A stretch of 64,000 nt of DNA from a virus, in IMG/VR virus record IMGVR_UViG_3300002334_000064, positions 1 to 64,000 of that record. One strand, written 5' to 3'. The translations under genes and the position numbers were made by a program. The notes beneath the pieces are model-generated. The model made no database searches and had not been told where the DNA came from. It worked only from the letters and a program-made list of their open reading frames with translations. Below, one piece after another: positions 1-64,000 of the stretch. Positions within the stretch are counted from its first letter, which is position 1, and each line of letters starts with the position of its first letter.

Positions 1-2
1 GT

Positions 3-776
3 TATGTCCTTACCGGCGCTCATCGAGTTTCGGCGTTCACAGCACTTAAGCGTAAAACGATTCCTTGCCGGGTTGCGATCGACCCAGAAACCGGCGAAGA
101 GCTTGATTCAAATGCCGATCCGCTGACTCTGAAAATGATCGCGGTGACTGATAATCTGGTTCGTGAAGAACTTTCGACTTGCCAAGAAGGTGCAATCTTT
201 GCGGGCTTGCTCGATCAGTTTGACGGTGAACAGGCAAAGCTTGCCCGTGCGTTGTGTGTTAGTACATCCCGCGTTTCACGTGCGATCTCACGCAACGAAA
301 ATTCTTCTAAGGCATTGCATGAAGCGCTTGAAGCGAACAGCATTACACTTGATGCCGCTGACAAGATCATCAAGCAAGCTGGCGACGACATGAAGGAACA
401 GTCTAGTTTGCTCAAGACAGTTCAGGACGTTACCGCTGGCCGTCGTATCGGCTCCGCTGACGTTGCAGCCGTTACAGGGGATGCCAAGCCCGCGAAGTCC
501 GTCAAGGGTAAAGGTTCTAAGAGAGGTCCGAAGATTCGCAAGATTGCACTTTCTTCGGAGGCAATGGCAACCGATCAAACTGGTATGACCGCAAAGCTTG
601 AAATTTGTGATGACGGCAGTAAGCTGGTTCACATCAACTTTGCTCTGCCTTTCCCGGCAGGTAAAACGTTCTCTAGGTTTGATCTTGCCAAGCGTATCGG
701 TGTACCCGTCGGAAAGCTCGATATGCCATCCGTGCGTAACGAACTCAACAACGCGCTTGGTCAACTGACAGACTAA
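3..776 (+). CDS. parB: ParB-like partition protein, 5' truncated by window edge
   Basis: The reading frame is open from base 3, so the gene starts upstream of the window; about 257 residues are visible. The first residues carry the ParB/Srx box (TGAHRVSAFTAL, equivalent to the G-x-R-R-x-x-A box of chromosomal ParB, which binds CTP in that family). Downstream is a KorB/ParB-type helix-turn-helix (QAKLARALCVSTSRVSRAIS), then a lysine-rich linker and a C-terminal domain. ParB proteins bind palindromic centromere sites and work with a ParA ATPase, which would lie upstream if present. Having an HTH argues against the nuclease-only ParB-like proteins of lytic phages. Palindromes that could be its sites are dispersed from 5.9 kb onward; that link is inference. 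Confidence 0.85.
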   Translation, partial: YVLTGAHRVSAFTALKRKTIPCRVAIDPETGEELDSNADPLTLKMIAVTDNLVREELSTCQEGAIFAGLLDQFDGEQAKLARALCVSTSRVSRAISRNENSSKALHEALEANSITLDAADKIIKQAGDDMKEQSSLLKTVQDVTAGRRIGSADVAAVTGDAKPAKSVKGKGSKRGPKIRKIALSSEAMATDQTGMTAKLEICDDGSKLVHINFALPFPAGKTFSRFDLAKRIGVPVGKLDMPSVRNELNNALGQLTD

Positions 777-815
777 ACAACGCGGGTGTGAGATTTATTT
801 GATGTTGTACAATTT

Positions 816-844
816 GGGACGGGCGTAAAAACCCGTCCCTTTTT
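816..844 (+). terminator. Rho-independent terminator after parB
   Basis: A perfect 8-bp stem, GGGACGGG (816-823) with CCCGTCCC (832-839), has an 8-nt loop and is followed by a T run. It ends the parB transcript before the next gene. Confidence 0.85.
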
Positions 845-859
845 CATAAATGGTGTTGA

Positions 860-1135
860 ATGTCTGACGTTGATAGATATCAAAAATTGAAAGAACGTGA
901 GAGAGTTTGCAGAGAGAAAATCTCTTTCGCTGAAGGTAAATACGGCGAAATTAAAGCCGGTCTTGTTGCGCTGGTGAATAAGGCAATCGAAAACAAATGG
1001 GTAGATGCTGGCGAGAAAAAACCGAGCCAAGCAATCAAGAAACTGATTGAAAGAAATATCGCCGATTCAGACAGGATCACGGCAGAAGTCGAATCGATCC
1101 TTGTTGATGTCGAGGGTGATTGCAATGACGATTGA
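860..1135 (+). CDS. Small charged, probably coiled-coil protein
   Basis: A 91-residue protein, not recognised. It is rich in K, E and R and looks helical, with an acidic end (VDVEGDCNDD). It overlaps the start of the Rad50-type C-half gene by 11 nt, so the two are probably translated together and may work together. ATG 860 has only a weak upstream ribosome site. Confidence 0.6.
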   Translation: MSDVDRYQKLKERERVCREKISFAEGKYGEIKAGLVALVNKAIENKWVDAGEKKPSQAIKKLIERNIADSDRITAEVESILVDVEGDCNDD

Positions 1136-1769
1136 TCTACGCGACAGGCTCACCGCTGCTGACCGCGTGTGCGTCCGCGAGCTTTCTAGGCGTGCCGAGT
1201 GGTCCGATCAGCTAGAAACCCTCACGCGGTCACTGGTGGACGCTGAATCAAGGCTATCCTCGTACGAGGGTGCGGTTGAGATACTACAAAAGGTCGCGGA
1301 CCTTCAACGGGCGAAAACAAGAGATCGTATTGAAGAAATTGTTGACACTGCTATCAAATGTGTGTTTGGCAACCATATGTCTTTTCGTTTCGAGGAATCG
1401 AACAAGCGCAATACGATCAACATTGAGCCGCAAATCGGATACCGCGACGGTTCAAAGAATCAATGGTGTTCGATGGTCAATGTTGGCGGAGGGGTTGCCG
1501 ATGTGGTTTCGTTCTGCCTGCGAGTGACAACGCTTTCTTTGATGAAGAACCGAGTACCACAAATCATTATTGCGGACGAACCTTTTAAATGGGTTTCCGC
1601 TTCTTACCTTCCGGCTGTTGCAGATATGCTTAAATCTCTCTGCAATATCACAGGAATACAAATGTTGATCGTTTCGCACGAGATTGAAATAGCGATTGCC
1701 GCTGATAAGACTTATCGTGTGGAGAAGAATGGGAAATTCTCAGAATTGAAGGACAATAGCAATGCGTAA
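1125..1769 (+). CDS. Rad50/SbcC-type ATPase, C-terminal half only
   Basis: A 214-residue protein matching the second half of an SMC/Rad50 ATPase. Residues about 1-75 look coiled-coil. A signature-like segment follows (VNVGGGVADVVSF, a GGG variant of LSGGQ), then a Walker B and D-loop region (IIIADEPFKWVS) and an H-loop (LIVSHE). There is no Walker A anywhere. That motif is in a separate gene at 5838, so the ATPase appears to be split into two polypeptides. ATG 1125 has GAGGGTG upstream and overlaps the preceding gene; the frame is open further upstream, but starts there would cut deep into that gene. It probably forms the ATP-binding head with the 5838 product and partners the SbcD-type nuclease at 6890. 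Confidence 0.8.
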   Translation: MTIDLRDRLTAADRVCVRELSRRAEWSDQLETLTRSLVDAESRLSSYEGAVEILQKVADLQRAKTRDRIEEIVDTAIKCVFGNHMSFRFEESNKRNTINIEPQIGYRDGSKNQWCSMVNVGGGVADVVSFCLRVTTLSLMKNRVPQIIIADEPFKWVSASYLPAVADMLKSLCNITGIQMLIVSHEIEIAIAADKTYRVEKNGKFSELKDNSNA

Positions 1770-2487
1770 ATTGGAAAATCCGTTTTTGGATATCGGTATG
1801 AGTGAACTTAACCCGCGCCAGTTTTTTAGAGGCACAAGCACAACGGCGCAATATCCATCAACTATGACGCTGTTACGTCAAGATTGTATATATTACAATC
1901 CCGGTCTCACGTATGCACTTCAAGGGCTGACGGGCGAGTGTGGGGAACTCGCGGAGTACGTTGAGCAAATATCCGGTGAAAGTAGTAAGTCACATGGAAC
2001 AGGTCCGAGAATGATTGTTTCCGAACTTGGTGACATTGCTTGGTATATTGCTCGTGTGTGCGCTGAGTTAGAAAAATCGTTTTGTTCTAATATGTCAAAT
2101 CCTATTCTGGTGAATCTGGGACGGGAAGAATATCGCAATACGGGCAATCCAACAATATTGTTTGAACATCTGTTTGATTACTACGTTGATAATGTCATCC
2201 TGAAAAACGGTCACACCAACAGCAAGCGTTGTCCGGTTAACACAATGATTGTGAACGCATGTTTGATTCACAACGTTCATAAGAAAGTGCTGCGTGATAT
2301 GAACGGCGAATTATCGTTGAGTCGTGCTTGCGGAATGTATGGGTTCCTAGAAACAATCATGCATAGTTGGATGGTGGTTTGCATTAGGATTAACGTCAAC
2401 CCGTACGAAATTCTTTATGAAAACAGCGAAAAGCTCGCAGGTCGCAAGCTTCGCAACACCATCGGCGGCGATGGGGATAATCGCTAA
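1762..2487 (+). CDS. MazG-like nucleotide pyrophosphohydrolase
   Basis: A 241-residue protein. Residues about 50-105 carry the MazG-type helix motifs: GLTGECGELAEYVE followed by SELGDIAWYIARVCAEL, with the acidic E-x-x-E and E-x-x-D residues that bind Mg2+. This family hydrolyses NTPs or dNTPs to NMP and pyrophosphate; phage versions may clean the dNTP pool or blunt (p)ppGpp signalling. The C-terminal 120 residues are not recognised. The start overlaps the preceding stop by 8 nt, indicating translational coupling. Confidence 0.75.
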   Translation: MRKLENPFLDIGMSELNPRQFFRGTSTTAQYPSTMTLLRQDCIYYNPGLTYALQGLTGECGELAEYVEQISGESSKSHGTGPRMIVSELGDIAWYIARVCAELEKSFCSNMSNPILVNLGREEYRNTGNPTILFEHLFDYYVDNVILKNGHTNSKRCPVNTMIVNACLIHNVHKKVLRDMNGELSLSRACGMYGFLETIMHSWMVVCIRINVNPYEILYENSEKLAGRKLRNTIGGDGDNR

Positions 2488-2980
2488 GTTGTCTATCGAT
2501 TGGGACAAGGCTTATAGGATTTTGGAACGGCTGAATATATCTATGCCGACCGCTATACCCGGTGAGCCGTTGAACCTTGAGCATTTGCGAGACTTGGCAA
2601 TTGAAGTACATATGAAGCGCGACAAATGCACCGAGGTATACCAAAGGGTTTCGCGTAAAGAGGCGAATTGTAAGCGTGACGTACGGCTTGCAAAAGAGAA
2701 TTTGAGATTGCAGCGAATTGCGAACCGCAATGATTCGGATGTGCTTCGATGTACGACCAAGACAGAAAAGGAATCACTAATTGAAGAATTGGTTGTTGTC
2801 AGTTCGTCGCGTCTTGCAATATTGCAAGGACGTTTAGACGAGTGGCAGGCTTATTTGTCATCGGTTGATATGCAACTGAAGCAACTTGAGCAGAGCAAAC
2901 AGATTTTGAACACGTTGACGAAACTAACACTTGCAGATTTGAAACTGTCTGGGCAACTTCCAGATACTTACCACCTTTGA
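2471..2980 (+). CDS. Unknown coiled-coil protein
   Basis: A 169-residue protein from ATG 2471; the frame stays open to ATG 2417, and neither start has a clear ribosome site. Most of the chain is helical with K/E/R-rich heptads, for example KEANCKRDVRLAKENLRLQ and MQLKQLEQSKQILNTLTKL. It lies between the MazG-like gene and the ssDNA-binding candidate, which suggests a recombination or replication accessory role. No function is assigned. Confidence 0.6.
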   Translation: MGIIAKLSIDWDKAYRILERLNISMPTAIPGEPLNLEHLRDLAIEVHMKRDKCTEVYQRVSRKEANCKRDVRLAKENLRLQRIANRNDSDVLRCTTKTEKESLIEELVVVSSSRLAILQGRLDEWQAYLSSVDMQLKQLEQSKQILNTLTKLTLADLKLSGQLPDTYHL

Positions 2981-2993
2981 AAAGGGAATGACG

Positions 2994-4037
2994 ATGGCGA
3001 AAACATCAAGAATGACGTTTGGAGACGCAGCGGTTAAAACCGGATTTGGTAGCGACAAACCAGAAACCTACAAGGCGGTTGCCGGAAGACGTGACCGTAT
3101 CCGCATTTTGACAATGCCGGGACTTTACGCGACGGCAAACATTGAGTTTGCGAAGGTAAACGATGACAACTCTAAATCCCTTAGTGGGTTTCGTGCAAAC
3201 TCTCTTGTTACCGCGACTGATAACGAGGATTTGCTTTACGATGCCATCATTACAGGCGACAGGAACGCAATCGAGAAATGTAAGAAGATTTGCCCGTTAT
3301 TCTCCGACGGGTACAAGATCAAGCCGAGGTTTCCTGTTCTTATTCATCACATTTCGTCATCGGCTTCCGGTGCAAAGCGTGAAAAAAAGGTTGATGATTT
3401 CTTGGCTTGGGACTTACCGGCAACCAATTACACATTGATTCGTGACCTTGTTGAGTCACTGCCAACAAATCCGAAAACCAAGAAACAGCTTGATATTCGT
3501 AGCGTCGAAATTTTCGTTACTTGCTCGGATGAGAAGTTCCAGAAAGTCAACCTGAACGCGATAACCGGTGCCGATGATATGAAGACCAAACTTGGAGCTT
3601 CATACGCGGCTGCTATTGAAGCCGGTGTTATGGTTGACGGCGCATCCGAGAAAGTTGGATCGATTACCGCGTATGACGTAATCGATATTTGTTCTTTGAT
3701 TGAGGCCGATTCTGAATCTGATCTGAAGGAATCTCTTGATCGTGCCGCGAAGAGTATGAGTAGCGGCGCTAATAATGATGACATTGACGAATTTGATGAT
3801 GAAGCCGATGATGATTTGGATGAATCGCCGGTAGCGAAGAAGACGACAAGAAAAAAGACTACGAAGAAATCGTTTACTTCTCAAAAGGCGTCTTCCTCAG
3901 CCAAAGCGAAATCCCCTTCTGATGAAGAAGAAGACAAAATTGATGATCTTGGTGACGAGCTTGATGATCTTTTAAATGACGATTCCGATGATGGCGAAGA
4001 CGACCTTGATGATGACCTTGATGATGATCTTGATTGA
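2994..4037 (+). CDS. Probable single-stranded DNA-binding protein with acidic tail
   Basis: A 347-residue protein. The body (residues about 20-240) has no motif I can assign with certainty. The last 90 residues alternate Lys/Ser-rich stretches (KKTTRKKTTKKS) with a highly acidic end dominated by D-D-L-D repeats. An acidic C-terminal tail after a nucleic-acid-binding body is the plan of phage SSBs such as T4 gp32 and T7 gp2.5, and the gene sits next to ruvC, recA and the SbcCD genes. ATG 2994 is preferred over ATG 2988 because it places AAAAGGGA 6 nt upstream. SSB identity is inferred from architecture and neighbours. Confidence 0.55.
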   Translation: MAKTSRMTFGDAAVKTGFGSDKPETYKAVAGRRDRIRILTMPGLYATANIEFAKVNDDNSKSLSGFRANSLVTATDNEDLLYDAIITGDRNAIEKCKKICPLFSDGYKIKPRFPVLIHHISSSASGAKREKKVDDFLAWDLPATNYTLIRDLVESLPTNPKTKKQLDIRSVEIFVTCSDEKFQKVNLNAITGADDMKTKLGASYAAAIEAGVMVDGASEKVGSITAYDVIDICSLIEADSESDLKESLDRAAKSMSSGANNDDIDEFDDEADDDLDESPVAKKTTRKKTTKKSFTSQKASSSAKAKSPSDEEEDKIDDLGDELDDLLNDDSDDGEDDLDDDLDDDLD

Positions 4038-4071
4038 TTAAATCGAGTCGTTAGGTTTTCGCATTGATCTA

Positions 4072-4105
4072 AATTCCGTAGGGCCGAAAGACTCTACGGA
4101 ATTTT
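4072..4105 (+). terminator. Hairpin before ruvC: terminator and/or translational switch
   Basis: A 10-bp stem, AATTCCGTAG (4072-4081) with CTACGGAATT (4094-4103), is followed by a T tract. The ruvC ATG starts at 4106, directly after it. The likely ribosome site of ruvC (ACGGA) lies in the 3' arm, so folding would both favour termination and hide the site. Confidence 0.65.
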
Positions 4106-4672
4106 ATGACTTACAAAGCAATCGGTTTAGATCATTCTCTAACAAACACAGGTGTTGCGTTTGTCGTTACGGATGGAAACAAGATACTGAATTACAGCAC
4201 GCACACGATAAAGACCACATCGAAAGAACCAATCGAACAGAGAGTATCATTCATTGCGACAGGTGTTAGAAAGCTAATTGCAAGCTCGACAATAGGCGTA
4301 TGCGCGTTTGATGATTTAGGCATCGAGAACGTATCGAGAGGTTCAAAATTCCGGCGTGAAGAAATGGGCATGTCGTTCGCAGCCGCGCTGATCGGTTCTT
4401 ACTCATTCGTACGAAAAGGATCAGCAAGTGTAACGCTCGTGACACCGCAACAACATAAGGTGATGTTGTGCCCGAACTGGCACGGTACGAATAAAGTGAA
4501 TTGGGAAAAGATGGGACGAACCGGGAAATTCAAACGTTCTATGCCAGACAAGATTTCAACAATGTCGGCTTTGTACGCGACACACAAAATCAAAGTCACG
4601 AACGACCACGAATCAGATGCAGCCGCAATAGCTATATACGTTGCGATTAAAAACGGAGGTTTGAAGATATGA
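4106..4672 (+). CDS. ruvC: RuvC-like Holliday junction resolvase
   Basis: A 188-residue RNase H-fold nuclease. It begins with the first catalytic strand (AIGLDHSLTNTGVAFV, Asp9). A second acidic motif is DDLGIENVSRGSKF, next come the helix EEMGMSFAAALIGS and a TPQQHK segment, and NDHESDAAAIAIYVAI near the C-terminus holds the last acidic residues. This matches the D-E-D-D arrangement of RuvC. It would cut Holliday junctions made by the RecA and SbcCD-type genes around it, or resolve branched DNA before packaging. It overlaps recA by 4 nt. Confidence 0.88.
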   Translation: MTYKAIGLDHSLTNTGVAFVVTDGNKILNYSTHTIKTTSKEPIEQRVSFIATGVRKLIASSTIGVCAFDDLGIENVSRGSKFRREEMGMSFAAALIGSYSFVRKGSASVTLVTPQQHKVMLCPNWHGTNKVNWEKMGRTGKFKRSMPDKISTMSALYATHKIKVTNDHESDAAAIAIYVAIKNGGLKI

Positions 4673-5841
4673 GCGAACAACTAAATGCAGCGCTGAAAAG
4701 TTTGAACAGAGAAAAGAAAAAGGTTTTGTTCATACCGAACCCGAGACGCGTTATACCGATGCGGCACAAAGAACTAGGACGGCTTCTATCGGGTGACATT
4801 GAACCGGGACTACCAACGGGTGTATATATCGAACTACGCGGTGCAGAGCATTCAGGGAAGACCACAACCGCGTTTGCAATGATTGAAGCTGTTATAAATC
4901 AGAAGCCGGACAAGTGTTTGAAGTTGGATGAAACTGGGATTGTTGAATCAGATATCCCGAGACGTGTTTTGTTCCTTGATTTTGAACACGCGCTATCATT
5001 GCCGTACATGTTCAAAGCTATTCGTGGTGCGATTATTGCACAGTTTAATGAGAAGGGTGATTGCACAAACATTGATGAAGCAAACTTGTTTATACATCAA
5101 CCCGAGAACATCGAAGAGGGTGGTGATATTCTCAAGTCACTTATGGCAACAGGTGAATTTGGTTTAGTTGTTGTTGATTCTGTAGCCGCTGCTGTTGGGA
5201 AAGAAGAACAAGATAAGACAATGGGCGAGAACACGGTGGGGTTGCAAGCTAGGGCGATGGGTAAATTGTTTCGTAAGGTCACAAATACGATGGCAAAGAA
5301 CGGTGTAACTATTGTTCTCGCAAATCAGTTACGAGACAAGATTGGGGTTGTATTTGGTGAGAAGACTTTCGCACCGGGCGGCAGGGCTAAAGATTTTTAC
5401 GACGCAATCATCATTAATATTTCAGGACGTAGAGATAACCCGTATTTTGAGGACGGCAAAACCGTTGACCTAAGAGCAAAGAAAAACAAGATCACCGGTA
5501 AACTTGAAAAGGTTACGTACTATTGCGGACGAGCTTGGGGTCTATCTTCGGAGGTCGAACTGTCCGAGCGTGCTTTGTCTTTGGGAATCATCGGGAACAA
5601 ACGAAGATCAAGTACGGTTTACCTGTTTCCTGAAAACATGAAAGCAAAGACGATATCGAGCAAGCGCACGTATAAGAATTTTGATACTTGGCTACAGGTG
5701 TTGCGGGATAACGATAAGATGTTTGAATTGGTATTCAGGCATTGTGAAAGTGCTATTGATAAAGATGGGTGTATTGATAACGGAGATGAAGATGAATTCG
5801 TTGATGATTCGCCCGGTAGAGGAAAGTTGAGTTTCCGATGA
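4669..5841 (+). CDS. recA: RecA-like recombinase
   Basis: A 390-residue protein with the RecA core. The Walker A is GAEHSGKTT (residues about 58-66; bacterial RecA has GPESSGKTT). Other RecA motifs follow: LFLDFEHALS (VDAEHALD motif), Walker B LVVVDSVAAAV, LQARAMGKLFRK, and the loop 2/DNA-binding stretch NQLRDKIGVVFG with APGGRA. The C-terminus is acidic (DNGDEDEFVDD), as in RecA and UvsX. It catalyses strand exchange for phage recombination. The start overlaps ruvC and the stop overlaps the Rad50-type N-half, forming one tightly coupled block. Confidence 0.93.
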   Translation: MSEQLNAALKSLNREKKKVLFIPNPRRVIPMRHKELGRLLSGDIEPGLPTGVYIELRGAEHSGKTTTAFAMIEAVINQKPDKCLKLDETGIVESDIPRRVLFLDFEHALSLPYMFKAIRGAIIAQFNEKGDCTNIDEANLFIHQPENIEEGGDILKSLMATGEFGLVVVDSVAAAVGKEEQDKTMGENTVGLQARAMGKLFRKVTNTMAKNGVTIVLANQLRDKIGVVFGEKTFAPGGRAKDFYDAIIINISGRRDNPYFEDGKTVDLRAKKNKITGKLEKVTYYCGRAWGLSSEVELSERALSLGIIGNKRRSSTVYLFPENMKAKTISSKRTYKNFDTWLQVLRDNDKMFELVFRHCESAIDKDGCIDNGDEDEFVDDSPGRGKLSFR

Positions 5842-6893
5842 AAACCTTACCGAAAAACCCGAAAATCTCCATGATTGCGGCTCGCAATTGCCGCTCTTGG
5901 GAAGACCTGAATCTGAATTTATCACCCGGTCTAACGGTTATCATTGGCGACAGTGATAGCGGCAAGACAAATATAATCCGCAACATCAACAGCATTCTGA
6001 AAAACGATAGCCGCAAGAGTTTGACAACACACGGAACGGATGAAGACGCATTCGTACAAGTATGTTTTCAAGAAGCAAATGCGTTCGGTAACTTTTTGCC
6101 TGAATGGGTTGTTGAGCTTTCAAAGGGTGAGAAGATTAATTCGTATTGCACGTTTCGTGTTGTTTACAACCAAAGCAGTTACGAAGAACAACCTGAACAT
6201 GATTTTATAGACAAGTCAGAGTATGATTCAGTAGGTTCTTCAGTGCCCGACGAGATATCGAAGGTACTTCGGATTGGTCCGGTTGATCTTGGTGGCGAGT
6301 CTGTTGATTTCAATGTTGCGAACCAAAGAGGTGGATTGTTTGGTGTTGACGATACACCCGCAAGGTTTGCAAAGATCATCGGCGCGGTGTCTGGGATATC
6401 AACGGTATTCTCGGCAATCAAGAGCGGTAACAGTACGTGCCGTGAAATCCGATCAAAGATGAAACACGAAAAAGTTACGCGTGACGAATTGGTTGAAAAG
6501 ATCGAACAATCGGAAACCAGTTGGAATGTTGCGGTGACTCAAGAGAACATTGAGACGGCATCGTGTAAGGTCGAAAAGATTGAAGCGATACAGTCAGACA
6601 TTCAGAAACAAGAAGGTTGGCGGGATAGATACCGCAAAGGCGTTGAGAAAGGTACACGTTATAGAAAAATCGCAAACGTGAATACAGACAACCTTTCACG
6701 CTCGCTCGGCAAGCTCAAAGTATCAGAAGACAAACTTCATCAAATGATCGACTGGATGAAGCGGCGCGTTAGCCAACATCATTTGATAAATACTACAGCC
6801 GAAGAGATCGAGCATATGAAAAAGAACTTGAAAGACGTACAACAAGAGTTGAGCGAGTTTGAATCTTGCCCACTATGTGGCGGGGAAATATGA
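5838..6893 (+). CDS. Rad50/SbcC-type ATPase, N-terminal half ending at a zinc hook
   Basis: A 351-residue protein. The first 40 residues are the SMC/Rad50 N-terminus (IAARNCRSWEDLNLNLSPG) followed by Walker A GDSDSGKTN. From about residue 200 it is coiled-coil, and it stops at ESCPLCGGEI, a CxxC zinc hook that in Rad50 marks the apex of the coil. The signature, Walker B and H-loop are absent here but present in the gene at 1125-1769. The protein is therefore one half of a split ATPase, not a random truncation. It is coupled to recA upstream (ATGA) and to the SbcD-type nuclease downstream (ATGA). A copy of the dispersed palindrome lies in codons 12-17. Confidence 0.85.
   Translation: MKTLPKNPKISMIAARNCRSWEDLNLNLSPGLTVIIGDSDSGKTNIIRNINSILKNDSRKSLTTHGTDEDAFVQVCFQEANAFGNFLPEWVVELSKGEKINSYCTFRVVYNQSSYEEQPEHDFIDKSEYDSVGSSVPDEISKVLRIGPVDLGGESVDFNVANQRGGLFGVDDTPARFAKIIGAVSGISTVFSAIKSGNSTCREIRSKMKHEKVTRDELVEKIEQSETSWNVAVTQENIETASCKVEKIEAIQSDIQKQEGWRDRYRKGVEKGTRYRKIANVNTDNLSRSLGKLKVSEDKLHQMIDWMKRRVSQHHLINTTAEEIEHMKKNLKDVQQELSEFESCPLCGGEI
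5873..5889. repeat. Dispersed palindrome copy 1 (one arm mismatch)
   Basis: GATTGCGGCTCGCAATT in codons 12-17 of the Rad50-type N-half gene, 36 nt after its start. Confidence 0.8.
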
Positions 6894-7969
6894 TGTTGAA
6901 GATTGGTGTATTCGGTGACGTGCATATGTCGGAATATGGCCCCGCGTCTCGCAAGAGATATCTAAACTGTCTGATTGAAAAATTCTTTCAGATAGAAGAA
7001 TTCGATAAACAGTTCAAGCCCGATGTGTGGGTTTGTCCGGGCGACTGGTTTCACTCTAAGACACGTGCTACTCATTACGAGGTGAGCACCCTTATTGACT
7101 GCCTAACCAGTGTGACAGAGCGTACGGGCGAACCAGTGCTAACCATTGTCGGCAATCACGACTTGGACGGGGATAACCGGCAATCGATAAACAAACAACC
7201 GGTGAGTGTCTTAGCCGCGAGCGGCGTTGTTAAATTTGTGGATATGAAAACTGGCGATCCAAACTACATCGAAAAAGACGGTGAGTCTTACGCGTTCGTT
7301 GGGATTCCTTGGGATAGAAACTTGACGGATTCCGCAGACTTGAGGACCAGAATATCCACGGCGTGTTTGTCAGAAATAGCGGTTGCGAAATCGAACGATA
7401 TAAATCTTGGCGGCATTATTGTTATTTGTCATTGCGACGTGCGACCGTTCAAGACAAAAGATTTTTCGTTGCAAATACCGAATCTTCCGAGCACTGCGAA
7501 CATACAAGGACGGAATTTTAAAACGCCCGCTTCTGGAAACAGTATTAACGGCGTGCCAATTATGCTCATCAATGGTCACTTGCACGACCAACAGAAATTT
7601 GTATCTGGTGATCGCCTTTCCGGGCTTTGGACCGGTTCGCTTATGCGTACAAGTCGCAAGGATGACATTGAGCCTACGATATACATGGCAAGGATAAGCG
7701 CGAGCAACACGCCATGCATGAAGTGTGCTAAAACAATACTTGAGTCTTTGCCTATGGATAAAGCGTTTAGCAGCAAAGTAGACAGTACGGAAGAGATTAC
7801 CCATAATGGCGGGTTGGATGATTTCGCAAACGCGTTGCTAGTAAACGATGATGAAAACAATGAAGACTTATCGGTTACCGTTGACCGAGTATCAAAGCAA
7901 TTCGATTTTGATGATGATGCAGTGAGTACCGCTAAACTTCTTTTGGAATCCGTTGAGATAGTTGGGTAA
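6890..7969 (+). CDS. sbcD: SbcD/Mre11-like nuclease
   Basis: A 359-residue calcineurin-like phosphoesterase with its metal-binding motifs in order: GDVH near the N-terminus, PGDWFHSK, GNHDLDG, CHCD, and GHLHD near residue 225. These bind two Mn2+ ions in Mre11 and SbcD. The last 80 residues are acidic and probably contact the ATPase. ATG 6890 overlaps the N-half stop and has GGGG just upstream. With the two Rad50 halves it would process DNA ends and hairpins, as T4 gp46/gp47 do. Confidence 0.9.
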   Translation: MMLKIGVFGDVHMSEYGPASRKRYLNCLIEKFFQIEEFDKQFKPDVWVCPGDWFHSKTRATHYEVSTLIDCLTSVTERTGEPVLTIVGNHDLDGDNRQSINKQPVSVLAASGVVKFVDMKTGDPNYIEKDGESYAFVGIPWDRNLTDSADLRTRISTACLSEIAVAKSNDINLGGIIVICHCDVRPFKTKDFSLQIPNLPSTANIQGRNFKTPASGNSINGVPIMLINGHLHDQQKFVSGDRLSGLWTGSLMRTSRKDDIEPTIYMARISASNTPCMKCAKTILESLPMDKAFSSKVDSTEEITHNGGLDDFANALLVNDDENNEDLSVTVDRVSKQFDFDDDAVSTAKLLLESVEIVG

Positions 7970-8595
7970 TGGCTAAACGTAGAAAGAAAGTTGTTTCAAA
8001 GAAACGCCGAAGCGTTCGCGCTGAGGTTGTGGAAAAACCGGTTTCTAAAAAACTTCCGCCTATTGAGTTTTACGTTCCACCAAGTCAACATCGGAAGCTT
8101 GGGCGGTACAAGTACGAAGTTATTGCAGAAGCTTTTTACTTGGAAATGAATCTGAGTCTTCGTGAGTTTTGCGAGAAGTATCATCTGACGTACGAGGTTG
8201 TCAGAAAACACCCGCGACTTAATCCGAAACTACGAAGCGCTTCCGCGTTCGCTTCTAAGTCAAGGTCTTATCAATCACTACTTGCGTCGGTCAAGATTGA
8301 TACAGATATTTCGATTGCACGGTTTCAGAAACAATTGATAACAAACATGGGCCTTGTTGATGCATTGCAACGATGGTGCGAATCGAAGATCGTGTTGAAC
8401 ACGGACAACGGCAGAGTTGCAAACACCACATTACCCATAGGTCAAGCCTCAGCCGTTTCGCGGATACTTAAAACATGTTCCGAAGTCATCGTTACAAACT
8501 ACGAATACATCAACGAACTTGAAGCTGATATTGCTACCGAAGAAAAGATCAAACCGAGCTTCGTTGTTGAAGAAAAGAAAAGGATAGAAAAATGA
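7969..8595 (+). CDS. Unknown basic protein with possible helix-turn-helix
   Basis: A 208-residue protein with a strongly basic N-terminus (AKRRKKVVSKKRRS), then a helical segment (LREFCEKYHLTYEVVRKHP) that could be an HTH, as in some small terminase subunits. It is coupled to sbcD (TAATG) and to the next gene (ATGA). A packaging role is possible but the terminase large subunit is 32 kb away. Not recognised beyond this. Confidence 0.55.
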   Translation: MAKRRKKVVSKKRRSVRAEVVEKPVSKKLPPIEFYVPPSQHRKLGRYKYEVIAEAFYLEMNLSLREFCEKYHLTYEVVRKHPRLNPKLRSASAFASKSRSYQSLLASVKIDTDISIARFQKQLITNMGLVDALQRWCESKIVLNTDNGRVANTTLPIGQASAVSRILKTCSEVIVTNYEYINELEADIATEEKIKPSFVVEEKKRIEK

Positions 8596-9389
8596 ATATT
8601 CAATCAGTAGTAAGCCAGATGAAAGACCGCAATTTCGTTGTAAACGCTTGCGGCGGATTGCTCGCGCATCCGTCCAAGCCGAACAAGAAACGGTTCCGAT
8701 ACAACGAAACATCGGATAAGGCCGGGCAGATTCCGAATGAGCATGAAATATGCGCGGTTGCTTGGTTGGCTCAAAGAGTACATCAAGCAAAGAGACGATC
8801 TGGTGACGAATACTACATTTCAAACTTGTTAGCGATTGATGATAAGTTTGGCTTGCTCTCGTCCATGTTCTGTATGCAACACTGGTCCAGAATCAAGGAT
8901 GTTGTGCTTGCATTTTCAAATATGCCTGAACCGCACGGTATCGGCTTAGGTATGAATGTTGAAAGTGCCGAGGTACGAAATGCGTTTGACAACATCGCAA
9001 CTTGGGGTGTTGATTCGCTCGCACCCAAAGGCCACCCATCGAAAACGCTACTGCATCGAATCTGGTTCGGTACTGACCTTGACAAGGTGCATAAGAACGG
9101 GCAACAGTTCGATTATGAATGGATTATCAGTTGTACGCCTTGGGGTAATTTGATTGTCGATGCACCGTTTAAAATTACTTGGGTTGAAACCAAAGAGTTA
9201 GGCGATGAACTGGAAAAGCAACTTGAACCAAACTTTGACGGTTCAAGCGCCCGCATTCTTGATCGCCTGTTCTTTGAGTATAAAAAAGAGATCGTGAGTA
9301 CCGAGCCGGGAAAGCTAGAAAGTTCTGGTACTAGATGGGATGCGGGTATGAGTGTTACTGACGATGAAATTGTTGGAATGGAAGAATAG
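8592..9389 (+). CDS. Unknown protein in the recombination operon
   Basis: A 265-residue protein, not recognised. It looks globular, with no signal peptide or membrane segment, a Trp-rich middle (ATWGVDSL, RIWFGTDLD, YEWIISCTPWG) and an acidic C-terminus. It is the last gene of the coupled series starting at ruvC, so a DNA-metabolism role is plausible. Confidence 0.6.
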   Translation: MNIQSVVSQMKDRNFVVNACGGLLAHPSKPNKKRFRYNETSDKAGQIPNEHEICAVAWLAQRVHQAKRRSGDEYYISNLLAIDDKFGLLSSMFCMQHWSRIKDVVLAFSNMPEPHGIGLGMNVESAEVRNAFDNIATWGVDSLAPKGHPSKTLLHRIWFGTDLDKVHKNGQQFDYEWIISCTPWGNLIVDAPFKITWVETKELGDELEKQLEPNFDGSSARILDRLFFEYKKEIVSTEPGKLESSGTRWDAGMSVTDDEIVGMEE

Positions 9390-9416
9390 AATTTGAAGGA
9401 CTAAAACAGGCTCGTG

Positions 9417-9433
9417 AATTGCGAGCCGCAATT
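9417..9433. repeat. Dispersed palindrome copy 2
   Basis: AATTGCGAGCCGCAATT between the 8592 gene and the probable thyX start. Confidence 0.95.
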
Positions 9434-9454
9434 GTTGATCTGAAAGGTGTTGTT

Positions 9455-10375
9455 GTGACTGGACAATTAAGAACTGTTGAGCGTATCCACTTAGATAGCG
9501 AAGACACGTATGATGTGCTTTGCTCTAGCGAGTGGGGATACGCACTAGAACGCGGGCAGTACGTCAATCTCGTTGACTGTATGCCTCGACTGGTTGATCT
9601 ATCAGACGGTCAACCCAAGACAATCGAGCACGCTATATGCGATGCGGCAAGGGTCTCGTACAGCGGAGGAACAAAGAAGACCCGGAACAACGCCGGGTTG
9701 ATCCGCTACATGCTGAGACACAAACACACTTCACCGTTTGAAATGGTGAAGTTCAAATTCTCTGTCTGTTGTCCTTTGTTTGTTGCCCGCCAATGGGTAC
9801 GTCACCGAATGTCGAATACAAACGAGGAATCTGGTAGATACTCGGAACTTCGGATTGACAATCAATTCTTGCCGATGGAAGTGAGAGCCAACGACGATAA
9901 AAACAAACAGGCAACCAGTCAAATTGTGGGCGAGGGTGACGCTGATTGGTTTGTCCAAAAGCTTATGAGTGTTCAAGAGTACTCTTCTGACTTGTACCTT
10001 GAGGCTGTTCGGGAGCGTGGTATAGCAAGGGAGCAGGCGCGTTGCCTTCTAGGTGTAACGGTGCTCACCCGGTTCGTGTGGTGTATTGATCTTCACAACC
10101 TGTTGCACTTCTTGACGCTGCGACGTGACCCACACGCACAGAAGGAAATCAGAGACTTCGCGGATGGTATCTATTCACTGATTGGTTCGTTGGTGCCTGA
10201 TACGATCGCGGCGTACGAGGATTGTATTTTGAATTCAATCACATTAACGCAAACAGAGATCAACGCGATTGTTTCGGTTGGGCTGCAAGACCCGAGCATT
10301 CTGAATCAAAAAGGGTTTGAAGGTCTGAAGACATTGGCAGACAGAACAAGCACGAACAAACAGGAAATTATCTAG
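9455..10375 (+). CDS. thyX: Flavin-dependent thymidylate synthase ThyX
   Basis: A 306-residue protein from GTG 9455, which has AGGTG 5 nt upstream. The frame is open to TTG 9419, but that start has no good ribosome site. The ThyX motif is present as RHRMSNTNEESGRYSEL (RHR-x7-S type), with the later family pattern LLHFLTLRRDPHAQKEIRDFA. It makes dTMP from dUMP using FAD and methylenetetrahydrofolate. About 50 residues at the N-terminus precede the usual ThyX core and are not recognised. The dispersed palindrome at 9417 lies just ahead. The dNMP-kinase-like gene follows after one base. Confidence 0.9.
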   Translation: MTGQLRTVERIHLDSEDTYDVLCSSEWGYALERGQYVNLVDCMPRLVDLSDGQPKTIEHAICDAARVSYSGGTKKTRNNAGLIRYMLRHKHTSPFEMVKFKFSVCCPLFVARQWVRHRMSNTNEESGRYSELRIDNQFLPMEVRANDDKNKQATSQIVGEGDADWFVQKLMSVQEYSSDLYLEAVRERGIAREQARCLLGVTVLTRFVWCIDLHNLLHFLTLRRDPHAQKEIRDFADGIYSLIGSLVPDTIAAYEDCILNSITLTQTEINAIVSVGLQDPSILNQKGFEGLKTLADRTSTNKQEII

Positions 10376-11020
10376 ATGAAAACAATTGCGTTTATCATGG
10401 GTTGTACATGTGTCGGTAAGTCTTCTTTCTTGGAGTACTGCCAATCTCATTATCCGAACAAGGTCGGTCTAGTTGAGGTCGGCAAGACGTTACGAGCGAA
10501 GTATCCACCAGAGCACTTCAAAGGCCAAGCCGCGCCGGAACACACGAAACAAGAGGCTTGGCAGATTTGCGAATCAACCGTCAAGAAGCACGCGAGCGAA
10601 GGAAAGCAACTGATACTTGTTGACGGTCAACCAAGATCAACGCACCAAGTAGAGCAGTGTGTAACGCGGTTCTCTGATTTATGTATGCCGATATGTAAAT
10701 CAGGAATACCTGTTAATGATTGGTTTAGTTTGGAATTTATATACTTTGATGCGTCTTCAGAGCAGCGCGAAGAGCGTATGAAAATAAGACACCCTAGCAA
10801 TGAACACGCTTACGATTCGGCTAGTTACGCGCTAACCGCACAAAGACAAGTGAACGACGAGCGTACTTACCTTCGTGTTTTGGTTGATCTAGAAATTCAT
10901 AATCGAAAATTTACCGTTGTCAAAGTACCGACGATACAAAGTAAAGCCGATCTTGATGATTTCCATTTTTCTACTATGTGTAATCTTTTTGGTCCCTTTG
11001 GACCTGCAAGGCATAATTGA
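10376..11020 (+). CDS. Deoxynucleoside monophosphate kinase-like protein
   Basis: A 214-residue P-loop protein with N-terminal Walker A GCTCVGKSS and, mid-chain, LVDGQPRSTHQVE, which resembles the nucleotide-binding DGxPR segment of adenylate-type kinases. A LID-like arginine-rich part (SSEQREERMKIRH) follows. Next to ThyX it probably phosphorylates dTMP or other dNMPs. The precise substrate cannot be read from sequence. Confidence 0.7.
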   Translation: MKTIAFIMGCTCVGKSSFLEYCQSHYPNKVGLVEVGKTLRAKYPPEHFKGQAAPEHTKQEAWQICESTVKKHASEGKQLILVDGQPRSTHQVEQCVTRFSDLCMPICKSGIPVNDWFSLEFIYFDASSEQREERMKIRHPSNEHAYDSASYALTAQRQVNDERTYLRVLVDLEIHNRKFTVVKVPTIQSKADLDDFHFSTMCNLFGPFGPARHN

Positions 11021-11021
11021 T

Positions 11022-11486
11022 ATGAACGATACAAAAAAACCAACGCTTCACATGTGCATCGGGTTACCGTATTCCGGTTTCGATGAGTGGGCAAAGCGTA
11101 CCGGTATGCCAATGGTTCGACTGGATAGCCTGCGCAACGTGATGCACGGTCAGAAGTTTTGGAAGAACGCCGAGCCTTCGGTATGGTCCAACGCTAAATT
11201 GTTTGTGGGTTCTCTTTTCGATGCGGGGCATTCAGACGTTGTTCTTGTTGCTCCGATGTGGTTGCGTAAACATCGGTCACGTTGGAGTGATACCAGATGG
11301 GATCGCACCGCGATACGGTTTGAGGCAGATTTCTTTGAGTGTCAGAAGCGAGCAGTTGCGGCAGGGAACACCGGCGTTATTCAGGTGATGCAACGTATGG
11401 CTAACTCGTTTGATGAGCCTGATGCGGCGTATGAGGACTTTCTGAGTGTTGAGCGTGTGAGTATGACTAACGCACTCAGAGAATAA
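11022..11486 (+). CDS. P-loop kinase relative with a degenerate Walker A
   Basis: A 154-residue protein resembling the small AAA_33 or polynucleotide-kinase type. MCIGLPYSGFDEWAKRTG aligns with the usual GLPGSGKSTWA, but Lys-Ser/Thr is replaced by Phe-Asp, so ATP binding should be lost or altered. Later parts keep a kinase look (VRLDSLRNVMHG; DRTAIRFEADFF). ATG 11022 follows the upstream stop directly; a longer in-frame start lies inside the preceding gene and is rejected. It may be regulatory or decaying. Confidence 0.6.
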   Translation: MNDTKKPTLHMCIGLPYSGFDEWAKRTGMPMVRLDSLRNVMHGQKFWKNAEPSVWSNAKLFVGSLFDAGHSDVVLVAPMWLRKHRSRWSDTRWDRTAIRFEADFFECQKRAVAAGNTGVIQVMQRMANSFDEPDAAYEDFLSVERVSMTNALRE

Positions 11487-11510
11487 TTTCAAAATAGATC
11501 ATTTCACCCA

Positions 11511-11538
11511 TTGCACTACCCGATAAACACGGTAAGGT
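11511..11538 (+). promoter_or_regulatory. Sigma70-type promoter of the TTGC/TAAGRT family
   Basis: TTGCAC (11511-11516), a 16-nt spacer and TAAGGT (11533-11538), followed by AG-ATGTGT. The layout matches the promoters at 23293, 23679 and 39100. The start point is predicted near 11545. Confidence 0.8.
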
Positions 11539-11544
11539 AGATGT

Positions 11545-11562
11545 GTGATAAATGGGTATCAC
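11545..11562 (+). promoter_or_regulatory. 5'-terminal mRNA hairpin, loop AATGGG
   Basis: GTGATA, loop AATGGG, TATCAC: a perfect 6-bp stem placed exactly at the predicted transcript start. The same loop with different, compensating stems occurs at 23713 and 39134. Confidence 0.75.
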
Positions 11563-11580
11563 AAAATGAAAGGACAACAA

Positions 11581-11922
11581 GTGAGCGAAGATACGACCAA
11601 GATGCTAAAGCTTGGTGAAGAATGGATTGAGATCGGCGTTACCGCCGATACAGGATGTAGCGTATACGTGAAGCCATTCACGACCGTCAACAAATGTGAT
11701 ATTGGATCATCTATCGAAGACCTAACGGCACACGATCAACTTTGGAGCGCTCAGGATATCGCAGACCAGTTGTTGGTCTTGCAAAACATGAAGAGCGGAA
11801 CCGCCTTGTACTTTGAAACTCGGTATCTCGGTGATCGTGGTAACGGGTTGGTTACAGGTGACGATTGGGCGCAGAAGTCCCGCACATCTTCACGGGTTGC
11901 GAGTCTTGGAACGCTGGCCTAG
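11581..11922 (+). CDS. Small unknown protein, moron-like unit
   Basis: A 113-residue protein, not recognised; no membrane segment. GTG 11581 is chosen because AAAGGAC lies 5 nt upstream and because upstream in-frame starts fall at or before the predicted transcript start. The gene has its own promoter and 5' hairpin and two terminators after it, the layout of an independently expressed accessory gene. Confidence 0.7.
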   Translation: MSEDTTKMLKLGEEWIEIGVTADTGCSVYVKPFTTVNKCDIGSSIEDLTAHDQLWSAQDIADQLLVLQNMKSGTALYFETRYLGDRGNGLVTGDDWAQKSRTSSRVASLGTLA

Positions 11923-11931
11923 TAAGAGGCT

Positions 11932-11968
11932 ACCCGCTAAAGGTTGAGATGCCTTTGGTGGGTTTTTC
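11932..11968 (+). terminator. Rho-independent terminator
   Basis: ACCCGC-t-AAAGG pairs with CCTTT-g-GTGGGT (11932-11963), followed by TTTTTC. It closes the unit that begins at the 11511 promoter. Confidence 0.85.
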
Positions 11969-11980
11969 TTATTGCTATAC

Positions 11981-12014
11981 AACCCAATAGTGTTCAAAGA
12001 CATTATTGGGTTTT
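11981..12014 (+). terminator. Second terminator hairpin
   Basis: AACCCAATA (11981-11989) pairs with TATTGGGTT (12004-12012) and a short T run follows. It is weaker than the preceding terminator. Confidence 0.6.
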
Positions 12015-12068
12015 AATTGGCGCGTGTTGTGCGTGCGACAGATGTTGAGCGTTTGCGAAGGGCACGAA

Positions 12069-12602
12069 ATGGGTAAGGCTAAAAAAGTCTGCGAGTTGCG
12101 GGTTGTTACTAAAATCTCGATTGGAAACTATGAGGACAATCAGATGTGTTTGTCTAGCGATGTGGTTTGGCGGTTGTGCCATCTGACAGCGAGGCCAAAG
12201 GAAATCCAACAAGAAAGAAATGGTGTGCTTGAAACATACCGAACTGCCGTTGTTATCTATTCTTCTGCATACGATCTTTTTCGAGAAATGTTTTCTTTTC
12301 CTAAATCGTGCCGCGCTGAAAATTCGGTTTCGTTTATCACGCTTTATGACGAACCGGTGAAAAACAGTTTGGAACTTACGCTGGTGAGTTCATTGCATTC
12401 AGATTTGGTTCACACCCCTGCGGCAAAAGTCTTGTGTAAACAAGAGCACTTGGAACCCAATTTTCGGAGAGATGGCCCGGTTATATCTATGCGGAGTTTC
12501 GGAACCGACGCTTTCACTCAATGGGTAGGCCGAGCGTTCGAGATTGCCGGTAAGACAGCCAACGGCGACCATATGTACATGTGCTGGGAATATGACGCCT
12601 GA
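12069..12602 (+). CDS. Unknown protein
   Basis: A 177-residue protein, not recognised, with no signal or membrane segment. ATG 12069 is preferred over earlier in-frame starts because GAAGGGCACGAA precedes it and the earlier starts run into the upstream terminator. Its TGA stop shares its last A with a copy of the dispersed palindrome. Confidence 0.6.
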   Translation: MGKAKKVCELRVVTKISIGNYEDNQMCLSSDVVWRLCHLTARPKEIQQERNGVLETYRTAVVIYSSAYDLFREMFSFPKSCRAENSVSFITLYDEPVKNSLELTLVSSLHSDLVHTPAAKVLCKQEHLEPNFRRDGPVISMRSFGTDAFTQWVGRAFEIAGKTANGDHMYMCWEYDA

Positions 12603-12618
12603 ATTGCGAGCCGCAATT
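12602..12618. repeat. Dispersed palindrome copy 3
   Basis: AATTGCGAGCCGCAATT; its first A is the last base of the TGA of the 12069 gene. Confidence 0.95.
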
Positions 12619-12674
12619 GCCTCAGATGTACGGTTCAATACCAAAAGAAATAACAAACCCCAAAGGTGAAACGA

Positions 12675-12989
12675 ATGAACGAAGATCAAGTAGAAATCAA
12701 TCATGCCGTATCGTTGAACAAGTATCTTGTAAACGTGGTCCGTAGCGATGGGGGCAACGTTCACACATCACACGAATCGGTACACAATTCTGTACCCCAG
12801 AACATGCCAGCGTTGATTATTGCGTCGAACCCACAAGACGCAATAGAAGTTGCGCAACGATCGGCGTGTACCCGTCTCAACATTGAGAGATGTATGGTTG
12901 ATTTCGGGTTCTGCGTACTTCTTGACATTGATCTTGATGAGCGTGGTTACTTTGGGCCGATGATCGAGTTTTTGAAACCGTTGTACTAG
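12675..12989 (+). CDS. Small paralogous protein, copy 1
   Basis: A 104-residue protein of unknown function. It shares a plan with the genes at 13096 and 13710: an N-terminal strand (NKYLVNVV), a second hydrophobic strand (ALIIASNPQDA), a helix with repeated Ala (IEVAQRSA), then a C-terminal hydrophobic strand (FCVLLDIDLD). ATG 12675 has AAAGGTG 6 nt upstream. Confidence 0.65.
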   Translation: MNEDQVEINHAVSLNKYLVNVVRSDGGNVHTSHESVHNSVPQNMPALIIASNPQDAIEVAQRSACTRLNIERCMVDFGFCVLLDIDLDERGYFGPMIEFLKPLY

Positions 12990-13095
12990 GAGTTATCGAA
13001 TATCTTATGTGACTGATTCTGAAGGGAATAGACGCAAATTAAGCGGAAGACCTATTAAACACACTACTGTCAGAGCAAATGAAAAGGAAAAAGAA

Positions 13096-13413
13096 ATGGC
13101 TACTACACAAATAACTACAAAGAATGAAACGACAACCCCATTGAACCGTTATGCGGTTGTGGTTGTGCCGATCAACATCAGCGACATTGAAAACGATAGG
13201 GACGCCGAGCGGCACCCGTACCTTCATCAGCAAATGAGTTTTATCGTTGTGAGTCGTAAAAAGGAACTTGCGGAAGAAGCCGCGATTCGTGCGGCGTCAG
13301 AGTACGAATGTTGTAAACCTGAAAACTTGAAGATTCTGACGAGATTTATTGTTGACAGTTCGTACGTATTATGCAGTGACGGGATCATGGTTCAACTTAT
13401 GGATGCTCGGTGA
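13096..13413 (+). CDS. Small paralogous protein, copy 2
   Basis: A 105-residue protein matching the plan of its neighbours: NRYAVVVVPINIS, MSFIVVSRKKELAEEAA, FIVDSSYVLC. ATG 13096 has AAAAGGAAAAAGAA upstream; upstream in-frame starts lack a site. Function unknown. Confidence 0.65.
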   Translation: MATTQITTKNETTTPLNRYAVVVVPINISDIENDRDAERHPYLHQQMSFIVVSRKKELAEEAAIRAASEYECCKPENLKILTRFIVDSSYVLCSDGIMVQLMDAR

Positions 13414-13438
13414 ATAGATAAAAACGAAGGGACCGTCT

Positions 13439-13804
13439 ATGAGTTGGCTACAGAACGGAAACATGATGAGTGTTCTTGATGTTGTGGCGTCGTTCGCGGT
13501 AGGTGCCTCAATACTGATGATGGTGTTTGAACTGGATATCTGCGTTCAAGGTAGATCACAGTTCAAAGGGCGAAAGAAGGTCAAACGATTCCCGCACGCG
13601 GTGATGCTGCTGATGTATGCAGTAATCGTATTGTTCGGTTTACAGTTCTTGGATTACGTGGAGCAAGTACAGCGCGGTCCAGACGTTTCAACGGAAGAGA
13701 CAATCACAGATGAACAACGAAACACCAAAGATGAACAGGTATGTTGTGACGGTTCAATCGAAAGCGATTCATGCGGCGGCTCATTACTTGGAGTACTTGG
13801 ATGA
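13439..13804 (+). CDS. Small two-span membrane protein
   Basis: A 121-residue protein with two hydrophobic stretches, about residues 12-32 (VLDVVASFAVGASILMMVF) and 54-71 (AVMLLMYAVIVLFGLQFL), separated by a basic loop that should face the cytoplasm. The C-terminal 45 residues are acidic and Cys-containing. AAGGGA lies upstream of the ATG. Its 3' end overlaps the next gene by 95 nt. Not recognised. Confidence 0.65.
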   Translation: MSWLQNGNMMSVLDVVASFAVGASILMMVFELDICVQGRSQFKGRKKVKRFPHAVMLLMYAVIVLFGLQFLDYVEQVQRGPDVSTEETITDEQRNTKDEQVCCDGSIESDSCGGSLLGVLG

Positions 13805-14012
13805 TCCTAAGACGTTTGATGTTTTCGATGTTAATCCAAACGTGGCGATGAACCGTGCGGTAGAAATGTATTACTTGCAACATTCGATTCCGTCGAAAGA
13901 GTTTATCGAGGTATCGTCATGCGTAGAGGTCGATAGCGACTTAGCCGGTTTCTTCGGGGTTGGGAGCATAAGCGATTTCTATAATCACGCTCAGTTCTAC
14001 GTAGAGAGGTAA
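13710..14012 (+). CDS. Small paralogous protein, copy 3
   Basis: A 100-residue protein of the same small family (MNRYVVTV; FDVFDVNPNVAMNRAVEM; CVEVDSDLAGFFGV). The start overlaps the upstream membrane-protein gene; an internal ATG at 13731 is an alternative. Translation may depend on coupling because neither start has a strong ribosome site. Confidence 0.6.
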   Translation: MNNETPKMNRYVVTVQSKAIHAAAHYLEYLDDPKTFDVFDVNPNVAMNRAVEMYYLQHSIPSKEFIEVSSCVEVDSDLAGFFGVGSISDFYNHAQFYVER

Positions 14013-14016
14013 TCAG

Positions 14017-14162
14017 ATGACAGAGATAACGAACCAGTACGTTCTCACAATCAAGAGAAAAGACAAAGAGAAGACAGGTTGTTTCTCTGTAGCCATCATC
14101 TGAGAGGTGCATCAAATACCGATGCATGTGCTACTATGGGTGGTCCTGCAAACATCTATTGA
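14017..14162 (+). pseudogene. Truncated, frameshifted fourth copy of the small family
   Basis: An ATG with AGAGGT upstream opens a 28-codon frame ending at TGA 14101, beginning MTEITNQYVLTIKRKD and resembling the start of copies 1-3. In the -1 frame the sequence continues LRGASNTDACATMGG to a stop at 14160; SNxxDA recalls SNPQDA of copy 1. This looks like a decayed paralogue, although the 28-residue peptide could still be made. Confidence 0.5.
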
Positions 14163-14240
14163 AAGTGCATACGCATGTTTCCACAATTCACAAACGATGA
14201 CGGATACGTAAAGATTGATCTATCCTCAGAAGAGATAGAA

Positions 14241-14657
14241 ATGGGCAAGTACAAACTACAAGATGATTGGGTTCTCATCCGTCGAGACGACGACAGTACT
14301 CAGTACGGGGAGATTATCATCGTTGTAAATAAGACGAGAAAGAACCGAGCGGTTACCGGCGTTGTTGTGCAAACGGGTGAATGTATTCAGGTGACAAAAT
14401 CGAAAGAAGGAATGAATGGCGCTGAAAGATGCGGCGTCAAAGGTAAATTCATAGTGAAGTCCGGCGATGGTGTTTTGTTCCATGCTCTAGCCGGACATGA
14501 CATGTTGACGAATGACGGTGTGCGATACGTTCAATGCACAGAGCACGACATTCATTTGGTGTTTGAAAACTCAGAAGACAGGTTTGAAGTTGAGCGTATG
14601 AAGACAAAGAAGCGGGAACCCCTCACGACGAAGCACGTTGAGAAAGTCCGCAAGTAA
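14241..14657 (+). CDS. groES: GroES-like co-chaperonin
   Basis: A 138-residue protein. It begins with the Cpn10 pattern (YKLQDDWVLIRRDDD, compare GroES PLHDRVIVKR) and continues with GVVVQTG, VKSGDGVLFHALAGHD and a final EHDIHLVFE strand. The equivalent of the GroES mobile loop is STQYGEIIIVVNK. About 35 extra basic residues follow the fold. ATG 14241 fits the family start and has AGAAGAG upstream; ATG 14175 would add 22 residues. Phage GroES-like proteins, such as T4 gp31, help the host chaperonin fold the capsid protein. Confidence 0.75.
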   Translation: MGKYKLQDDWVLIRRDDDSTQYGEIIIVVNKTRKNRAVTGVVVQTGECIQVTKSKEGMNGAERCGVKGKFIVKSGDGVLFHALAGHDMLTNDGVRYVQCTEHDIHLVFENSEDRFEVERMKTKKREPLTTKHVEKVRK

Positions 14658-14697
14658 GCAACCATCAAATCGTAAAATACATTTGGAGAACAGAACA

Positions 14698-16827
14698 TTG
14701 ACTACAATGAATACAGGTACGGTCGGAACAACACGAGCACCAAAGCGGAAACCAACCGCAAGAGCACAAGTGTTGATGGCCCGGACGTATTGCCGCCCAT
14801 TAGACAATCAAGACGGAAAAGAAGTGTTCGAGACGTGGGGTGAAACGGTTGACAGAACAATCTCACACCAACGATGGTTATGGGAAAGAGCGAAGGGATC
14901 ATCGCTCACAAGAGGACAACGAGAAGAACTGTATGAGTTGCGAGAGATTCAGCACGAGAGGTTGGGGCTGCTCTCAGGCAGAACGCTTTGGTTAGGCGGG
15001 ACCGAGGTAGCACGCACGCGAGAAGCCTCACAATTTAATTGTGCGTTCACGGTGCTCCAAACGGTTTACGATATGGTTGACCTGTACTGGTTGCTTCTCC
15101 AAGGATCAGGCGTAGGGTTCCGCACAAAGGTCGGTAGCCTCTTTGGATTCGCCAAGTACATACCAGAGCTAGAAGTGATCCGTTCAACCCGTAAGGCTAA
15201 GGGCGGGCGTAAATCAAACAACGAGTGGTTCGATACTGATACAGGTATCTGGACGATCCAGATTGGTGACTCTTCTGAATCATGGGCCAAGGCGCTCGGG
15301 AAGCTCGTATCACACAAGCATGCGAACGTTCAGAAGCTCGTCCTAGACTTCACGCATATCCGAGCGAAGGGCGCAAGGCTCTCGCGGTACGGATGGCAAT
15401 CATGCGGGGACGAGAAGATCGCCAGAGCATTCAAAGAAGTCTTTACGATTATGAATAACAAGGCTGACCAGATGCTCAGCCACCAGAACATCCACGATAT
15501 AGCGAACCTGTGCGGAACAACGCTATCGAATAGACGCGCTGCTGAACTGTCGTTGTTCTATTACGGTGAAGATGGTTGGGAAGACTTCGCAAACTGTAAA
15601 ACAACGGTCTACAACGAAGACTTTGGGCCGGGCGAACACTGGTGGCGTGATATGTCCAACAACACGCTTTGCCATAGGACGAAACCGACAAAGCACCAGA
15701 TACGCAATCAATTACTGATGATGGCGAAATCAGGCGGATCGGAACCGGCGTTCCTTAATGAGAAAGAAGCACTGCGCCGAGCACCGTGGTTCAATGGGCC
15801 TAATCCGTGCGTCGAAATCCTTCTTGCAAACAAGGGCTTCTGCAATCTCGTAACGATCAACCTTGCCGCAAGCGGTCACAGGAATGGCGAATGGTTTAAT
15901 AGGCTGCTGAGAACCATATACATCATGGCGAGAGCGAACTACAGACAGACGTGTGTAGACTTGCGTGATGGGATACTGCAACGGGCATGGCATGACAATA
16001 ACCAGATGCTAAGGCTTTGCGGCGTATCGCTTGCGGGGATAGCTCAGCGAACGGACATAACAGCCGAGCAATGGCAGGAGCTAGCACAAGCCGCGAGGTT
16101 TGGCGCTAACGAGATGGCCGACGATCTAGGACTACCGAGACCGAAGAACGTGACGTGCGGTAAACCGGAAGGAACAGCCGCAAAGATCATGGGTTCGACG
16201 GTTGACGGTGAGACGTGTTCGGGTATCCATAATGCTTTAGGACGGTTTGAATTCAACAAGGTCAACTTCGGATCAGATGACCCGATACTTTCGGTTTTAT
16301 TCGATGCGGGATACAAGGTAGACAAGCACCCCACAGATCCCCACACGGCACAGGTGACGTTCCCCGTTGACTATGGGGAAAGTGTGCCCGGTGTGGTCCA
16401 CGAGAGTGCAGTAGAGCAACTAGAGCGATACAAAGGGATGATGACCAATTGGTGTGACCAGAATATGAGTTGCACCATCTATTGGACCCCGCCCGGAATG
16501 AATCCGATAAATGGAGTGGACCAGCACTACCATCCGGGCGAGCTTGACGAGATCACCAGTTGGTTAGATGAGAACTGGGATACGATGGTAGCGGTGAGTT
16601 TCCTACCCCGTCAGAACGTGGAAGACTTGACGAAGCCCGAAAAACAGGTGTGTCAGGAAAAAGGTTACGCATATTTGCCGATTCGTATCGTATCTGAGAC
16701 CGAGTACCGGCAATATACAGAGAGGCTGAAACCGATTGATGAGAGCCTGCTATCTGGATCGACTGTACTAACTGTCGAAGCGGATGATGAACAAGGTTGC
16801 GATACGGGCGTTTGTCCTGTAAAGTGA
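14698..16827 (+). CDS. nrdJ: Class II (B12-dependent) ribonucleoside-triphosphate reductase
   Basis: A 709-residue single-chain reductase. Active-site cysteines are recognisable: Cys115 in QFNCAF, Cys371 and Glu373 in NPCVEILL (thiyl-radical loop), Cys382 in GFCNLVTIN, and the C-terminal redox pair in GCDTGVCPVK. This is the arrangement of the monomeric, adenosylcobalamin-dependent enzyme of Lactobacillus leichmannii type. It makes dNTPs from NTPs without an oxygen-dependent radical subunit, so it works in aerobic or anoxic hosts that have B12. TTG 14698 is chosen because GGAGAA lies 7 nt upstream; ATG 14707 is the alternative. Confidence 0.92.
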   Translation: MTTMNTGTVGTTRAPKRKPTARAQVLMARTYCRPLDNQDGKEVFETWGETVDRTISHQRWLWERAKGSSLTRGQREELYELREIQHERLGLLSGRTLWLGGTEVARTREASQFNCAFTVLQTVYDMVDLYWLLLQGSGVGFRTKVGSLFGFAKYIPELEVIRSTRKAKGGRKSNNEWFDTDTGIWTIQIGDSSESWAKALGKLVSHKHANVQKLVLDFTHIRAKGARLSRYGWQSCGDEKIARAFKEVFTIMNNKADQMLSHQNIHDIANLCGTTLSNRRAAELSLFYYGEDGWEDFANCKTTVYNEDFGPGEHWWRDMSNNTLCHRTKPTKHQIRNQLLMMAKSGGSEPAFLNEKEALRRAPWFNGPNPCVEILLANKGFCNLVTINLAASGHRNGEWFNRLLRTIYIMARANYRQTCVDLRDGILQRAWHDNNQMLRLCGVSLAGIAQRTDITAEQWQELAQAARFGANEMADDLGLPRPKNVTCGKPEGTAAKIMGSTVDGETCSGIHNALGRFEFNKVNFGSDDPILSVLFDAGYKVDKHPTDPHTAQVTFPVDYGESVPGVVHESAVEQLERYKGMMTNWCDQNMSCTIYWTPPGMNPINGVDQHYHPGELDEITSWLDENWDTMVAVSFLPRQNVEDLTKPEKQVCQEKGYAYLPIRIVSETEYRQYTERLKPIDESLLSGSTVLTVEADDEQGCDTGVCPVK

Positions 16828-16836
16828 TGTTATAAT
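16828..16836 (+). promoter_or_regulatory. Extended -10 promoter
   Basis: TG-T-TATAAT is a perfect extended -10 at the 3' end of nrdJ; no convincing -35 is present. Transcription would start near 16842. Confidence 0.5.
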
Positions 16837-16841
16837 CATGC

Positions 16842-16946
16842 CCAACTTCTGACTCGGGTTGAGTACCCATTCTCCCCGAGTCCGTCGCAACGCCGGTTAG
16901 CAGTTTTCAGATGGTCCCAGCCGTTTAACTGCTAACCGGTTTTTTC
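16842..16946 (+). ncRNA. Candidate small structured RNA
   Basis: About 105 nt between an extended -10 promoter and a strong terminator, with no open reading frame. It holds two hairpins. The first is GACTCGGG (16851-16858) with CCCGAGTC (16875-16882). The second is the 13-bp terminator stem. It could equally be just the 3' end of the nrdJ mRNA. Confidence 0.45.
16893..16946 (+). terminator. Strong Rho-independent terminator
   Basis: CCGGTTAGCAGTT (16893-16905) pairs perfectly with AACTGCTAACCGG (16927-16939) around a 21-nt loop, followed by seven T. Confidence 0.92.
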
Positions 16947-16983
16947 ATTGAGTGACGAACAACAGAACAAAGGAATTGAAAAG

Positions 16984-17439
16984 ATGTTTGCTACAACCAA
17001 GGACGGCAAGAAGGTAAGAAGCGGGGTTGAAGTCTATTGCCCTGTATGGGTGCTGTTGCAATGCACACCGGGCGAATTCCCCAACAAGAGAAAGCCGCTC
17101 TACTCGAAAAGAGATCGGTCTAAGAATGAACGTATGAGACCAAAGAAGTTCCATCTGATAATTGCGGCTGGCAATTGCGTTGTAGATGACAGTTGGCGCG
17201 GTAACGGGTACATCGGAGCTGGATTATCTGGCGTATCCACAAGTTCAATCGCCTCAAAGCTGAGAGTACCGATGAGTTCGTGCTATGAGGATTACTCTGT
17301 TCTGAACGATTTGGTGTGTAATCCTTCGTTCATGGGAGAGATTGGGAAGCCGCACATCGTGCTAGGCGAGATCATGGAGCCGGACCTACAACACAGTACT
17401 AAGTACCTGTTGCAGGTTGACCGGTCACAAGGGTTTTAA
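16984..17439 (+). CDS. Unknown protein
   Basis: A 151-residue protein, not recognised. ATG 16984 has AAAGGA 9 nt upstream; TTG 16948 is possible but touches the terminator. The basic segment KRDRSKNERMRPKK is followed by a hydrophobic core. A one-base variant of the dispersed palindrome (17160) encodes IIAAGNC in the middle of the gene. Confidence 0.6.
   Translation: MFATTKDGKKVRSGVEVYCPVWVLLQCTPGEFPNKRKPLYSKRDRSKNERMRPKKFHLIIAAGNCVVDDSWRGNGYIGAGLSGVSTSSIASKLRVPMSSCYEDYSVLNDLVCNPSFMGEIGKPHIVLGEIMEPDLQHSTKYLLQVDRSQGF
17160..17176. repeat. Dispersed palindrome copy 4
   Basis: AATTGCGGCTGGCAATT, both 6-bp arms intact, inside the gene at 16984. Confidence 0.85.
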
Positions 17440-17460
17440 TTAATTGAAAAGGAGCAGTTG

Positions 17461-17733
17461 ATGAGTAGTGAACTATCAGGACAGATTCAAACAACACGTG
17501 GTTTATTGAAAGATCGACCGGGTGGGTTTAACGAAACAGATAAGAAAGAGATGTTTCGCGCGTTGGATCGTTGGTTTGATCTTGCGAAAGAGATCGAAGA
17601 GAGGATTCGGGTTGCGGAGGATAAATTGAGAGACATAGAAAGTTACAAACCGGCAGAGCGTAAGAGAGTTGGTGATGCGTGGATAGATGACGTACAAAAC
17701 GTGAGTGAATCAGGAGACATTAGCAATGCTTGA
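17461..17733 (+). CDS. Small helical protein
   Basis: A 90-residue charged protein, probably helical or coiled-coil (ALDRWFDLAKEIEERIRVAEDKLRDIE). AAAAGGAG lies 6 nt before ATG 17461. It overlaps the next gene by 8 nt. Unknown function. Confidence 0.6.
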   Translation: MSSELSGQIQTTRGLLKDRPGGFNETDKKEMFRALDRWFDLAKEIEERIRVAEDKLRDIESYKPAERKRVGDAWIDDVQNVSESGDISNA

Positions 17734-18109
17734 TGATGGAACAGATGAGCCGAGAGAACTGAGAGACGTGATATTTAATCTAGGCGATCACACAACACAC
17801 AAAGATAGACCGTTTACAGGGCAGCCGCATACAGATCAAGGATTGCGCGGCAAACAAGAAGTGTCCGGTATACGGTTTCGAGACGTTGCCGATTGCATTG
17901 TGCGTGCGATGATCTACGGTAACAAAGACGCAACCGATGAAATGCGTAGGCGTGCCGATGACGGTACATTGAACTACAACGATGTTTATGATTTAGATTT
18001 TTCAGGCATTGATCCGATTGCGATTGTACAGAATGCGATGTGTGAGATTGAGAAAATGATGGGTATATATCCGAATATCCCAGAACCAAAAGAAGGCGAT
18101 GAAAAGTGA
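17726..18109 (+). CDS. Unknown acidic protein
   Basis: A 127-residue protein; start ATG 17726 has GGAGA 8 nt upstream. The segment FRDVADCIVRAMIYGNKDATDEMRRR looks helical. The stop overlaps the next GTG start (GTGA), so it belongs to a coupled group running to 18974. Not recognised. Confidence 0.6.
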   Translation: MLDDGTDEPRELRDVIFNLGDHTTHKDRPFTGQPHTDQGLRGKQEVSGIRFRDVADCIVRAMIYGNKDATDEMRRRADDGTLNYNDVYDLDFSGIDPIAIVQNAMCEIEKMMGIYPNIPEPKEGDEK

Positions 18110-18579
18110 TATACGATCAATTCAGCGGAATACTTACGTTGGCTTGCATGGTGGCTTGTTTGGTGTTTGGTGTTGCTTTGATGGCGAATTGGTTTGATTG
18201 GTTTCGACCGCGAAAAGACAAGGAGGATGAAAAGAAAGACGGATATTTCACACCCATCATGGAACTGTACAAAGATGGTAATACGTCCATCCCCATCGGT
18301 GTACCGTTAGTATGTGTTGGCGGAGCGACAACCGAAGAACTACAAGAAGTGTTACGCCGTATGATGGATGCATCTGATTCGGACGGTATCTCAATCCCTT
18401 GCGGAGTGACAACCGAAGAGTTACAAGAAGAGTTACGCCGCATGATGGAACTTCTCAAGTGGGTGCGTCAAGAATCTCTTGATGCCGGTGCTCGTAACGA
18501 TAAAGAGTCGCATCGTGCGTGTCTTGCGATACACACAAGGGTTTCAGATACGATTAGAAAAATAGAAAGAGGCGAATGA
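18106..18579 (+). CDS. Single-span membrane protein with internal duplication
   Basis: A 157-residue protein starting at GTG in the overlap with the previous stop. Residues about 8-30 form one membrane segment (ILTLACMVACLVFGVALMA), then a basic, charged linker. A 14-residue unit is duplicated: TTEELQEVLRRMMD and TTEELQEELRRMME. It may oligomerise at the membrane together with the next gene product. Confidence 0.6.
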   Translation: MIYDQFSGILTLACMVACLVFGVALMANWFDWFRPRKDKEDEKKDGYFTPIMELYKDGNTSIPIGVPLVCVGGATTEELQEVLRRMMDASDSDGISIPCGVTTEELQEELRRMMELLKWVRQESLDAGARNDKESHRACLAIHTRVSDTIRKIERGE

Positions 18580-18974
18580 TGTTGTGGTATGCGTTAGCGA
18601 TTTTGTGTCTGTGCTTGATTGTGTATCTAGGCGTAATTTTTTTGAAATGGTTGGGTGCTTTATCTAGGAACGTTTCACGTCTGATTGAAAGGGACAAAGC
18701 ACACGAGGAAGCCATACGGGGATTGTTGGATGCCGGGAAAGACAATGCGGTGATGATGGGTTTACTCAACAGTCAAACCCTAGACATCATTAAGCGATTG
18801 GAATCGGTCGAAGGAAAAGTTGATGTCCTTGAATACAAAGTCGATTTAGGCGGCGAGTCATTTGATGATTGGGTTCAAGAGATAGGTCTACTCATGTCGA
18901 AGATAGGCGTGGTTGAATCTCGGATATCGCACATTGAGAGCGACCTTGATTCTGACGTGTCTCCAAACGGCTAG
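18576..18974 (+). CDS. Single-span membrane protein with coiled-coil
   Basis: A 132-residue protein with an N-terminal membrane segment (about residues 3-24, WYALAILCLCLIVYLGVIF) followed by coiled-coil heptads (IIKRLESVEGKVDVLEYKVD). AGAGGCG precedes the start, which overlaps the upstream stop. The pair of anchored coiled-coil proteins could span the periplasm, but spanin identity is not supported by any motif. Confidence 0.6.
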   Translation: MMLWYALAILCLCLIVYLGVIFLKWLGALSRNVSRLIERDKAHEEAIRGLLDAGKDNAVMMGLLNSQTLDIIKRLESVEGKVDVLEYKVDLGGESFDDWVQEIGLLMSKIGVVESRISHIESDLDSDVSPNG

Positions 18975-19044
18975 ATCGAGACATGTAAGGGAATGGGCAC
19001 CAATTCGTCAAGAAAACGTGTAGGATGCCCGATGAATGGATAAG

Positions 19045-19073
19045 TTGGCGTTCGGTGTAGATGACTCTACAAT
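19045..19073 (+). promoter_or_regulatory. Sigma70-type promoter
   Basis: TTGGCG (19045-19050), a 17-nt spacer and TACAAT (19068-19073); the start point is predicted near 19080, giving a leader of about 44 nt to the gene at 19124. Confidence 0.65.
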
Positions 19074-19123
19074 ACCCATGCGGGCGAACGTATGTTTTAG
19101 TTGGCACCGAAAGGATCGAGAAA

Positions 19124-19735
19124 ATGGGACTCACACAATCTGAAATCAGGCGCGAGAATTTATACAAGTTGTGCCTTGTAAAGATGGCAGAGAGCAACAC
19201 GACGGAAGAAACTGCTTTAAATCCTAAAGTGCTTGAAGCTTTGTCTGAAGACTTTACACTTGATGAATATGTTGCGGCGCTAGAAGATTTACATCAAATG
19301 GCATCTTTCGGTATCTGGCGAGGCGTGCATTCGTGGAACCTAGATGGTGATAACAATCTTGTTATCGTCTACAACTATTGGATTCCCAACAAAGAAAAGA
19401 AGACCGATCACATCGATACCGCGATGATCGAGGGTGTGGTTAAAAATGCTTCACAAGAATTACTTGGCGTCCTTGAAAATATGAATGTGGTTATGAAACG
19501 AATCATTGAAGAACGAGACAAGGCACGCCAACAGTTAAAAGAGACTCATCTTGAATTGGAAGCGTCACATGTAATCGTGAATCGTTTTATAGATGGTCAG
19601 ATACATGCTTGGCGTACTGTTTGCACAAGAGAGAAATCGAATATATCAGACCAATCAAAACTGAGAAATAAGGTGCGGCATACGCTCAATAACCCAAACC
19701 CCAACAGTTATTTGATTAGACCCCACACAAGGTAA
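19124..19735 (+). CDS. Unknown protein with C-terminal coiled-coil
   Basis: A 203-residue protein, not recognised. The N-terminal half is globular (LDEYVAALEDLHQMASFGIWRG); residues about 115-160 form a coiled-coil (VMKRIIEERDKARQQLKETH). ATG 19124 has AAAGGA 8 nt upstream and lies downstream of the 19045 promoter; earlier in-frame starts overlap that promoter. Confidence 0.6.
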   Translation: MGLTQSEIRRENLYKLCLVKMAESNTTEETALNPKVLEALSEDFTLDEYVAALEDLHQMASFGIWRGVHSWNLDGDNNLVIVYNYWIPNKEKKTDHIDTAMIEGVVKNASQELLGVLENMNVVMKRIIEERDKARQQLKETHLELEASHVIVNRFIDGQIHAWRTVCTREKSNISDQSKLRNKVRHTLNNPNPNSYLIRPHTR

Positions 19736-19743
19736 AGATTTGT

Positions 19744-20031
19744 ATGACACGCAAGAAAGACCTAAGGCTGAGGCGTAGAGCCGAGAAGCGCCGATGGAAG
19801 GACCGAGGTAAGAAGGATCGACGCACACAACGCGGCTACCCTTCAACGATCGTCTTCCACGATATCGGGCCGCTCGGTACGGCTGAGGCAGAGCGTGAGT
19901 ATCAGAGAGGTCGTCACGGGATAGATTGGCGGGGGTTTGTGACTATTAGCGCGTTCAGGTCACTTGTGAGGGTCACCGGAAGATTGACCAGCAAATTGGG
20001 AAGCTTTTTCAGAAGGTACGATGACCAATGA
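19744..20031 (+). CDS. Small very basic protein
   Basis: A 95-residue protein; its first 30 residues are almost all Arg and Lys (LRLRRRAEKRRWKDRGKKDRR), suggesting nucleic-acid or ribosome binding. It overlaps the next gene (ATGA). Unknown function. Confidence 0.55.
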   Translation: MTRKKDLRLRRRAEKRRWKDRGKKDRRTQRGYPSTIVFHDIGPLGTAEAEREYQRGRHGIDWRGFVTISAFRSLVRVTGRLTSKLGSFFRRYDDQ

Positions 20032-20723
20032 ACGATAAAGAATGTATGGTAGATCAAGAGTTTTTGGAATTGCTCCGAGAACGAAATGAAAAACGGTTTA
20101 AAACTGAACTTGAAGGGACTTTTGAAATGGGTAACGAAATGGGTAATCCTTGCTTGGATATTGACATTGACACAAGAGACGCGCAATATTCGCGTCGAAG
20201 TGCTCAGGTTCAATTTCCGAAGACGAAAGACGGCGTACAGGTGTTTGCTGGTGACCGCGTGGTGATGCTCCACAACGACAAGTTCTATGGTGCGACGGTG
20301 CGAGAGTCACAGGACGAATCCTTAAGCAGTCGCGGAGTACAAGCACTTGAGGCGGTAGTGTGTTTTCACAAGGCGTACATGCCCGCGTTAGACGTTTCAC
20401 AGTTCTATTCGTCAATCGGGGACGCAACACACGAGAGGAACCGTAGAAGCAATCTACGGTCCTGTGATCGTGTGTACATGACACGTGACGGGTATGACGT
20501 GCAAGAGGGCGATATCGTCTTTGTTTGCGTAAGTGTGAACTACAACAACCGCACAATGCCGAACGGTGAGATTGATAACGGTATCCGTGCGTGTACTGTA
20601 CGCCGCAATACGGAGTGCGAGGGTGGCGCGTGCGTTCAAGTGGACAACGTGCAAATAATCGCAATCTCTCAGGTTGAGGCGGACGTTGCGAATCTGATTC
20701 TTCGATTTAAAATAGGTTCATAA
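20028..20723 (+). CDS. Unknown protein with two similar beta-rich units
   Basis: A 231-residue protein. Two segments resemble each other: TKDGVQVFAGDRVVM and TRDGYDVQEGDIVFV, each a DG-x-V-x-x-GD-x-V turn typical of small beta-barrels. No catalytic motif was seen. A dispersed palindrome follows the gene. Confidence 0.55.
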   Translation: MNDKECMVDQEFLELLRERNEKRFKTELEGTFEMGNEMGNPCLDIDIDTRDAQYSRRSAQVQFPKTKDGVQVFAGDRVVMLHNDKFYGATVRESQDESLSSRGVQALEAVVCFHKAYMPALDVSQFYSSIGDATHERNRRSNLRSCDRVYMTRDGYDVQEGDIVFVCVSVNYNNRTMPNGEIDNGIRACTVRRNTECEGGACVQVDNVQIIAISQVEADVANLILRFKIGS

Positions 20724-20730
20724 TCTTCAT

Positions 20731-20747
20731 AATTGCGAGCCGCAATT
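20731..20747. repeat. Dispersed palindrome copy 5
   Basis: AATTGCGAGCCGCAATT, intergenic, 8 nt after the 20028 gene. Confidence 0.95.
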
Positions 20748-20773
20748 CAAAATCTCAAGGTCAATATACAGGT

Positions 20774-21040
20774 ATGAACGAAGAACAAACCAATCGTGAT
20801 ATGGAATTGAACTACAGGGAATGGCAAACCAGACGAGAGAACCGCAAGCGGGTATTTCAAAAGGTCACGGACTCGTGCAAAGGAACACAGAATGCAGTTT
20901 CTCATCTAGTCACGACGATCGGCGGAATGAGTAAATCGATACGTGATTTCTCTCTAGCCGTTGAAGGGATCGCGTTGGATCAAAAGAACTTCTACCTTCC
21001 GGTAAGGTCGGTAGTGTCTAAGATTGTCGGTCGCAGATAA
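20774..21040 (+). CDS. Small unknown protein
   Basis: An 88-residue, basic, probably helical protein. The ribosome site is weak (CAGGT). No domain recognised. A strong hairpin begins just after its stop. Confidence 0.5.
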   Translation: MNEEQTNRDMELNYREWQTRRENRKRVFQKVTDSCKGTQNAVSHLVTTIGGMSKSIRDFSLAVEGIALDQKNFYLPVRSVVSKIVGRR

Positions 21041-21042
21041 CA

Positions 21043-21113
21043 GGTAGGGGTGTGAGTGGTGTACGCGGCTTTTTGTTCTGAGTCGTTCCGTGAAAGCGGG
21101 TCACATCCCTACC
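21043..21113 (+). ncRNA. Large closed hairpin, 71 nt
   Basis: GGTAGGGGTGTGA (21043-21055) pairs with TCACATCCCTACC (21101-21113), 13 bp with one G-U. The 45-nt loop contains no frame. There is no T run, so it may be a stable 3' end, a processing signal or a separate RNA domain. Confidence 0.4.
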
Positions 21114-21135
21114 TTTCAATACAAGGACGAATGAA

Positions 21136-21351
21136 TTGTTGCGTTTCAATGGGTCTATAATCGAGCGCAAGCCGTGCCCTACGTGTGACGGTAAAGGATC
21201 GGTGCCTTGCCCTACAACGTATAGCGTGCGAACACAGAACGATCTAGGGCCGTTCCCTCAAGCGAGCGACGGATACCCGATACCTTGCCCCGAATGCGAT
21301 GGCAAGAAAACAGTTGTAAATGGGAATGATTCAAAGGTAGAGCAAGAATGA
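21136..21351 (+). CDS. Small DnaJ-type zinc-finger protein
   Basis: A 71-residue protein with two CxxCxGxG-like units, CPTCDGKGSVPC and CPECDGKKTV, as in the zinc finger of DnaJ and many small phage proteins. TTG 21136 is the start (AAGGA 8 nt upstream). It probably binds one or two zinc ions; partner unknown. Confidence 0.6.
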   Translation: MLRFNGSIIERKPCPTCDGKGSVPCPTTYSVRTQNDLGPFPQASDGYPIPCPECDGKKTVVNGNDSKVEQE

Positions 21352-21665
21352 AACGCGACCAAGAGAAAGCAATCGTTCAGAAGTTCATCGTGTACCGAAT
21401 CCTCTTCTGTCGCATATACGGTGAAGGGACGCATCCGAGTACGTACAAGATTGTCGGCATGGGTCACGGCACGCTATGGGTAACGGTCAGTGCGAACCTT
21501 GCACGCGAGACGTTCCGCAAACAACTTGTATCCGATATGCTGAAGATGAACGTGACGCGAGAGATTCTAAAACAGGTGTGGCCGAAAGTGTGTTGCGGTG
21601 AAAAGAACATCGCAAAGACCGCCAAGGAATTCGTACGCGCCATCAAAGAAGTTGAGGACATGTAG
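21348..21665 (+). CDS. Small unknown basic protein
   Basis: A 105-residue basic protein, ATGA-coupled to the zinc-finger gene. Hydrophobic N-terminal helix KFIVYRILFCRIYG, then KILKQVW-type helices. Not recognised. Confidence 0.55.
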   Translation: MKRDQEKAIVQKFIVYRILFCRIYGEGTHPSTYKIVGMGHGTLWVTVSANLARETFRKQLVSDMLKMNVTREILKQVWPKVCCGEKNIAKTAKEFVRAIKEVEDM

Positions 21666-21959
21666 ATGATTTATATTCAAGCGAGCCGGATTGTTATCTG
21701 TATTTCTTCTATCGCAGTCCTAGTGCTGATTGGTGCTTCTATTTTTGCCATCGCAGACGGATTTCGGGACGCGCAAAACAACAAGCACTTAGAATCAAAT
21801 ACTCTTGTGACTGTCGAGATTGAATCGGGTGACGTGCGCGAGTACGAAAACCTGCGATTGAAAGTGAGTACATACCGTGAGTTCAGATATCAGAATGGTG
21901 ATACAGTGTTCTTCCCGATGAATGCGACGATTACGATTACCAAACAAGAGATTGAGTAG
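21666..21959 (+). CDS. Small single-span membrane protein
   Basis: A 97-residue protein with an N-terminal membrane segment (residues about 8-31, IVICISSIAVLVLIGASIFAI) and a beta-rich outer part (VTVEIESGDVREYEN). It is directly adjacent to the methyltransferase gene at 21960. Unknown function. Confidence 0.55.
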   Translation: MIYIQASRIVICISSIAVLVLIGASIFAIADGFRDAQNNKHLESNTLVTVEIESGDVREYENLRLKVSTYREFRYQNGDTVFFPMNATITITKQEIE

Positions 21960-23093
21960 ATGACAAAGAACAGATGCAGGGTATTTCGCGGGGATTGCGT
22001 AAACCTTGCGTCCAGACTGCCGGACAACTACGTACACAGTATCGTGACCGATCCGCCCTACGGCATAAAGTTCATGGGGAAAGATTGGGATGGTCCGGGC
22101 GGCGTAGCTTTCCAAAAAGAGACTTGGGAAGAGTTCTTAAGGGTTCTAAAGCCCGGCGGTCACGTGCTCGCGTTCGGCGGAACAAGAATGCATCATCGGT
22201 TGATGGTTGCGATTGAAGATACCGGGTTTGAGATACGCGATTGTTTGATGTGGTTGTATGGCTCGGGCTTCCCTAAGTCTCACAACGTCAGTAAAGGGAT
22301 TGACAAAGCGGCGGGGGCAACCGGAACGAGAGGTTCGCTAAAAAGAGGCGGGGATCGATTAGCGAGTCTTGAAAATGGCAAGCGAGACGGCAAAGGACGA
22401 TGGGGAGATGAGGTAGGGAGGAACCCTTATACTACAATTCCCGCAACCGATGCCGCAAAACAATGGGACGGATGGGGCACCGCACTAAAGCCAGCATGGG
22501 AACCGATCGTACTCGCCCGTAAACCGTTCAATGGCACCGTTGCAAAGAACGTACAAGAGCATGGTACGGGCGCAATGAACATTGACGGGTGTAGGGTTGG
22601 GACGGATGATAGTCTTGGTGGTGGAGCCACTAAGGGGAAAACAGTTTGTTCTCATAACGGGGAGGCTTGGGATCGGCCTTGGAAACATAATGATGATGCG
22701 AGGGAATCCCACGCATCCAGAGTTAGAGACAACGTAGTAAAAGCCGAAATGCTTGGCCGCTGGCCCGCAAACCTAATACTTGATGGGGAAGCTGGTGCAA
22801 TACTTGATGAATCTGTAAAAGAATCACCATCCCGGTTCTTCTACTGCCCAAAGACGAATAAAAAAGAACGCAATCTAAATGGGTGTGACAACAGACACCC
22901 GACCGTTAAGCCGACAGAGCTTATGCGGTATCTCGTGCGACTCATCACGCCACCGAACGGAATCGTTCTTGATCCGTTTTGCGGATCGGGTTCAACTGGC
23001 CTAGCGTGCCAACGCGAAAATATGCGCTTCATCGGTTTCGACAAAGACATAGAATCCGTGCAATGGGCACGCAAGAGAATGGGGATAGACTAA
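21960..23093 (+). CDS. DNA N6-adenine/N4-cytosine methyltransferase, beta class
   Basis: A 377-residue enzyme. The catalytic motif DPPYG is near residue 30, and the SAM-binding motif (DPFCGSGSTGLAC) is near the C-terminus. This order defines the beta class. HPTVKPTELMRYLVRL before the SAM motif is characteristic. A long insert (residues 110-280) may recognise the target. The target base and sequence cannot be read. No restriction nuclease is adjacent, so it is probably an orphan methylase protecting phage DNA. Confidence 0.9.
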   Translation: MTKNRCRVFRGDCVNLASRLPDNYVHSIVTDPPYGIKFMGKDWDGPGGVAFQKETWEEFLRVLKPGGHVLAFGGTRMHHRLMVAIEDTGFEIRDCLMWLYGSGFPKSHNVSKGIDKAAGATGTRGSLKRGGDRLASLENGKRDGKGRWGDEVGRNPYTTIPATDAAKQWDGWGTALKPAWEPIVLARKPFNGTVAKNVQEHGTGAMNIDGCRVGTDDSLGGGATKGKTVCSHNGEAWDRPWKHNDDARESHASRVRDNVVKAEMLGRWPANLILDGEAGAILDESVKESPSRFFYCPKTNKKERNLNGCDNRHPTVKPTELMRYLVRLITPPNGIVLDPFCGSGSTGLACQRENMRFIGFDKDIESVQWARKRMGID

Positions 23094-23116
23094 GACATTT
23101 CGCCAATTGTCCGTTT

Positions 23117-23192
23117 GTGTATCGTCTAAGGGGTCAGGGTTGCCGCGTACTGTACCGGGCGGCATTGTCCCGGTGATTTGACCCTACGACAC
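23117..23192 (+). ncRNA. Candidate structured RNA, 76 nt
   Basis: Nested pairing: GTGT(AT)CGT with ACGACAC, GGGTCA (23131-23136) with TGACCC (23179-23184), and ACCGGG (23154-23159) with CCCGGT (23169-23174). An alternative GCCGC/GCGGC pairing overlaps the last stem. The length equals a tRNA and the first 20 nt recall a D-arm, but no 7-nt anticodon loop or T-loop fits. A terminator follows at 23230. Confidence 0.4.
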
Positions 23193-23229
23193 CGCAAGCG
23201 GTTAGAGAGCCGCACAGGGCTATCGAATT

Positions 23230-23250
23230 ACCCGTCGAAAGGCGGGTTTT
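23230..23250 (+). terminator. Terminator, copy A of a duplicated hairpin
   Basis: ACCCG-TCGAAAGG-CGGGT then TTTTC. The same hairpin sequence recurs at 23615, each copy followed about 45-50 nt later by a TTGC/TAAGAT promoter. Confidence 0.75.
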
Positions 23251-23292
23251 CTCATGGGTTGAAAAAATATTCAGAAAAGACAGTGTGAAGGC

Positions 23293-23320
23293 TTGCGTCG
23301 GACGATAAAGACGGTAAGAT
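23293..23320 (+). promoter_or_regulatory. Promoter of the TTGC/TAAGRT family
   Basis: TTGCGT (23293-23298), 16 nt, TAAGAT (23315-23320), then AG-ACGTGT. The AATGGG leader hairpin of its relatives is missing here. Confidence 0.8.
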
Positions 23321-23359
23321 AGACGTGTAAAGAGAGCAACAAACAAAGGGACCAGAACA

Positions 23360-23602
23360 ATGAACAACGCAACAACGACCAAGTTTGAAACCGGCAAGAC
23401 ATTCACGGGACGCGCTTCCAACGATCATAATTGCGTCTGGTCCTTCACCGTCACAAGCCGCACCGAGAAGACAGTAACCGTTGAATGTGATGGGGATAGT
23501 TTCCGCCGAGGCGTGTTCGTGGATGGCGGTACTGAAAAGTTCTTCCCGTTCGGCCGACATTCTCAGTCTGTCGTTGTCAGTGCTGACAAGGTTGACGATT
23601 GA
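23360..23602 (+). CDS. Small unknown protein in a moron-like unit
   Basis: An 80-residue beta-rich protein, not recognised (FETGKTFTGRASNDHN; KTVTVECDGD). AAAGGGAC precedes the ATG. It has its own promoter at 23293 and terminator at 23614, so it is a self-contained transcription unit. Confidence 0.65.
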   Translation: MNNATTTKFETGKTFTGRASNDHNCVWSFTVTSRTEKTVTVECDGDSFRRGVFVDGGTEKFFPFGRHSQSVVVSADKVDD

Positions 23603-23613
23603 TCGTCATCGGT

Positions 23614-23638
23614 AACCCGTCGAAAGGCGGGTTTGCCG
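23614..23638 (+). terminator. Terminator, copy B of the duplicated hairpin
   Basis: AACCCG (23614-23619) with CGGGTT (23628-23633) and the same TCGAAAGG loop as copy A; a short T run follows at 23638. Confidence 0.65.
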
Positions 23639-23678
23639 GTTTTAGAAAAAAAAGATTTGAAATAGATGGCGTGATGGG

Positions 23679-23706
23679 TTGCGTTGACCGATGTAGACGG
23701 TAAGAT
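23679..23706 (+). promoter_or_regulatory. Promoter of the TTGC/TAAGRT family
   Basis: TTGCGT (23679-23684), 16 nt, TAAGAT (23701-23706), then AG-ACGTGT; start predicted near 23713. Confidence 0.82.
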
Positions 23707-23712
23707 AGACGT

Positions 23713-23730
23713 GTAGCAAATGGGTGCTAC
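23713..23730 (+). promoter_or_regulatory. 5'-terminal mRNA hairpin, loop AATGGG
   Basis: GTAGCA, loop AATGGG, TGCTAC: a perfect 6-bp stem at the predicted transcript start. It is a covarying relative of the hairpins at 11545 and 39134. Confidence 0.75.
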
Positions 23731-23762
23731 GAAACGAACCGCGAAACGAAAAGGGACAAACA

Positions 23763-24035
23763 ATGGCAAAACTGACGAAAAAACAAAGAAATACACTTGA
23801 TCGAGCACTTTCTGCAATAACACAGGCTAGTGAATATATTTTCAGTGACGATGTTGCTGTTTGTTGTAAAAAGGAATCTCAGACAACGACTCAAGATTAT
23901 ATTCGGTTTGATGGTGGTGGGCCTGTTTTGGCTTGTACTCAACGTGAATATGGATCACACCTTTGCCGCTTGCGTGACGCTGAAAAATTGATTAGAGATA
24001 TGATTGTTCTCGATCAGATATCAAGATTGAAATGA
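23763..24035 (+). CDS. Small unknown protein in a moron-like unit
   Basis: A 90-residue protein, not recognised; helical ends (RNTLDRALSAITQASEYIF; LRDAEKLIRDMIVLDQI) with a Cys pair between. ATG 23763 has AAAAGGGAC upstream; the earlier in-frame start overlaps the leader hairpin. Confidence 0.65.
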   Translation: MAKLTKKQRNTLDRALSAITQASEYIFSDDVAVCCKKESQTTTQDYIRFDGGGPVLACTQREYGSHLCRLRDAEKLIRDMIVLDQISRLK

Positions 24036-24046
24036 CAATCAGACAA

Positions 24047-24064
24047 CCGGGCGGAAACGTCCGG
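24047..24064 (+). promoter_or_regulatory. GAAA-tetraloop hairpin
   Basis: CCGGGCG, loop GAAA, CGTCCGG: 7 bp with one G-U and a GNRA loop. No T run follows, so it is a weak terminator or a stabilising element. Confidence 0.45.
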
Positions 24065-24075
24065 GCGTCCTTTAC

Positions 24076-24092
24076 AATTGCGGCGTGCAATT
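24076..24092. repeat. Dispersed palindrome copy 6
   Basis: AATTGCGGCGTGCAATT, intergenic, in the leader of the 24119 gene; arms intact, centre differs. Confidence 0.88.
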
Positions 24093-24118
24093 ATTGACGG
24101 TGAAACGAAAGGGACAAA

Positions 24119-24622
24119 ATGAAACTTGATGTTGCAACAATGGACTTGGACAAGATCGAAGACCGCAAAAAGATCATGGATGAGTACCTTGCTCGATTCG
24201 ACAATGAAAGACCTAAAGACTGTCCGGTCACCGCTCGTCTTGTTGCGAATCTTACCGATGCCGATACGTACCCGGAAGAACCGCTTGATGCTGACGCGTG
24301 CTACATGAATCGTCTTGCTAACGTGATGGAAGCATTCCCGGTGATTGCGAACGAACAGACCAAACATCCAATGTACTTCGCTCTCAGTCGCACAGATGCG
24401 GCTTGGATACCGTGCTACAACGCTGAGGTAAAACGGTCCAACGGGTGGGCTATTTGTGGATTCACGAATGACGATGGATCAAAAGAAAATCTTGCGCAGG
24501 CAATGTTTGAATGGGCACACGTTGATGCTGATGGCGGCGTATCTATCCCGGTTGTTTTCGAGATGTGCCGTCGCAAACTGACAAAGAACGAGGCTCTTGC
24601 AGACGACAGTATCGAATTCTGA
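24119..24622 (+). CDS. Unknown acidic protein
   Basis: A 167-residue acidic protein, not recognised. AAAGGGAC, the same ribosome site as the neighbouring moron-like genes, precedes ATG 24119. It lacks its own promoter, so it is probably read from the 23679 promoter. The palindrome copy at 24076 lies in its leader and another follows at 24663. Confidence 0.6.
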   Translation: MKLDVATMDLDKIEDRKKIMDEYLARFDNERPKDCPVTARLVANLTDADTYPEEPLDADACYMNRLANVMEAFPVIANEQTKHPMYFALSRTDAAWIPCYNAEVKRSNGWAICGFTNDDGSKENLAQAMFEWAHVDADGGVSIPVVFEMCRRKLTKNEALADDSIEF

Positions 24623-24628
24623 ACACCG

Positions 24629-24654
24629 CACTGTGATTGGAAACGGTCGCAGTG
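24629..24654 (+). terminator. Weak terminator-like hairpin
   Basis: CACTGTGA (24629-24636) pairs with TCGCAGTG (24647-24654) with one G-U. Only a short T stretch follows. Confidence 0.35.
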
Positions 24655-24662
24655 TGATTTAC

Positions 24663-24679
24663 AATTGCGAGCCGCAATT
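24663..24679. repeat. Dispersed palindrome copy 7
   Basis: AATTGCGAGCCGCAATT, intergenic between the 24119 and 24767 genes. Confidence 0.95.
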
Positions 24680-24766
24680 CTGAGATTGTCACCGGATTCT
24701 TCAGAGTCAAGGTCAATATACACATAGAGAAACCCGAGAGTACTAACAGCAAGGTGAGATTCTGGA

Positions 24767-25027
24767 ATGTCGAAATGCCAAAAAGTTAAAGAATCAAGCC
24801 TTGTTCAAATGAAGTCGATCCGCTTCACGAACAACAAGGGGCATCGGTTAGACGTTGAGGTTTACGAGAACACAGATGATGTTGTGATTCGTCTTTTCAT
24901 TGACGATGTAACTTCAAGGTTCGTTCTCGATTCAGGTGTAGCGCAACGAGTGATTGATTTCATAGCTGACGGATACGGATCAGAAAACAAGGATGATGAT
25001 AATGGGCAAAAACAAAAAAATGGGTAG
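24767..25027 (+). CDS. Small unknown protein before csrA
   Basis: An 86-residue protein, AAGGTGAG 8 nt upstream of the ATG. A beta-rich core (RLDVEVYENTDDVVIRLFIDD) is followed by an acidic, Asn/Lys-rich tail. It overlaps csrA by 26 nt. Not recognised. Confidence 0.6.
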   Translation: MSKCQKVKESSLVQMKSIRFTNNKGHRLDVEVYENTDDVVIRLFIDDVTSRFVLDSGVAQRVIDFIADGYGSENKDDDNGQKQKNG

Positions 25028-25214
25028 TCTGGTACTTACGCGTAAACCAATGGAAACGATTTGCGTTGGCGACGATGTACGCGTGACGGTTATTAGGGTA
25101 AAAGGGGACCGGGTTCGTATCAAGATCGAAGCGCCGATATCGCTCTCAATTGATCGTTTGGAGATCAGAGAGAAGATTGAACAGGAAACAGAAAAGGAGA
25201 ATGCAAATGAGTGA
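25002..25214 (+). CDS. csrA: CsrA-like RNA-binding translational regulator
   Basis: A 70-residue protein containing nearly the whole CsrA/RsmA pattern: SLVLTRKPMETICVGDD aligns with LILTRRVGETLMIGDE of CsrA, VTVIRVKGDRVRIKIEAP with VTVLGVKGNQVRIGVNAP, and SIDRLEIREKI with SVHREEIYQRI. The C-terminal Arg that contacts RNA (HREEI in E. coli) is kept, although its His is Asp here. CsrA dimers bind GGA in leader hairpins and repress or stabilise mRNAs. ATG 25002 is 9 nt after AAGG; ATG 25020 would give the shorter classical start. A phage copy could retune host carbon metabolism or motility, or control phage mRNAs. Confidence 0.88.
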   Translation: MGKNKKMGSLVLTRKPMETICVGDDVRVTVIRVKGDRVRIKIEAPISLSIDRLEIREKIEQETEKENANE

Positions 25215-25374
25215 TAGATTTGACAACATAATGAGTGTTGCATTCAAAGAAGCGTCAACCGGCATGTCCGAACTTGACGCGTATGAAGACCTTGAAGATT
25301 GGTACGAAGGTCAAAGGATGCGACTGCAAGCACTGAGAGATGGAGAAGAGAGAAAAGAACAAGAAGGCGTTTGA
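25207..25374 (+). CDS. Small acidic protein after csrA
   Basis: A 55-residue protein with AAAAGGAG upstream of ATG 25207, overlapping the csrA stop. The helical segment LDAYEDLEDWYEGQRMRLQ is acidic. No known CsrA antagonist motif was recognised, but position and charge make a CsrA partner conceivable. Confidence 0.55.
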   Translation: MSDRFDNIMSVAFKEASTGMSELDAYEDLEDWYEGQRMRLQALRDGEERKEQEGV

Positions 25375-25418
25375 GCGTTTCAAACACGAGTCAATTGAAA
25401 AGAAAGAAGGATTTCAAA

Positions 25419-25742
25419 ATGAGTACAAGTATTACTTCAAAAAAAGATCAGTTTTTTAGCGCACCGACTTACACCCCGCGAAATGTGCGTGCCTTGGAGA
25501 TTACCAAGGCGACTGTCAATCCGAATGGGAGTGTTGATCTTTTCTTCGACGATCATCCTTCGGTCAATATCGATCGTTCTGAATCAAGCCCGTTCATAGT
25601 TGGGGGTAGATTCGATCCGTCAACGAATCGCAATCATGTATACCAAGACGGGTATCTTGTTGTTTCTGGTTCTGGTGACGATTGCACAATTGAGCGTTTC
25701 GATAAGGACGCATTCAAAAGGATGTACGAGTTCGGGCACTAA
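25419..25742 (+). CDS. Unknown small protein
   Basis: A 107-residue beta-rich protein (VDLFFDDHPSVNID; YLVVSGSGDDCTIERFD). ATG 25419 has AAGAAGGAT upstream; earlier in-frame starts overlap the preceding gene. Not recognised. Confidence 0.6.
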   Translation: MSTSITSKKDQFFSAPTYTPRNVRALEITKATVNPNGSVDLFFDDHPSVNIDRSESSPFIVGGRFDPSTNRNHVYQDGYLVVSGSGDDCTIERFDKDAFKRMYEFGH

Positions 25743-25760
25743 GCGTATTGAACAAACTGA

Positions 25761-25789
25761 TTGACACCGCGCCAAACGTGTGAGAGAAT
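25761..25789 (+). promoter_or_regulatory. Strong promoter with overlapping inverted repeat
   Basis: TTGACA (25761-25766), 17 nt, GAGAAT (25784-25789) with TGA extended -10. ACGTGT (25776) and ACACGT (25790) form an inverted repeat across the -10, a possible operator. Confidence 0.75.
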
Positions 25790-25873
25790 ACACGTGCTTT
25801 GATTAGCCGAGAGGCTTCGACATTTCGAGTAACTCTTTTGGGAAAGGGTAGAACAATGCTTGAGCTTTAAAAC

Positions 25874-25930
25874 ATGGCAACCGAAACAAACAAAACTCTT
25901 CTCTCTTTCTCTGTGAAGTGTCTTAGTTGA
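25874..25930 (+). CDS. Possible 18-residue micropeptide
   Basis: MATETNKTLLSFSVKCLS, beginning 3 nt after the stop of a 4-codon frame that has a good ribosome site, so reinitiation is possible. It has no ribosome site of its own. Weak candidate. Confidence 0.25.
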   Translation: MATETNKTLLSFSVKCLS

Positions 25931-25947
25931 TACTTCATCGACGAGCG

Positions 25948-25989
25948 CCCGCAACCAGTAAGGTCGTCTTTAGCTGGTTGCGGGTTTTT
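25948..25989 (+). terminator. Strong Rho-independent terminator
   Basis: CCCGCAACCAG (25948-25958) pairs perfectly with CTGGTTGCGGG (25974-25984), followed by TTTTT. Confidence 0.93.
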
Positions 25990-26017
25990 CATTGCACCAA
26001 TCACAATCGGATAAACA

Positions 26018-27106
26018 ATGAGTAAAACAAACCACGGTCAAGGACTTATGGAAGACGTGGGAACTTCTTTCAAGTCGAGCACGTTCCCCGAATACACCGG
26101 CGTACCGAACCCGGTACCAAACTCAATCCTTCCGATATTCCAATCGGCACAACCTGCCAACACCGGTAAGTACTTTGGCGTTCGCGTTGCTTCCCGAAGC
26201 GGTAGAAGGTCAGGTAACCCATACGGGTACAACAGGCTCGGTATGAAGATACTCCGAGAGGGTTGGGACTGCGAGGATATGAAAGCGGTGATTCGTCACG
26301 CGACCGCGAAGGGTTTCAATGAAATGTTTGTGTGGCACATTCAGGGGTATCACAAAACAACGAATCACCGGGAAGACGGATCGATGCCCGATTGGGTTCC
26401 CGGTGCGACACCACAAGCGGTAGTAGATTCATGGCACCGTCTGAGAGAGTGGATCAAGATAAACTTTCCATCGTTCAAGCTGAGTATCTACAACGGGCCG
26501 ACCGTTTCACCGAATTTCGGGACGTTGGATGATCCAAAGTTTGAGTGGTTGACGATTGCGAATCTTCAGCGCGTCATCGACAAGTACGAGGATTTGATAG
26601 ACACGATGCAGCCGGATGGTTTCTGCCTCGACGCGTTCAACTGGATTATGAGTTATCGAGACGAACCGGTTGGTAAGAACTGGAACGATACAGAGCCTTG
26701 TAATCCGGGTGACTCTGAAATCCCAAGAGAGAAGGGGTTGTATCTACGAGCACTTGGGGGTATGTGCGAACTTGCCAAGAGAAAGAACGTTTACCTGTAC
26801 CAAGAACCCTTTGCTCTTCACGGCTTCCCCCAGTCGATGGTTGCGTCTATGAAGCTCATGCAATCGGTGAAGGTTGCGAACAGCCCGCAAGGCATGGACG
26901 GACGCTACACATTGGACAGTATGGCACCGCCTGAATTTGAAAGAAGTTTGGTGAAAGATGTTTCTTTGCTGTTCTACATACACGGCAAAGACTGGGAAAC
27001 CGAAGAGATTCACGAAACCGTAACCAAGGGGTTTCAGCAGGGCTACCGGATGGGTATGACCATCAATCACGCGCAACAGGCGTACGGCTTCCCGAAACTC
27101 ATCTGA
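26018..27106 (+). CDS. TIM-barrel, glycoside-hydrolase-like protein
   Basis: A 362-residue protein. From residue 80 it alternates short hydrophobic strands and amphipathic helices like a TIM barrel: DMKAVIRHATAKGFNEMFVWH, SFKLSIYNGP, IDTMQPDGFCLDAFN, LAKRKNVYLYQEPFALHG. Asp in FCLDAF and Glu in YQEPF sit at strand ends where glycosidases keep catalytic acids. No signal peptide. It could be a capsule- or cell-wall-active enzyme, or a structural protein; no other endolysin is evident in the window. The gene has no strong ribosome site, and its stop shares an A with the dispersed palindrome. Confidence 0.5.
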   Translation: MSKTNHGQGLMEDVGTSFKSSTFPEYTGVPNPVPNSILPIFQSAQPANTGKYFGVRVASRSGRRSGNPYGYNRLGMKILREGWDCEDMKAVIRHATAKGFNEMFVWHIQGYHKTTNHREDGSMPDWVPGATPQAVVDSWHRLREWIKINFPSFKLSIYNGPTVSPNFGTLDDPKFEWLTIANLQRVIDKYEDLIDTMQPDGFCLDAFNWIMSYRDEPVGKNWNDTEPCNPGDSEIPREKGLYLRALGGMCELAKRKNVYLYQEPFALHGFPQSMVASMKLMQSVKVANSPQGMDGRYTLDSMAPPEFERSLVKDVSLLFYIHGKDWETEEIHETVTKGFQQGYRMGMTINHAQQAYGFPKLI

Positions 27107-27122
27107 ATTGCGGCTCGCAATT
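27106..27122. repeat. Dispersed palindrome copy 8
   Basis: AATTGCGGCTCGCAATT; first A shared with the TGA of the TIM-barrel gene. Confidence 0.95.
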
Positions 27123-27200
27123 ATTTTGAGAATTTTCTAGATTGATAGTCGGTTGTTTGTTCCTCAGTGGGAATATACAGATGTACGTAAACAATTTGAA

Positions 27201-27422
27201 ATGAAAGTTGAAAACATGGACCCGTCAGAAATCAGTACGTTTATTGAATTCCTCGTGTGGTGCTTTGAATCGCTCCATCGGTTCATCGGCCTGCTATTGC
27301 TCTTTTTCCTTGCATCGCTACTGTTCTCGGTTGGGTTGTCTGAAGGTTTTGGTAAGTTTTGTTTAGTGAGAATCACCAAAAGCCAAGACACAAATAATTA
27401 TCAATGGAACAAGGATGAGTAA
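27201..27422 (+). CDS. Small single-span membrane protein
   Basis: A 73-residue protein with an acidic N-terminus (MDPSEISTFIEF) and one long hydrophobic segment (FIGLLLLFFLASLLFSVGL). Start uncertain: TTG 27153, ATG 27201 and ATG 27216 all lack strong sites. It overlaps the next gene by 8 nt. Confidence 0.5.
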   Translation: MKVENMDPSEISTFIEFLVWCFESLHRFIGLLLLFFLASLLFSVGLSEGFGKFCLVRITKSQDTNNYQWNKDE

Positions 27423-28299
27423 GATTCCGCTATTTGAACCATGTACCGCCAACCACGTTTTAGACAAAACGTCTGAACGTGGTTGGTTTTTTAATCAATT
27501 GGTTCTCATAGAAGGGACGTTCGGCGCGGGACGATGGGACTGGTGGATTGCTCGAACGATGAAAGACGGAAGGCTCGGGAATCACCAGATACCGCAAATA
27601 GAATTCATCGACTCACCACAATCTAAACCGGCCCCTAGGATCGGCTGGGACGCGTCGATGTGTGAATTGGCGTCAACACCGGGTGAGACGTTCAAGCTCG
27701 CTACAGACGTGTTTGATAGGCTCATGCGTGACGGTACGAACGTGTCTTGCATCCTCGATTGGTTCCTGTACGCGTGCGGGGACAATTCGGTAGAAAGACC
27801 CAAACATCTATCCGGTGAACATGAAGTGTTCTTGTATCAAGAGGGTATGTTGATGCTCTCGCGTATGATCGCCAATCCGACCGATTGGGGCCAACACATC
27901 GCCGGGTATATTCAGGGTGGCGGCAAACAGTTTACCGGGTGGTTCCCTACGCCCGTGTGCCTGTCTCGCTTGATGGTTGAAGCGACATTCAACGAACCAG
28001 AGAAAAACGATTACCGATTGAAAAGTGTTTGCGATCCGTGCGTAGGTACGGGTGTGATGCTGCTACACGCGTCGAACTACTCGCTTGATCTTTACGGACA
28101 AGATATCGACGTGGTAATGCTGAAGTGGTGTAGATTGAATGGGTATCTATTCGCGCCTTGGATGGTTGCGAAGTGGCACAAGATGTTGGAAGAGTACGAG
28201 AATCGACCGGTTGAACAATCAACCGACAAATCAAATACGTTCCGTAGGCGCGGCAAAGTCTACAGAGTAAAGAGAAAGAAAAAGGTGATAGCAAGATGA
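27415..28299 (+). CDS. DNA methyltransferase-like protein without catalytic motif
   Basis: A 294-residue protein. The C-terminal half resembles N6-adenine methylases of the HsdM type: FTGWFPTPVCLSRLMVEATF, SAM motif SVCDPCVGTGVMLLHAS, and YGQDIDVVMLKWCRLNG. The NPPY/DPPY catalytic motif that should follow is absent; the chain ends in a basic tail. It probably binds SAM or DNA but cannot methylate by itself unless partnered. ATG 27415 has GGA 6 nt upstream. A complete terminator hairpin lies inside codons 12-26. It is coupled (ATGA) to the Dam-like gene. Confidence 0.65.
   Translation: MSKIPLFEPCTANHVLDKTSERGWFFNQLVLIEGTFGAGRWDWWIARTMKDGRLGNHQIPQIEFIDSPQSKPAPRIGWDASMCELASTPGETFKLATDVFDRLMRDGTNVSCILDWFLYACGDNSVERPKHLSGEHEVFLYQEGMLMLSRMIANPTDWGQHIAGYIQGGGKQFTGWFPTPVCLSRLMVEATFNEPEKNDYRLKSVCDPCVGTGVMLLHASNYSLDLYGQDIDVVMLKWCRLNGYLFAPWMVAKWHKMLEEYENRPVEQSTDKSNTFRRRGKVYRVKRKKKVIAR
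27449..27492 (+). terminator. Terminator hairpin inside the start of a gene
   Basis: CCAACCACGTT (27449-27459) pairs with AACGTGGTTGG (27476-27486), 11 bp, with an inner AGAC/GTCT and six T after it. It lies within the coding sequence begun at 27415, so translation would have to disrupt it; attenuation is possible. Confidence 0.75.
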
Positions 28300-29078
28300 G
28301 ATTGAAGCCATTTTTCTCTTACTACGGTTCAAAGTACCGGATAACCGGGCTATACCCGAAACCGAAACATGATCGTATTATTGAACCATTTGCGGGGTCA
28401 GCTAATTACGCACTCATGTATCACGATAGAGATATATTTCTTTGCGACATTGACCCTACGATTGTTCGCATTTGGGATTATTTGATAAACGTTAGCGAAG
28501 ATCGCATTTTGTCTTTACCAGACGTTTGCATAGGTGACCATTTAGATGATGTCAAGTTCGATGGTTTGGTTTGGGCAGAGAGATCGTTGATCGGGTTTTA
28601 TCTAAATGGCGGCGCGGCTGTTCCTTGCCGCACACCTTCTAAATGGATGGTTGACCTGATACAAAAAAACAAATTGACAAGTAATTATTGGGGACAATTG
28701 GCGAGAGAGAAAATTGCAAGCCAATTGAAATATATTCGTCATTGGAAAGTACGCATGTGCGGGTATTGGTCAATCGAAACTAAAGCACATGCAACGTGGT
28801 TTATTGATCCGCCTTATCAGAAAGCAGGTATTCATTACAAAGCAAGTTCTGAAACTCTCAACTATGAAAATCTTGCTATTTGGTGTAGGTCTAGAAAAGG
28901 TTTAGTTATTGTTTGTGAGAATCAAGGCGCAAAATGGTTGCCGTTTAGAGATTTTGTAATTTCTAGATCAACCACAAAGAACGGTGCAAACTATTCCAAA
29001 GAAGTAATTTGGACCAATGATACGTATTCGTTTAAACGTGATGGTAAAATATACGTCACAAAAAAGAAAAGGTGGTAG
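28296..29078 (+). CDS. Dam/D12-class N6-adenine DNA methyltransferase
   Basis: A 260-residue alpha-class methylase: FFSYYGSKYR near the N-terminus, SAM motif EPFAGSANYALMY, and catalytic DPPY (in WFIDPPYQKAG, near residue 170). This order and the FxYxGSK opening are typical of Dam and phage D12 enzymes. It adds a methyl group to N6 of adenine in a short, unread target. Base composition looks more AT-rich than its neighbours, hinting at separate acquisition. Confidence 0.9.
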   Translation: MRLKPFFSYYGSKYRITGLYPKPKHDRIIEPFAGSANYALMYHDRDIFLCDIDPTIVRIWDYLINVSEDRILSLPDVCIGDHLDDVKFDGLVWAERSLIGFYLNGGAAVPCRTPSKWMVDLIQKNKLTSNYWGQLAREKIASQLKYIRHWKVRMCGYWSIETKAHATWFIDPPYQKAGIHYKASSETLNYENLAIWCRSRKGLVIVCENQGAKWLPFRDFVISRSTTKNGANYSKEVIWTNDTYSFKRDGKIYVTKKKRW

Positions 29079-29082
29079 TAAG

Positions 29083-29220
29083 ATGAAACCGTTGAACCCG
29101 GATACCGTGATCGCTCTTATGAAGAAATATTCCTTTAACAGAGGAATTGCCAAAGGCATCATTGCACAACACAAACATTGCGGTATTGAGATGATGATTG
29201 ATCTTGGGGTTGAATTCTAA
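29083..29220 (+). CDS. Very small unknown protein
   Basis: A 45-residue protein; AAAGGTGG precedes ATG 29083. It contains a helix-turn-like IALMKKYSFNRGIAKGII. Not recognised. Confidence 0.5.
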   Translation: MKPLNPDTVIALMKKYSFNRGIAKGIIAQHKHCGIEMMIDLGVEF

Positions 29221-29221
29221 A

Positions 29222-29467
29222 ATGCCAAGGCCTACCACAAGAACTGACGGTGACGTTACTATTGTTTTTCATGGTGGGCCTAGGTGTGGCGAGAAACAAA
29301 ACTTGTCCGAGCTTGGCGTTCCGAGTGACAGAGTAATAGAAGTGCCCGGATTGTACGGGCAGAGATACGTGTATCGTGTAAACTTGCTGACGCATATTGC
29401 ACGGTATTTGATAGTTCTAGAAAAAGAAGATTTCAACCCTTACAGGAGTTGCGAAGATGAGCGATGA
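29222..29467 (+). CDS. Small unknown protein
   Basis: An 81-residue beta-rich protein beginning one base after the previous stop; no strong ribosome site, so probably coupled. VTIVFHGGPRCGE and RYVYRVNLLTHIARYLI are the main features. Overlaps the next gene by 11 nt. Confidence 0.5.
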   Translation: MPRPTTRTDGDVTIVFHGGPRCGEKQNLSELGVPSDRVIEVPGLYGQRYVYRVNLLTHIARYLIVLEKEDFNPYRSCEDER

Positions 29468-29930
29468 CGAATCACAAGACAAAATTGTTGTTGACGAAGG
29501 TTGGAAAGAAAAATCGGCACGCGAAATGCGAGAGACGGAAGAGGCCGAGGCGAAGAGTGAAGTTCCTGATTTGAAAGAAGCAACGTTCAGTAATGAACTA
29601 TTGAAAGCATTGGAAACCGTCCGCGACGAGTGCCATGGGTATATTCTTGGGTTTGTTTCACCGATGTTTGATCTTGACGGTCAACCTATTCTTGATGATG
29701 CTGGGGAGCAACGATTAGGAGGTATGACCGTGAACCACGGACCCGCTCCAATGTTGCACCAGATGATGCCGAGTGTGGTACAGGCAACTGGTGAATATAT
29801 AGCAAACCAACAAAGAGCGATGCAGGCGGTAAAAGCCGCAAAGGTTACAGAAGGTGTTCCGAGTAAGAGCACCGAACTTGTTGAAGCCGCTGGTGAAACA
29901 AAGAGAGTGGAAGGATGTGAATCAGAATGA
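29457..29930 (+). CDS. Acidic protein with DUF1844-like N-terminus
   Basis: A 157-residue protein. The opening (KIVVDEGWKEKSAREM, followed later by LKEATFSNELLKAL) recalls DUF1844 proteins common in Planctomycetota, but the remainder differs, so the resemblance is tentative. AGGAG lies upstream. It overlaps the next gene (ATGA). Function unknown. Confidence 0.5.
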   Translation: MSDDESQDKIVVDEGWKEKSAREMRETEEAEAKSEVPDLKEATFSNELLKALETVRDECHGYILGFVSPMFDLDGQPILDDAGEQRLGGMTVNHGPAPMLHQMMPSVVQATGEYIANQQRAMQAVKAAKVTEGVPSKSTELVEAAGETKRVEGCESE

Positions 29931-30553
29931 GTGATACAAAAACAACAGTAGCGCAACGATCCGTGATTCTTAGTGCAATCACCGAAGCACCAAAGGGTCA
30001 CGACGAACGTATCCGCCGAATGATGGCTGACCTGTATAAGAATTGCACCGGTCGTAAAAGGATGGATAACAATCGTACGCATTCAGCCGCCGGTTTGTGG
30101 CAAGACGGCGCGGGCGGTCTTGCGATGGTTGGGTTTGGTGAAATTCCAAAACGCATACCCGAGGGTGCGGGTAACGCAGGAACTTCTTTCTACCTTCGCT
30201 CGTCTGTTTCAATGATCGTCAACTCGGCGGCTTCGCAGGTGAGTTCGCAAGACTGTTCGATGGTTGCTATTGGACTTGTTGAAGCTGAAGATATCCCGAT
30301 GCTTAAAGCGGCTGGTATCGTAAACATCGTTTTGCACAAAGACGTATACGAACAGATTGATAAGTTGGATGGTTATTTCAAGCATGATGTTTTCAAAAGC
30401 CTTGAGATACTGATTGCGTCTTGTGCCGCTTGCGGTATTACCGTATGGGGTGTATCTGGTAAGGTTTCGCAGGTTGTTCAACGAAACCTTTCGCAAGATC
30501 GTAACTCCAACACGCTAACGCATCGTGTGTTTAATCATGTGTGGTATCCCTAA
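29927..30553 (+). CDS. Unknown globular protein
   Basis: A 208-residue protein, not firmly recognised. The segment MLKAAGIVNIVLHKDVYEQI recalls the GI-x-x-I-V strand of deoxycytidylate deaminases, but the His and Cys zinc ligands in the expected places are missing, so a deaminase is not called. Confidence 0.5.
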   Translation: MSDTKTTVAQRSVILSAITEAPKGHDERIRRMMADLYKNCTGRKRMDNNRTHSAAGLWQDGAGGLAMVGFGEIPKRIPEGAGNAGTSFYLRSSVSMIVNSAASQVSSQDCSMVAIGLVEAEDIPMLKAAGIVNIVLHKDVYEQIDKLDGYFKHDVFKSLEILIASCAACGITVWGVSGKVSQVVQRNLSQDRNSNTLTHRVFNHVWYP

Positions 30554-30598
30554 AAAAGAACACCGCAAGACATTTGAATAAACACCCGCTACAATGCA

Positions 30599-30627
30599 GC
30601 CGTTAGTATCAAACACTAGCGGCTTTT
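30599..30627 (+). terminator. Terminator before the lysis-like cluster
   Basis: GCCGTTAGT (30599-30607) pairs with ACTAGCGGC (30615-30623), one G-U, then TTTT. A palindrome copy follows at 30630. Confidence 0.7.
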
Positions 30628-30629
30628 GC

Positions 30630-30646
30630 AATTGCGAGCCGCAATC
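30630..30646. repeat. Dispersed palindrome copy 9 (last base differs)
   Basis: AATTGCGAGCCGCAATC, intergenic, just after the 30599 terminator. Confidence 0.88.
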
Positions 30647-30661
30647 ATGGAGTATAAAAAA

Positions 30662-30973
30662 ATGGCTGCTACGAATGGCGGAACAATTGCTGTTACCGCA
30701 ACGTCCCTTGCAACGGCTGACACCGTATTTTCCAGTAATCTCAATGGCGGTAGTGGTGCGGACGGGTGTAAGGGTATTTCGTTTATCAACGACGGCACGG
30801 CTGTTGCCAACGTTTTTTGCGACGGTGTACATGAGCCCGGCGAGGATACTGAAGGATTCCCTCTTGGTACGGGTGAATCTGTCACATTTGAATCGAATCA
30901 TATTCGCAGCGTTACGGCATGGGTTGCAAGCGGCAGTGCAAGTTTGAGGTTTACGGTTACCAAGATCGGTTAA
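30662..30973 (+). CDS. Small beta-rich, possibly structural protein
   Basis: A 103-residue protein rich in Gly, Ala, Thr and Ser (ITVTATSLATADTV-like; GFPLGTGESVTFESN), typical of small virion decoration or appendage proteins. ATG 30662 has GGAG 9 nt upstream. Identity is inferred from composition only. Confidence 0.5.
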   Translation: MAATNGGTIAVTATSLATADTVFSSNLNGGSGADGCKGISFINDGTAVANVFCDGVHEPGEDTEGFPLGTGESVTFESNHIRSVTAWVASGSASLRFTVTKIG

Positions 30974-31004
30974 ACACAGTTGCTTGATTCGAGGTAAGCG
31001 GTTT

Positions 31005-31562
31005 ATGAGTAAAATTCTAAATCAGCACGAGTTGCTTAAGACTGTCGGTGCAAGTGATGTGCTCGATTACATGTGGAGCCATTCCGTTGGGGGGATGGCT
31101 TTTGTTGATCCGAAGGGCGCATTTCTTTGTGTGAACCCTACGCTCTGTAGTTGGCTCGGGTACGCGCCGAACGAGCTTGAGAATATGACCATCATGGACG
31201 TTACCGAACCGGGTGACACTAAAGCCGATATGGCCGCGATGGATGACGTGCTCCGAGGGATACGCAACAGTTACACGATGACCAAGCGGTATAAACCGAA
31301 GAGCGGCCAACCGTTCGATGCAAAGCTTACGGTTCACGGATGGAAGGGCGACGACGGCAAAATAGTTTTGTTCTTTTTCTCGCAGGTTGAGAAACTTGAT
31401 CTTGTTGAGTACCGACCTGTTGACGAATTACGCGTTGTTTACAACTTCTTTGTAAACAACAAAAAGATCACACTGATAGCGTTCATAGCTACAGCGCTCG
31501 CGGGAGATAGTGCTATCAAGTGGTTGTTCTCAGTGATAGATATTATTCGCGGTACGTTTTGA
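31005..31562 (+). CDS. PAS-domain protein with C-terminal membrane anchor
   Basis: A 185-residue protein. Residues about 15-130 form a PAS domain (GGMAFVDPKGAFLCVNPTLC, WLGYAPNELENMTIMDVTEPGD, RYKPKSGQPFDAKLTVHGW). Near the C-terminus is one membrane segment (ITLIAFIATALAGDSAIKWLF). There is no kinase, GGDEF or other output domain. PAS domains sense redox, oxygen, light or ligands. The gene lies directly before the holin candidate, so it could modulate membrane or lysis events. ATG 31005 has GAGG upstream. Confidence 0.75.
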   Translation: MSKILNQHELLKTVGASDVLDYMWSHSVGGMAFVDPKGAFLCVNPTLCSWLGYAPNELENMTIMDVTEPGDTKADMAAMDDVLRGIRNSYTMTKRYKPKSGQPFDAKLTVHGWKGDDGKIVLFFFSQVEKLDLVEYRPVDELRVVYNFFVNNKKITLIAFIATALAGDSAIKWLFSVIDIIRGTF

Positions 31563-31594
31563 TGTTTCTAGTTAAATAAAGAAAGGCGGTCTGC

Positions 31595-31861
31595 ATGGAC
31601 CCACAAAATAAATCGAAGGTTTGGTATAAGTCGAAAACCATCATCGGTATCATTATCGGTGCGGTGTTCGCAACACTGGCGATGGCAGGCAATCCCGTTC
31701 AGGGACTCACCGAAGATCAGCTTGTAAACCAGATCATGGATTTGGTTGAGGTTGGCGGTGTGGTTGTCGGCAATATCCTTGCCGTGTTCGGTCGTCTCAC
31801 CGCGTCGAGCGTGATTGTCGGCAGTGCGAAGAAAGCGGTGAAGTCCCATGAGCCGATTTAA
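31595..31861 (+). CDS. Holin candidate
   Basis: An 88-residue protein with two hydrophobic segments (TIIGIIIGAVFATLAMAG and VGGVVVGNILAVFGRLTAS) joined by a short acidic loop. It follows the pattern W-K-S-K-T-I-I-G ... G-x-x-L-A-x-x-G-R of many small phage holins. A holin forms lesions in the inner membrane at lysis. AAAGGCGG lies upstream. It overlaps the next gene by 14 nt. Confidence 0.65.
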   Translation: MDPQNKSKVWYKSKTIIGIIIGAVFATLAMAGNPVQGLTEDQLVNQIMDLVEVGGVVVGNILAVFGRLTASSVIVGSAKKAVKSHEPI

Positions 31862-32603
31862 CAACCGTGCAATCAATTTCATTGTGACGTGTGCTTTGGC
31901 CGTTCTTGTGCTTGTAACATTTGCCGCTTCGGTCTCGTGCTCCCCACTTCCGCAAGTATCAGCACAGGTGATCCAGAACAATGCCGATGCAACAATCCGA
32001 CTCGCAAGCAACGATTCGGCATTGTTCGGGCTTCTCAAGAAACAAACCGAAGCTATCGCGGGCGCAAAGCGGGAGTTGATGCTAGGCCATATCGAGGCTG
32101 ATATTATTCTGTCTCGATACGTTGAAGATGGTGTTGTTGATATTGCGAAGATTCAAGGTCACCTTGAGAACGCCGGAATCGTTAGGCCGTATCGAAACGA
32201 AATCATTGCACAGATTCGTAACGGATACTGGACGATTGCCGAGTCTGCTGATTGGCTTGTGCTGCATAGTAGCGTTCGGGCTCTACCTACGGGTTCAACA
32301 CGCACACAAGCCTTAGACAGCACCTTAGCCCGCCTACAAGTGGTTTCAGAGCACGATGTGAACATGTCTTTGATTCTTACAGGTATCGACACGTGGGCAA
32401 TGGATACGTTCGCCCTATGGCAAAGCGTGGACGCGAACAATAAATCGTTGGTTGAGTTCGCAACCACAACGTACGAATCGAATGAATGGTTGACAGATCA
32501 GGCGGAATCGTATTGGTCGGAACTTGTGCTCGGCAGTATCGACAACCCTGAAGTGAAGTCAGATTTGGTCAGGTTCTTCGGAGCCTTGATCCGTAACCAA
32601 TAA
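31848..32603 (+). CDS. Exported or lipid-anchored protein of the lysis-like cluster
   Basis: A 251-residue protein with a clear N-terminal signal (FIVTCALAVLVLVTFAASVSC). The Cys after SVS is a poor lipobox match, so it is either a lipoprotein or simply exported. The rest is helical. Overlap with the holin candidate suggests a lysis role such as a spanin, but no enzymatic motif is seen. Confidence 0.6.
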   Translation: MSRFNNRAINFIVTCALAVLVLVTFAASVSCSPLPQVSAQVIQNNADATIRLASNDSALFGLLKKQTEAIAGAKRELMLGHIEADIILSRYVEDGVVDIAKIQGHLENAGIVRPYRNEIIAQIRNGYWTIAESADWLVLHSSVRALPTGSTRTQALDSTLARLQVVSEHDVNMSLILTGIDTWAMDTFALWQSVDANNKSLVEFATTTYESNEWLTDQAESYWSELVLGSIDNPEVKSDLVRFFGALIRNQ

Positions 32604-32618
32604 TTGCAAGCCGCAATT
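32602..32618. repeat. Dispersed palindrome copy 10
   Basis: AATTGCAAGCCGCAATT, touching the stop codon of the 31848 gene. Confidence 0.95.
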
Positions 32619-32651
32619 CAAACCCCTTTGAAATGAAGAACGGAAAAACAG

Positions 32652-33215
32652 ATGAACGATACAGCAGAAACAAACGCGCCTAGCGACACGGGCGAAACAG
32701 TTGAAGAAGAAAAGACGGCTGAAGTTGAAGCCAGTGAAGAAAGTTTGATTGCGATTGCAGCGAAAGAGAATGCCGCAGAGAATGCCGCAAAACAATGGGA
32801 CATTGAGCCGCCCGTTGCAAACGTTGCCGTAACGATCTCTGATCTTCGCAACGTACCGATTACATCGGAACACATCGCTTCTAAACTTCTTTCAGGTGAA
32901 GGTCTTGACGAACCCGAGTTGCGGGTACTTGTTGCGGTGCTTAGTGACTACACGGCCGTATCAATGGCGTTCAACGATCTTGCTGAAGCCTACGGAGTCG
33001 TTGCGGGTAGAACGCATGTTGCAATGGGTATGCTATCTGACGCACAAATGACTGTTACGAATTCGATTGAGGGCTACAATCCTATCCAAGCAAATGTTTT
33101 GCTGAGTTCCGATGAGGACCGCAAGCAACTTGGTAAGGCCGTGAAGAAGTCTTCTAGTTTGGAAGAAATGATTTCGTCAGTTCTCAGCATGGGTATGCGA
33201 CTCATGGGACTCTAA
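32652..33215 (+). CDS. Unknown acidic protein
   Basis: A 187-residue protein. The first 50 residues are Glu- and Ala-rich and low complexity; the remainder is helical and Met-rich near the end (ISSVLSMGMRLMGL). Not recognised. A terminator follows at once. Confidence 0.55.
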   Translation: MNDTAETNAPSDTGETVEEEKTAEVEASEESLIAIAAKENAAENAAKQWDIEPPVANVAVTISDLRNVPITSEHIASKLLSGEGLDEPELRVLVAVLSDYTAVSMAFNDLAEAYGVVAGRTHVAMGMLSDAQMTVTNSIEGYNPIQANVLLSSDEDRKQLGKAVKKSSSLEEMISSVLSMGMRLMGL

Positions 33216-33221
33216 GAACCA

Positions 33222-33254
33222 TCCGCGTTGCACGAAAGCGTTACGCGGATTTTT
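33222..33254 (+). terminator. Terminator before the large virion gene
   Basis: TCCGCGT (33222-33228) pairs with ACGCGGA (33243-33249), then TTTTT. Confidence 0.8.
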
Positions 33255-33296
33255 ACAGAAATTACAAACTTCCTTTCACACAAGGGAATTATTGCA

Positions 33297-36200
33297 ATGG
33301 AAATTGTAGATTACCGCGAGCAAAGCAAGCATATCGATATGTTGAGTTTTTCACGAGGTGCTTATACCCGAAAATGGGACGGTGAACATCTTTCGCCTAA
33401 CGTGAAACGGTTTGCAAGAAGAAAAGCAATCTGTAGCCGCACACCGATTACCGATTTGGTCACAGATACAATTATACAACACGGGTCGGGGTTTGATGAG
33501 ATAAGAGCAAGCGGCTACGCAAGTGATATGACGCGAATGATTTCTATGAGGGTTACATCCCCGAGGAAATTGAACGATGCGGGTAATGCCGTGCAAGGAA
33601 CGAACGGCGACGTTCAAATATATGTTGGTGATGTTAAAACTATATTTGCAAAAATACAATCTGGTGAATATACGTCCCCTTCACTTGTTAACGGTTACGG
33701 TTACGCGTCTTATGACGAGGGCGAGATATACATGTACGGCGGCGTGTGGCAGGGGTACATGGGTGGTCTAGACGGTGCAGTGGCATCATTGTTTAGTGGA
33801 GCGGAACCCGTAAGAACATTCGAGGCAATACCCGAATGGCTAGATAAGCCTGATTCTGAAAGTTACGACGGGGCCGTTTCTTTCACACCTGCGTACGGCA
33901 GTGTACGGCGCGGTTGTTTGGTCGCTCAATTCCGAGGTGCCCGGTATGTCGGGAATGTTGATGCGACAGACTCAACGCGTTGGTCGTGTGACGGTACGGG
34001 TTATTTCATGTGGCAAGAACCGGCAAACAAAGCTTCGCCTGTAGGTCACTGGACAAAGCTTCGAGACCATAACGATTGGGTAAACGTTGGACAGCCGCAC
34101 GGCGACCTGTTCGGCGATGCGTCTAATTACCGATACGATCATTGTGTTGGCAGAATACGAAACTCTGAATGGTCGAGAGTTCGTTGGTCAACACTTGGCG
34201 TGCGTAATTCAGAATCCATATCGAAGGTTTTTTGTTATGCAGATGACTATATGCACGGCGGTACGATAGATGGTGTTACTGGTAGTAAAGGTGCTGTTCA
34301 GTCGCTTTTCTCTATTGATTATGACGGCTCTACGTACACGCTATCCTCGAAGGTTGACTTTCACGAATTGTATGACCCGGCATCTGATTCAGACGTTGAA
34401 GCTGACGACCAGAGACATGGGCACGGCTGTTACCTACATCTGGTTTGGAATGCAGCGAACACTGCTAGGTATATGGTTTTGGTCGTAGCCTCTTCGGACA
34501 ATCCCTTCGACGGTCTTTCGGCTATGTACTTGCCGTACAACTATGATCCCAACGATCCAGATGCAGGAACTTGGGAAGCTAATTTCAGTGATCCTACTGA
34601 GTGGGTTGGTGATTCTCAATCAGACTTTGCAAACAAGATTTGGCTTACAGGCGGCGAATACACCGATGCACTTGCATCAGGTGGACGGTTATTTTCCTTG
34701 ACGCAAGGACCGAACGATGATGAGTTTTTGGCTACATCCGATGCAAACTTCGCACCCGTGACCGTTATTACGTGGACTAAGATTGATGAGCCGCCTACGT
34801 TTAGAGCAGCTTTTAACCAAGCTGACTTTGGACCTAGTTACTCTTTCGATCTTGTACAAGATAAGCCGGGAGACCCTACGAGCAAGATGGCATGTTTGGT
34901 TTGGCGTGGCGGACCCAACAATGGATACAGTGACTTGTCAGATGATACGTACCGCGCAATGTTGAGTGATGACGGGGGCGACACTTGGGGAATGGGTCAT
35001 TACCCGTACTTGCCCGGTAGGTGCTTGGCAATCATTCAGAACCATATCTTGTTTTGTGGGTCTTTCGATATCAAGAAAGCCGAATGGCCGGAAATTATCA
35101 AAGGCCCGTTCTTGACGATGGCTAGAGGCGGTTTGAATATGGGTGCCTTTGATCCCCCAGCTAGTCGTGATCCAATGTCTATCGGTGAATTCGGTTCACT
35201 CACATCACCCGATGTTGAATTGGGGTTGGAAAGAGCCGATAGCGGTTCTGGTGTGAATACAAACAATGGCGGGTTCGTACACGATGGCGTCGAGCTTCCA
35301 CGCGATCCGGGTGATGCTGTTTTCGCAGGGTTTATTTATACCGGCACTAGTGGCGGAGAATCTATGTTGATAAATCCGTTCTTCCACAATTCAAGCAAGT
35401 CGAATGATGGTGAACTTGTAGACGGCCAAGCTCAGATCACTTATGTAGGTTTGGCTTTACGATCAAATTGGGAGTGGCCCACAAGACAGATCGGCTCGAA
35501 TACCTTTGCCATTCGTCTTTATACAGGCGGCGGTGATAATGGTAATGAGTTACCCGAAGATTCGGCGGTCTATGTTCCTGCTGGTTCTGCCCGAGCGTTC
35601 TCTTTTGACAGTACAGAAGAATGGACAGAATTTACCGTGACCTATCCGGCAGGATTTAATTTTGATGACCTTGCAAACAGTATGAGTAATACAGGTTTGC
35701 GTTTCAGAATAAAGCCGAATGGTAACAATTGGGCTGCCGGTGTTTACTACACGTACGAGCAGGTGTACCAAGGTCCGCATTGGCCGATGTTCCCTACGCC
35801 ACCCGGCGCAGATAATGACTCTTCCGCATTTCCTGAAACGGTTTTACTGAATTGGGTTGTGCCCGTAAATCATGTTATTTTCGGCGCGAGAGTCATCCCG
35901 ATTTCATTGAACCCGAGACTTCTACCTTGGTTCATCAATACCGTTGATTCTAACATGCAAGATGCGGGCGACCCAGCAGCCGTACCGGGTTCAACCGAAG
36001 CGCCGCTTCCACAGAATTATTATGAACAAAACATGGAGCTTGTTTTCTGTGAAAACGTTATCACCCTTTGCGAGCATGGCGATACAACCAGCGATGATTT
36101 CGTAAGGCTTGAAATAATCGATCAAGCCGATTCGGATAGTGGTTCGACGATGCCGCCAGTGATTATTAGATTGAGTGGGGAAATGAACGGGGTTCCGTTC

Positions 36201-36590
36201 TCTTCAGATACCAATCTGTCTGACGCTGACGGCAGGCACGTGATGATGACAGGCGGGGACAATATCCTGTTTGCCTTACATGTGCTAAGCTCGGGCGTCT
36301 ACGCTGCCGTAGAAATTGGTGGCGTGTTCAAAGCGACGGCTGTTGTAACCGGAACAACGGCAACGATGACTTATATACAAGATGGTGCTAATTTCCAACA
36401 TGTGAAATCTAAAGCAATGGAGTTAGAATATATCTTCACATCGCTTATGACAGAGGCGGAATATGGAAACGACGAAGATAGATTCGCAAGCTTCATTTCT
36501 TTGATTCGTGATATTGATGTGAACGACTCGGTTGGTATCAGCAAATCAATAGGCGGGCGACACGGAATTACAGTTGTAGAAAGAGTTTAA
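33297..36590 (+). CDS. Large virion protein, probable tail fibre or receptor-binding protein
   Basis: A 1097-residue protein rich in Gly, Asp, Tyr, Trp and Ser, with low Lys, as in extracellular beta-rich phage proteins. SDDGGDTWG near residue 560 is an Asp-box (S-x-D-x-G-x-T-W) of BNR/sialidase-like propellers. ATG 33297 is chosen because AAGGGA precedes it, while the in-frame TTG 33228 is inside the terminator. It follows a terminator and so needs its own promoter or read-through. Adhesin role is inferred. Confidence 0.65.
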   Translation: MEIVDYREQSKHIDMLSFSRGAYTRKWDGEHLSPNVKRFARRKAICSRTPITDLVTDTIIQHGSGFDEIRASGYASDMTRMISMRVTSPRKLNDAGNAVQGTNGDVQIYVGDVKTIFAKIQSGEYTSPSLVNGYGYASYDEGEIYMYGGVWQGYMGGLDGAVASLFSGAEPVRTFEAIPEWLDKPDSESYDGAVSFTPAYGSVRRGCLVAQFRGARYVGNVDATDSTRWSCDGTGYFMWQEPANKASPVGHWTKLRDHNDWVNVGQPHGDLFGDASNYRYDHCVGRIRNSEWSRVRWSTLGVRNSESISKVFCYADDYMHGGTIDGVTGSKGAVQSLFSIDYDGSTYTLSSKVDFHELYDPASDSDVEADDQRHGHGCYLHLVWNAANTARYMVLVVASSDNPFDGLSAMYLPYNYDPNDPDAGTWEANFSDPTEWVGDSQSDFANKIWLTGGEYTDALASGGRLFSLTQGPNDDEFLATSDANFAPVTVITWTKIDEPPTFRAAFNQADFGPSYSFDLVQDKPGDPTSKMACLVWRGGPNNGYSDLSDDTYRAMLSDDGGDTWGMGHYPYLPGRCLAIIQNHILFCGSFDIKKAEWPEIIKGPFLTMARGGLNMGAFDPPASRDPMSIGEFGSLTSPDVELGLERADSGSGVNTNNGGFVHDGVELPRDPGDAVFAGFIYTGTSGGESMLINPFFHNSSKSNDGELVDGQAQITYVGLALRSNWEWPTRQIGSNTFAIRLYTGGGDNGNELPEDSAVYVPAGSARAFSFDSTEEWTEFTVTYPAGFNFDDLANSMSNTGLRFRIKPNGNNWAAGVYYTYEQVYQGPHWPMFPTPPGADNDSSAFPETVLLNWVVPVNHVIFGARVIPISLNPRLLPWFINTVDSNMQDAGDPAAVPGSTEAPLPQNYYEQNMELVFCENVITLCEHGDTTSDDFVRLEIIDQADSDSGSTMPPVIIRLSGEMNGVPFSSDTNLSDADGRHVMMTGGDNILFALHVLSSGVYAAVEIGGVFKATAVVTGTTATMTYIQDGANFQHVKSKAMELEYIFTSLMTEAEYGNDEDRFASFISLIRDIDVNDSVGISKSIGGRHGITVVERV

Positions 36591-36675
36591 TTTACTTGTA
36601 CAGCGTCGAATAATTTTCGATTGGTAAAATACAATGCCTCAAGAAGAAAACAGTCATCAAGGAGATTCAAATGAT

Positions 36676-37137
36676 ATGGAATCCGGTAACCGGGACAAAC
36701 TCATTGATAATGATTCAGATAATGGCAATGATGAACTTGCGCCATGTTTGCAAGAGACTAACGAAGAATACATTTCTAGCAGTATCAAGCTTGCGACCTT
36801 TGAACAGTTGTGGGATGAGTTATCTGGCCGACTATCGCACGCGGTGTTGCTCGCCGAAGCACCGGTCAGAGCCTTCCCTTGGCCTAAAGATCAGATGTTC
36901 TCTTCGATAAAGAAACGCGACAGAGGTGATGATATAGCCTTCGTTGTTTCTTTGAAGGGTTCAAAGTTTGCTTGTTACGGTTTAACAAAACTTGGTGAAG
37001 ATCGTGTTTCCGGTTATATTCGTAATGAACAGTTCTCCGAGAGATGGCAGACTGGGCCGAGTGGAAAAATTGAATATTTCTACGTTGCAAAAGACCAAGA
37101 TTTAGATGATGGAGAATTTACCGATGACGATTCATAG
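36676..37137 (+). CDS. Unknown acidic protein
   Basis: A 153-residue protein with Asp/Asn-rich ends (NDSDNGNDE; DLDDGEFTDDDS). ATG 36676 has AAGGAGA 10 nt upstream; ATG 36634 would add 14 residues without a site. Overlaps the next gene by 14 nt. It may be a partner of the large virion protein. Confidence 0.55.
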   Translation: MESGNRDKLIDNDSDNGNDELAPCLQETNEEYISSSIKLATFEQLWDELSGRLSHAVLLAEAPVRAFPWPKDQMFSSIKKRDRGDDIAFVVSLKGSKFACYGLTKLGEDRVSGYIRNEQFSERWQTGPSGKIEYFYVAKDQDLDDGEFTDDDS

Positions 37138-37594
37138 CAGCGATTGGAACATGCCTGTTGGGACATACAGCGTCACAGACGGCGGCATAGCGATAGCAGG
37201 TCATACGTGCATGGTGAACCCGAACCGGTTCTATCAAGTCACATGCGACACGCTCGGCGCTAGTGATATCATCAATATCGAAGTCAAGCCTAAATACCAA
37301 ATGTCACTCGGTGTTTTTGTCCGTCAGATTCAGATAATGAGTTCCAAGCATTACTTCAATAGACGGCACGATCAAAATGTGCTTAGTGCTTTGCGCAATA
37401 CGTTGAGCCAAACTGAAAAAGGATTTCTTTCGTCAACCGATCCGACTATCGGCCCGATTCTTAATCTCGGGTATGACGAAACAAAGATGACAGATGAACA
37501 GGCAGATCGTTACAGGCGGGGCGTTACCAAAAGCCTTGACAGCCTTTCAACTGCCAAATCAATTGTTGACGTGACCGCAAAAGAAACAGACTGA
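37124..37594 (+). CDS. Unknown protein
   Basis: A 156-residue protein; ATG 37124 has GGAG 9 nt upstream. Globular, with IAIAGHTCMVNPNRFYQV early and a helical end. Not recognised. Confidence 0.55.
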   Translation: MTIHSSDWNMPVGTYSVTDGGIAIAGHTCMVNPNRFYQVTCDTLGASDIINIEVKPKYQMSLGVFVRQIQIMSSKHYFNRRHDQNVLSALRNTLSQTEKGFLSSTDPTIGPILNLGYDETKMTDEQADRYRRGVTKSLDSLSTAKSIVDVTAKETD

Positions 37595-37617
37595 GTAGAA
37601 CCTTTGGAGGGTATGCA

Positions 37618-38115
37618 ATGCCTGTTAATATGCGTCCGACATTTCTAAATACAATCACCCAACTGATTGAATCTTCAAAAACAGATTCGTGGCGCATGGG
37701 ATGTTTGCAGAAGACAAACCTTGAATGGGAAATTGTGTCGCTATACAAGGCGAACACGTATATATATTCTGTTGACAACACACCAGCTGACAAATGCCCG
37801 GACGATTTTGATGATTGGGATATGCGTTTTCGTTGGACATGGGGGTACCGTCAACTTGAATGGGATAGCGTATTGGTGTCGGTTGCAAAGTCACTCACAC
37901 ACGATCAACCATCGGCTCTTTTCGTTCTTGAGAAACTACGCACGCATGGTTTGTTGTTTGCAGATGGTCGTATTCATCCACTACTTGAATCTTCTTTGAG
38001 ATCGCATAACGAAAAAAGCCTGTTGGCAATTGACGTTGAACGAAATGATTTATTCATAAAGGAAATCGACCAAAGAAATAAAATCAAAGAACTGTCTAAA
38101 AGCAAAAAACCCTGA
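37618..38115 (+). CDS. Unknown protein
   Basis: A 165-residue protein with GGAGGG upstream. Trp- and Tyr-rich middle (WDMRFRWTWGYRQLEWD) and basic end. Not recognised. Confidence 0.55.
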   Translation: MPVNMRPTFLNTITQLIESSKTDSWRMGCLQKTNLEWEIVSLYKANTYIYSVDNTPADKCPDDFDDWDMRFRWTWGYRQLEWDSVLVSVAKSLTHDQPSALFVLEKLRTHGLLFADGRIHPLLESSLRSHNEKSLLAIDVERNDLFIKEIDQRNKIKELSKSKKP

Positions 38116-38128
38116 ACAGGATTTCAAA

Positions 38129-38425
38129 ATGTCTACAGTTAGAACAATGAAAAAGACTGTTACGATTATTGATTCTGAACCGCACAATACATATACGAGA
38201 AGAGCGTATTTATTCCGTCTTGATTCAAACCGGGTTGCGATAATGGGTGTTGAAGTTTGCGAAGGGTTAGAAGTACATCCTTCGTCTTGTGTTCTCAGAG
38301 AGAGTTTGTCACGGTCGATTCACCTGTCGCGAAATTGGTGTGACAGAGTAAAACCATTTGATATAGATCAGAGTTTAGTTGTTTGCCTAGCAGGTGTTTT
38401 ACATGATGAGTCGAAAAAGGTGTAA
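38129..38425 (+). CDS. Small unknown protein
   Basis: A 98-residue protein; an upstream AACAGGATT serves as a modest ribosome site. It overlaps the probable start of the glycosyltransferase gene. Not recognised. Confidence 0.5.
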   Translation: MSTVRTMKKTVTIIDSEPHNTYTRRAYLFRLDSNRVAIMGVEVCEGLEVHPSSCVLRESLSRSIHLSRNWCDRVKPFDIDQSLVVCLAGVLHDESKKV

Positions 38426-39086
38426 AGGAAATACAGCGTTGCACATATCTGAATTGCAAGCCGCAATTGAGGGCAAACGTGTAGCGGTTGTAGGTAACGC
38501 CAAACAGACACTTGAGGGCGAAGGCAGATTACCCATTGACGATTACGATTACGTCATCCGGTTTAATCGTGCGATGGTGGGTACTCGCCTTGGTGCTAAA
38601 ACAGATTTGCTTGTACTAGCTCAGATCGGTATTCAACAACACATCCTTTCGACAGTGCGGCCCGAACTAATCTTGTGGACAAGACCGCAAAAGTTCCAAG
38701 AGATACCGAAGAGTCACGACTACCTGAATCACTGTGACAACGTAATCATCTTGCCCAAAGATTTACTGTTCGGGCTTCACAGCGATTTCGGCACACTAGA
38801 GCTGAAATCTGTTGGAAATATGATGCTGCCGAAGCGCCGAGTTCCTTCGACCGGGTTTATCGGGTTGTGGTATCTGCTCGAACATTGCTCACCGGCATCG
38901 GTTGATATCTGGGGATTCGATTTTTGGGAGTCTCGGTCAACGTCTTCACCAGAGAGGGCCACACCCGGCCCGCACGATTACGGCTTGGAACGGGCGAAAC
39001 TGTACGGAATGGGCGGGTTTAAATTCATTGATCCGAAACACAACGACCCCAATCAGGGCGAGATTGTGAAAAAATATCTGAAATAG
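38403..39086 (+). CDS. GT29-like (sialyltransferase-type) glycosyltransferase
   Basis: A 227-residue protein with the family's large-motif pattern near the start (KRVAVVGNAKQTLEG; IDDYDYVIRFNRA), then KTDLLVLA, PSTGFIGLWYLLEHC, and VDIWGFDFWES. These match GT29-like glycosyltransferases found in phages and bacteria. The sugar donor and acceptor are unknown. Position among virion genes suggests modification of a virion or host glycan. ATG 38403 has AGGTG upstream; TTG 38439, with AAAGGA 9 nt upstream, is a real alternative. A dispersed palindrome lies in the first codons. Confidence 0.75.
   Translation: MMSRKRCKGNTALHISELQAAIEGKRVAVVGNAKQTLEGEGRLPIDDYDYVIRFNRAMVGTRLGAKTDLLVLAQIGIQQHILSTVRPELILWTRPQKFQEIPKSHDYLNHCDNVIILPKDLLFGLHSDFGTLELKSVGNMMLPKRRVPSTGFIGLWYLLEHCSPASVDIWGFDFWESRSTSSPERATPGPHDYGLERAKLYGMGGFKFIDPKHNDPNQGEIVKKYLK
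38452..38468. repeat. Dispersed palindrome copy 11
   Basis: AATTGCAAGCCGCAATT in the first codons of the GT29-like gene (encodes ELQAAI). Confidence 0.92.
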
Positions 39087-39099
39087 GTGGTGCAAGGGG

Positions 39100-39127
39100 T
39101 TGCACGAACCGATTTAGACGGTAAGAT
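39100..39127 (+). promoter_or_regulatory. Promoter of the TTGC/TAAGRT family
   Basis: TTGCAC (39100-39105), 16 nt, TAAGAT (39122-39127), then AG-ACGTGT; start predicted near 39134. Confidence 0.82.
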
Positions 39128-39133
39128 AGACGT

Positions 39134-39151
39134 GTGGCAAATGGGTGCCAT
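39134..39151 (+). promoter_or_regulatory. 5'-terminal mRNA hairpin, loop AATGGG
   Basis: GTGGCA, loop AATGGG, TGCCAT: six pairs including one G-U, at the predicted start point. It is the third member of the covarying set. Confidence 0.72.
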
Positions 39152-39170
39152 AAACAAAGGGACTAGAAAA

Positions 39171-39380
39171 ATGAAAACTGGAAAAACTAAAGCGTGCTTC
39201 TCTTTTGACGGTTGCGGATTTCATGTTGTTTTTCTCTGTGGGAGTTCTACAACCGGGTTCCGGGGTAACTTCAAAACACTTGACGACCTTTGTTCTGATT
39301 TACGGTCTGACGGTCTTGATTTAGACTTCCCGAAATTGTCCGATCTTTTGGGCGGGTCATCGTTCACGTGTGCGGCTTAG
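39171..39380 (+). CDS. Small unknown protein behind the 39100 promoter
   Basis: A 69-residue protein with several Cys (ACFSFDGCGFHVVFLCGSS; FTCAA) that might bind a metal. AAAGGGAC precedes ATG 39171; earlier in-frame starts overlap the promoter and hairpin. Not recognised. Confidence 0.65.
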   Translation: MKTGKTKACFSFDGCGFHVVFLCGSSTTGFRGNFKTLDDLCSDLRSDGLDLDFPKLSDLLGGSSFTCAA

Positions 39381-39401
39381 TTCTTCTAAAAGGATTGAAA
39401 A

Positions 39402-39497
39402 ATGAAAAGAATTACGGCAACAGCCGCGAAAAAAGGACGGTTTCGCTTTGAACGCGTCCTTGAACAAAATACCGAAAAAAACAAGGGTGCTCTATGA
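39402..39497 (+). CDS. 31-residue basic peptide gene
   Basis: ATG 39402 with AAAAGGA upstream opens a 31-codon frame (MKRITATAAKKGRFRFERVL, then a Lys/Asn/Glu-rich end). Its stop overlaps the next ATG (ATGA), which supports real translation and coupling. Function unknown. Confidence 0.55.
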   Translation: MKRITATAAKKGRFRFERVLEQNTEKNKGAL

Positions 39498-39931
39498 ATT
39501 CAACGTACAACGTACAACCACACGCGCGAAAAGGCTCAAGTGCATTTTGGTGGCGGCAATTTACAGACAGTCACAACATCGGCGTTGTGGTTTCTATTGT
39601 GTCAATTACCGGTTTTGTCAAGGGTTCTGAGGATTGTTACGCTACCGTTGAAATCGCTAGTGTCGATCCGTATTCAACACAGGCGAAAACAGTAAATATT
39701 GAACGGGAAAGTTCTTCGTTTTCTGGCGATACATACACGGTAACGGAAATGAAGTATCGTGCCGGTGATATTGTTGATTCGATACCTTTGAAATGTTTGT
39801 TTGAGAGCAGGCGTCACGCGTCAATGTTTGCCGTCGATTACGAGCACAAAAAATTACAAAAAGCCGCTGAATCATACGCGTCAGCGAACAGTTGGTTTAA
39901 ATCGGTTGTAAAAAAAACGAGAGGTGATTGA
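39494..39931 (+). CDS. Unknown protein
   Basis: A 145-residue protein, coupled to the peptide gene before it and overlapping the next. Beta-rich centre (NIGVVVSIVSITGFVKGSE) and helical end. Not recognised. Confidence 0.55.
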   Translation: MNSTYNVQPHARKGSSAFWWRQFTDSHNIGVVVSIVSITGFVKGSEDCYATVEIASVDPYSTQAKTVNIERESSSFSGDTYTVTEMKYRAGDIVDSIPLKCLFESRRHASMFAVDYEHKKLQKAAESYASANSWFKSVVKKTRGD

Positions 39932-40620
39932 TGGGTAAGAGAAAAAGAGTCATCGTGAAAAAGAAGAGACGCGCAACACCGAAGATTACAGAAAGGGTTG
40001 CTCGGAAGCCGGGAGTGGTACGGGCTGAATCTAAACTGCAAACCCACGCGGCGGCGATTGTTCCTACCACAATCAAACCGCGAAGCATGACCGAACGTGA
40101 TGAGCGGACTATGGGTATGTACACGGTTGAAGAGATGTTAACGCGTGGAGTTTCAAACAATCCTTACACTTGGTATGACCCGGCACTCGTTGATTGGATC
40201 ACTGCCATCGGGTTACCCGGTGAGGCCGGTAAGATGTTCAGAGGTTCTTTCAATGGCATGTACTCGTACCCGATGAAAAACATCTTATCGAGGGGCACAA
40301 GCGATCGTAAAGGTGTTGAACGCACAGATATGCTTGTTGAGTCCGTACTGAAAACAGCAGCGCCAAAAGTACGATGGCGAAAAGAGGCTCGTAGTATTTG
40401 TCATCGATATTGTTTGTTCGCTTGTGTGGTTCGGTCTAAGGCTTGGCGAAAAATCGGAACACCAAAGGAGTCCAAACGGTTATACGACCTTGCGGCTAAG
40501 TGGGTGAAGTTCCCGGTGAACCTTCTTGATGACTCTGCAAACGAAGGATTGGTCATCATCGAGTTCGAGTGCAATCGAATCAATATTTGTTCGGAAGGGC
40601 TAATCACGAGCAATTACTAA
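39931..40620 (+). CDS. Unknown basic protein upstream of terminase, possible small subunit
   Basis: A 229-residue protein with a very basic N-terminus (GKRKRVIVKKKRRATPK), like the gene at 7969. GAGGTG lies 4 nt before ATG 39931. Its place directly before the large terminase suggests a small terminase subunit or packaging accessory, but no HTH is evident and a separate promoter follows. Confidence 0.45.
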   Translation: MGKRKRVIVKKKRRATPKITERVARKPGVVRAESKLQTHAAAIVPTTIKPRSMTERDERTMGMYTVEEMLTRGVSNNPYTWYDPALVDWITAIGLPGEAGKMFRGSFNGMYSYPMKNILSRGTSDRKGVERTDMLVESVLKTAAPKVRWRKEARSICHRYCLFACVVRSKAWRKIGTPKESKRLYDLAAKWVKFPVNLLDDSANEGLVIIEFECNRINICSEGLITSNY

Positions 40621-40642
40621 TTTGCTTTGTTTGTCAATATCT

Positions 40643-40670
40643 TTGTCTATTCCGGGTGAGGTGCTAGAAT
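40643..40670 (+). promoter_or_regulatory. Terminase promoter giving a leaderless mRNA
   Basis: TTGTCT (40643-40648), 16 nt, TAGAAT (40665-40670) with TGC extended -10. The start point falls on or beside the terminase ATG at 40677. Confidence 0.75.
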
Positions 40671-40676
40671 GACCGG

Positions 40677-42170
40677 ATGGCAATAGCACCCGGCACATGT
40701 TTAACACGCGGCAACAATTCAGAATTCGCAAGTTTGGATGTAAGCAATTTTGGCCGAAGTATTATCGAATCGCCGAAACAAGTAGAGGTCAAGATTCGAG
40801 AGGTTGAAATTCCGGTGATGCCTTGGCAGGGTGATTTACTTGAGGCCGAAGAAGAAATCGTTGCGGCTGTTGGGGGTATCGGTAGCGGCAAGACTTACGG
40901 CGGCGCGTTGTACACCGTTGATAAGATGGCATTCGAGGCTGATACCGGGACCATCGGCGCAGTACTCGCAAACACCTACGAGCAGTTGAGTCAAGCAACA
41001 CTTCCGAAGCTTTGGGAGGTGTTCGCTACGCTCGGGATGGAATACGGAACCGACTACGTACAGAATGAAGCGCCGCCGAGAAACTGGCGAGGGTTCAAAA
41101 GTCGATTCAAGAAACATCACAACGTTGTCAGTGTTCGATGTTGGGGCCAGTTCATTACACGGTCACTTGAGAAGTACAACGCCATTCGCGGCGTGGAACT
41201 TGGCTGGTTCTGGTGGGATGAAGCACGCGACAGTAAGGAAGAGGCGTTCAAGGTCGTTCTAGGACGCCTCAGATGCCCCAAGGCACACAAGAGAGAGGGA
41301 AGGATAACAACATCGCCCAACGGGTTCGATTGGCTCTATGAGGCGTTTGTAGAGAACGCGGAAGTATTCGGTGAAGGCAAGAGACGCATGATCCACATGC
41401 GCACGCGAGACAATATCTTTCTTGACGAAGAATTCTTTGAACTTCTTGAGAAATCATACGATCCGCTGTTTGCTAAACAGGAACTTGATGGTGAGTTTGT
41501 CGCGCTTACGGAGGGTCGCGTATACCGCAACTTCCAGCGGAAAATACATGTTCGCAAACGCAATTACAATCCAGAGCTTGACCTGTATGTAACCGCTGAC
41601 TGGAACCGTAACCCGATGTTGTGGGAAATTTGCCAGTTGATACCGGCAAACTCTTATGACAACAATGAAGACTTTGAAATCTTACACGTGATTGATGAGA
41701 TTGCGGTGAACGAAGCGGATACACCTAGCGTCTGCGAAGAACTAATAAGACGCTACCCGCCTTCGGAACACAAGGGACAAATGCGGTTTTGTGGTGACCC
41801 ATCAGGACGCAACAAAGACACTCGCGGCAACTACACCGATTACAAACTTGTTCGTGAGAGCCTAGAGGCACAAGGCGCGTGGGCCGGTAGATTCGTGAGG
41901 ATGTGGAAGGCCGCACAACCGCCACAAATGAAACGCGTGGCTTCTATCAATGCTATACTTCTCAACACCCGTAAACAGGTGCGTCTTTACATTGATCCGA
42001 AATGTAAAGAATTGCATCGTGACTTTGAACGATGCGTGTGGAAGCCGGGTACGAAATTGATGGACAAAGATACCGATCGATCACGTACGCACGCCTCAGA
42101 CGCGCTATCGTACTTGACACTCGTAATGTTCCCGCCTTTGACTAGCGGTAGCGGAACAATCACCATATGA
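40677..42170 (+). CDS. terL: Terminase large subunit
   Basis: A 497-residue packaging ATPase-nuclease. ATPase: Walker A GGIGSGKT (residues about 67-74) and Walker B/catalytic Glu in GWFWWDEA. Nuclease (C-terminal half): Asp in LYVTADWNRNP, RFCGDPSGRNKDTRG, and SRTHASDALSYL, the three acidic clusters of the RNase H-like domain. It pumps DNA into the prohead and cuts it. No ribosome site precedes ATG 40677; a promoter places the mRNA start at that ATG. The next in-frame ATG (40818) would remove 47 residues. Confidence 0.93.
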   Translation: MAIAPGTCLTRGNNSEFASLDVSNFGRSIIESPKQVEVKIREVEIPVMPWQGDLLEAEEEIVAAVGGIGSGKTYGGALYTVDKMAFEADTGTIGAVLANTYEQLSQATLPKLWEVFATLGMEYGTDYVQNEAPPRNWRGFKSRFKKHHNVVSVRCWGQFITRSLEKYNAIRGVELGWFWWDEARDSKEEAFKVVLGRLRCPKAHKREGRITTSPNGFDWLYEAFVENAEVFGEGKRRMIHMRTRDNIFLDEEFFELLEKSYDPLFAKQELDGEFVALTEGRVYRNFQRKIHVRKRNYNPELDLYVTADWNRNPMLWEICQLIPANSYDNNEDFEILHVIDEIAVNEADTPSVCEELIRRYPPSEHKGQMRFCGDPSGRNKDTRGNYTDYKLVRESLEAQGAWAGRFVRMWKAAQPPQMKRVASINAILLNTRKQVRLYIDPKCKELHRDFERCVWKPGTKLMDKDTDRSRTHASDALSYLTLVMFPPLTSGSGTITI

Positions 42171-42186
42171 ATTGCAAGCCGCAATT
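42170..42186. repeat. Dispersed palindrome copy 12
   Basis: AATTGCAAGCCGCAATT; first A shared with the terminase TGA. Confidence 0.95.
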
Positions 42187-42203
42187 GAACAGGATATAGA
42201 CAA

Positions 42204-43988
42204 ATGGCAAAGATCATTGCAGAGCAGCAGAACGTATCGGAAAATAAAAGTTCCAACCCTAGTTTTGACGCATACTTTATGGAAGGGTTGCTTGACCGTA
42301 AAAGGTTGTTCAACTTTCTTGATGTTTCGTACCGAGGCGGCAAAGCGTACAAAGAAGGTTGTGATGTTTACGGGTTGCCGCTTCTTATTCCGCACGAGTT
42401 GGAACTAAGCGGTTCTGGTGATTCGCCGCAAACTTTGAACGCAATTATTGCCAATACCGGCAATTCGGAAGATAACCGTTTCTTACGTCGTCTACGTACA
42501 TCGTCGTATAAGAACTTCACCAAGCCGATTATTTCTAGGTTCGCGGCATACGTCACCCGTAACGATCCAAAGCGGTATGACACGGACGAGCTTGATCGGA
42601 TCAAGATTAAACCGTTCATTGATGAAATGATTTTGGAGGGGTTGAAGCTTACAGAAGTATGGGTTGGGTACGATACCGTCCAGCTTGACGAATTTGATGA
42701 AGATGGCAGTTTGATCTCTTATACGGAGAACGATATTGCTGTTCTTGATCCAGAACATCAAGGCAGGCCATACCCTGTAATGATCGATGCTAGAAACGTT
42801 GTTGATTTTGATGAGGACGAAAACGGTGTTATTCATCGTGTTGTATTTGAAGAGATTGAAGAATTCAAAGATTCATTCACTGCTAAAAAGTCAAAGGTTA
42901 CAAACTACAAAGAGTGGACAACAACCGGTTGGAAAACTTATCGCAAGGTGAAATCAGGCGATAGTAAAAATTCGTTCAATCAAGAAAAAACTTCAACGAT
43001 CACCAACACGCTAACCGGCTCATCTGTTCGAGTTGAGTTGATTAGTGAGGGTTCGCATTCATTCGAGGAAGTCCCTTTTAGACCGTTCCGGCCAAGGTTC
43101 CCTACCGAAGACCTTGCGGATTTGAACAGGCTTCTGTTCAACATCGAATCACTTGTTGATGAAGAGTTGTTTTCATCGACGTTCACCCAGAAAGTGATTA
43201 CAGGCGCGAGCGCTGACGAAGTGAAGACGGCTACAACAGGGTCAGGTAATACGCTCGTTATCGAGAACCAAGATGCAACGCTTGATGTTATTGGTTCTAT
43301 CGAGGGTCAAGCTGCAAGTCTCATGGACCGGTGTAGACATATCGTCGAGGATATTTACCGTCTAACAGCTATGGATAGCGGGCAAAAGAATGTTGCTGAA
43401 GCGGCAGAGAAAAAGAAACGAGACTTGGAAGCGCTTTACACCTTGCTAATTCAGGTGGCCAAAGACGCGGAGATTGTAGAGAACGAATTGCTTATCGGCA
43501 TGGGTATCATCGAAGCGGGTGATACAAATCAGCTTTCTGTTTATGATCGCAAGTTTGATATTGCAAGTATCGCCGAAATGCTTGAAGAGCTTGAAAGTTT
43601 AGGACGTATGCCGTTCGTACCCGGATCGTTTAAACGTATGAAGGCGTTGCAGATTATGCGGAGGCTCGATACCCATAACGAGTTTAAAGACTACAAAACT
43701 TCGGAAGACATGATTGACACTACAACCGAAATGGTGGAAGCCATTGAAGTACTGCTACGTATGGGCATAGTTACCCCGGAAGCTATCGCAACAGCGCTAG
43801 GTTTGCCGACTACGCCTGAAATCATCAAGATGATTCAAGAGAAGATGAGCAGTCACCGCGAAGCCGATGATGTGTTTGGTGATGATGAAGCCGCGCAAGA
43901 GTTTGAGGATGATAAAAATGGCAAAGAAGATAGTGTTATCGAAGATGAAGGGTTTGAATCTAAAGGAAATCAAAGCGAAGATAAGTGA
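42204..43988 (+). CDS. Portal protein
   Basis: A 594-residue protein placed between terminase and the Mu F-like head gene. Its size, the acidic central part, FRPRFPTEDLADLNRLLFNIES and the long helical, Glu-rich C-terminus fit SPP1-type portals, which form the dodecameric ring through which DNA passes. No short diagnostic motif exists, so the call rests on length and synteny. A palindrome copy lies in the 33-nt gap before it. Confidence 0.8.
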   Translation: MAKIIAEQQNVSENKSSNPSFDAYFMEGLLDRKRLFNFLDVSYRGGKAYKEGCDVYGLPLLIPHELELSGSGDSPQTLNAIIANTGNSEDNRFLRRLRTSSYKNFTKPIISRFAAYVTRNDPKRYDTDELDRIKIKPFIDEMILEGLKLTEVWVGYDTVQLDEFDEDGSLISYTENDIAVLDPEHQGRPYPVMIDARNVVDFDEDENGVIHRVVFEEIEEFKDSFTAKKSKVTNYKEWTTTGWKTYRKVKSGDSKNSFNQEKTSTITNTLTGSSVRVELISEGSHSFEEVPFRPFRPRFPTEDLADLNRLLFNIESLVDEELFSSTFTQKVITGASADEVKTATTGSGNTLVIENQDATLDVIGSIEGQAASLMDRCRHIVEDIYRLTAMDSGQKNVAEAAEKKKRDLEALYTLLIQVAKDAEIVENELLIGMGIIEAGDTNQLSVYDRKFDIASIAEMLEELESLGRMPFVPGSFKRMKALQIMRRLDTHNEFKDYKTSEDMIDTTTEMVEAIEVLLRMGIVTPEAIATALGLPTTPEIIKMIQEKMSSHREADDVFGDDEAAQEFEDDKNGKEDSVIEDEGFESKGNQSEDK

Positions 43989-44229
43989 TGTGATCGGATC
44001 GAGATCGAAAGAAGACGAGCCGGAAATTCATCCGGTAGAAATACGTGGCGACGATCCGAGAAACAACAACAACCCGTATGTAATCATGGCGAAGATGAAA
44101 AAGATCATGGACGCAAACCCGCGAGGGTTAAAGACGGGATCGCTTGAGGCGTTGAAGTTTGACCGGTTGAAAATTCGTTTAGAAAAAATACAGAATGCCG
44201 AACAAATCAAAGAAGTTGACACTTCGTGA
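43918..44229 (+). CDS. Small basic protein between portal and head gene
   Basis: A 103-residue protein. ATG 43918 has GAGGATG upstream and overlaps the portal end by 71 nt. Highly charged, probably helical (KMKKIMDANPRG). Unknown. Confidence 0.5.
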   Translation: MAKKIVLSKMKGLNLKEIKAKISDVIGSRSKEDEPEIHPVEIRGDDPRNNNNPYVIMAKMKKIMDANPRGLKTGSLEALKFDRLKIRLEKIQNAEQIKEVDTS

Positions 44230-45328
44230 AGAGATACTTGATAACCGCGCAAGGCTCATCAAGCACGAAAAAGAAATTGTTGCTGCTGCTGATTTGTTCT
44301 TTGTTGGTCTTGAACGTGAGTGGAAAAAAGAAATCAATCGAACGATTCGTACGGCTTCTCCGAATCGAAGTGTTTCGGCAACACAAGAGGCATTGCTAAG
44401 ACGTAAAGTAATGATATTGCGAAGAGTGAACGCGATAACAGACAAAAAGGTTGCTGAAGTTCAGAAGTGGCTCGGTACGAGGGTTCAGCAGATCGGACTA
44501 AGGGAATCGGTAAGGGTTCAATCGATCCTTGACACTCAGATATCTCGCAGTCTCGTTACGACAGGGCGAACCGTACCGAATGCGGGGTTTACAAACGTCA
44601 AGTTTCAAGGGATTGGCAGGGGTTCGATACAGTCTGCTCTAGGTTCTGATCTTGTTGGGCACAAACAACTGAAGTCGTTCGAGCACATAAGCAAGACTGT
44701 AAAAGAGAAGATGAAGAAAGAGCTTGCGCAGACCATCGCAGACGGCAAAGGGCCGGACGATCTAATCAAGAAATGGACGCGGGGATCAGGATCGGCACAT
44801 CGCAAGTTTAAGAACGATGTACGGGCACTTGCTAGAACTTCCCTACATGCCGCTTCAAACGCCGCACACGAGGCCGTATACCGTCAGAACGCAGTGCTAA
44901 TACCACGTGTCAGATGGGAAGCTACATTTGACAGCGTAACTTGCATGGTGTGCGGGGGATATCACGGCACAGAGTACGCGGTCAACAACGCACCCGCGAT
45001 ACCCGCACATCTAAATTGTCGATGTATCTTGATTCCGATATTCGGTGACCCGTTGCTGAACAGTGATTTGAACAGCCTTGAAGCGTACGTTGATAAAGGC
45101 GTGACGAGATACCGACAAGCCGATAGATCGTTTGATAACTGGTTGCGTGTAAGGGCGACCGAAGCACAGAAGAACGACTTCTTTCAAAGTAAATTTAAAC
45201 GAGCGGCATGGCAGGATAAAAAAGTAAAACTTGAACAGATGGTGACACCTACGAACCATGTACTGACAGATGGTCAGATATCAAGATTGATTACCGATAG
45301 CAATTGGTTAAAAGCACACCCCATTTGA
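44195..45328 (+). CDS. Mu F/SPP1 gp7-like head morphogenesis protein
   Basis: A 377-residue protein with the family's conserved core around residues 205-290: ARTSLHAASNAAHEAVYRQ, WEATFDSVTCMVCGGYHG, and PAHLNCRC with its Cys and His residues. Such minor capsid proteins bind the portal and may enter the host with DNA. It overlaps the previous gene by 35 nt, and its TGA shares an A with a palindrome copy. Confidence 0.85.
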   Translation: MPNKSKKLTLREEILDNRARLIKHEKEIVAAADLFFVGLEREWKKEINRTIRTASPNRSVSATQEALLRRKVMILRRVNAITDKKVAEVQKWLGTRVQQIGLRESVRVQSILDTQISRSLVTTGRTVPNAGFTNVKFQGIGRGSIQSALGSDLVGHKQLKSFEHISKTVKEKMKKELAQTIADGKGPDDLIKKWTRGSGSAHRKFKNDVRALARTSLHAASNAAHEAVYRQNAVLIPRVRWEATFDSVTCMVCGGYHGTEYAVNNAPAIPAHLNCRCILIPIFGDPLLNSDLNSLEAYVDKGVTRYRQADRSFDNWLRVRATEAQKNDFFQSKFKRAAWQDKKVKLEQMVTPTNHVLTDGQISRLITDSNWLKAHPI

Positions 45329-45344
45329 ATTGCGGCTCGCAATT
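45328..45344. repeat. Dispersed palindrome copy 13
   Basis: AATTGCGGCTCGCAATT; first A shared with the TGA of the Mu F-like gene. Confidence 0.95.
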
Positions 45345-45359
45345 CAGGAGATAAATACA

Positions 45360-45890
45360 ATGGCTTTGAATACAGATATAGCGGGAACGGCTACCGACTC
45401 ATACGTAACGCTTGCCGAATTCTCAACGATTGGTGCAACGCTCGTTGAGCTTGTGCAATACGGTATCGACCAAGCCGATCTAACGGCATTTGAGGCCGCT
45501 TCTGTTGCCACACAAGAAGAAGTTGCAAGGCTTTCAGCAAATAACATCGATACAGCCGCATACGACGGTGTGAAATTCACGGACGCACAAATAAGAGAGT
45601 GGCCGAGAACAAGAACACGTAGACCCGATTTGCGCGAGGGGACTATTGTACCGCGTGAGGTTCTTCTGGCACAGGTCGCAGATGGGCTGAAGGCGTTTGC
45701 ATTGAAGAGTGACAACCAAGAAGCACTTGATAGTAACATCGCTTCGTTCTCGCTTGCCGAACAATCCGTTTCGTTCAACACTAAAAACGCTTTTAAGAAT
45801 GCGAATATTCACAATTCGGCAAAGAACATTTTAGAGAAGGGTAATTTGCTTCGCGGCGGTGTTTCTTCCGTGCGAATGCGTAGAGGTTGA
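45360..45890 (+). CDS. Head-tail connector/head completion protein (DnaT-like family)
   Basis: A 176-residue protein. The start (TDSYVTLAEFSTIG) and the segment FTDAQIREWPRTRTRRPD resemble the DnaT-like phage head-completion family. AGGAG lies upstream of ATG 45360. Position between the Mu F-like gene and scaffold is consistent with a neck protein. Confidence 0.6.
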   Translation: MALNTDIAGTATDSYVTLAEFSTIGATLVELVQYGIDQADLTAFEAASVATQEEVARLSANNIDTAAYDGVKFTDAQIREWPRTRTRRPDLREGTIVPREVLLAQVADGLKAFALKSDNQEALDSNIASFSLAEQSVSFNTKNAFKNANIHNSAKNILEKGNLLRGGVSSVRMRRG

Positions 45891-45922
45891 ACTGATATAG
45901 GAATTGTTTTGTTGTTTATTGT

Positions 45923-45951
45923 TTGACATTCCTAAATTGCTTCCGTATTCT
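45923..45951 (+). promoter_or_regulatory. Strong promoter for the capsid genes
   Basis: TTGACA (45923-45928), 17 nt, TATTCT (45946-45951), then AC-ACGTGT at the start region. It drives the scaffold and capsid genes. Confidence 0.82.
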
Positions 45952-45957
45952 ACACGT

Positions 45958-46130
45958 GTCGTCTTACTCGAAAGAGTTGGGCGATAATTCCAAAGTTGGC
46001 GGTCTTGTTATAGATCGCACTATGAGTGATTCAAAGTTGCTCAGATGAAGAGAACGGAAGTGCATACCCGTTTTCCGCGTTGACTGCGAAAGGTCAGAAA
46101 AAAACACTCCCGACCATAGGAGGTAATCCC
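45958..46130 (+). promoter_or_regulatory. Long structured leader of the scaffold gene
   Basis: A 173-nt leader. It has a GAAA-loop hairpin ACTC/GAGT at 45966-45977 and a GGTC/GACC pairing just before the perfect AGGAGGT ribosome site. The frame of the scaffold gene is open here, but its best start is 46131. Confidence 0.45.
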
Positions 46131-47033
46131 ATGTTGATTACTGCTAATTCAATCGTTCGTAATTGTGGCGTCGGTCCTACATTTGATGCGGGTTCACCTG
46201 ATCCGTTTCGCCCATTTGGTGCTTGTCACTTCTCGGGCGATCGCTTTGGCGGTCCTTTGTTTGTACCGGATGCTGATGAAGGCAGTGGTTCAGAAGAAGA
46301 AACTGTTGAAGAGACTGTTGTAGAAGAAGGCGAAGAAGTCGTAGAAGCAACAATTCCAAAAAGGCAGTACGACAGTGTTATGAAGGAAACGAGACAGCGG
46401 AAGAGAACCATTGCTGAACGAGACGTTGAGATCGTAAGACTTACAGGTCTCGTTCCGAACGAAGATGAGCTTGCGGAGTTTCGTGACTTCCAATCGAATA
46501 AAGAAAACGAAGAAGTTGAAAAGAAAAAGAGTGCGGGTCGTTTTGAAGAATTGCTTTCGACTGCGAACAAGAAGCACGCAGCAGAAATTGGTGCTCTTGA
46601 CAAGACGGTTGCGGGTCTTACGGCTCGGCTTGGCGCAACAACTGTTCGTAGTGCTCTTGCGTCAGTTATCCCGCAATACACAGGCGCACCGGTTGCCGAT
46701 GTGATTGCAATGATTGGTGACGGTGTTTCGTTTGATGCTGAAGAAGACGCAATCGTCTTGAAAGGCCCGGACGGTGAATGGCCGTTGAACGATAGCGGCA
46801 AAACCCAAAGCCTTGAAGAATTTGTTGAAAAGTTCATTGCAGGTAAGTCGTACCTAGTCAAAGTCGAGCCGCTTGGTGGTTCTGGCGGGAAAAACCAAAG
46901 AGTATCGGGTAAGACAGGTGCGAGATTGACAGGGGCACAGATCAACGCTCTACCGTTGGATGAAAAAAGATCAGTGCTGAAGTCGATTCGTGAAGGCAAC
47001 GAGAATGCAATCGAAGCCTTCAAGCGTAACTAA
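46131..47033 (+). CDS. Capsid scaffold protein
   Basis: A 300-residue, Glu- and Lys-rich protein with a central coiled-coil (KETRQRKRTIAERDVEIVRL; FRDFQSNKENEEVEKKK) and a basic C-terminus. This is the usual build of scaffolds encoded just before the capsid gene. AGGAGGT 6 nt before ATG 46131 fixes the start. It would guide prohead assembly and then leave or be cleaved. Confidence 0.75.
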   Translation: MLITANSIVRNCGVGPTFDAGSPDPFRPFGACHFSGDRFGGPLFVPDADEGSGSEEETVEETVVEEGEEVVEATIPKRQYDSVMKETRQRKRTIAERDVEIVRLTGLVPNEDELAEFRDFQSNKENEEVEKKKSAGRFEELLSTANKKHAAEIGALDKTVAGLTARLGATTVRSALASVIPQYTGAPVADVIAMIGDGVSFDAEEDAIVLKGPDGEWPLNDSGKTQSLEEFVEKFIAGKSYLVKVEPLGGSGGKNQRVSGKTGARLTGAQINALPLDEKRSVLKSIREGNENAIEAFKRN

Positions 47034-47140
47034 GAAAACCTTTGAGCCGGAATAGCTTTGTAATTGTTGTGAAGCGGGTTTGAAGGGTAGTAGAAAAAAT
47101 ACCTTGTTGCAAAGCAGGGTTTCAATTTGGAGAATGAAAA

Positions 47141-48061
47141 ATGGCAAATACCCTTACTGCCTATACGCCCGAACTTTGGGCGGAAACCAATGTTCAGATT
47201 CTTCGTGAGAAGATCGTACTTCCGAACCTTGTTCGGCGTGACTTCTCAGCCGATCTTGCTGAGGCTGGCGATACGGTCAACACACGTAGACCTGCGAAGC
47301 TGACAACCAACAACTTCACAAGTGCCGGTCAGGTTACTACTCAGAACCTTACCGCTGCGAACATTCCGGTTACCTTGAACCAACACAAGGAAGTTACTTT
47401 CGAGGTTACCGACCGCGAAGCTTCCCGTTCGTTCAAGAACATCATCGAAGAGTTCATGGACCCGTCTATGCTCGCAATCTCCAACGACGTTGATACGGCG
47501 ATCGCTTCCGAGTACGCCAACTTCGACGTTTCCGCAACGGTTGCATCGGCTGCCGGTTGGGATGCTGCTATTCGAGCCGCTCGCACCACGCTGAACAACC
47601 AGCTTGTTCCTGAAGATGGCCGCTCGCTCGTGCTTAGCAATGACGACGAAGGTTCGCTTCTTGCCGATGACAAATTTGTCAAAGTCAACGAGTCCGGCGA
47701 TGGCGGGCAGGCTTTGCGTAACGGTATGGTTGGTCGCCTGTACGGTTTCGATATCTTCCGTGCAACGAACATTCAATCTGTTGGTTCGCCAGTGCTTCGT
47801 AAGAACATGGCGATTCACAAGAACGCAATTGCAATGGTTATCCGTCCGATGGCTACTGCTGACAGTTCCACACCCGGCGTTAATCAGGCGATTGGTTCTG
47901 ACGACGAAGCCAGTCTTGCCGTTCGTATGACTATGAGTTACCAGCACCTCTACTTGAAGACACTGGTAACCTTTGACATTCTTTACGGCATCAAAACGCT
48001 GGAAGATGTTTCGGGTATCACTCAGGTCGATTCGGCTATGGTTCTTAACGCCGGTTTCTAA
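47141..48061 (+). CDS. Major capsid protein
   Basis: A 306-residue protein of the P22 coat/HK97-fold type by order and content: MANTLTAYTPELWAETNVQILREKIVLPNLVRR opens the chain in segments typical of these proteins, then KEVTFEVTDREASRSF and GMVGRLYGFDIFRATN. TTGGAG lies upstream. A strong terminator follows, as expected for the most expressed gene. Confidence 0.85.
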   Translation: MANTLTAYTPELWAETNVQILREKIVLPNLVRRDFSADLAEAGDTVNTRRPAKLTTNNFTSAGQVTTQNLTAANIPVTLNQHKEVTFEVTDREASRSFKNIIEEFMDPSMLAISNDVDTAIASEYANFDVSATVASAAGWDAAIRAARTTLNNQLVPEDGRSLVLSNDDEGSLLADDKFVKVNESGDGGQALRNGMVGRLYGFDIFRATNIQSVGSPVLRKNMAIHKNAIAMVIRPMATADSSTPGVNQAIGSDDEASLAVRMTMSYQHLYLKTLVTFDILYGIKTLEDVSGITQVDSAMVLNAGF

Positions 48062-48090
48062 ACCGATGATTTGAATCTACAAGCAACACT

Positions 48091-48113
48091 AAACCCCCTA
48101 GCGGGGGTTTTTT
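48091..48113 (+). terminator. Strong terminator after the capsid gene
   Basis: AAACCCCC (48091-48098), loop TAGC, GGGGGTTT (48103-48110), followed by T residues. Confidence 0.93.
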
Positions 48114-48140
48114 AGTTTTCAAAGTTGATGTTTGGATCAC

Positions 48141-48157
48141 AATTGCGAGCCGCAATT
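48141..48157. repeat. Dispersed palindrome copy 14
   Basis: AATTGCGAGCCGCAATT between the capsid terminator and the methyltransferase gene. Confidence 0.95.
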
Positions 48158-48171
48158 CAATGAGGTTAAAA

Positions 48172-48819
48172 ATGGAACCATCAAGATACGAAGAGATTTA
48201 CGAACCGGCTTATCGGGGCGGGTATCACCGCGACGGGAGTTACACACACTCAAAGCCTCTTCTAACGCGCGTGCTTGAAATGTATCCAAACACCAAGTCA
48301 GCTATTGATTTCGGGGCGTCTAACGGTGCCGCTATCCGATGGTTGCAAAGTCGGAACGTGATAGCGACGGGGATTGAGATATCAAGCACCGCTGTTGCGA
48401 TTGCCGCGAATCACAGAACAATGATTGCGAACGGTTCGATATGTGAACCAAACGACTTCAAAACGAATGTTGTTGAACTGGCATACTCGACGGATGTAAT
48501 GGAGCACTTATCCGTTGAAGATATTGACAAGTGCATATCTGAACAGGTGCGGGTTTCAAATCATCTAGTTGCGGCGAAGATTGCCACAAAGAAGGCTCGC
48601 GTACTTCAGCCGTTCCGGCATATGGGGGCCGGGTTCAATCCTCATTTGACAGTTCAATCAATACGCTGGTGGTGGGCAAAGTATATGCAACAAGGACTTG
48701 AATTGATTTGGACGGATGGTAATGACAGTGCGATATTCCGCAAGATCGACAGACCACAACCTTCTGAACTGATTACGAACGTTTCTGAGAGCCTAGATAC
48801 ATCCTTGGAGGTGTCGTAG
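48172..48819 (+). CDS. SAM-dependent methyltransferase
   Basis: A 215-residue class I methyltransferase: SAM motif AIDFGASNGAAIRWL, acidic strand end ATGIEIS, and STDVMEHL (post-motif region). It has no DPPY, so it is not a DNA N-methylase; small-molecule, sugar or protein targets are likely. It is inserted between capsid and neck genes beside a DUF115-like gene, suggesting glycan modification. ATG 48172 has GAGG upstream. Confidence 0.75.
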   Translation: MEPSRYEEIYEPAYRGGYHRDGSYTHSKPLLTRVLEMYPNTKSAIDFGASNGAAIRWLQSRNVIATGIEISSTAVAIAANHRTMIANGSICEPNDFKTNVVELAYSTDVMEHLSVEDIDKCISEQVRVSNHLVAAKIATKKARVLQPFRHMGAGFNPHLTVQSIRWWWAKYMQQGLELIWTDGNDSAIFRKIDRPQPSELITNVSESLDTSLEVS

Positions 48820-48823
48820 GTCT

Positions 48824-49486
48824 ATGACACACACGTACGACCATAAAGATCAGGTTGCTCTTATAGTGGCTTCAGGGCCGTCGTCGGGAATGATTACGCA
48901 ACAGTACCTTGAGAAGTTCCGAGAGCACTATAAGGAACAAGGTACGGTCATCATCGGAACAAACAACGTGTGGAACGTTGCGAGCGGGTCGCCATTGTTT
49001 GCGGATTACGGGGTGATCCTTGACCGCGACTTCTTGGCAAAGAACCAAGGGCCGATGAATACTTACCGTAAACTCAATCCGGCGTTCATTCCGGTGTTGG
49101 GATTCAAACCGCGCAACGATGTTTTAGGCAAGTGGCACCAAATAAACATCCTCACGGATCGAACGGCAGAGTTTGAACCGGCGTATGAATTCGGGCAGTA
49201 TTTCCACGGGTTATCTTCCGGTGTTGCTGCTATACAATTCGCGCTACATTGCGGGGTTTCAAAGATACTTTTGATTGGGCATGATCTTTGTTGTCACGAA
49301 GGAAAGACACACGGAAACGGCAAGAGAAATAATATCGAGTTAGATAAGAATTACCCGCAAGGCCGTGATATGATGATTGGGTACATGTGGGTGTACGAAC
49401 AGGCAAAGAGTCTAGGTGTAGACGTTCTGAATCTTTCACCTATTTCTGAATTAAACTTTATCCCAAAACCAGTAAACGCGGAGTAG
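48824..49486 (+). CDS. DUF115/MptE-like Rossmann protein, glycan-related
   Basis: A 220-residue protein opening with VALIVASGPSSGM, then GTVIIGTNNVW, and GLSSGVAAIQFALHCGVSKILLIGHDLCC with a nearby His cluster. The GPS start and the G-x-x-S-G-x-x-A ... LIGxD pattern fit the DUF115 group, which includes flagellin-glycosylation accessory proteins. Likely a sugar-transfer role in concert with the methyltransferase before it. Confidence 0.6.
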   Translation: MTHTYDHKDQVALIVASGPSSGMITQQYLEKFREHYKEQGTVIIGTNNVWNVASGSPLFADYGVILDRDFLAKNQGPMNTYRKLNPAFIPVLGFKPRNDVLGKWHQINILTDRTAEFEPAYEFGQYFHGLSSGVAAIQFALHCGVSKILLIGHDLCCHEGKTHGNGKRNNIELDKNYPQGRDMMIGYMWVYEQAKSLGVDVLNLSPISELNFIPKPVNAE

Positions 49487-49492
49487 TTGGAA

Positions 49493-50092
49493 ATGGCTAA
49501 GAAAACAACAAGCAAGAGAACGATCGTTCGTCGTCCTAAGTCCACAATTTCAGGATCAACGCCCAAGAAGAAAACAACGACTAAGAAAACGCCAGCACGC
49601 AAGCCAAAGGCTTCAAGTGTCAAGCGGAAAGTGCAAGACGTGCCCGCTCTTACCCTTGCACCTGTTATTGATATTCAAAGTAACGCTCGCGGTATCAGTT
49701 TTAACCCGGCGGCGTTCAACACCGAAGACGACGATGAAGCAACTGCTCTTGCGGCATCGGCACATGGTACAGCGTTCGTGCGGATGCTTCATCCAAAGGG
49801 CACTGTCAAAGGGGTTACCGCAACGTCTGTTATCGCACGGCTTATGGAAGGTTGGAGGTTCTTGGTAATGGAACCGGCAACGCCTCGATATGTCGGAGTT
49901 GGTGACGTGTGCGATATGGCGGAAGAAGAAAACTTCACGCACGATGTTCGAGATGCAAGAGTTCCCCAAACAATCGAGCAAGCCGAAATGTCGTGGGAAA
50001 TCGCAATGTCTCAAGACCTGTCAGTGTTCCCTAATCACCCTGATCTTCTTAGAGGTTTTAACGCGTCACATACTCGCAAGTCAAACCTTTAA
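49493..50092 (+). CDS. Head/neck-region protein with histone H1-like tail
   Basis: A 199-residue protein. The first 48 residues are Lys-, Thr-, Pro- and Ala-rich (SGSTPKKKTTTKKTPARKPK), like the tails of histone H1 or of DNA-condensing proteins. The remainder (residues 60-199) is globular with FVRMLHPKGTVKGVTATSV. ATG 49493 has GGAG 9 nt upstream. The tail might touch packaged DNA or the portal; this is inference. Confidence 0.55.
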   Translation: MAKKTTSKRTIVRRPKSTISGSTPKKKTTTKKTPARKPKASSVKRKVQDVPALTLAPVIDIQSNARGISFNPAAFNTEDDDEATALAASAHGTAFVRMLHPKGTVKGVTATSVIARLMEGWRFLVMEPATPRYVGVGDVCDMAEEENFTHDVRDARVPQTIEQAEMSWEIAMSQDLSVFPNHPDLLRGFNASHTRKSNL

Positions 50093-50112
50093 CTGGAAAG
50101 GAATTCTGAACT

Positions 50113-50541
50113 ATGTCGTTACCGATGATGACAAAAGATAGAGCTACGTTTCAACGTGTGAACGTGACAGGTGACGAATTTGTAAACGCCATAAGAAAAA
50201 ACGAGTATGGAGAAATCGATACTTCCCAGATTGGCGGTCAGGACATACTTGATACTATTTGCACAGACTGCAAAGGGAACTGGCAACCGGGAAATCAAAT
50301 CGAAGTACCTTCTAACAGCGGACCCGGACGAACAAAGCTTGACGGCGCTTTCTTTGCAGACAGTTTTCACGATGGAAAACTTGGCGACCTAGTTTATTTC
50401 AACGGTGATGCGACTGAAGTTTATCGGGTTGCACGCGTCACACCGCGAAAAGACCCGTTCAAGAGTTCAGTCACAAAGTTCACGCGCTACGATTTCGTGA
50501 AACAAGACCCGGTAGCCGTCCGAGATAACACTGAGGATTAA
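50113..50541 (+). CDS. Neck protein candidate
   Basis: A 142-residue protein placed between capsid-linked genes and the tail-completion gene; beta-rich (LGDLVYFNGDATEVYRVARV). Head-closure role inferred from position only. AAAGGAA lies upstream. Confidence 0.55.
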   Translation: MSLPMMTKDRATFQRVNVTGDEFVNAIRKNEYGEIDTSQIGGQDILDTICTDCKGNWQPGNQIEVPSNSGPGRTKLDGAFFADSFHDGKLGDLVYFNGDATEVYRVARVTPRKDPFKSSVTKFTRYDFVKQDPVAVRDNTED

Positions 50542-50546
50542 AGCGA

Positions 50547-51116
50547 GTGCCCCCACAATCAGTATCATTTAAATTCGTTGGGGGTGATCCGCGCCGGAAC
50601 GTGGTAAAGATCGAAGACGCTGTTATCTCGGGCGTGTACGACGGCGTTACGTCTATCGGTGAGTTTGTAAAGGCGAGAGCACAACAAAACGTGACGGACC
50701 TAAGCAAAGTAGACCGAGGGACATTGCGAGCGAGCATAACAAGCGAAGTTTCTTCAGATACAAAAGGTATCACGGCATCAATATTCCCAACGGTTGCTTA
50801 TGGCGTGTGGGTTGAGTTCGGTCGGTTAGGTGCTCTCTCTTCACCGGCTGGCACTGGTAAAGATTCGGCAAAGTCTGCATTTCCACCAGTGCAAGTTATC
50901 CGTGATTGGGTTCTTCGCAACCGGGTAAAACTTGCTGTTGCAAGCGGCGATATAAACAGCGTGGCATTCTTGATCGCTCGTAAAATCTTTCGGTACGGGA
51001 TCGAACCAAAACCGTTCATGCGTCCCGCTTTCGATCTTGGTGCAACACATTTTGAGCGCGTCGTAAAAGACAATGTTGATAAACAGGTTCGTTCATTCAA
51101 GAAGGTGAAAAGATGA
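50547..51116 (+). CDS. HK97 gp10-like tail/neck completion protein
   Basis: A 189-residue protein with the family pattern: VDRGTLRASI, TASIFPTVAYGVWVEFGRLG, and PKPFMRPAFDLGATHFERVV. GTG 50547 follows GAGG by 10 nt. These proteins join head and tail in siphoviruses. It overlaps the next gene (ATGA). Confidence 0.8.
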   Translation: MPPQSVSFKFVGGDPRRNVVKIEDAVISGVYDGVTSIGEFVKARAQQNVTDLSKVDRGTLRASITSEVSSDTKGITASIFPTVAYGVWVEFGRLGALSSPAGTGKDSAKSAFPPVQVIRDWVLRNRVKLAVASGDINSVAFLIARKIFRYGIEPKPFMRPAFDLGATHFERVVKDNVDKQVRSFKKVKR

Positions 51117-51607
51117 CACACGTACATGAGCCGATAGCGGGTAGGGTTCTCACATGGGCTTTGCGGTATCTGGATACCGAAATTGTGACCGCTGCCGGTC
51201 TTGCGAGTGTCACGTATCCAACACTTAGAAAAATCGCAACGCAAGAAATGCCAACAGCTGAAGGTGTTTACCTTTCGATTGGGAACGAAGTAAGGGTTGA
51301 CGATTTTACTTCGACGTGCTCGTTTATGATAGAGGTCGTTTTGAGCGACGGGGGTAGTTCTCGCGGATACCTAGTGCGTGATTTGATTGTCAATGAATTT
51401 GATAAATATCGTCCGGGTATTGCTGGGATTGATACAGACCTACGCGTTATGTTTGGGCTTCGATTGAAATCATTGAAGCGAAGTTTACTTCAACCTTGTT
51501 CACCGTACGGTAATCAGCCAAGTGCCAACGAGCAGATTGTTGGCACCCGGTCGATTATCGGGTACACTTTCAAAGGGTCACGCGATTCAAACCTTGTGAC
51601 CCCATAA
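51113..51607 (+). CDS. Tail terminator protein candidate
   Basis: A 164-residue protein directly before the tail tube gene, the usual place of the tail terminator that caps the tube. Alpha-beta pattern (CSFMIEVVLSDGG; YLVRDLIVNEFDKYRP). Function from synteny. Confidence 0.65.
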   Translation: MTHVHEPIAGRVLTWALRYLDTEIVTAAGLASVTYPTLRKIATQEMPTAEGVYLSIGNEVRVDDFTSTCSFMIEVVLSDGGSSRGYLVRDLIVNEFDKYRPGIAGIDTDLRVMFGLRLKSLKRSLLQPCSPYGNQPSANEQIVGTRSIIGYTFKGSRDSNLVTP

Positions 51608-51671
51608 TAAAATTGTTTCGTATGTCCGCCAACATACACCCAAACCAGTTGTTTTTATTGATGTTGCTCAG

Positions 51672-51693
51672 ACAGGTTTCTTGTGAAGCCTGT
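51672..51693 (+). terminator. Attenuator-like hairpin before the tail tube gene
   Basis: ACAGGTTTC, loop TTGT, GAAGCCTGT: 9 bp with one G-U, followed by a T- and C-rich stretch. It could set the ratio of tube protein to upstream products. Confidence 0.6.
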
Positions 51694-51721
51694 TGTTCTC
51701 TTCTCTTTTTGGAGCTACACA

Positions 51722-52237
51722 ATGGCAACGCATACCATTACCGAAGCAAAGGACGGCGATAGTGTCATTCTTGGTTTGGGTCTTTTTGGAACTAAGGCGT
51801 TTGGGTCAGGCGGCAGTTTTACGGATGTTGGTTACGTCAAGGGAATTTCTCTGACGTACACACGCGAACTTGTTGAGTTCGAGTCTGCCGGTTTGCTTGT
51901 AAAACGTCTTGCGTTCCGCGACCGTATGAGCATGGAAGTTGAGATGGCTGAGGTTTCGATTGCGAACCTTGCTCTTATTATTCCCGGCACTTCATCGTCT
52001 ACTCAGATCACCTTTGGTGGCGACAAGACAATCACGCGCCTTGCAGTTCGTTTCGAACATCTTCGAGACGACAACAAGATTATTCAAGTTGACATGTACA
52101 AGACGGTTGCGTCTGGTGAAGTCAGTCTTGAATTCGCGGAAGAGGAATTCATCACCTTCCCGACCACGTTTGAAGCAGAGCTTGATACCAGCCAAACATC
52201 GGGCGAGCAGTACGGGATCATTCAGATCGTCACGTAA
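51722..52237 (+). CDS. Major tail tube protein
   Basis: A 171-residue beta-rich protein with the tube fold's look (VGYVKGISLTYTRELVEFES; MSMEVEMAEVS; EFITFPTTFEAELD). TTGGAG precedes ATG 51722. It is followed by a strong terminator and the tail-assembly chaperone, as in siphoviruses. Confidence 0.8.
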   Translation: MATHTITEAKDGDSVILGLGLFGTKAFGSGGSFTDVGYVKGISLTYTRELVEFESAGLLVKRLAFRDRMSMEVEMAEVSIANLALIIPGTSSSTQITFGGDKTITRLAVRFEHLRDDNKIIQVDMYKTVASGEVSLEFAEEEFITFPTTFEAELDTSQTSGEQYGIIQIVT

Positions 52238-52264
52238 GCCCGTCAATGCGTAAACATGCGCGGG

Positions 52265-52298
52265 CGGGATGTTTCTTGATTGAAACATCCCGTTTTTT
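52265..52298 (+). terminator. Strong terminator after the tail tube gene
   Basis: CGGGATGTTTC (52265-52275), loop TTGATT, GAAACATCCCG (52282-52292), then six T. Confidence 0.95.
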
Positions 52299-52335
52299 AC
52301 AACCTGTTTCTCAAAGTTGAATGCAAAGGAAATTT

Positions 52336-52896
52336 ATGACAGACGAACAAGTAACGGAAGTGGAAGCGGTCGAAGAAGTAGACACTTCAAAAGCGGATGC
52401 GTTTAGAGAACGACTTAAGCACTTCAGGAAAGAAGGTAATTCGGTTGTACTTGCTGAAAAGAGCGTATCAGACGCAAGCGAGTGTGTACGGTTGGGCCTT
52501 GACGATATCCTTCTCGGTGAAGTAGATATTATCTTCGATGATGAAACCACGATCCGGCTAAAACCTGTCACAGTTCGCACGGTTGGCAAGATTCAAGACT
52601 ACGAATACGAAACCGAGAAGCGGCTTAAGGGAATGAAAGAGGGAGCCGTTAGACCGAGTAATCTAAGTGATGTTCATCGTAGTTACATGCTTTTCATGTT
52701 CATTGCTAATCAACACCGAGGCGAAAAAGGCGACGGGCAAGAACCGTTTACGATTGATGAGATTTTGGACTTGCTTGATATCGAGATGATGCCAACTATC
52801 TCGGCGTTGACGAATGCGGCGCTCAACCCTTTACCCGAAGGCTTCGGAAACAAAGACGAAGCCGAAACGGAAACGGAAACGACGAACGAGACTTAA
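52336..52896 (+). CDS. Tail assembly chaperone (gpG-like)
   Basis: A 186-residue acidic protein between the tube and tape-measure genes. ATG 52336 has AAAGGA 5 nt upstream. The C-terminus is Glu/Thr-rich. Like lambda gpG it probably coats the tape measure during assembly. A slippery heptamer C-CCT-TTA at 52827-52833 allows a -1 shift into the downstream frame. Confidence 0.8.
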   Translation: MTDEQVTEVEAVEEVDTSKADAFRERLKHFRKEGNSVVLAEKSVSDASECVRLGLDDILLGEVDIIFDDETTIRLKPVTVRTVGKIQDYEYETEKRLKGMKEGAVRPSNLSDVHRSYMLFMFIANQHRGEKGDGQEPFTIDEILDLLDIEMMPTISALTNAALNPLPEGFGNKDEAETETETTNET

Positions 52897-53204
52897 ACAA
52901 AAGTTTTTGGCCTGTAATCTTCTATCAGTTTGCGAAAACCTTTGGGTGGACGCCTGAACAAGTTGGAGATTTAACGCTAATTCAACTCACGATGTACCTT
53001 GAAGAAATTTCGTATGAAGCCGAACAGATCGAGGCGAGCAGTAAGAAGAAGAGTCGCAAGGGCGGGAAGTTCGGCAAGACTGACAAAAGCAAAAACGCAC
53101 ACAAGCCAAGTAAGAACTGGCAAGGTAAAGACATTTCAAATGCAAGCGAAAAAGACTTGTTTGATATGTTTGGCGGTTCCAGTGTTGGTACTGGTAAAAA
53201 ATAA
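52827..53204 (+). CDS. gpGT extension, expressed by -1 frameshift
   Basis: The -1 frame is open from the slippery site C-CCT-TTA (52827-52833) to TAA 53202. After a basic linker it reads WPVIFYQFAKTFGWTPEQVGDL, a pattern found in chaperone T domains, then a Lys/Ser-rich end. The fusion would be about 289 residues. A small hairpin (CCGAA/TTCGG, 52835-52847) follows immediately. No ribosome site supports independent initiation. Confidence 0.75.
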   Translation, partial: PFTRRLRKQRRSRNGNGNDERDLNKSFWPVIFYQFAKTFGWTPEQVGDLTLIQLTMYLEEISYEAEQIEASSKKKSRKGGKFGKTDKSKNAHKPSKNWQGKDISNASEKDLFDMFGGSSVGTGKK

Positions 53205-53224
53205 CGAACTTGTTTCCAAACCTG

Positions 53225-53241
53225 AATTGCGAGTCGCAATT
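53225..53241. repeat. Dispersed palindrome copy 15
   Basis: AATTGCGAGTCGCAATT, 8-bp perfect arms around one base, in the gap before the tape measure gene. Confidence 0.95.
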
Positions 53242-53258
53242 ATAGAGGGACGTTAAAA

Positions 53259-56200
53259 ATGCCATCCGAAGCAGATGCAGGCAGTGTAGTTGTTAGCTTT
53301 AGGGCGGATGTGCGTAAAGCACTTTCGTCCTTTGAAGAATATAATCGTGGATTGCGGAAATCTACAGAGCAGACAAAGAGGTCTGTTAAATCGATTCGTG
53401 CCCAACTAGATAGTGTGAATACTAGCGGTGCCATCGGTGCCGGTGCTGCCGCTGCCGGTAATGGTCAAGGTATCGCGTCACTCGGTGCTAGTCTCGCCAT
53501 AGCTCGACGTGTGGGCGGTGTAACAGACGGCATCGTCAATAACTTCCAGACACTAACCATCGTTGCCGATCAAGCATTCGAGGCGGCTGGTACTTCGGTC
53601 AATGGATATTCGAGAGCATTGACCGAAGCTGGTGAAAAGTCACGCCTTGCGTTGACCGTAATGAATCGTTCGATTGCTTTACTTCCCGCCGGTGTAAGTT
53701 CTAGCGTTCAACAATCTCGTGTTTCGTTCACCAAGTTCAACAAAGACTTCGGTGAATTGGCATCGAAGACACAAACAAACGTCACGAAAATACGCAAGAG
53801 TTTGAACACCCTGAACTTGATCGTTGCGGCTGGTGTCGGTGTGGGTGTGCTGAAACTTGGCTCAGACTTTGATAAGGCGATAACGGCGGTTCGTTCGGTT
53901 ACAAAAGAAACGGTTGAAGAGTTCGAGTCTGTACGTCAGAGCGTGATTGCGATTGCGAACGATGTAGGCGTTTCCGCTGTTGATGCTGCCGTTGGTTTGA
54001 ATGATATTGTGCAATCCGGGTTTGAGGGTCAAGAAGCGTTTGACCTACTCACGGCTTCCGCTCAAACAGCACGTGCGGGCCTGATTGAAACGTCACTCGC
54101 AACGAGCGTGCTTGTGGGTACGTTGAACGCGTACCAGTTATCCGGTAGTGATGCCGCCGAAGTATCTGGTAAGCTCATCAAAGCCGTTGACGTTGGTATC
54201 TTCACGTTCCAAGAACTGGCAACGAGTATCGGCAACGTCACGCCGATTGCGTTTGCTGCCGGTGTCGAACTTGAAGAGCTTCTAGCTATCTTGTCATCGC
54301 TCACTTTGAGTGGTCTAGGATTCACCGAAGCAACCACGCAGTTGCGAGCCGCAATTGTCGCACTGCTGAAACCACAAGAACAAGCGGCTAAGAGAATCAA
54401 GGAGGTTCTTGGTGTATCCGCTGAAGCCGCAATTCGTGTCAACGGTTTCGCTGACACGTTGCAACGTCTGGTTGAATCGGCCAATGGTTCCAACGAAGCG
54501 CTTGCGAAAATCTTCCCGAACATCCGAGCGTTGCAAGGTCTTGTTTCTCTTGCCGCTACAGGGTTTAAAGACCTGAACAGCACCATTGAAGTACTTGGCA
54601 ATTCTGGTGCGGCTTCACTCAAGCGTGTTCTTGAGATTCAATCCGGTTCGTTCTCTCAGCTTGCGGGTGAGATTCGTAGACAACTCGGCAACCAGTTGAT
54701 TAAGGTGTTTGAGAAAAACAGAAAAACAATCGTTGGTATGACAGCAAGTGTTCTTGAGTTTACGAAAGCAAACCGTGATAGCGTGTTTGCACTCGTTGCG
54801 ATTGGCGCTGCCATTGGTGTCGTGGCGGTTGGGCTGCTCGTATTGAAGGGTGCGTTGTTTGTAACTGAGGTTGCACTAGCTGGTGTAGTAAGAGTGTCGA
54901 AAACCCTTGCGGCCATTCAGAGCGGCGAGCTTGCAAAGTCGTTTGCTTCAACCGCTTTAAAGCTTCGCAATTTGGTCTTCTCTCAAACCGCGTACGCTGC
55001 AAACTCTGCCGTTCTGTTGTCTAGCACTAAGGGACTTTCAAGAGCGTTCCCTGTATTTACCAAAGCCGCGATCCAATCAACCAATGCTATCAAGGCTCTA
55101 AATATTGCGCAGATCGCATCCAATCTTTCTTTCAAGGTTGGAACGGCAAGAGTAATTGCACACGCAACCGCACTTAAAGCCGCTGCCGTTGCCGCTGTTA
55201 TTGCAACTGGTAATTTCCTTGCAATGAGTGTTGCCGCTGCCGCTGCTGTTTCACCTATTGCCGTGATTGCATTAGCGGCAGGCACCGCGTTGGTTGCGTT
55301 CAATATCGGTCGTTGGTTATCGCCTTGGAAACGAGCTAACGATGAAGCTGAAAAACAGATTGAAGCACTAGAAAAAATCAGTGATATTCAAGACGGGATA
55401 CAACAAAGACTCAGTAGGCGCGGTGCTATTACTCCCGAATCTGATACCGCTATTCGGCAAATTAAAACCATTCAAGAACTTCGTAATGAACTGGCCGATG
55501 CTCTTACGGCGTACAATGTAGGTATTGATGGTGCCGCTGCCAAGGTCACAGGGTTGCGAAACGAGCTTGCAAAAGTTGGTGAGACATTTAATAGCGATGA
55601 CCTTCGCAAAGTTCTCGGTGATCGGATCGAAGGTCTTACCCAGATTGTTATAACTGAACGCGCGAAACTTGCGGAAGCGGCTGGTGAGGCTATCGCTTCA
55701 TCCGCATCTTCGCAGGTACTACTTGTAAGCGCGGGGTTTAAAGAAGGTGACATATTAAAGGCAACAAAAGCGTTGCGTGATCTTGATTTGATATTGACAC
55801 AGATGGCCGAAGATTCTAATAAAAGTACTGCGAATCTCGAACAGTTCGCCGCACTGCTCGCAGAGACAGAGACAAATACGCTCGGTGCTCGTGATGCTCT
55901 TGATAGTTTCGTTGACAGTCTGAGAACTGCGAACCTTTCACCGTTCCAACAATCTTTGAAATCCGTAATGGAAGACGAACAGCAGCTTGAAAAAGAATTC
56001 GAGAATCTAGCGAGTCAACTACGCAACACGCTTGAGAATATCATCCCGCCCGAGACAATCAATCAACTGATTCCGAAGATTGCACCGAACCCGGACATTG
56101 CACAACGTCTGTTGTTGGGTGGAACGAAAGAAGAGATTTCAAAATTCTTGCTTGACGCAATCGTTGCGTCCCGAGACGATATCAAATCGCTCTTTGATTT

Positions 56201-57926
56201 CTTGCGTCTGGAAATCACAAATTCGCAGATTGATTCGATCAAGAACATCCTGAAGAGTTACGACCTTTTACAAAGCGGTTTTCTTGAAGTAGAGACGGCA
56301 CTAACCGATATCGTTTCTGAAGAATCCGATAAGCGTACCGAAGTCGCTATCGAGGCCAACGAGAAGTTGATATCACTTCAGATTGAACGGTTGCGGCTTG
56401 AAGGTAAAGAACTTGAGTCTTCTTTGCTACAGGTAGAACGTAGGTACAAGAACGAACAGAAACGTATTCGTGAAACCGGGAACCTTGCTAAGAGAATCCG
56501 AGCGGCTGAAGGTCAGATTATCGAAGCGCAGGCCGAAGGTGAAGCCGCAAGAGTTCAGCAACTTAGAGCCGAAATTGATGCACTTACACAATTGCAGGCA
56601 GATCAGATATCCGAACTTGATCGCTTGCGTGACGCTTCGCTTGATAAGGAAATGAAACGCGAGAAGAATCGGATTGAAAATACCGAAGACGGACGTAAAG
56701 CCAAGAAGAAAGCACAACAAGAAGAACGGGTAGGTGAGCTTGAGTCACAACGCGTAGAACTGAAGGGGCAGATTGCAAAGGCCAAGGAAAATGGTTTACT
56801 CAGAACCGAACTTGTGTTGAAGCAAAAACTGATCGAAACAGAACGCGAGATTGTTAACATCACAGATCAACGAATCGAAGATGAGCTTGATTTGATTGAA
56901 TCTTCTGACAGGGTGCTTGAAAATCTCAGAGCACAGTTTGAAACACTCCGAAGAATCAACGGATCACGCGAGGAATACAACGACCTGTTGAAAGATGCAG
57001 AGCGTAAGCTGGTCGGAACCAACAGTGTGCTTGATGCCCGTGAGGCTATCCGTGGACGGCTTGAGGACGCGGATACCGTGGATGAGGCCGATAGTTTCAA
57101 GAAGGCGGCAGGGAGCGTTCTACGGTCTCGCGGTCAATCACTGCAAACCAGACGCGGAGAGCTTCAGAACGAGCTTGGGCGTACGAAAGATTCAGGACGT
57201 AGAGAAGAAATTCTTACGGAGCTTGAAGCGGTTGATAAAGAACTTCGGAACCTTGTTGAGAAGCTTCGGATTCTTGATGACGAGTACGACCGAACGATTG
57301 AAGTACTCAAGAAAGAACAGGCAGAGCGCGAGCGTCAGGTACAAGAGAAGAGCATTCGTGAGCGTGGTAAAGACGCGGGACTCACGGACGAGGAAATTGA
57401 TGAAGAGGTAGACAAGAGAACCGGTAAGGACTTAAAGCCAATCTCTGATAAACAGAAAGAACGCACGGAAAGGAACCTTCGCAAGCGCGGTGATCTAGAA
57501 GACGATGAAGAGGTCATCGGTATCAAGAACGGTCGCCCGGTCATAGGTAAGAAACTCGCACCGGAACGTGAAGAAGGTTTACAGGTGCCTGAAGTTGGGA
57601 CAGACGATTTGCAACCGGGCGGAACAGACAACATTCCCGGTATCCGAGACGTTCCGATTTCACCGGGTGCTGTTCCCACAACACCGGACGCGGTTAGAGG
57701 TATTGAGAAAACAACCGATAGTCTTGAGAAAATCGGAACACAAATCGAATCCGGGATTTCGGCGTTCCAAGACTCCCTTAATTCTTTACAGACAACGGCA
57801 GTTGATACGTTTACAATCATCAACGGCAAGCTTGAAGAACTTGCGGCAGTGACAAACGAGCACACGACGCAACTTGAAGAACAGAGATCGCGGGCCGAGT
57901 CCGTGAGGATCGAAGGGAGAAGATAA
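53259..57926 (+). CDS. Tail tape measure protein
   Basis: A 1555-residue protein. Residues about 205-370 match the TP901-type tape measure core (FDKAITAVRSVTKET, VGLNDIVQSGFEGQEAFDL, TSIGNVTPIAFAAGVELEELLAILSSL). Hydrophobic segments lie near 507-540 and 645-690; the C-terminal half (from about 1000) is long coiled-coil. Length sets tail length; this would give a tail of the order of 200 nm by the usual 1.5 angstrom-per-residue rule. One variant palindrome (54340) encodes LRAAI. Confidence 0.93.
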   Translation: MPSEADAGSVVVSFRADVRKALSSFEEYNRGLRKSTEQTKRSVKSIRAQLDSVNTSGAIGAGAAAAGNGQGIASLGASLAIARRVGGVTDGIVNNFQTLTIVADQAFEAAGTSVNGYSRALTEAGEKSRLALTVMNRSIALLPAGVSSSVQQSRVSFTKFNKDFGELASKTQTNVTKIRKSLNTLNLIVAAGVGVGVLKLGSDFDKAITAVRSVTKETVEEFESVRQSVIAIANDVGVSAVDAAVGLNDIVQSGFEGQEAFDLLTASAQTARAGLIETSLATSVLVGTLNAYQLSGSDAAEVSGKLIKAVDVGIFTFQELATSIGNVTPIAFAAGVELEELLAILSSLTLSGLGFTEATTQLRAAIVALLKPQEQAAKRIKEVLGVSAEAAIRVNGFADTLQRLVESANGSNEALAKIFPNIRALQGLVSLAATGFKDLNSTIEVLGNSGAASLKRVLEIQSGSFSQLAGEIRRQLGNQLIKVFEKNRKTIVGMTASVLEFTKANRDSVFALVAIGAAIGVVAVGLLVLKGALFVTEVALAGVVRVSKTLAAIQSGELAKSFASTALKLRNLVFSQTAYAANSAVLLSSTKGLSRAFPVFTKAAIQSTNAIKALNIAQIASNLSFKVGTARVIAHATALKAAAVAAVIATGNFLAMSVAAAAAVSPIAVIALAAGTALVAFNIGRWLSPWKRANDEAEKQIEALEKISDIQDGIQQRLSRRGAITPESDTAIRQIKTIQELRNELADALTAYNVGIDGAAAKVTGLRNELAKVGETFNSDDLRKVLGDRIEGLTQIVITERAKLAEAAGEAIASSASSQVLLVSAGFKEGDILKATKALRDLDLILTQMAEDSNKSTANLEQFAALLAETETNTLGARDALDSFVDSLRTANLSPFQQSLKSVMEDEQQLEKEFENLASQLRNTLENIIPPETINQLIPKIAPNPDIAQRLLLGGTKEEISKFLLDAIVASRDDIKSLFDFLRLEITNSQIDSIKNILKSYDLLQSGFLEVETALTDIVSEESDKRTEVAIEANEKLISLQIERLRLEGKELESSLLQVERRYKNEQKRIRETGNLAKRIRAAEGQIIEAQAEGEAARVQQLRAEIDALTQLQADQISELDRLRDASLDKEMKREKNRIENTEDGRKAKKKAQQEERVGELESQRVELKGQIAKAKENGLLRTELVLKQKLIETEREIVNITDQRIEDELDLIESSDRVLENLRAQFETLRRINGSREEYNDLLKDAERKLVGTNSVLDAREAIRGRLEDADTVDEADSFKKAAGSVLRSRGQSLQTRRGELQNELGRTKDSGRREEILTELEAVDKELRNLVEKLRILDDEYDRTIEVLKKEQAERERQVQEKSIRERGKDAGLTDEEIDEEVDKRTGKDLKPISDKQKERTERNLRKRGDLEDDEEVIGIKNGRPVIGKKLAPEREEGLQVPEVGTDDLQPGGTDNIPGIRDVPISPGAVPTTPDAVRGIEKTTDSLEKIGTQIESGISAFQDSLNSLQTTAVDTFTIINGKLEELAAVTNEHTTQLEEQRSRAESVRIEGRR
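54340..54356. repeat. Dispersed palindrome copy 16 (one arm mismatch)
   Basis: AGTTGCGAGCCGCAATT inside the tape measure gene. Confidence 0.75.
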
Positions 57927-57927
57927 G

Positions 57928-58452
57928 ATGGCTTCGGTGGTTCCATATCTATTGACGTTCAAAGGGAATTGGGCGGGGTCTACTGAAGTCGCACTTTCCT
58001 TTGAAAACGGTTCACACGAATCTGTTTCGGGTGGGGGTCTTCCCGCGTTTATCACTCCGCAACAAAACCCGGTTGGTGTGTACTATTGGAACATCAAAGG
58101 TTTCTTCGCGGAAACAGAGAGCCAAGTACACGACAATGCGGCACAGACACAAGCTCTTGTTGTAAGTGAATTGGGTTTAGCTGACACAATAACGGAACAT
58201 TTGGGTTTCTTCCCGCCGATTGAAAAGCGGTTAGCACGCGGTGGTGTTACGCTTTGGTCACCACATGATAACGCCGGTTCACTGAAGCTCTATCGAGGCC
58301 CAACAGGTGACTACGCGGGCGGGAACGCGGTAACCCTTTCGAGCGAATGTTGGTTGAAAAAATACAACGCGACTACAGGCGGAAGAAACGGGATTGCAAC
58401 AATTGATTACCAATTTGTTTCAAGTAGAAACCCCGTCGATTACATTGTCTGA
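57928..58452 (+). CDS. Distal tail protein candidate
   Basis: A 174-residue protein right after the tape measure; beta-rich (YLLTFKGNWAGSTEVALSFENG; VTLWSPHDNAGSLKLYRG). Position suggests a tail-tip protein. Its TGA shares an A with a palindrome copy. Confidence 0.6.
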   Translation: MASVVPYLLTFKGNWAGSTEVALSFENGSHESVSGGGLPAFITPQQNPVGVYYWNIKGFFAETESQVHDNAAQTQALVVSELGLADTITEHLGFFPPIEKRLARGGVTLWSPHDNAGSLKLYRGPTGDYAGGNAVTLSSECWLKKYNATTGGRNGIATIDYQFVSSRNPVDYIV

Positions 58453-58468
58453 ATTGCGACTCGCAATT
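58452..58468. repeat. Dispersed palindrome copy 17
   Basis: AATTGCGACTCGCAATT; first A shared with the TGA of the distal-tail candidate. Confidence 0.95.
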
Positions 58469-58484
58469 ACCCGAGGAAAACAAA

Positions 58485-61400
58485 ATGTCTACTGAGTTGA
58501 ACGTTGACGGTATTGAAGTTCTCGAACTAAGTTGGCAGATGTCCCGCGCTTCTAAGTGCCGATTTACGGTAACCGGGCGAGGCGGTGATGATTCTGGAAC
58601 AGGTCCGCAATTCGCGGCTAGGGATGTTGTGACGTTCAACGTTCCGAGGGGCGGCGGCGAGGTATGCTTGTTCGTGGGGGTAGTGCTGCCGTCGAGGCGT
58701 ATCATTTCCGCAACGGAAGATTCGATTGAGTACGTAGCCGCTGATATCTTGGAGTATCTAGGCAACAACCCTATCGATGTTGTGAACAAGCGGTACAATC
58801 CTATCGGCTCTTCCCCGCTGCTCGAATACCCTTCGGGTGATACGGTCACGTTTCAGTACATCCTTGAAACAGAATTCGATTCACTTATTCAAGACGGAAC
58901 CATCGGCGGGTTTGATTACTCTGAATCGAACAGTCTTGAAGAATTGATTTTGTACGACGTACAAATAACCGGTTTGACTTGGCTTGAATTGATTGATGAA
59001 CTGCTCACACAAGTACCTTCGCTTGGTTACTGGTACGAACCCGATTCGGCTGATTGGGCTTCTGGTTCTCACAAGGGCGGTACAATTCATTTCTACGACC
59101 TGTCAACGGTTCCAACATCGCCAACGGCTGATTTTGTCTTGCCGAGTACGGTCGATGACACGCTTGTAGAAAACATTCTTGAATTGGATATCAATCTTGA
59201 TATCAGCCGTGCGTATGACACTGTTACGATTAATGGGTTCGGCAATTTCTACGAAACAAGCGAACAGCTAAACACCGCATGGACCAATTTAGAGGCCGGT
59301 AATTCTCGCGGATTGTTTGCAATCTATGGAACGGTTGTAGCGGACGAGCACGTACTAAGAGATAACCCGGACGGCGTATCAAGGCCACAGTATTACAGCA
59401 GCTTTGGATCATGGTCTACACTACCAGCGTCAATCGGAACAACTGCGCGACCGTGGTACCCGGAAGCGGAAAACTCAAACGCACAAAGAGCTTTCAGGCG
59501 GTTCTCTGTAAACGAAACTGTGAATATAAGCGCGTTCGCAGGTTTGCCGGTTGGTGCTCTTTATGGGGGCACACAGGACCAAGAAGTGTTTGACTTGAAA
59601 CTGAGATCAACCCAAGAGGGTAGCAATTCGCAGTTGTACAGAGTCTCGCCTGCAATCAGCATTCAAGGGTTGTTTCATCGTTGGTACGGTGGTGAAATCG
59701 TGGGCACCATTGGCGATGATGACTACCTAGGTTCTATATCGAATGGTGTGAAAATATTTGTCTTCAGTGACGGTATCTTTGACGACTGGGGCGAGTTTGT
59801 ACCAAACACCGTACTGTACGAAAATCAGCTTCCAAATGGTCCGTTTGCACCGTTGAGAGATTACGGGCCACCGCAATCTGTATCCGAAAACTTTGTTTGG
59901 TTGTCTGTCGCGCTAGTCAACAGAACCAATTACTTTTTCACAAGCAATGTTTCAGGGAATACTTTTTATGACGATATGGTAGATCAGTTGATCTACATGT
60001 ACTGGCCGATCGTAGGGTTCGAGGCTTTGGGTGATTGGAACGACCCGCAAGTGTGGTGCAATTACACATTGAAAGCACCTTTTTATCACAGTCTTTCAAA
60101 CGGGTCTTTAGGTTATGACAAGTCCCTCGTCCTTTATGATAATCGATTGCTTCGATATACAGATAAAGATGATAATGTGATTCGTGACGATCACGACTTA
60201 CTCGTACAACTTACACAAATCATTTTTGATTCAGTATCACGCCCGCGAGTGTTCGGTACATGCTCAGTAGATATTGAATCGTTTGAAACTGGCGACGTGT
60301 ATTCTGACTGGTTAGAAGAGGCGATGGTAACAATCGGGTCGGCTGTTCGTTTCCGACACTGGGGAGGCGGAACTGTTGGGGATAATTTCTTGCCAGAGAC
60401 AAGGATTCAATCAATTAGACTTGAAAAAATTATTAGCGAAGGGTCTATCACTGTTGGGTTTGACAATGACACAACTTTTGAGAATATCGAGAAGATTACT
60501 GATCGTCTCGCGTTTAGAAGTGACCAGAATTTAGAGATAGGTCTTAATACTCAGTTCCCCGCTGTTGATAGTCCGGTTGTCGGGGATGATTGCACGGATG
60601 ACGGAATCATCAATGTTATTACTACAGACGGAGACGGCGGCGGAGGTAGCGGAGGGGGAGGCGGCGGAGGTGGCGGCGGAGGCGGCGGAGGGGGAGGCGG
60701 TACTGATACCGGCGATGAAGAGTGCCCTACAATTGAATGGTTGCTTTCATTCCAGCAATACATTGCACTGAGTGAACGATGCCGCGAATTGCTTTTTCCA
60801 GATGGTGGTTTTATTGGTCCGGGCGGGTTTTATGAATCTGAAACACAAGAAGCTTTAGCGTCTGATTGCGGCGTAAGTCTTCCTGATTATGAAGTCGTGC
60901 CTTTCTATGATTCGTACGATATGGGTATTGCGGTGATCGCAGAATACGAGGTTGAACACACTCTTGATTCCACAGGTATGGTTAATGAAGAGACCCCGTA
61001 TTTCTTTACGGGCGGGAAGTCGGTAACCACAACCGCAAATATCAGTGAGTCTAAAAATGTTGGTCATAATTCGTTTTGCACACGCGCTGTTTTCCCCGGC
61101 CCAACAGCGCAGTCAAAAGCGATAGGTGTAAATACCGGTGATTACGTTGGAGACAGTACAGCCGACGGGGTAGTTGCGATACGATCGAGCGTGACTCAGT
61201 ACTTCGATATGAATCTAAACAAATTCGTAATTGCGGTGTTTATTCATTTTGTTGATCTCGGCTCTACGCTCCATTTTCAGAACCTTACGATGAGAATATT
61301 CGGAATCGTCGAATTGGATGGAACGGTAAACGTTGCGGACTTTGCGACCGGTGTAACAGGGTCGGTAGGCTTTGAACCGCATCCCGCTGAACCGTCTCAA

Positions 61401-61706
61401 AGGGAAGAAGTTCTTTCTTGGATTCGTGGTTACAAAAACATGTTGATTGATCCCAACTTCAACAACGAGACGAGCGATTCAACAGAACATGAATCACATG
61501 CGATAACAGCGTCCGTAAGCGTGGTATATCTTGAAGATGGGTACGTGTTTGAGATCAGCGGCGTAAGTACTTACAAAAAAGTAACCGACGCGGATAGCCC
61601 TTACGCCATCGATCAGAGAACACACACGCAGGAGCACACTTCAACATATAATGCAACGGTTACGGTAACCGCTATGACAACCAATCCGAATTTTGTTGCG
61701 AGTTAA
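58485..61706 (+). CDS. Large tail-tip protein with polyglycine hinge
   Basis: A 1073-residue protein. The N-terminal 350 residues resemble hub-type tail proteins (ELSWQMSRASKCRFTVTG; DDTLVENILELDINLDISRAYDTVTINGFG). Near residues 717-740 a run of about 22 Gly, broken by one Ser, forms a flexible hinge before a Cys-containing C-terminal domain (residues 745-1073, beta-rich) that may bind the receptor. CGAGGA lies upstream. Confidence 0.7.
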   Translation: MSTELNVDGIEVLELSWQMSRASKCRFTVTGRGGDDSGTGPQFAARDVVTFNVPRGGGEVCLFVGVVLPSRRIISATEDSIEYVAADILEYLGNNPIDVVNKRYNPIGSSPLLEYPSGDTVTFQYILETEFDSLIQDGTIGGFDYSESNSLEELILYDVQITGLTWLELIDELLTQVPSLGYWYEPDSADWASGSHKGGTIHFYDLSTVPTSPTADFVLPSTVDDTLVENILELDINLDISRAYDTVTINGFGNFYETSEQLNTAWTNLEAGNSRGLFAIYGTVVADEHVLRDNPDGVSRPQYYSSFGSWSTLPASIGTTARPWYPEAENSNAQRAFRRFSVNETVNISAFAGLPVGALYGGTQDQEVFDLKLRSTQEGSNSQLYRVSPAISIQGLFHRWYGGEIVGTIGDDDYLGSISNGVKIFVFSDGIFDDWGEFVPNTVLYENQLPNGPFAPLRDYGPPQSVSENFVWLSVALVNRTNYFFTSNVSGNTFYDDMVDQLIYMYWPIVGFEALGDWNDPQVWCNYTLKAPFYHSLSNGSLGYDKSLVLYDNRLLRYTDKDDNVIRDDHDLLVQLTQIIFDSVSRPRVFGTCSVDIESFETGDVYSDWLEEAMVTIGSAVRFRHWGGGTVGDNFLPETRIQSIRLEKIISEGSITVGFDNDTTFENIEKITDRLAFRSDQNLEIGLNTQFPAVDSPVVGDDCTDDGIINVITTDGDGGGGSGGGGGGGGGGGGGGGGGTDTGDEECPTIEWLLSFQQYIALSERCRELLFPDGGFIGPGGFYESETQEALASDCGVSLPDYEVVPFYDSYDMGIAVIAEYEVEHTLDSTGMVNEETPYFFTGGKSVTTTANISESKNVGHNSFCTRAVFPGPTAQSKAIGVNTGDYVGDSTADGVVAIRSSVTQYFDMNLNKFVIAVFIHFVDLGSTLHFQNLTMRIFGIVELDGTVNVADFATGVTGSVGFEPHPAEPSQREEVLSWIRGYKNMLIDPNFNNETSDSTEHESHAITASVSVVYLEDGYVFEISGVSTYKKVTDADSPYAIDQRTHTQEHTSTYNATVTVTAMTTNPNFVAS
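60635..60702 (+). repeat. GGN triplet repeat
   Basis: A run of GGC, GGA, GGG and GGT codons encodes the polyglycine hinge. It is a slippage-prone simple repeat and could vary in length between isolates. Confidence 0.9.
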
Positions 61707-61709
61707 AAA

Positions 61710-63008
61710 ATGATTCAGAAAAATCCTAGAACTTCAGATGTTGACAAATGGAATAATTTGAGCGAAGACGAGCGGGTAGATATTTGTTTACCTATCTGGG
61801 AAGACCGTAATGAATGGGGATACAATATTGATAAACCCGCACACCATACAACGGTTGCGAAAAGAAGATCGTCGTGCGACTCTTGCAATCACCAGACAGA
61901 TGTTGATGGCGGCAGTTATTGCAATTTGATTGCGAGTCGTTCAGGAACGATTCAGTTTCTAGATGACGATCTTCTCAGAACACCAAAACTTGATTGCCCT
62001 GTGCGTGCAAAGGGGTTTTCAAACAACTTCAAAGATAACCCGTCTGTTTCACTCGTCATTGCTTGCTTGAATGAGGGAAGCGATCTAGAAGCAACGATTG
62101 CGACAGTACTAGCCGCCAATACAAAGCCGGATGAAATCTTGCTCGTTGACGACGGGTCAGTTGAACCTTGTAATCATCGGGTTGCGCAAATGATCGCGTA
62201 TGCAAACGTTGATTTTAAGTACATCCGGCATACGAAAAGAATGGGTTCGTCAGTATCCAAGAACGTAGGGTGTGCGAAGTCTTACGGCGACGTTGTGATT
62301 GTGGTTGATTCTCATATGCGGTTCCCGTTGAACTGGTTGGATATGATGTTGGCCGACTTGAGAGAAAACCCTACATCGATAATTGCCGCTGCATCAATCC
62401 CGATGGATTCGATATCTAAATGCCGGGTGCTCGCGGGTACGGATTGGACGTACGATGACGACACCGCCAACTATAAACTCAGGTGGTCATTAAGCCACAT
62501 CAGAGCGAACGCACCTTACCGCCAGCCGGGTTTGATGGGTGCTTGCTATGGAATGACCAGAGATACGCTAGATTGGCTTGAGGGCTATGCTCCCGGCCTC
62601 ACAGGGTACGGTATCGAAGAAGAGTGGTTATCTTACCGCGCTCATCTGCTCGGGATCGGCATACGGTTTAGTAGACAGTGCAAAGTAGAGCACAAATATA
62701 GTCGCACACCGAACCGATTGGATTGTCAAGGCACACAACCGCCTATGTGGGAAATGTACTGGAACCGTCTGGTGCTCATGTGGGGCATAAGCGGTTTCCC
62801 GCCCGAACCAAACGCCGGTTACTTTGACAACATGCTTGATGCACTATCGACCAATGGGGACAAAACGATGAGCGACCAACTCATTAAATGCGTTGAAGAG
62901 AACTTCTTGAATATCCGAGAAATGATGTATCGGCTCAACGCCAAGGTCAATCGAATCGATCCAGAACGACGAAAACACATCAACAAAGAACAGTTTGAAG
63001 AGGTCTGA
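61710..63008 (+). CDS. GT2-family glycosyltransferase (GT-A fold)
   Basis: A 432-residue protein. A Cys-rich N-terminal segment (SCDSCNHQTDVDGGSYC, later LDCPVRA) may bind zinc. The GT-A domain runs from residue 110: VSLVIACLNEGSDLEATI, EILLVDDGSVEP, the DxH metal motif in VVDSHMRFP, and GIEEEWLSYRA. The pattern resembles polypeptide GalNAc-transferase-like enzymes. It lies directly after the tail-tip gene, so decoration of tail or capsid proteins is plausible; substrate unknown. Confidence 0.85.
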   Translation: MIQKNPRTSDVDKWNNLSEDERVDICLPIWEDRNEWGYNIDKPAHHTTVAKRRSSCDSCNHQTDVDGGSYCNLIASRSGTIQFLDDDLLRTPKLDCPVRAKGFSNNFKDNPSVSLVIACLNEGSDLEATIATVLAANTKPDEILLVDDGSVEPCNHRVAQMIAYANVDFKYIRHTKRMGSSVSKNVGCAKSYGDVVIVVDSHMRFPLNWLDMMLADLRENPTSIIAAASIPMDSISKCRVLAGTDWTYDDDTANYKLRWSLSHIRANAPYRQPGLMGACYGMTRDTLDWLEGYAPGLTGYGIEEEWLSYRAHLLGIGIRFSRQCKVEHKYSRTPNRLDCQGTQPPMWEMYWNRLVLMWGISGFPPEPNAGYFDNMLDALSTNGDKTMSDQLIKCVEENFLNIREMMYRLNAKVNRIDPERRKHINKEQFEEV

Positions 63009-63014
63009 GAGCCT

Positions 63015-63038
63015 AAAACCCCGCAAAGGGGTTTTTTA
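63015..63038 (+). terminator. Terminator after the tail/glycosyltransferase block
   Basis: AAAACCCC (63015-63022), loop GCAAA, GGGGTTTT (63028-63035), then T. Confidence 0.88.
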
Positions 63039-63142
63039 TTGGAAAAAATCACAAAAGGGTTCAGATTGACACGTATTTCTGACCGATGAAAGGGCAATAT
63101 ATAGTGTCTATGCCAGAGATATAAAGTAAAGAAAGAACAACG

Positions 63143-63439
63143 ATGACAAAGCAAGCGGAAATAAAGATCGTGTCGAAACCAATCGATTGGAAAAAACGGG
63201 TCAAAGAAGCGAACGAAATGTTTCGACGTTCTGACAATATCCGAAAAATGGCTATGGAGAAATTCCTATCCGCGTTCCCGGTAGGTTGCGACGTGACTTG
63301 GATGCACGGACCCTACCCGCAACGCGGACAAGTCTTGGAGCATATCGAATGTCACGGCGATTTATGGGTAAAAAACAGCAATACAGGAAAGACTGTAAAG
63401 GTTTCGGCGTACAACATGACACAGTTTATTGAGCGATGA
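63143..63439 (+). CDS. Small unknown protein
   Basis: A 98-residue basic protein. The end (RGQVLEHIECHGDLWVKNSNTGKTVKVSAYNM) looks like a small beta-barrel. AAAGAAAG is a modest ribosome site. The intergenic region before it holds TTGACA at 63066 but no well-spaced -10. ATGA-coupled to the next gene. Confidence 0.55.
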   Translation: MTKQAEIKIVSKPIDWKKRVKEANEMFRRSDNIRKMAMEKFLSAFPVGCDVTWMHGPYPQRGQVLEHIECHGDLWVKNSNTGKTVKVSAYNMTQFIER

Positions 63440-63669
63440 AAAATCCGATGAAAAACGTACTCACCAGCCCGGCCTTCTATATCATCATTTGTGCGTTCGT
63501 GTTTAGCGTTAGCGCTGCGTTTAAACTAGACGCGTGGGGAGCTACGATCGTCGTAAAGGTTTGGGTGCCAGTAATGACGTGGTTGATTATCGCTTCGATG
63601 GCGATGTTCGTAGATGCCGATACCAAAGCGACAATTGCGACTCGCAATTCAAAAGAACGGAGACGATAA
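63436..63669 (+). CDS. Small two-span membrane protein
   Basis: A 77-residue protein with hydrophobic segments FYIIICAFVFSVSAAF and VPVMTWLIIASMAMFV and a basic C-terminus. A palindrome copy (63633) encodes TIATRNS just before the stop. Unknown; a holin-like role cannot be excluded. Confidence 0.55.
   Translation: MKNPMKNVLTSPAFYIIICAFVFSVSAAFKLDAWGATIVVKVWVPVMTWLIIASMAMFVDADTKATIATRNSKERRR
63633..63649. repeat. Dispersed palindrome copy 18
   Basis: AATTGCGACTCGCAATT at the very 3' end of the 63436 membrane-protein gene. Confidence 0.93.
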
Positions 63670-63672
63670 ATT

Positions 63673-64000
63673 ATGGCCTACACAAACACCAAAGTAATCG
63701 ACGCGATCATCGTTGGCGCTGACAAGCACCGCGAGGCCGACGATTTTATCAAGGGCACATACGCGAAATTTGAAGAATACGGCTTCCGTGGTTGCGCGAT
63801 CGGCTGCGCCATCCACGACGCGAAGCAGGCGGGGCATCTGCCCGAGTCGTTAGAAGATGGTGACCACGCGGGCTTATCAGCCGCGACCGGCATACCAGAA
63901 ACGCTGCTCCGTCTTGAGGATTCAATTTACGAAGGGTTGGCAACAAACACGTCATGGCCGGGAAGGTTCGCCCGCGCCGCACGGCATCGTGATCTAACGA
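63673..64000 (+). CDS. Unknown protein, truncated by window edge
   Basis: At least 109 residues, open to the window end. It contains YGFRGCAIGCAIHDAKQAGH and a helical remainder. GGAG lies 10 nt upstream. It is visibly more GC-rich than its neighbours. Not recognised. Confidence 0.55.
   Translation, partial: MAYTNTKVIDAIIVGADKHREADDFIKGTYAKFEEYGFRGCAIGCAIHDAKQAGHLPESLEDGDHAGLSAATGIPETLLRLEDSIYEGLATNTSWPGRFARAARHRDLT

What the first reader, a model, noticed from the sequence alone, without database searches (positions are those of the whole stretch)
1125..6893. Rad50/SbcC ATPase split into two genes in reversed order
The gene at 5838 has Walker A, coiled-coil and ends at a CxxC zinc hook; the gene at 1125 begins with coiled-coil and has the signature (GGG variant), Walker B, D-loop and H-loop. 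Together they supply one complete ATPase, but the C-half is encoded 4 kb upstream of the N-half, with five genes between. The N-half stops exactly at the hook, so the split falls at the apex of the coil. The nuclease partner follows the N-half directly.
Basis: partly seen in the sequence, partly recalled or inferred. Interest (0 to 1): 0.72.

Follow-up and report, generated by a model that had tools for sequence, protein, structure and literature searches.

The report
Rad50 split at its zinc hook
This phage makes the DNA-break-repair motor Rad50 as separate proteins cut at the tip of its long arm, and the same cut recurs across many phages and some bacterial chromosomes, so it looks like a stable and so far undescribed design of a universal repair machine, not a broken gene.

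Summary
The 351-aa product at 5838-6893 is the N-lobe of Rad50 (Walker A, Q-loop, coil), ending four residues after a CPLC hook. The 214-aa product at 1125-1769 is the C-lobe (GGG signature, Walker B, D- and H-loops). Predicted structures match chains A and B of the two-chain P. furiosus Rad50 crystals. SbcD overlaps the N-half by 4 bp. No full-length Rad50 was found in the 68-kb record.

The split is not peculiar to this phage. No ORF fuses the halves; in 170 linked loci 169 N-halves end within 45 residues of a CxxC (the exception is an SbcD/N-half fusion). All 16 records over 100 kb that were checked carry both halves, sometimes tens of kb apart. Order is N then C in 168 of 170; only the window and one syntenic relative are reversed.

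In Bacillota chromosomes the set often follows NurA and HerA, as in the archaeal end-resection cluster. Most likely: a Rad50 assembled in trans, working with SbcD. The small protein's role and an openable apex are inference.

The parts
816..839 (+). terminator-like hairpin just upstream; the next strong + strand one is at 11932-11963, so 860-11922 may be one transcription unit
   Evidence: consensus match only; the number found is close to the shuffled expectation
860..1135 (+). small coiled-coil/helical-hairpin protein, 91 aa, candidate third piece
   Evidence: directly upstream of the C-half as in most relatives; top-scoring ORF of the window in cross-validation but weak alone, E = 0.38
1125..1769 (+). 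Rad50 C-half, 214 aa: 81-residue arm, GGG signature, Walker B, D-loop, H-loop
   Evidence: (pLDDT 95.7)
1762..2487 (+). MazG-like pyrophosphohydrolase (between the halves)
2417..2980 (+). coiled-coil protein; a gene of similar size lies at the same position in L092
2988..4037 (+). acidic-tailed protein, perhaps single-strand-binding; homolog in L092
   Evidence: E 1e-13; function by position and acidic tail only
4106..4672 (+). RuvC-like resolvase
4669..5841 (+). UvsX/RecA-like recombinase
5838..6893 (+). Rad50 N-half, 351 aa: Walker A, Q-loop, ascending arm, C-terminal CPLC hook
   Evidence: (pLDDT 85.7)
6867..6878 (+). codons of the CPLC zinc-hook motif (residues 344-347), four residues from the chain end
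   Evidence: C344 and C347 invariant in 61 aligned sequences
6890..7969 (+). SbcD/Mre11-like nuclease, 4-bp overlap with the N-half

Best explanation
A Rad50/SbcC ATPase encoded in pieces and assembled in trans. The N-half brings lobe I, the ascending arm and the zinc hook at its C-terminus; the C-half brings the part of the descending arm next to the head and lobe II; the lobes close into one ABC head, two heads sandwich ATP, and SbcD binds the arm bases as in Mre11-Rad50. A ~80-aa helical-hairpin protein, usually encoded between the halves, probably completes or caps the distal arm. The complex processes DNA ends for the RecA-type recombinase encoded beside it. Shown: motifs, folds, conserved split, co-occurrence, linkage to SbcD and recombinase. 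Inferred: assembly, zinc dimerisation, activity, role of the small protein.
For: Profiles of the two halves match the two separate chains of Rad50 crystals by sequence and fold (1f2u, 1ii8, 3qkr, 9a9j; C-half to chains B, N-half to the N-terminal chains). In a relative (L201) the halves match opposite ends of one NCBIfam Rad50 model: 3-470 and 800-892 of 895. No ORF holds both halves. In 170 linked loci all pairs are on one strand and 169 N-halves carry CxxC within 45 residues of the end; an SbcD-like gene is on the same strand in 168 of 170; all 16 records over 100 kb reached with one half also hold the other. L009 fuses SbcD to the N-half. L092 repeats the window's reversed operon at 27-46% identity. 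Split rows form one side of a branch against six full-length proteins, SH-aLRT 97. Bacterial-genome loci carry NurA and HerA beside it, 31 of 80.
Against: No complex was predicted or measured; the fold tool takes single chains only. The N-arm (median 256 residues, 145-442) exceeds the C-arm (about 83) in all 89 pairs, so the arms cannot pair along their whole length as in ordinary Rad50. The signature serine is replaced by glycine, so ATP-driven head closure may differ. The N-half model has pTM 0.56 only, and the tree has long branches and a small outgroup.
Confidence: 0.86

Rival explanations
1. The halves are independent proteins: each acts alone or with other partners and they do not rebuild a Rad50 head.
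For: They can lie tens of kb apart in large phages, and their arms differ in length.
Against: All 16 records over 100 kb that have one half have the other; each half lacks motifs an ABC ATPase needs; the halves match opposite ends of one Rad50 model and the two chains of one crystal.
Confidence: 0.07
2. A full-length Rad50 is rebuilt covalently, by split-intein protein splicing or RNA trans-splicing.
For: Would explain separate genes for one protein and tolerance of any order.
Against: No intein or other extra domain at either junction: most N-halves end 3-24 residues after CxxC and the C-half opens with its arm helix; no intein-type family was matched; both halves have their own start and stop codons.
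Confidence: 0.03
3. Decay or assembly artefact: a broken or mis-assembled rad50 in this contig.
For: The contig is a virus record without end repeats and may be incomplete.
Against: L092 has the same gene order at 27-46% identity, and the same cut recurs in 170 loci, including isolate phage vB_BboS-125, and unlinked in phage Magritte.
Confidence: 0.01

Closest known systems
Phage T4 gp46/gp47 (Rad50/Mre11) and Staphylococcus phage Twort SbcCD
   Same: ABC head, zinc hook, SbcD/Mre11 partner, phage recombination setting
   Different: single chain with the hook near the middle (T4: residue 287 of 560; Twort: 322 of 636), not two or three chains
Cellular SbcCD and archaeal Mre11-Rad50, including the archaeal NurA-HerA-Mre11-Rad50 cluster
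   Same: lobes match Rad50 structures; bacterial-genome loci show NurA, HerA, SbcD and split Rad50 together
   Different: Rad50 is cut at the hook, GGG replaces the SGG of the signature (compare E. coli LSGGE), and a small extra protein lies between the halves
Crystallised P. furiosus Rad50 catalytic domain (1f2u, 1ii8, 3qkr)
   Same: N- and C-segments are separate chains that form one head
   Different: an artificial cut made for crystallography (own knowledge); here nature makes the cut
SbcD-SbcC fusions, including Bacillus phage 0305phi8-36 (PMC3175470)
   Same: that paper reports that one NTPase segment of SbcC was not observed in the phage protein and in Anaerostipes, which resembles the SbcD plus N-half fusion in L009
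   Different: the paper does not describe a separate second half in the passages read; 0305phi8-36 could not be tested because its record is not in the collections
PHROG families 16465 ('exonuclease') and 15167 ('ATPase')
   Same: the two halves match these families
   Different: the families are listed separately, with no link to each other or to Rad50 halves
Split DNA polymerase III alpha and split RNA polymerase subunits of jumbo phages (PMC7824862)
   Same: large phages encode one enzyme as separately encoded parts
   Different: other enzymes; SbcC is described there as an ordinary ortholog

Membership tests
Rad50/SbcC | ABC head made of an N-lobe with Walker A and Q-loop and a C-lobe with signature, Walker B, D- and H-loop | tested here: met
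   on two chains
Rad50/SbcC | canonical LSGG(E/Q) signature | tested here: not met
   mostly [R/V/S]GGG[V/I] in 110 aligned sequences; serine replaced by glycine
Rad50/SbcC | CxxC zinc hook at the apex of the coil | tested here: met
   motif present, but at the C-terminus of the N-half; zinc binding untested
Rad50/SbcC | single polypeptide with two arms of equal length around the hook | tested here: not met
   separate chains; arms 157 against 81 residues here, medians 256 against 83
Rad50/SbcC | Mre11/SbcD nuclease partner | tested here: met
   adjacent gene here; present in 168 of 170 loci; binding untested
Rad50/SbcC | ATP-driven head dimerisation and end tethering | not testable with these tools
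   needs biochemistry
SMC / RecN | hinge domain (SMC) in place of a CxxC hook | tested here: not met
   a CxxC hook ends the N-half; the C-lobe also resembles SMC and RecN heads, but hook and SbcD linkage favour Rad50
NurA-HerA-Mre11-Rad50 cluster | nurA and herA beside mre11 and rad50 | tested here: not met
   not in the window and in 0 of 160 viral loci, though met in 31 of 80 bacterial-genome loci

The most novel reading that the evidence does not exclude
A three-piece Rad50 whose apex is not covalently closed: N-half, C-half and small hairpin protein together form each arm, so the ring can open at the hook or arm to let DNA in or out, and assembly of the pieces acts as a switch for end processing. 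The same design serves as a chromosomal Rad50 in many Bacillota, working with NurA-HerA.
Probability: 0.4. Interest if true: 0.85.

Novelty: new variant of a known kind. Interest (0 to 1): 0.7.

Why it matters
Rad50 is known as one chain in which the hook joins two arms of one molecule. A conserved natural cut exactly at the hook suggests that the covalent link across the apex is dispensable, and gives a ready-made system for asking what the hook and arms do: each piece can be left out or swapped separately. It explains why annotators list these genes as unrelated 'exonuclease', 'ATPase' and 'hypothetical protein', so phages and Bacillota that seem to lack a Rad50 may have one. It also links a phage recombination cassette to an archaeal-type end-resection operon in bacteria. 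No description of it was found in the held papers; subscription literature, including the 2004 survey of the FtsK-HerA superfamily, was not available.

Tried and rejected
Single-protein scans of the viral collection with either half found nothing; alignment A4 was too diverse to scan with. I first took the 138 residues after the hook in the L009 fusion for the small protein; profile searches do not support that, so only the SbcD plus N-half fusion is claimed. I first assumed that the bacterial-genome loci were prophages; the neighbours in L230 (enoyl-CoA hydratase, two-component system, NurA, HerA) show a chromosomal locus. Tunturi_5 ORF23 was tried as an N-half and rejected; its N-half is at 126952-128397. 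Intein, intron and assembly origins of the split were considered and rejected (see rivals). Phage 0305phi8-36 and T5 could not be fetched. Inter-protein coevolution was not attempted: too few paired sequences for arms of such low conservation.

Full report
What is there. The window is part of a tailed-phage record of 68,318 bp (terminase, portal and head genes). At 5838-6893 a 351-aa protein carries Walker A (GDSDSGKT), the Q-loop glutamine (Q163), a long helical arm and CPLC four residues before its end. At 1125-1769 a 214-aa protein starts with an 81-residue helix and carries the GGG signature, IIIADE Walker B, D-loop and H-loop. Five genes separate them: MazG-like, coil protein, acidic-tailed ssb-like, RuvC-like, UvsX-like. 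An SbcD-like gene begins inside the N-half stop codon.

Identity of the halves. By sequence, profiles of C-halves and N-halves match Rad50 best or among the best, including the separate B and A chains of the P. furiosus crystals. By structure, the C-half model (pLDDT 95.7) matches 1f2u_B, 1ii8_B, 3qkr_B and 9a9j_B, and the N-half model (pLDDT 85.7, pTM 0.56) matches 9a9j_A, 1f2u_C, 3qkr_A and 1ii8_A. SMC heads score similarly for the C-half, so the hook and the SbcD neighbour decide for Rad50. In relative L201 the two proteins match residues 3-470 and 800-892 of one 895-residue Rad50 model. The phage SbcC family hits only the C-half in the whole record, so no full-length Rad50 is present in what is held.

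The split is a family trait. Scans of viral and bacterial collections and profile searches of all ORFs gave 228 N-half and 224 C-half hits and no ORF with both. In 170 non-redundant loci with one of each, both are on the same strand, 169 N-halves have CxxC within 45 residues of the end, and 168 are ordered N then C. The exception to the hook rule is L009, where SbcD and N-half are one ORF with 138 residues after the hook. Where only one half lay in the fetched stretch, the whole record was searched: all 16 distinct records over 100 kb hold both halves; the virus records without were 90 kb or shorter. Named isolates include Bacillus phage vB_BboS-125, Microbacterium phage Magritte and Tunturiibacter phage Tunturi_5. 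Caveat: the queries were split proteins, so distant full-length relatives would not have been seen by these scans. On a tree of both lobes the 89 split rows stand apart from six full-length proteins with support 97; long branches make this indicative only.

The reversed order. Only the window and L092 have the C-half first. L092 repeats the window's order, small protein, C-half, coil protein, ssb-like, RuvC, UvsX, N-half, SbcD, without MazG; identities are C-half 35%, N-half 29%, UvsX 46%, SbcD 27%. The two are sisters on the tree (99), near large phages whose halves are far apart. So the order is an old, kept rearrangement and not an assembly error.

A third piece. A protein of 77-100 aa, with two predicted helices by sequence pattern, lies directly upstream of the C-half in most loci, often overlapping its start. 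A profile finds it between the halves in 155 of 170 loci. In six-fold cross-validation on 146 loci the best-scoring ORF lay between the halves in 134 and directly upstream of the C-half in 121; most of the remainder differ only in ORF boundaries. For the window, 860-1135 is the top ORF but the score alone is weak (E = 0.38), so its membership rests on position and composition; the corresponding L092 gene was not found by the profile. Coiled-coil composition can inflate such profiles. Length adds a hint: T4 gp46 and Twort SbcC have about equal lengths on both sides of the hook (287 of 560, 322 of 636). In the window the N-side is 343, the C-half alone 214, C-half plus small protein 305. But other relatives have much longer N-arms (median 256, up to 442) with a nearly constant C-arm of about 83, so parts of the N-arm must fold on themselves or pair otherwise. 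The small protein as distal arm is a hypothesis.

Chemistry. D151, E152 and H185 are kept almost without exception, so hydrolysis is plausible. The signature serine, which contacts the ATP phosphate of the partner head in ordinary Rad50 (own knowledge), is glycine in nearly all members. Head closure may be tuned differently.

Function. SbcD is on the same strand in 168 of 170 loci. In the window the set may share one transcription unit with UvsX, RuvC-like and ssb-like genes (weak evidence). In bacterial genomes, mostly Bacillota by record title, NurA and HerA are beside it in 31 of 80 loci and in none of 160 viral loci; in Tumebacillus avium the order is NurA, HerA, AIM24-like, SbcD, N-half, C-half, among ordinary chromosomal genes. 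Archaeal NurA and HerA work with Mre11-Rad50 in DNA end resection (abstracts of PMC4641729 and PMC2288612). The best reading is DNA-end processing for recombination-dependent replication or repair.

Prior knowledge. Searches of held papers for a split Rad50 or SbcC found no description. PMC3175470 noted a phage SbcD-SbcC fusion in which one NTPase segment was not observed, which may be an early sighting of the same thing. PMC7824862 describes other split enzymes of jumbo phages and treats SbcC as ordinary. Absence from this library does not prove novelty.

Verdict. A real, conserved split Rad50, most likely rebuilt in trans with SbcD (0.86). New variant of a known kind. The third piece, the openable apex and the link with NurA-HerA are what make it worth an experiment.

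Noticed in passing
L230:2596-10555 and 30 other bacterial-genome loci: Chromosomal NurA-HerA-SbcD-split Rad50 clusters in Bacillota (and one Deltaproteobacteria MAG, L178), absent from all 160 viral loci.
   Followed up: partly
L009:9044-11374: One ORF joins an SbcD-like nuclease to the Rad50 N-half and runs 138 residues past the CPLC hook; the extension has no profile match to the small protein.
   Followed up: partly
L249:7645-10480: Compact overlapping four-gene set N-half, SbcD, small protein, C-half; a good candidate for expression.
   Followed up: no
L005:4302-5669 and other long N-halves: The long N-arms appear by eye to contain repeated helix-loop units with LP motifs, as if the arm folds on itself.
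   Followed up: no
L303 (Sutcliffiella horikoshii genome of L224): A short 526-aa SbcC-like protein with a CQTC motif, in a genome that also holds the split form and an ordinary 1148-aa SbcC.
   Followed up: no
window:33228-36590: 1120-aa protein without any PHROG or Pfam match.
   Followed up: no
window:27415-29078: Two adjacent DNA methyltransferase-like genes (N6_Mtase and D12 class), besides another methyltransferase at 21960-23093.
   Followed up: no
NC_048735.1:22429-23301: SbcD-like reading frame in Bacillus phage vB_BboS-125 that is not annotated in the record.
   Followed up: no
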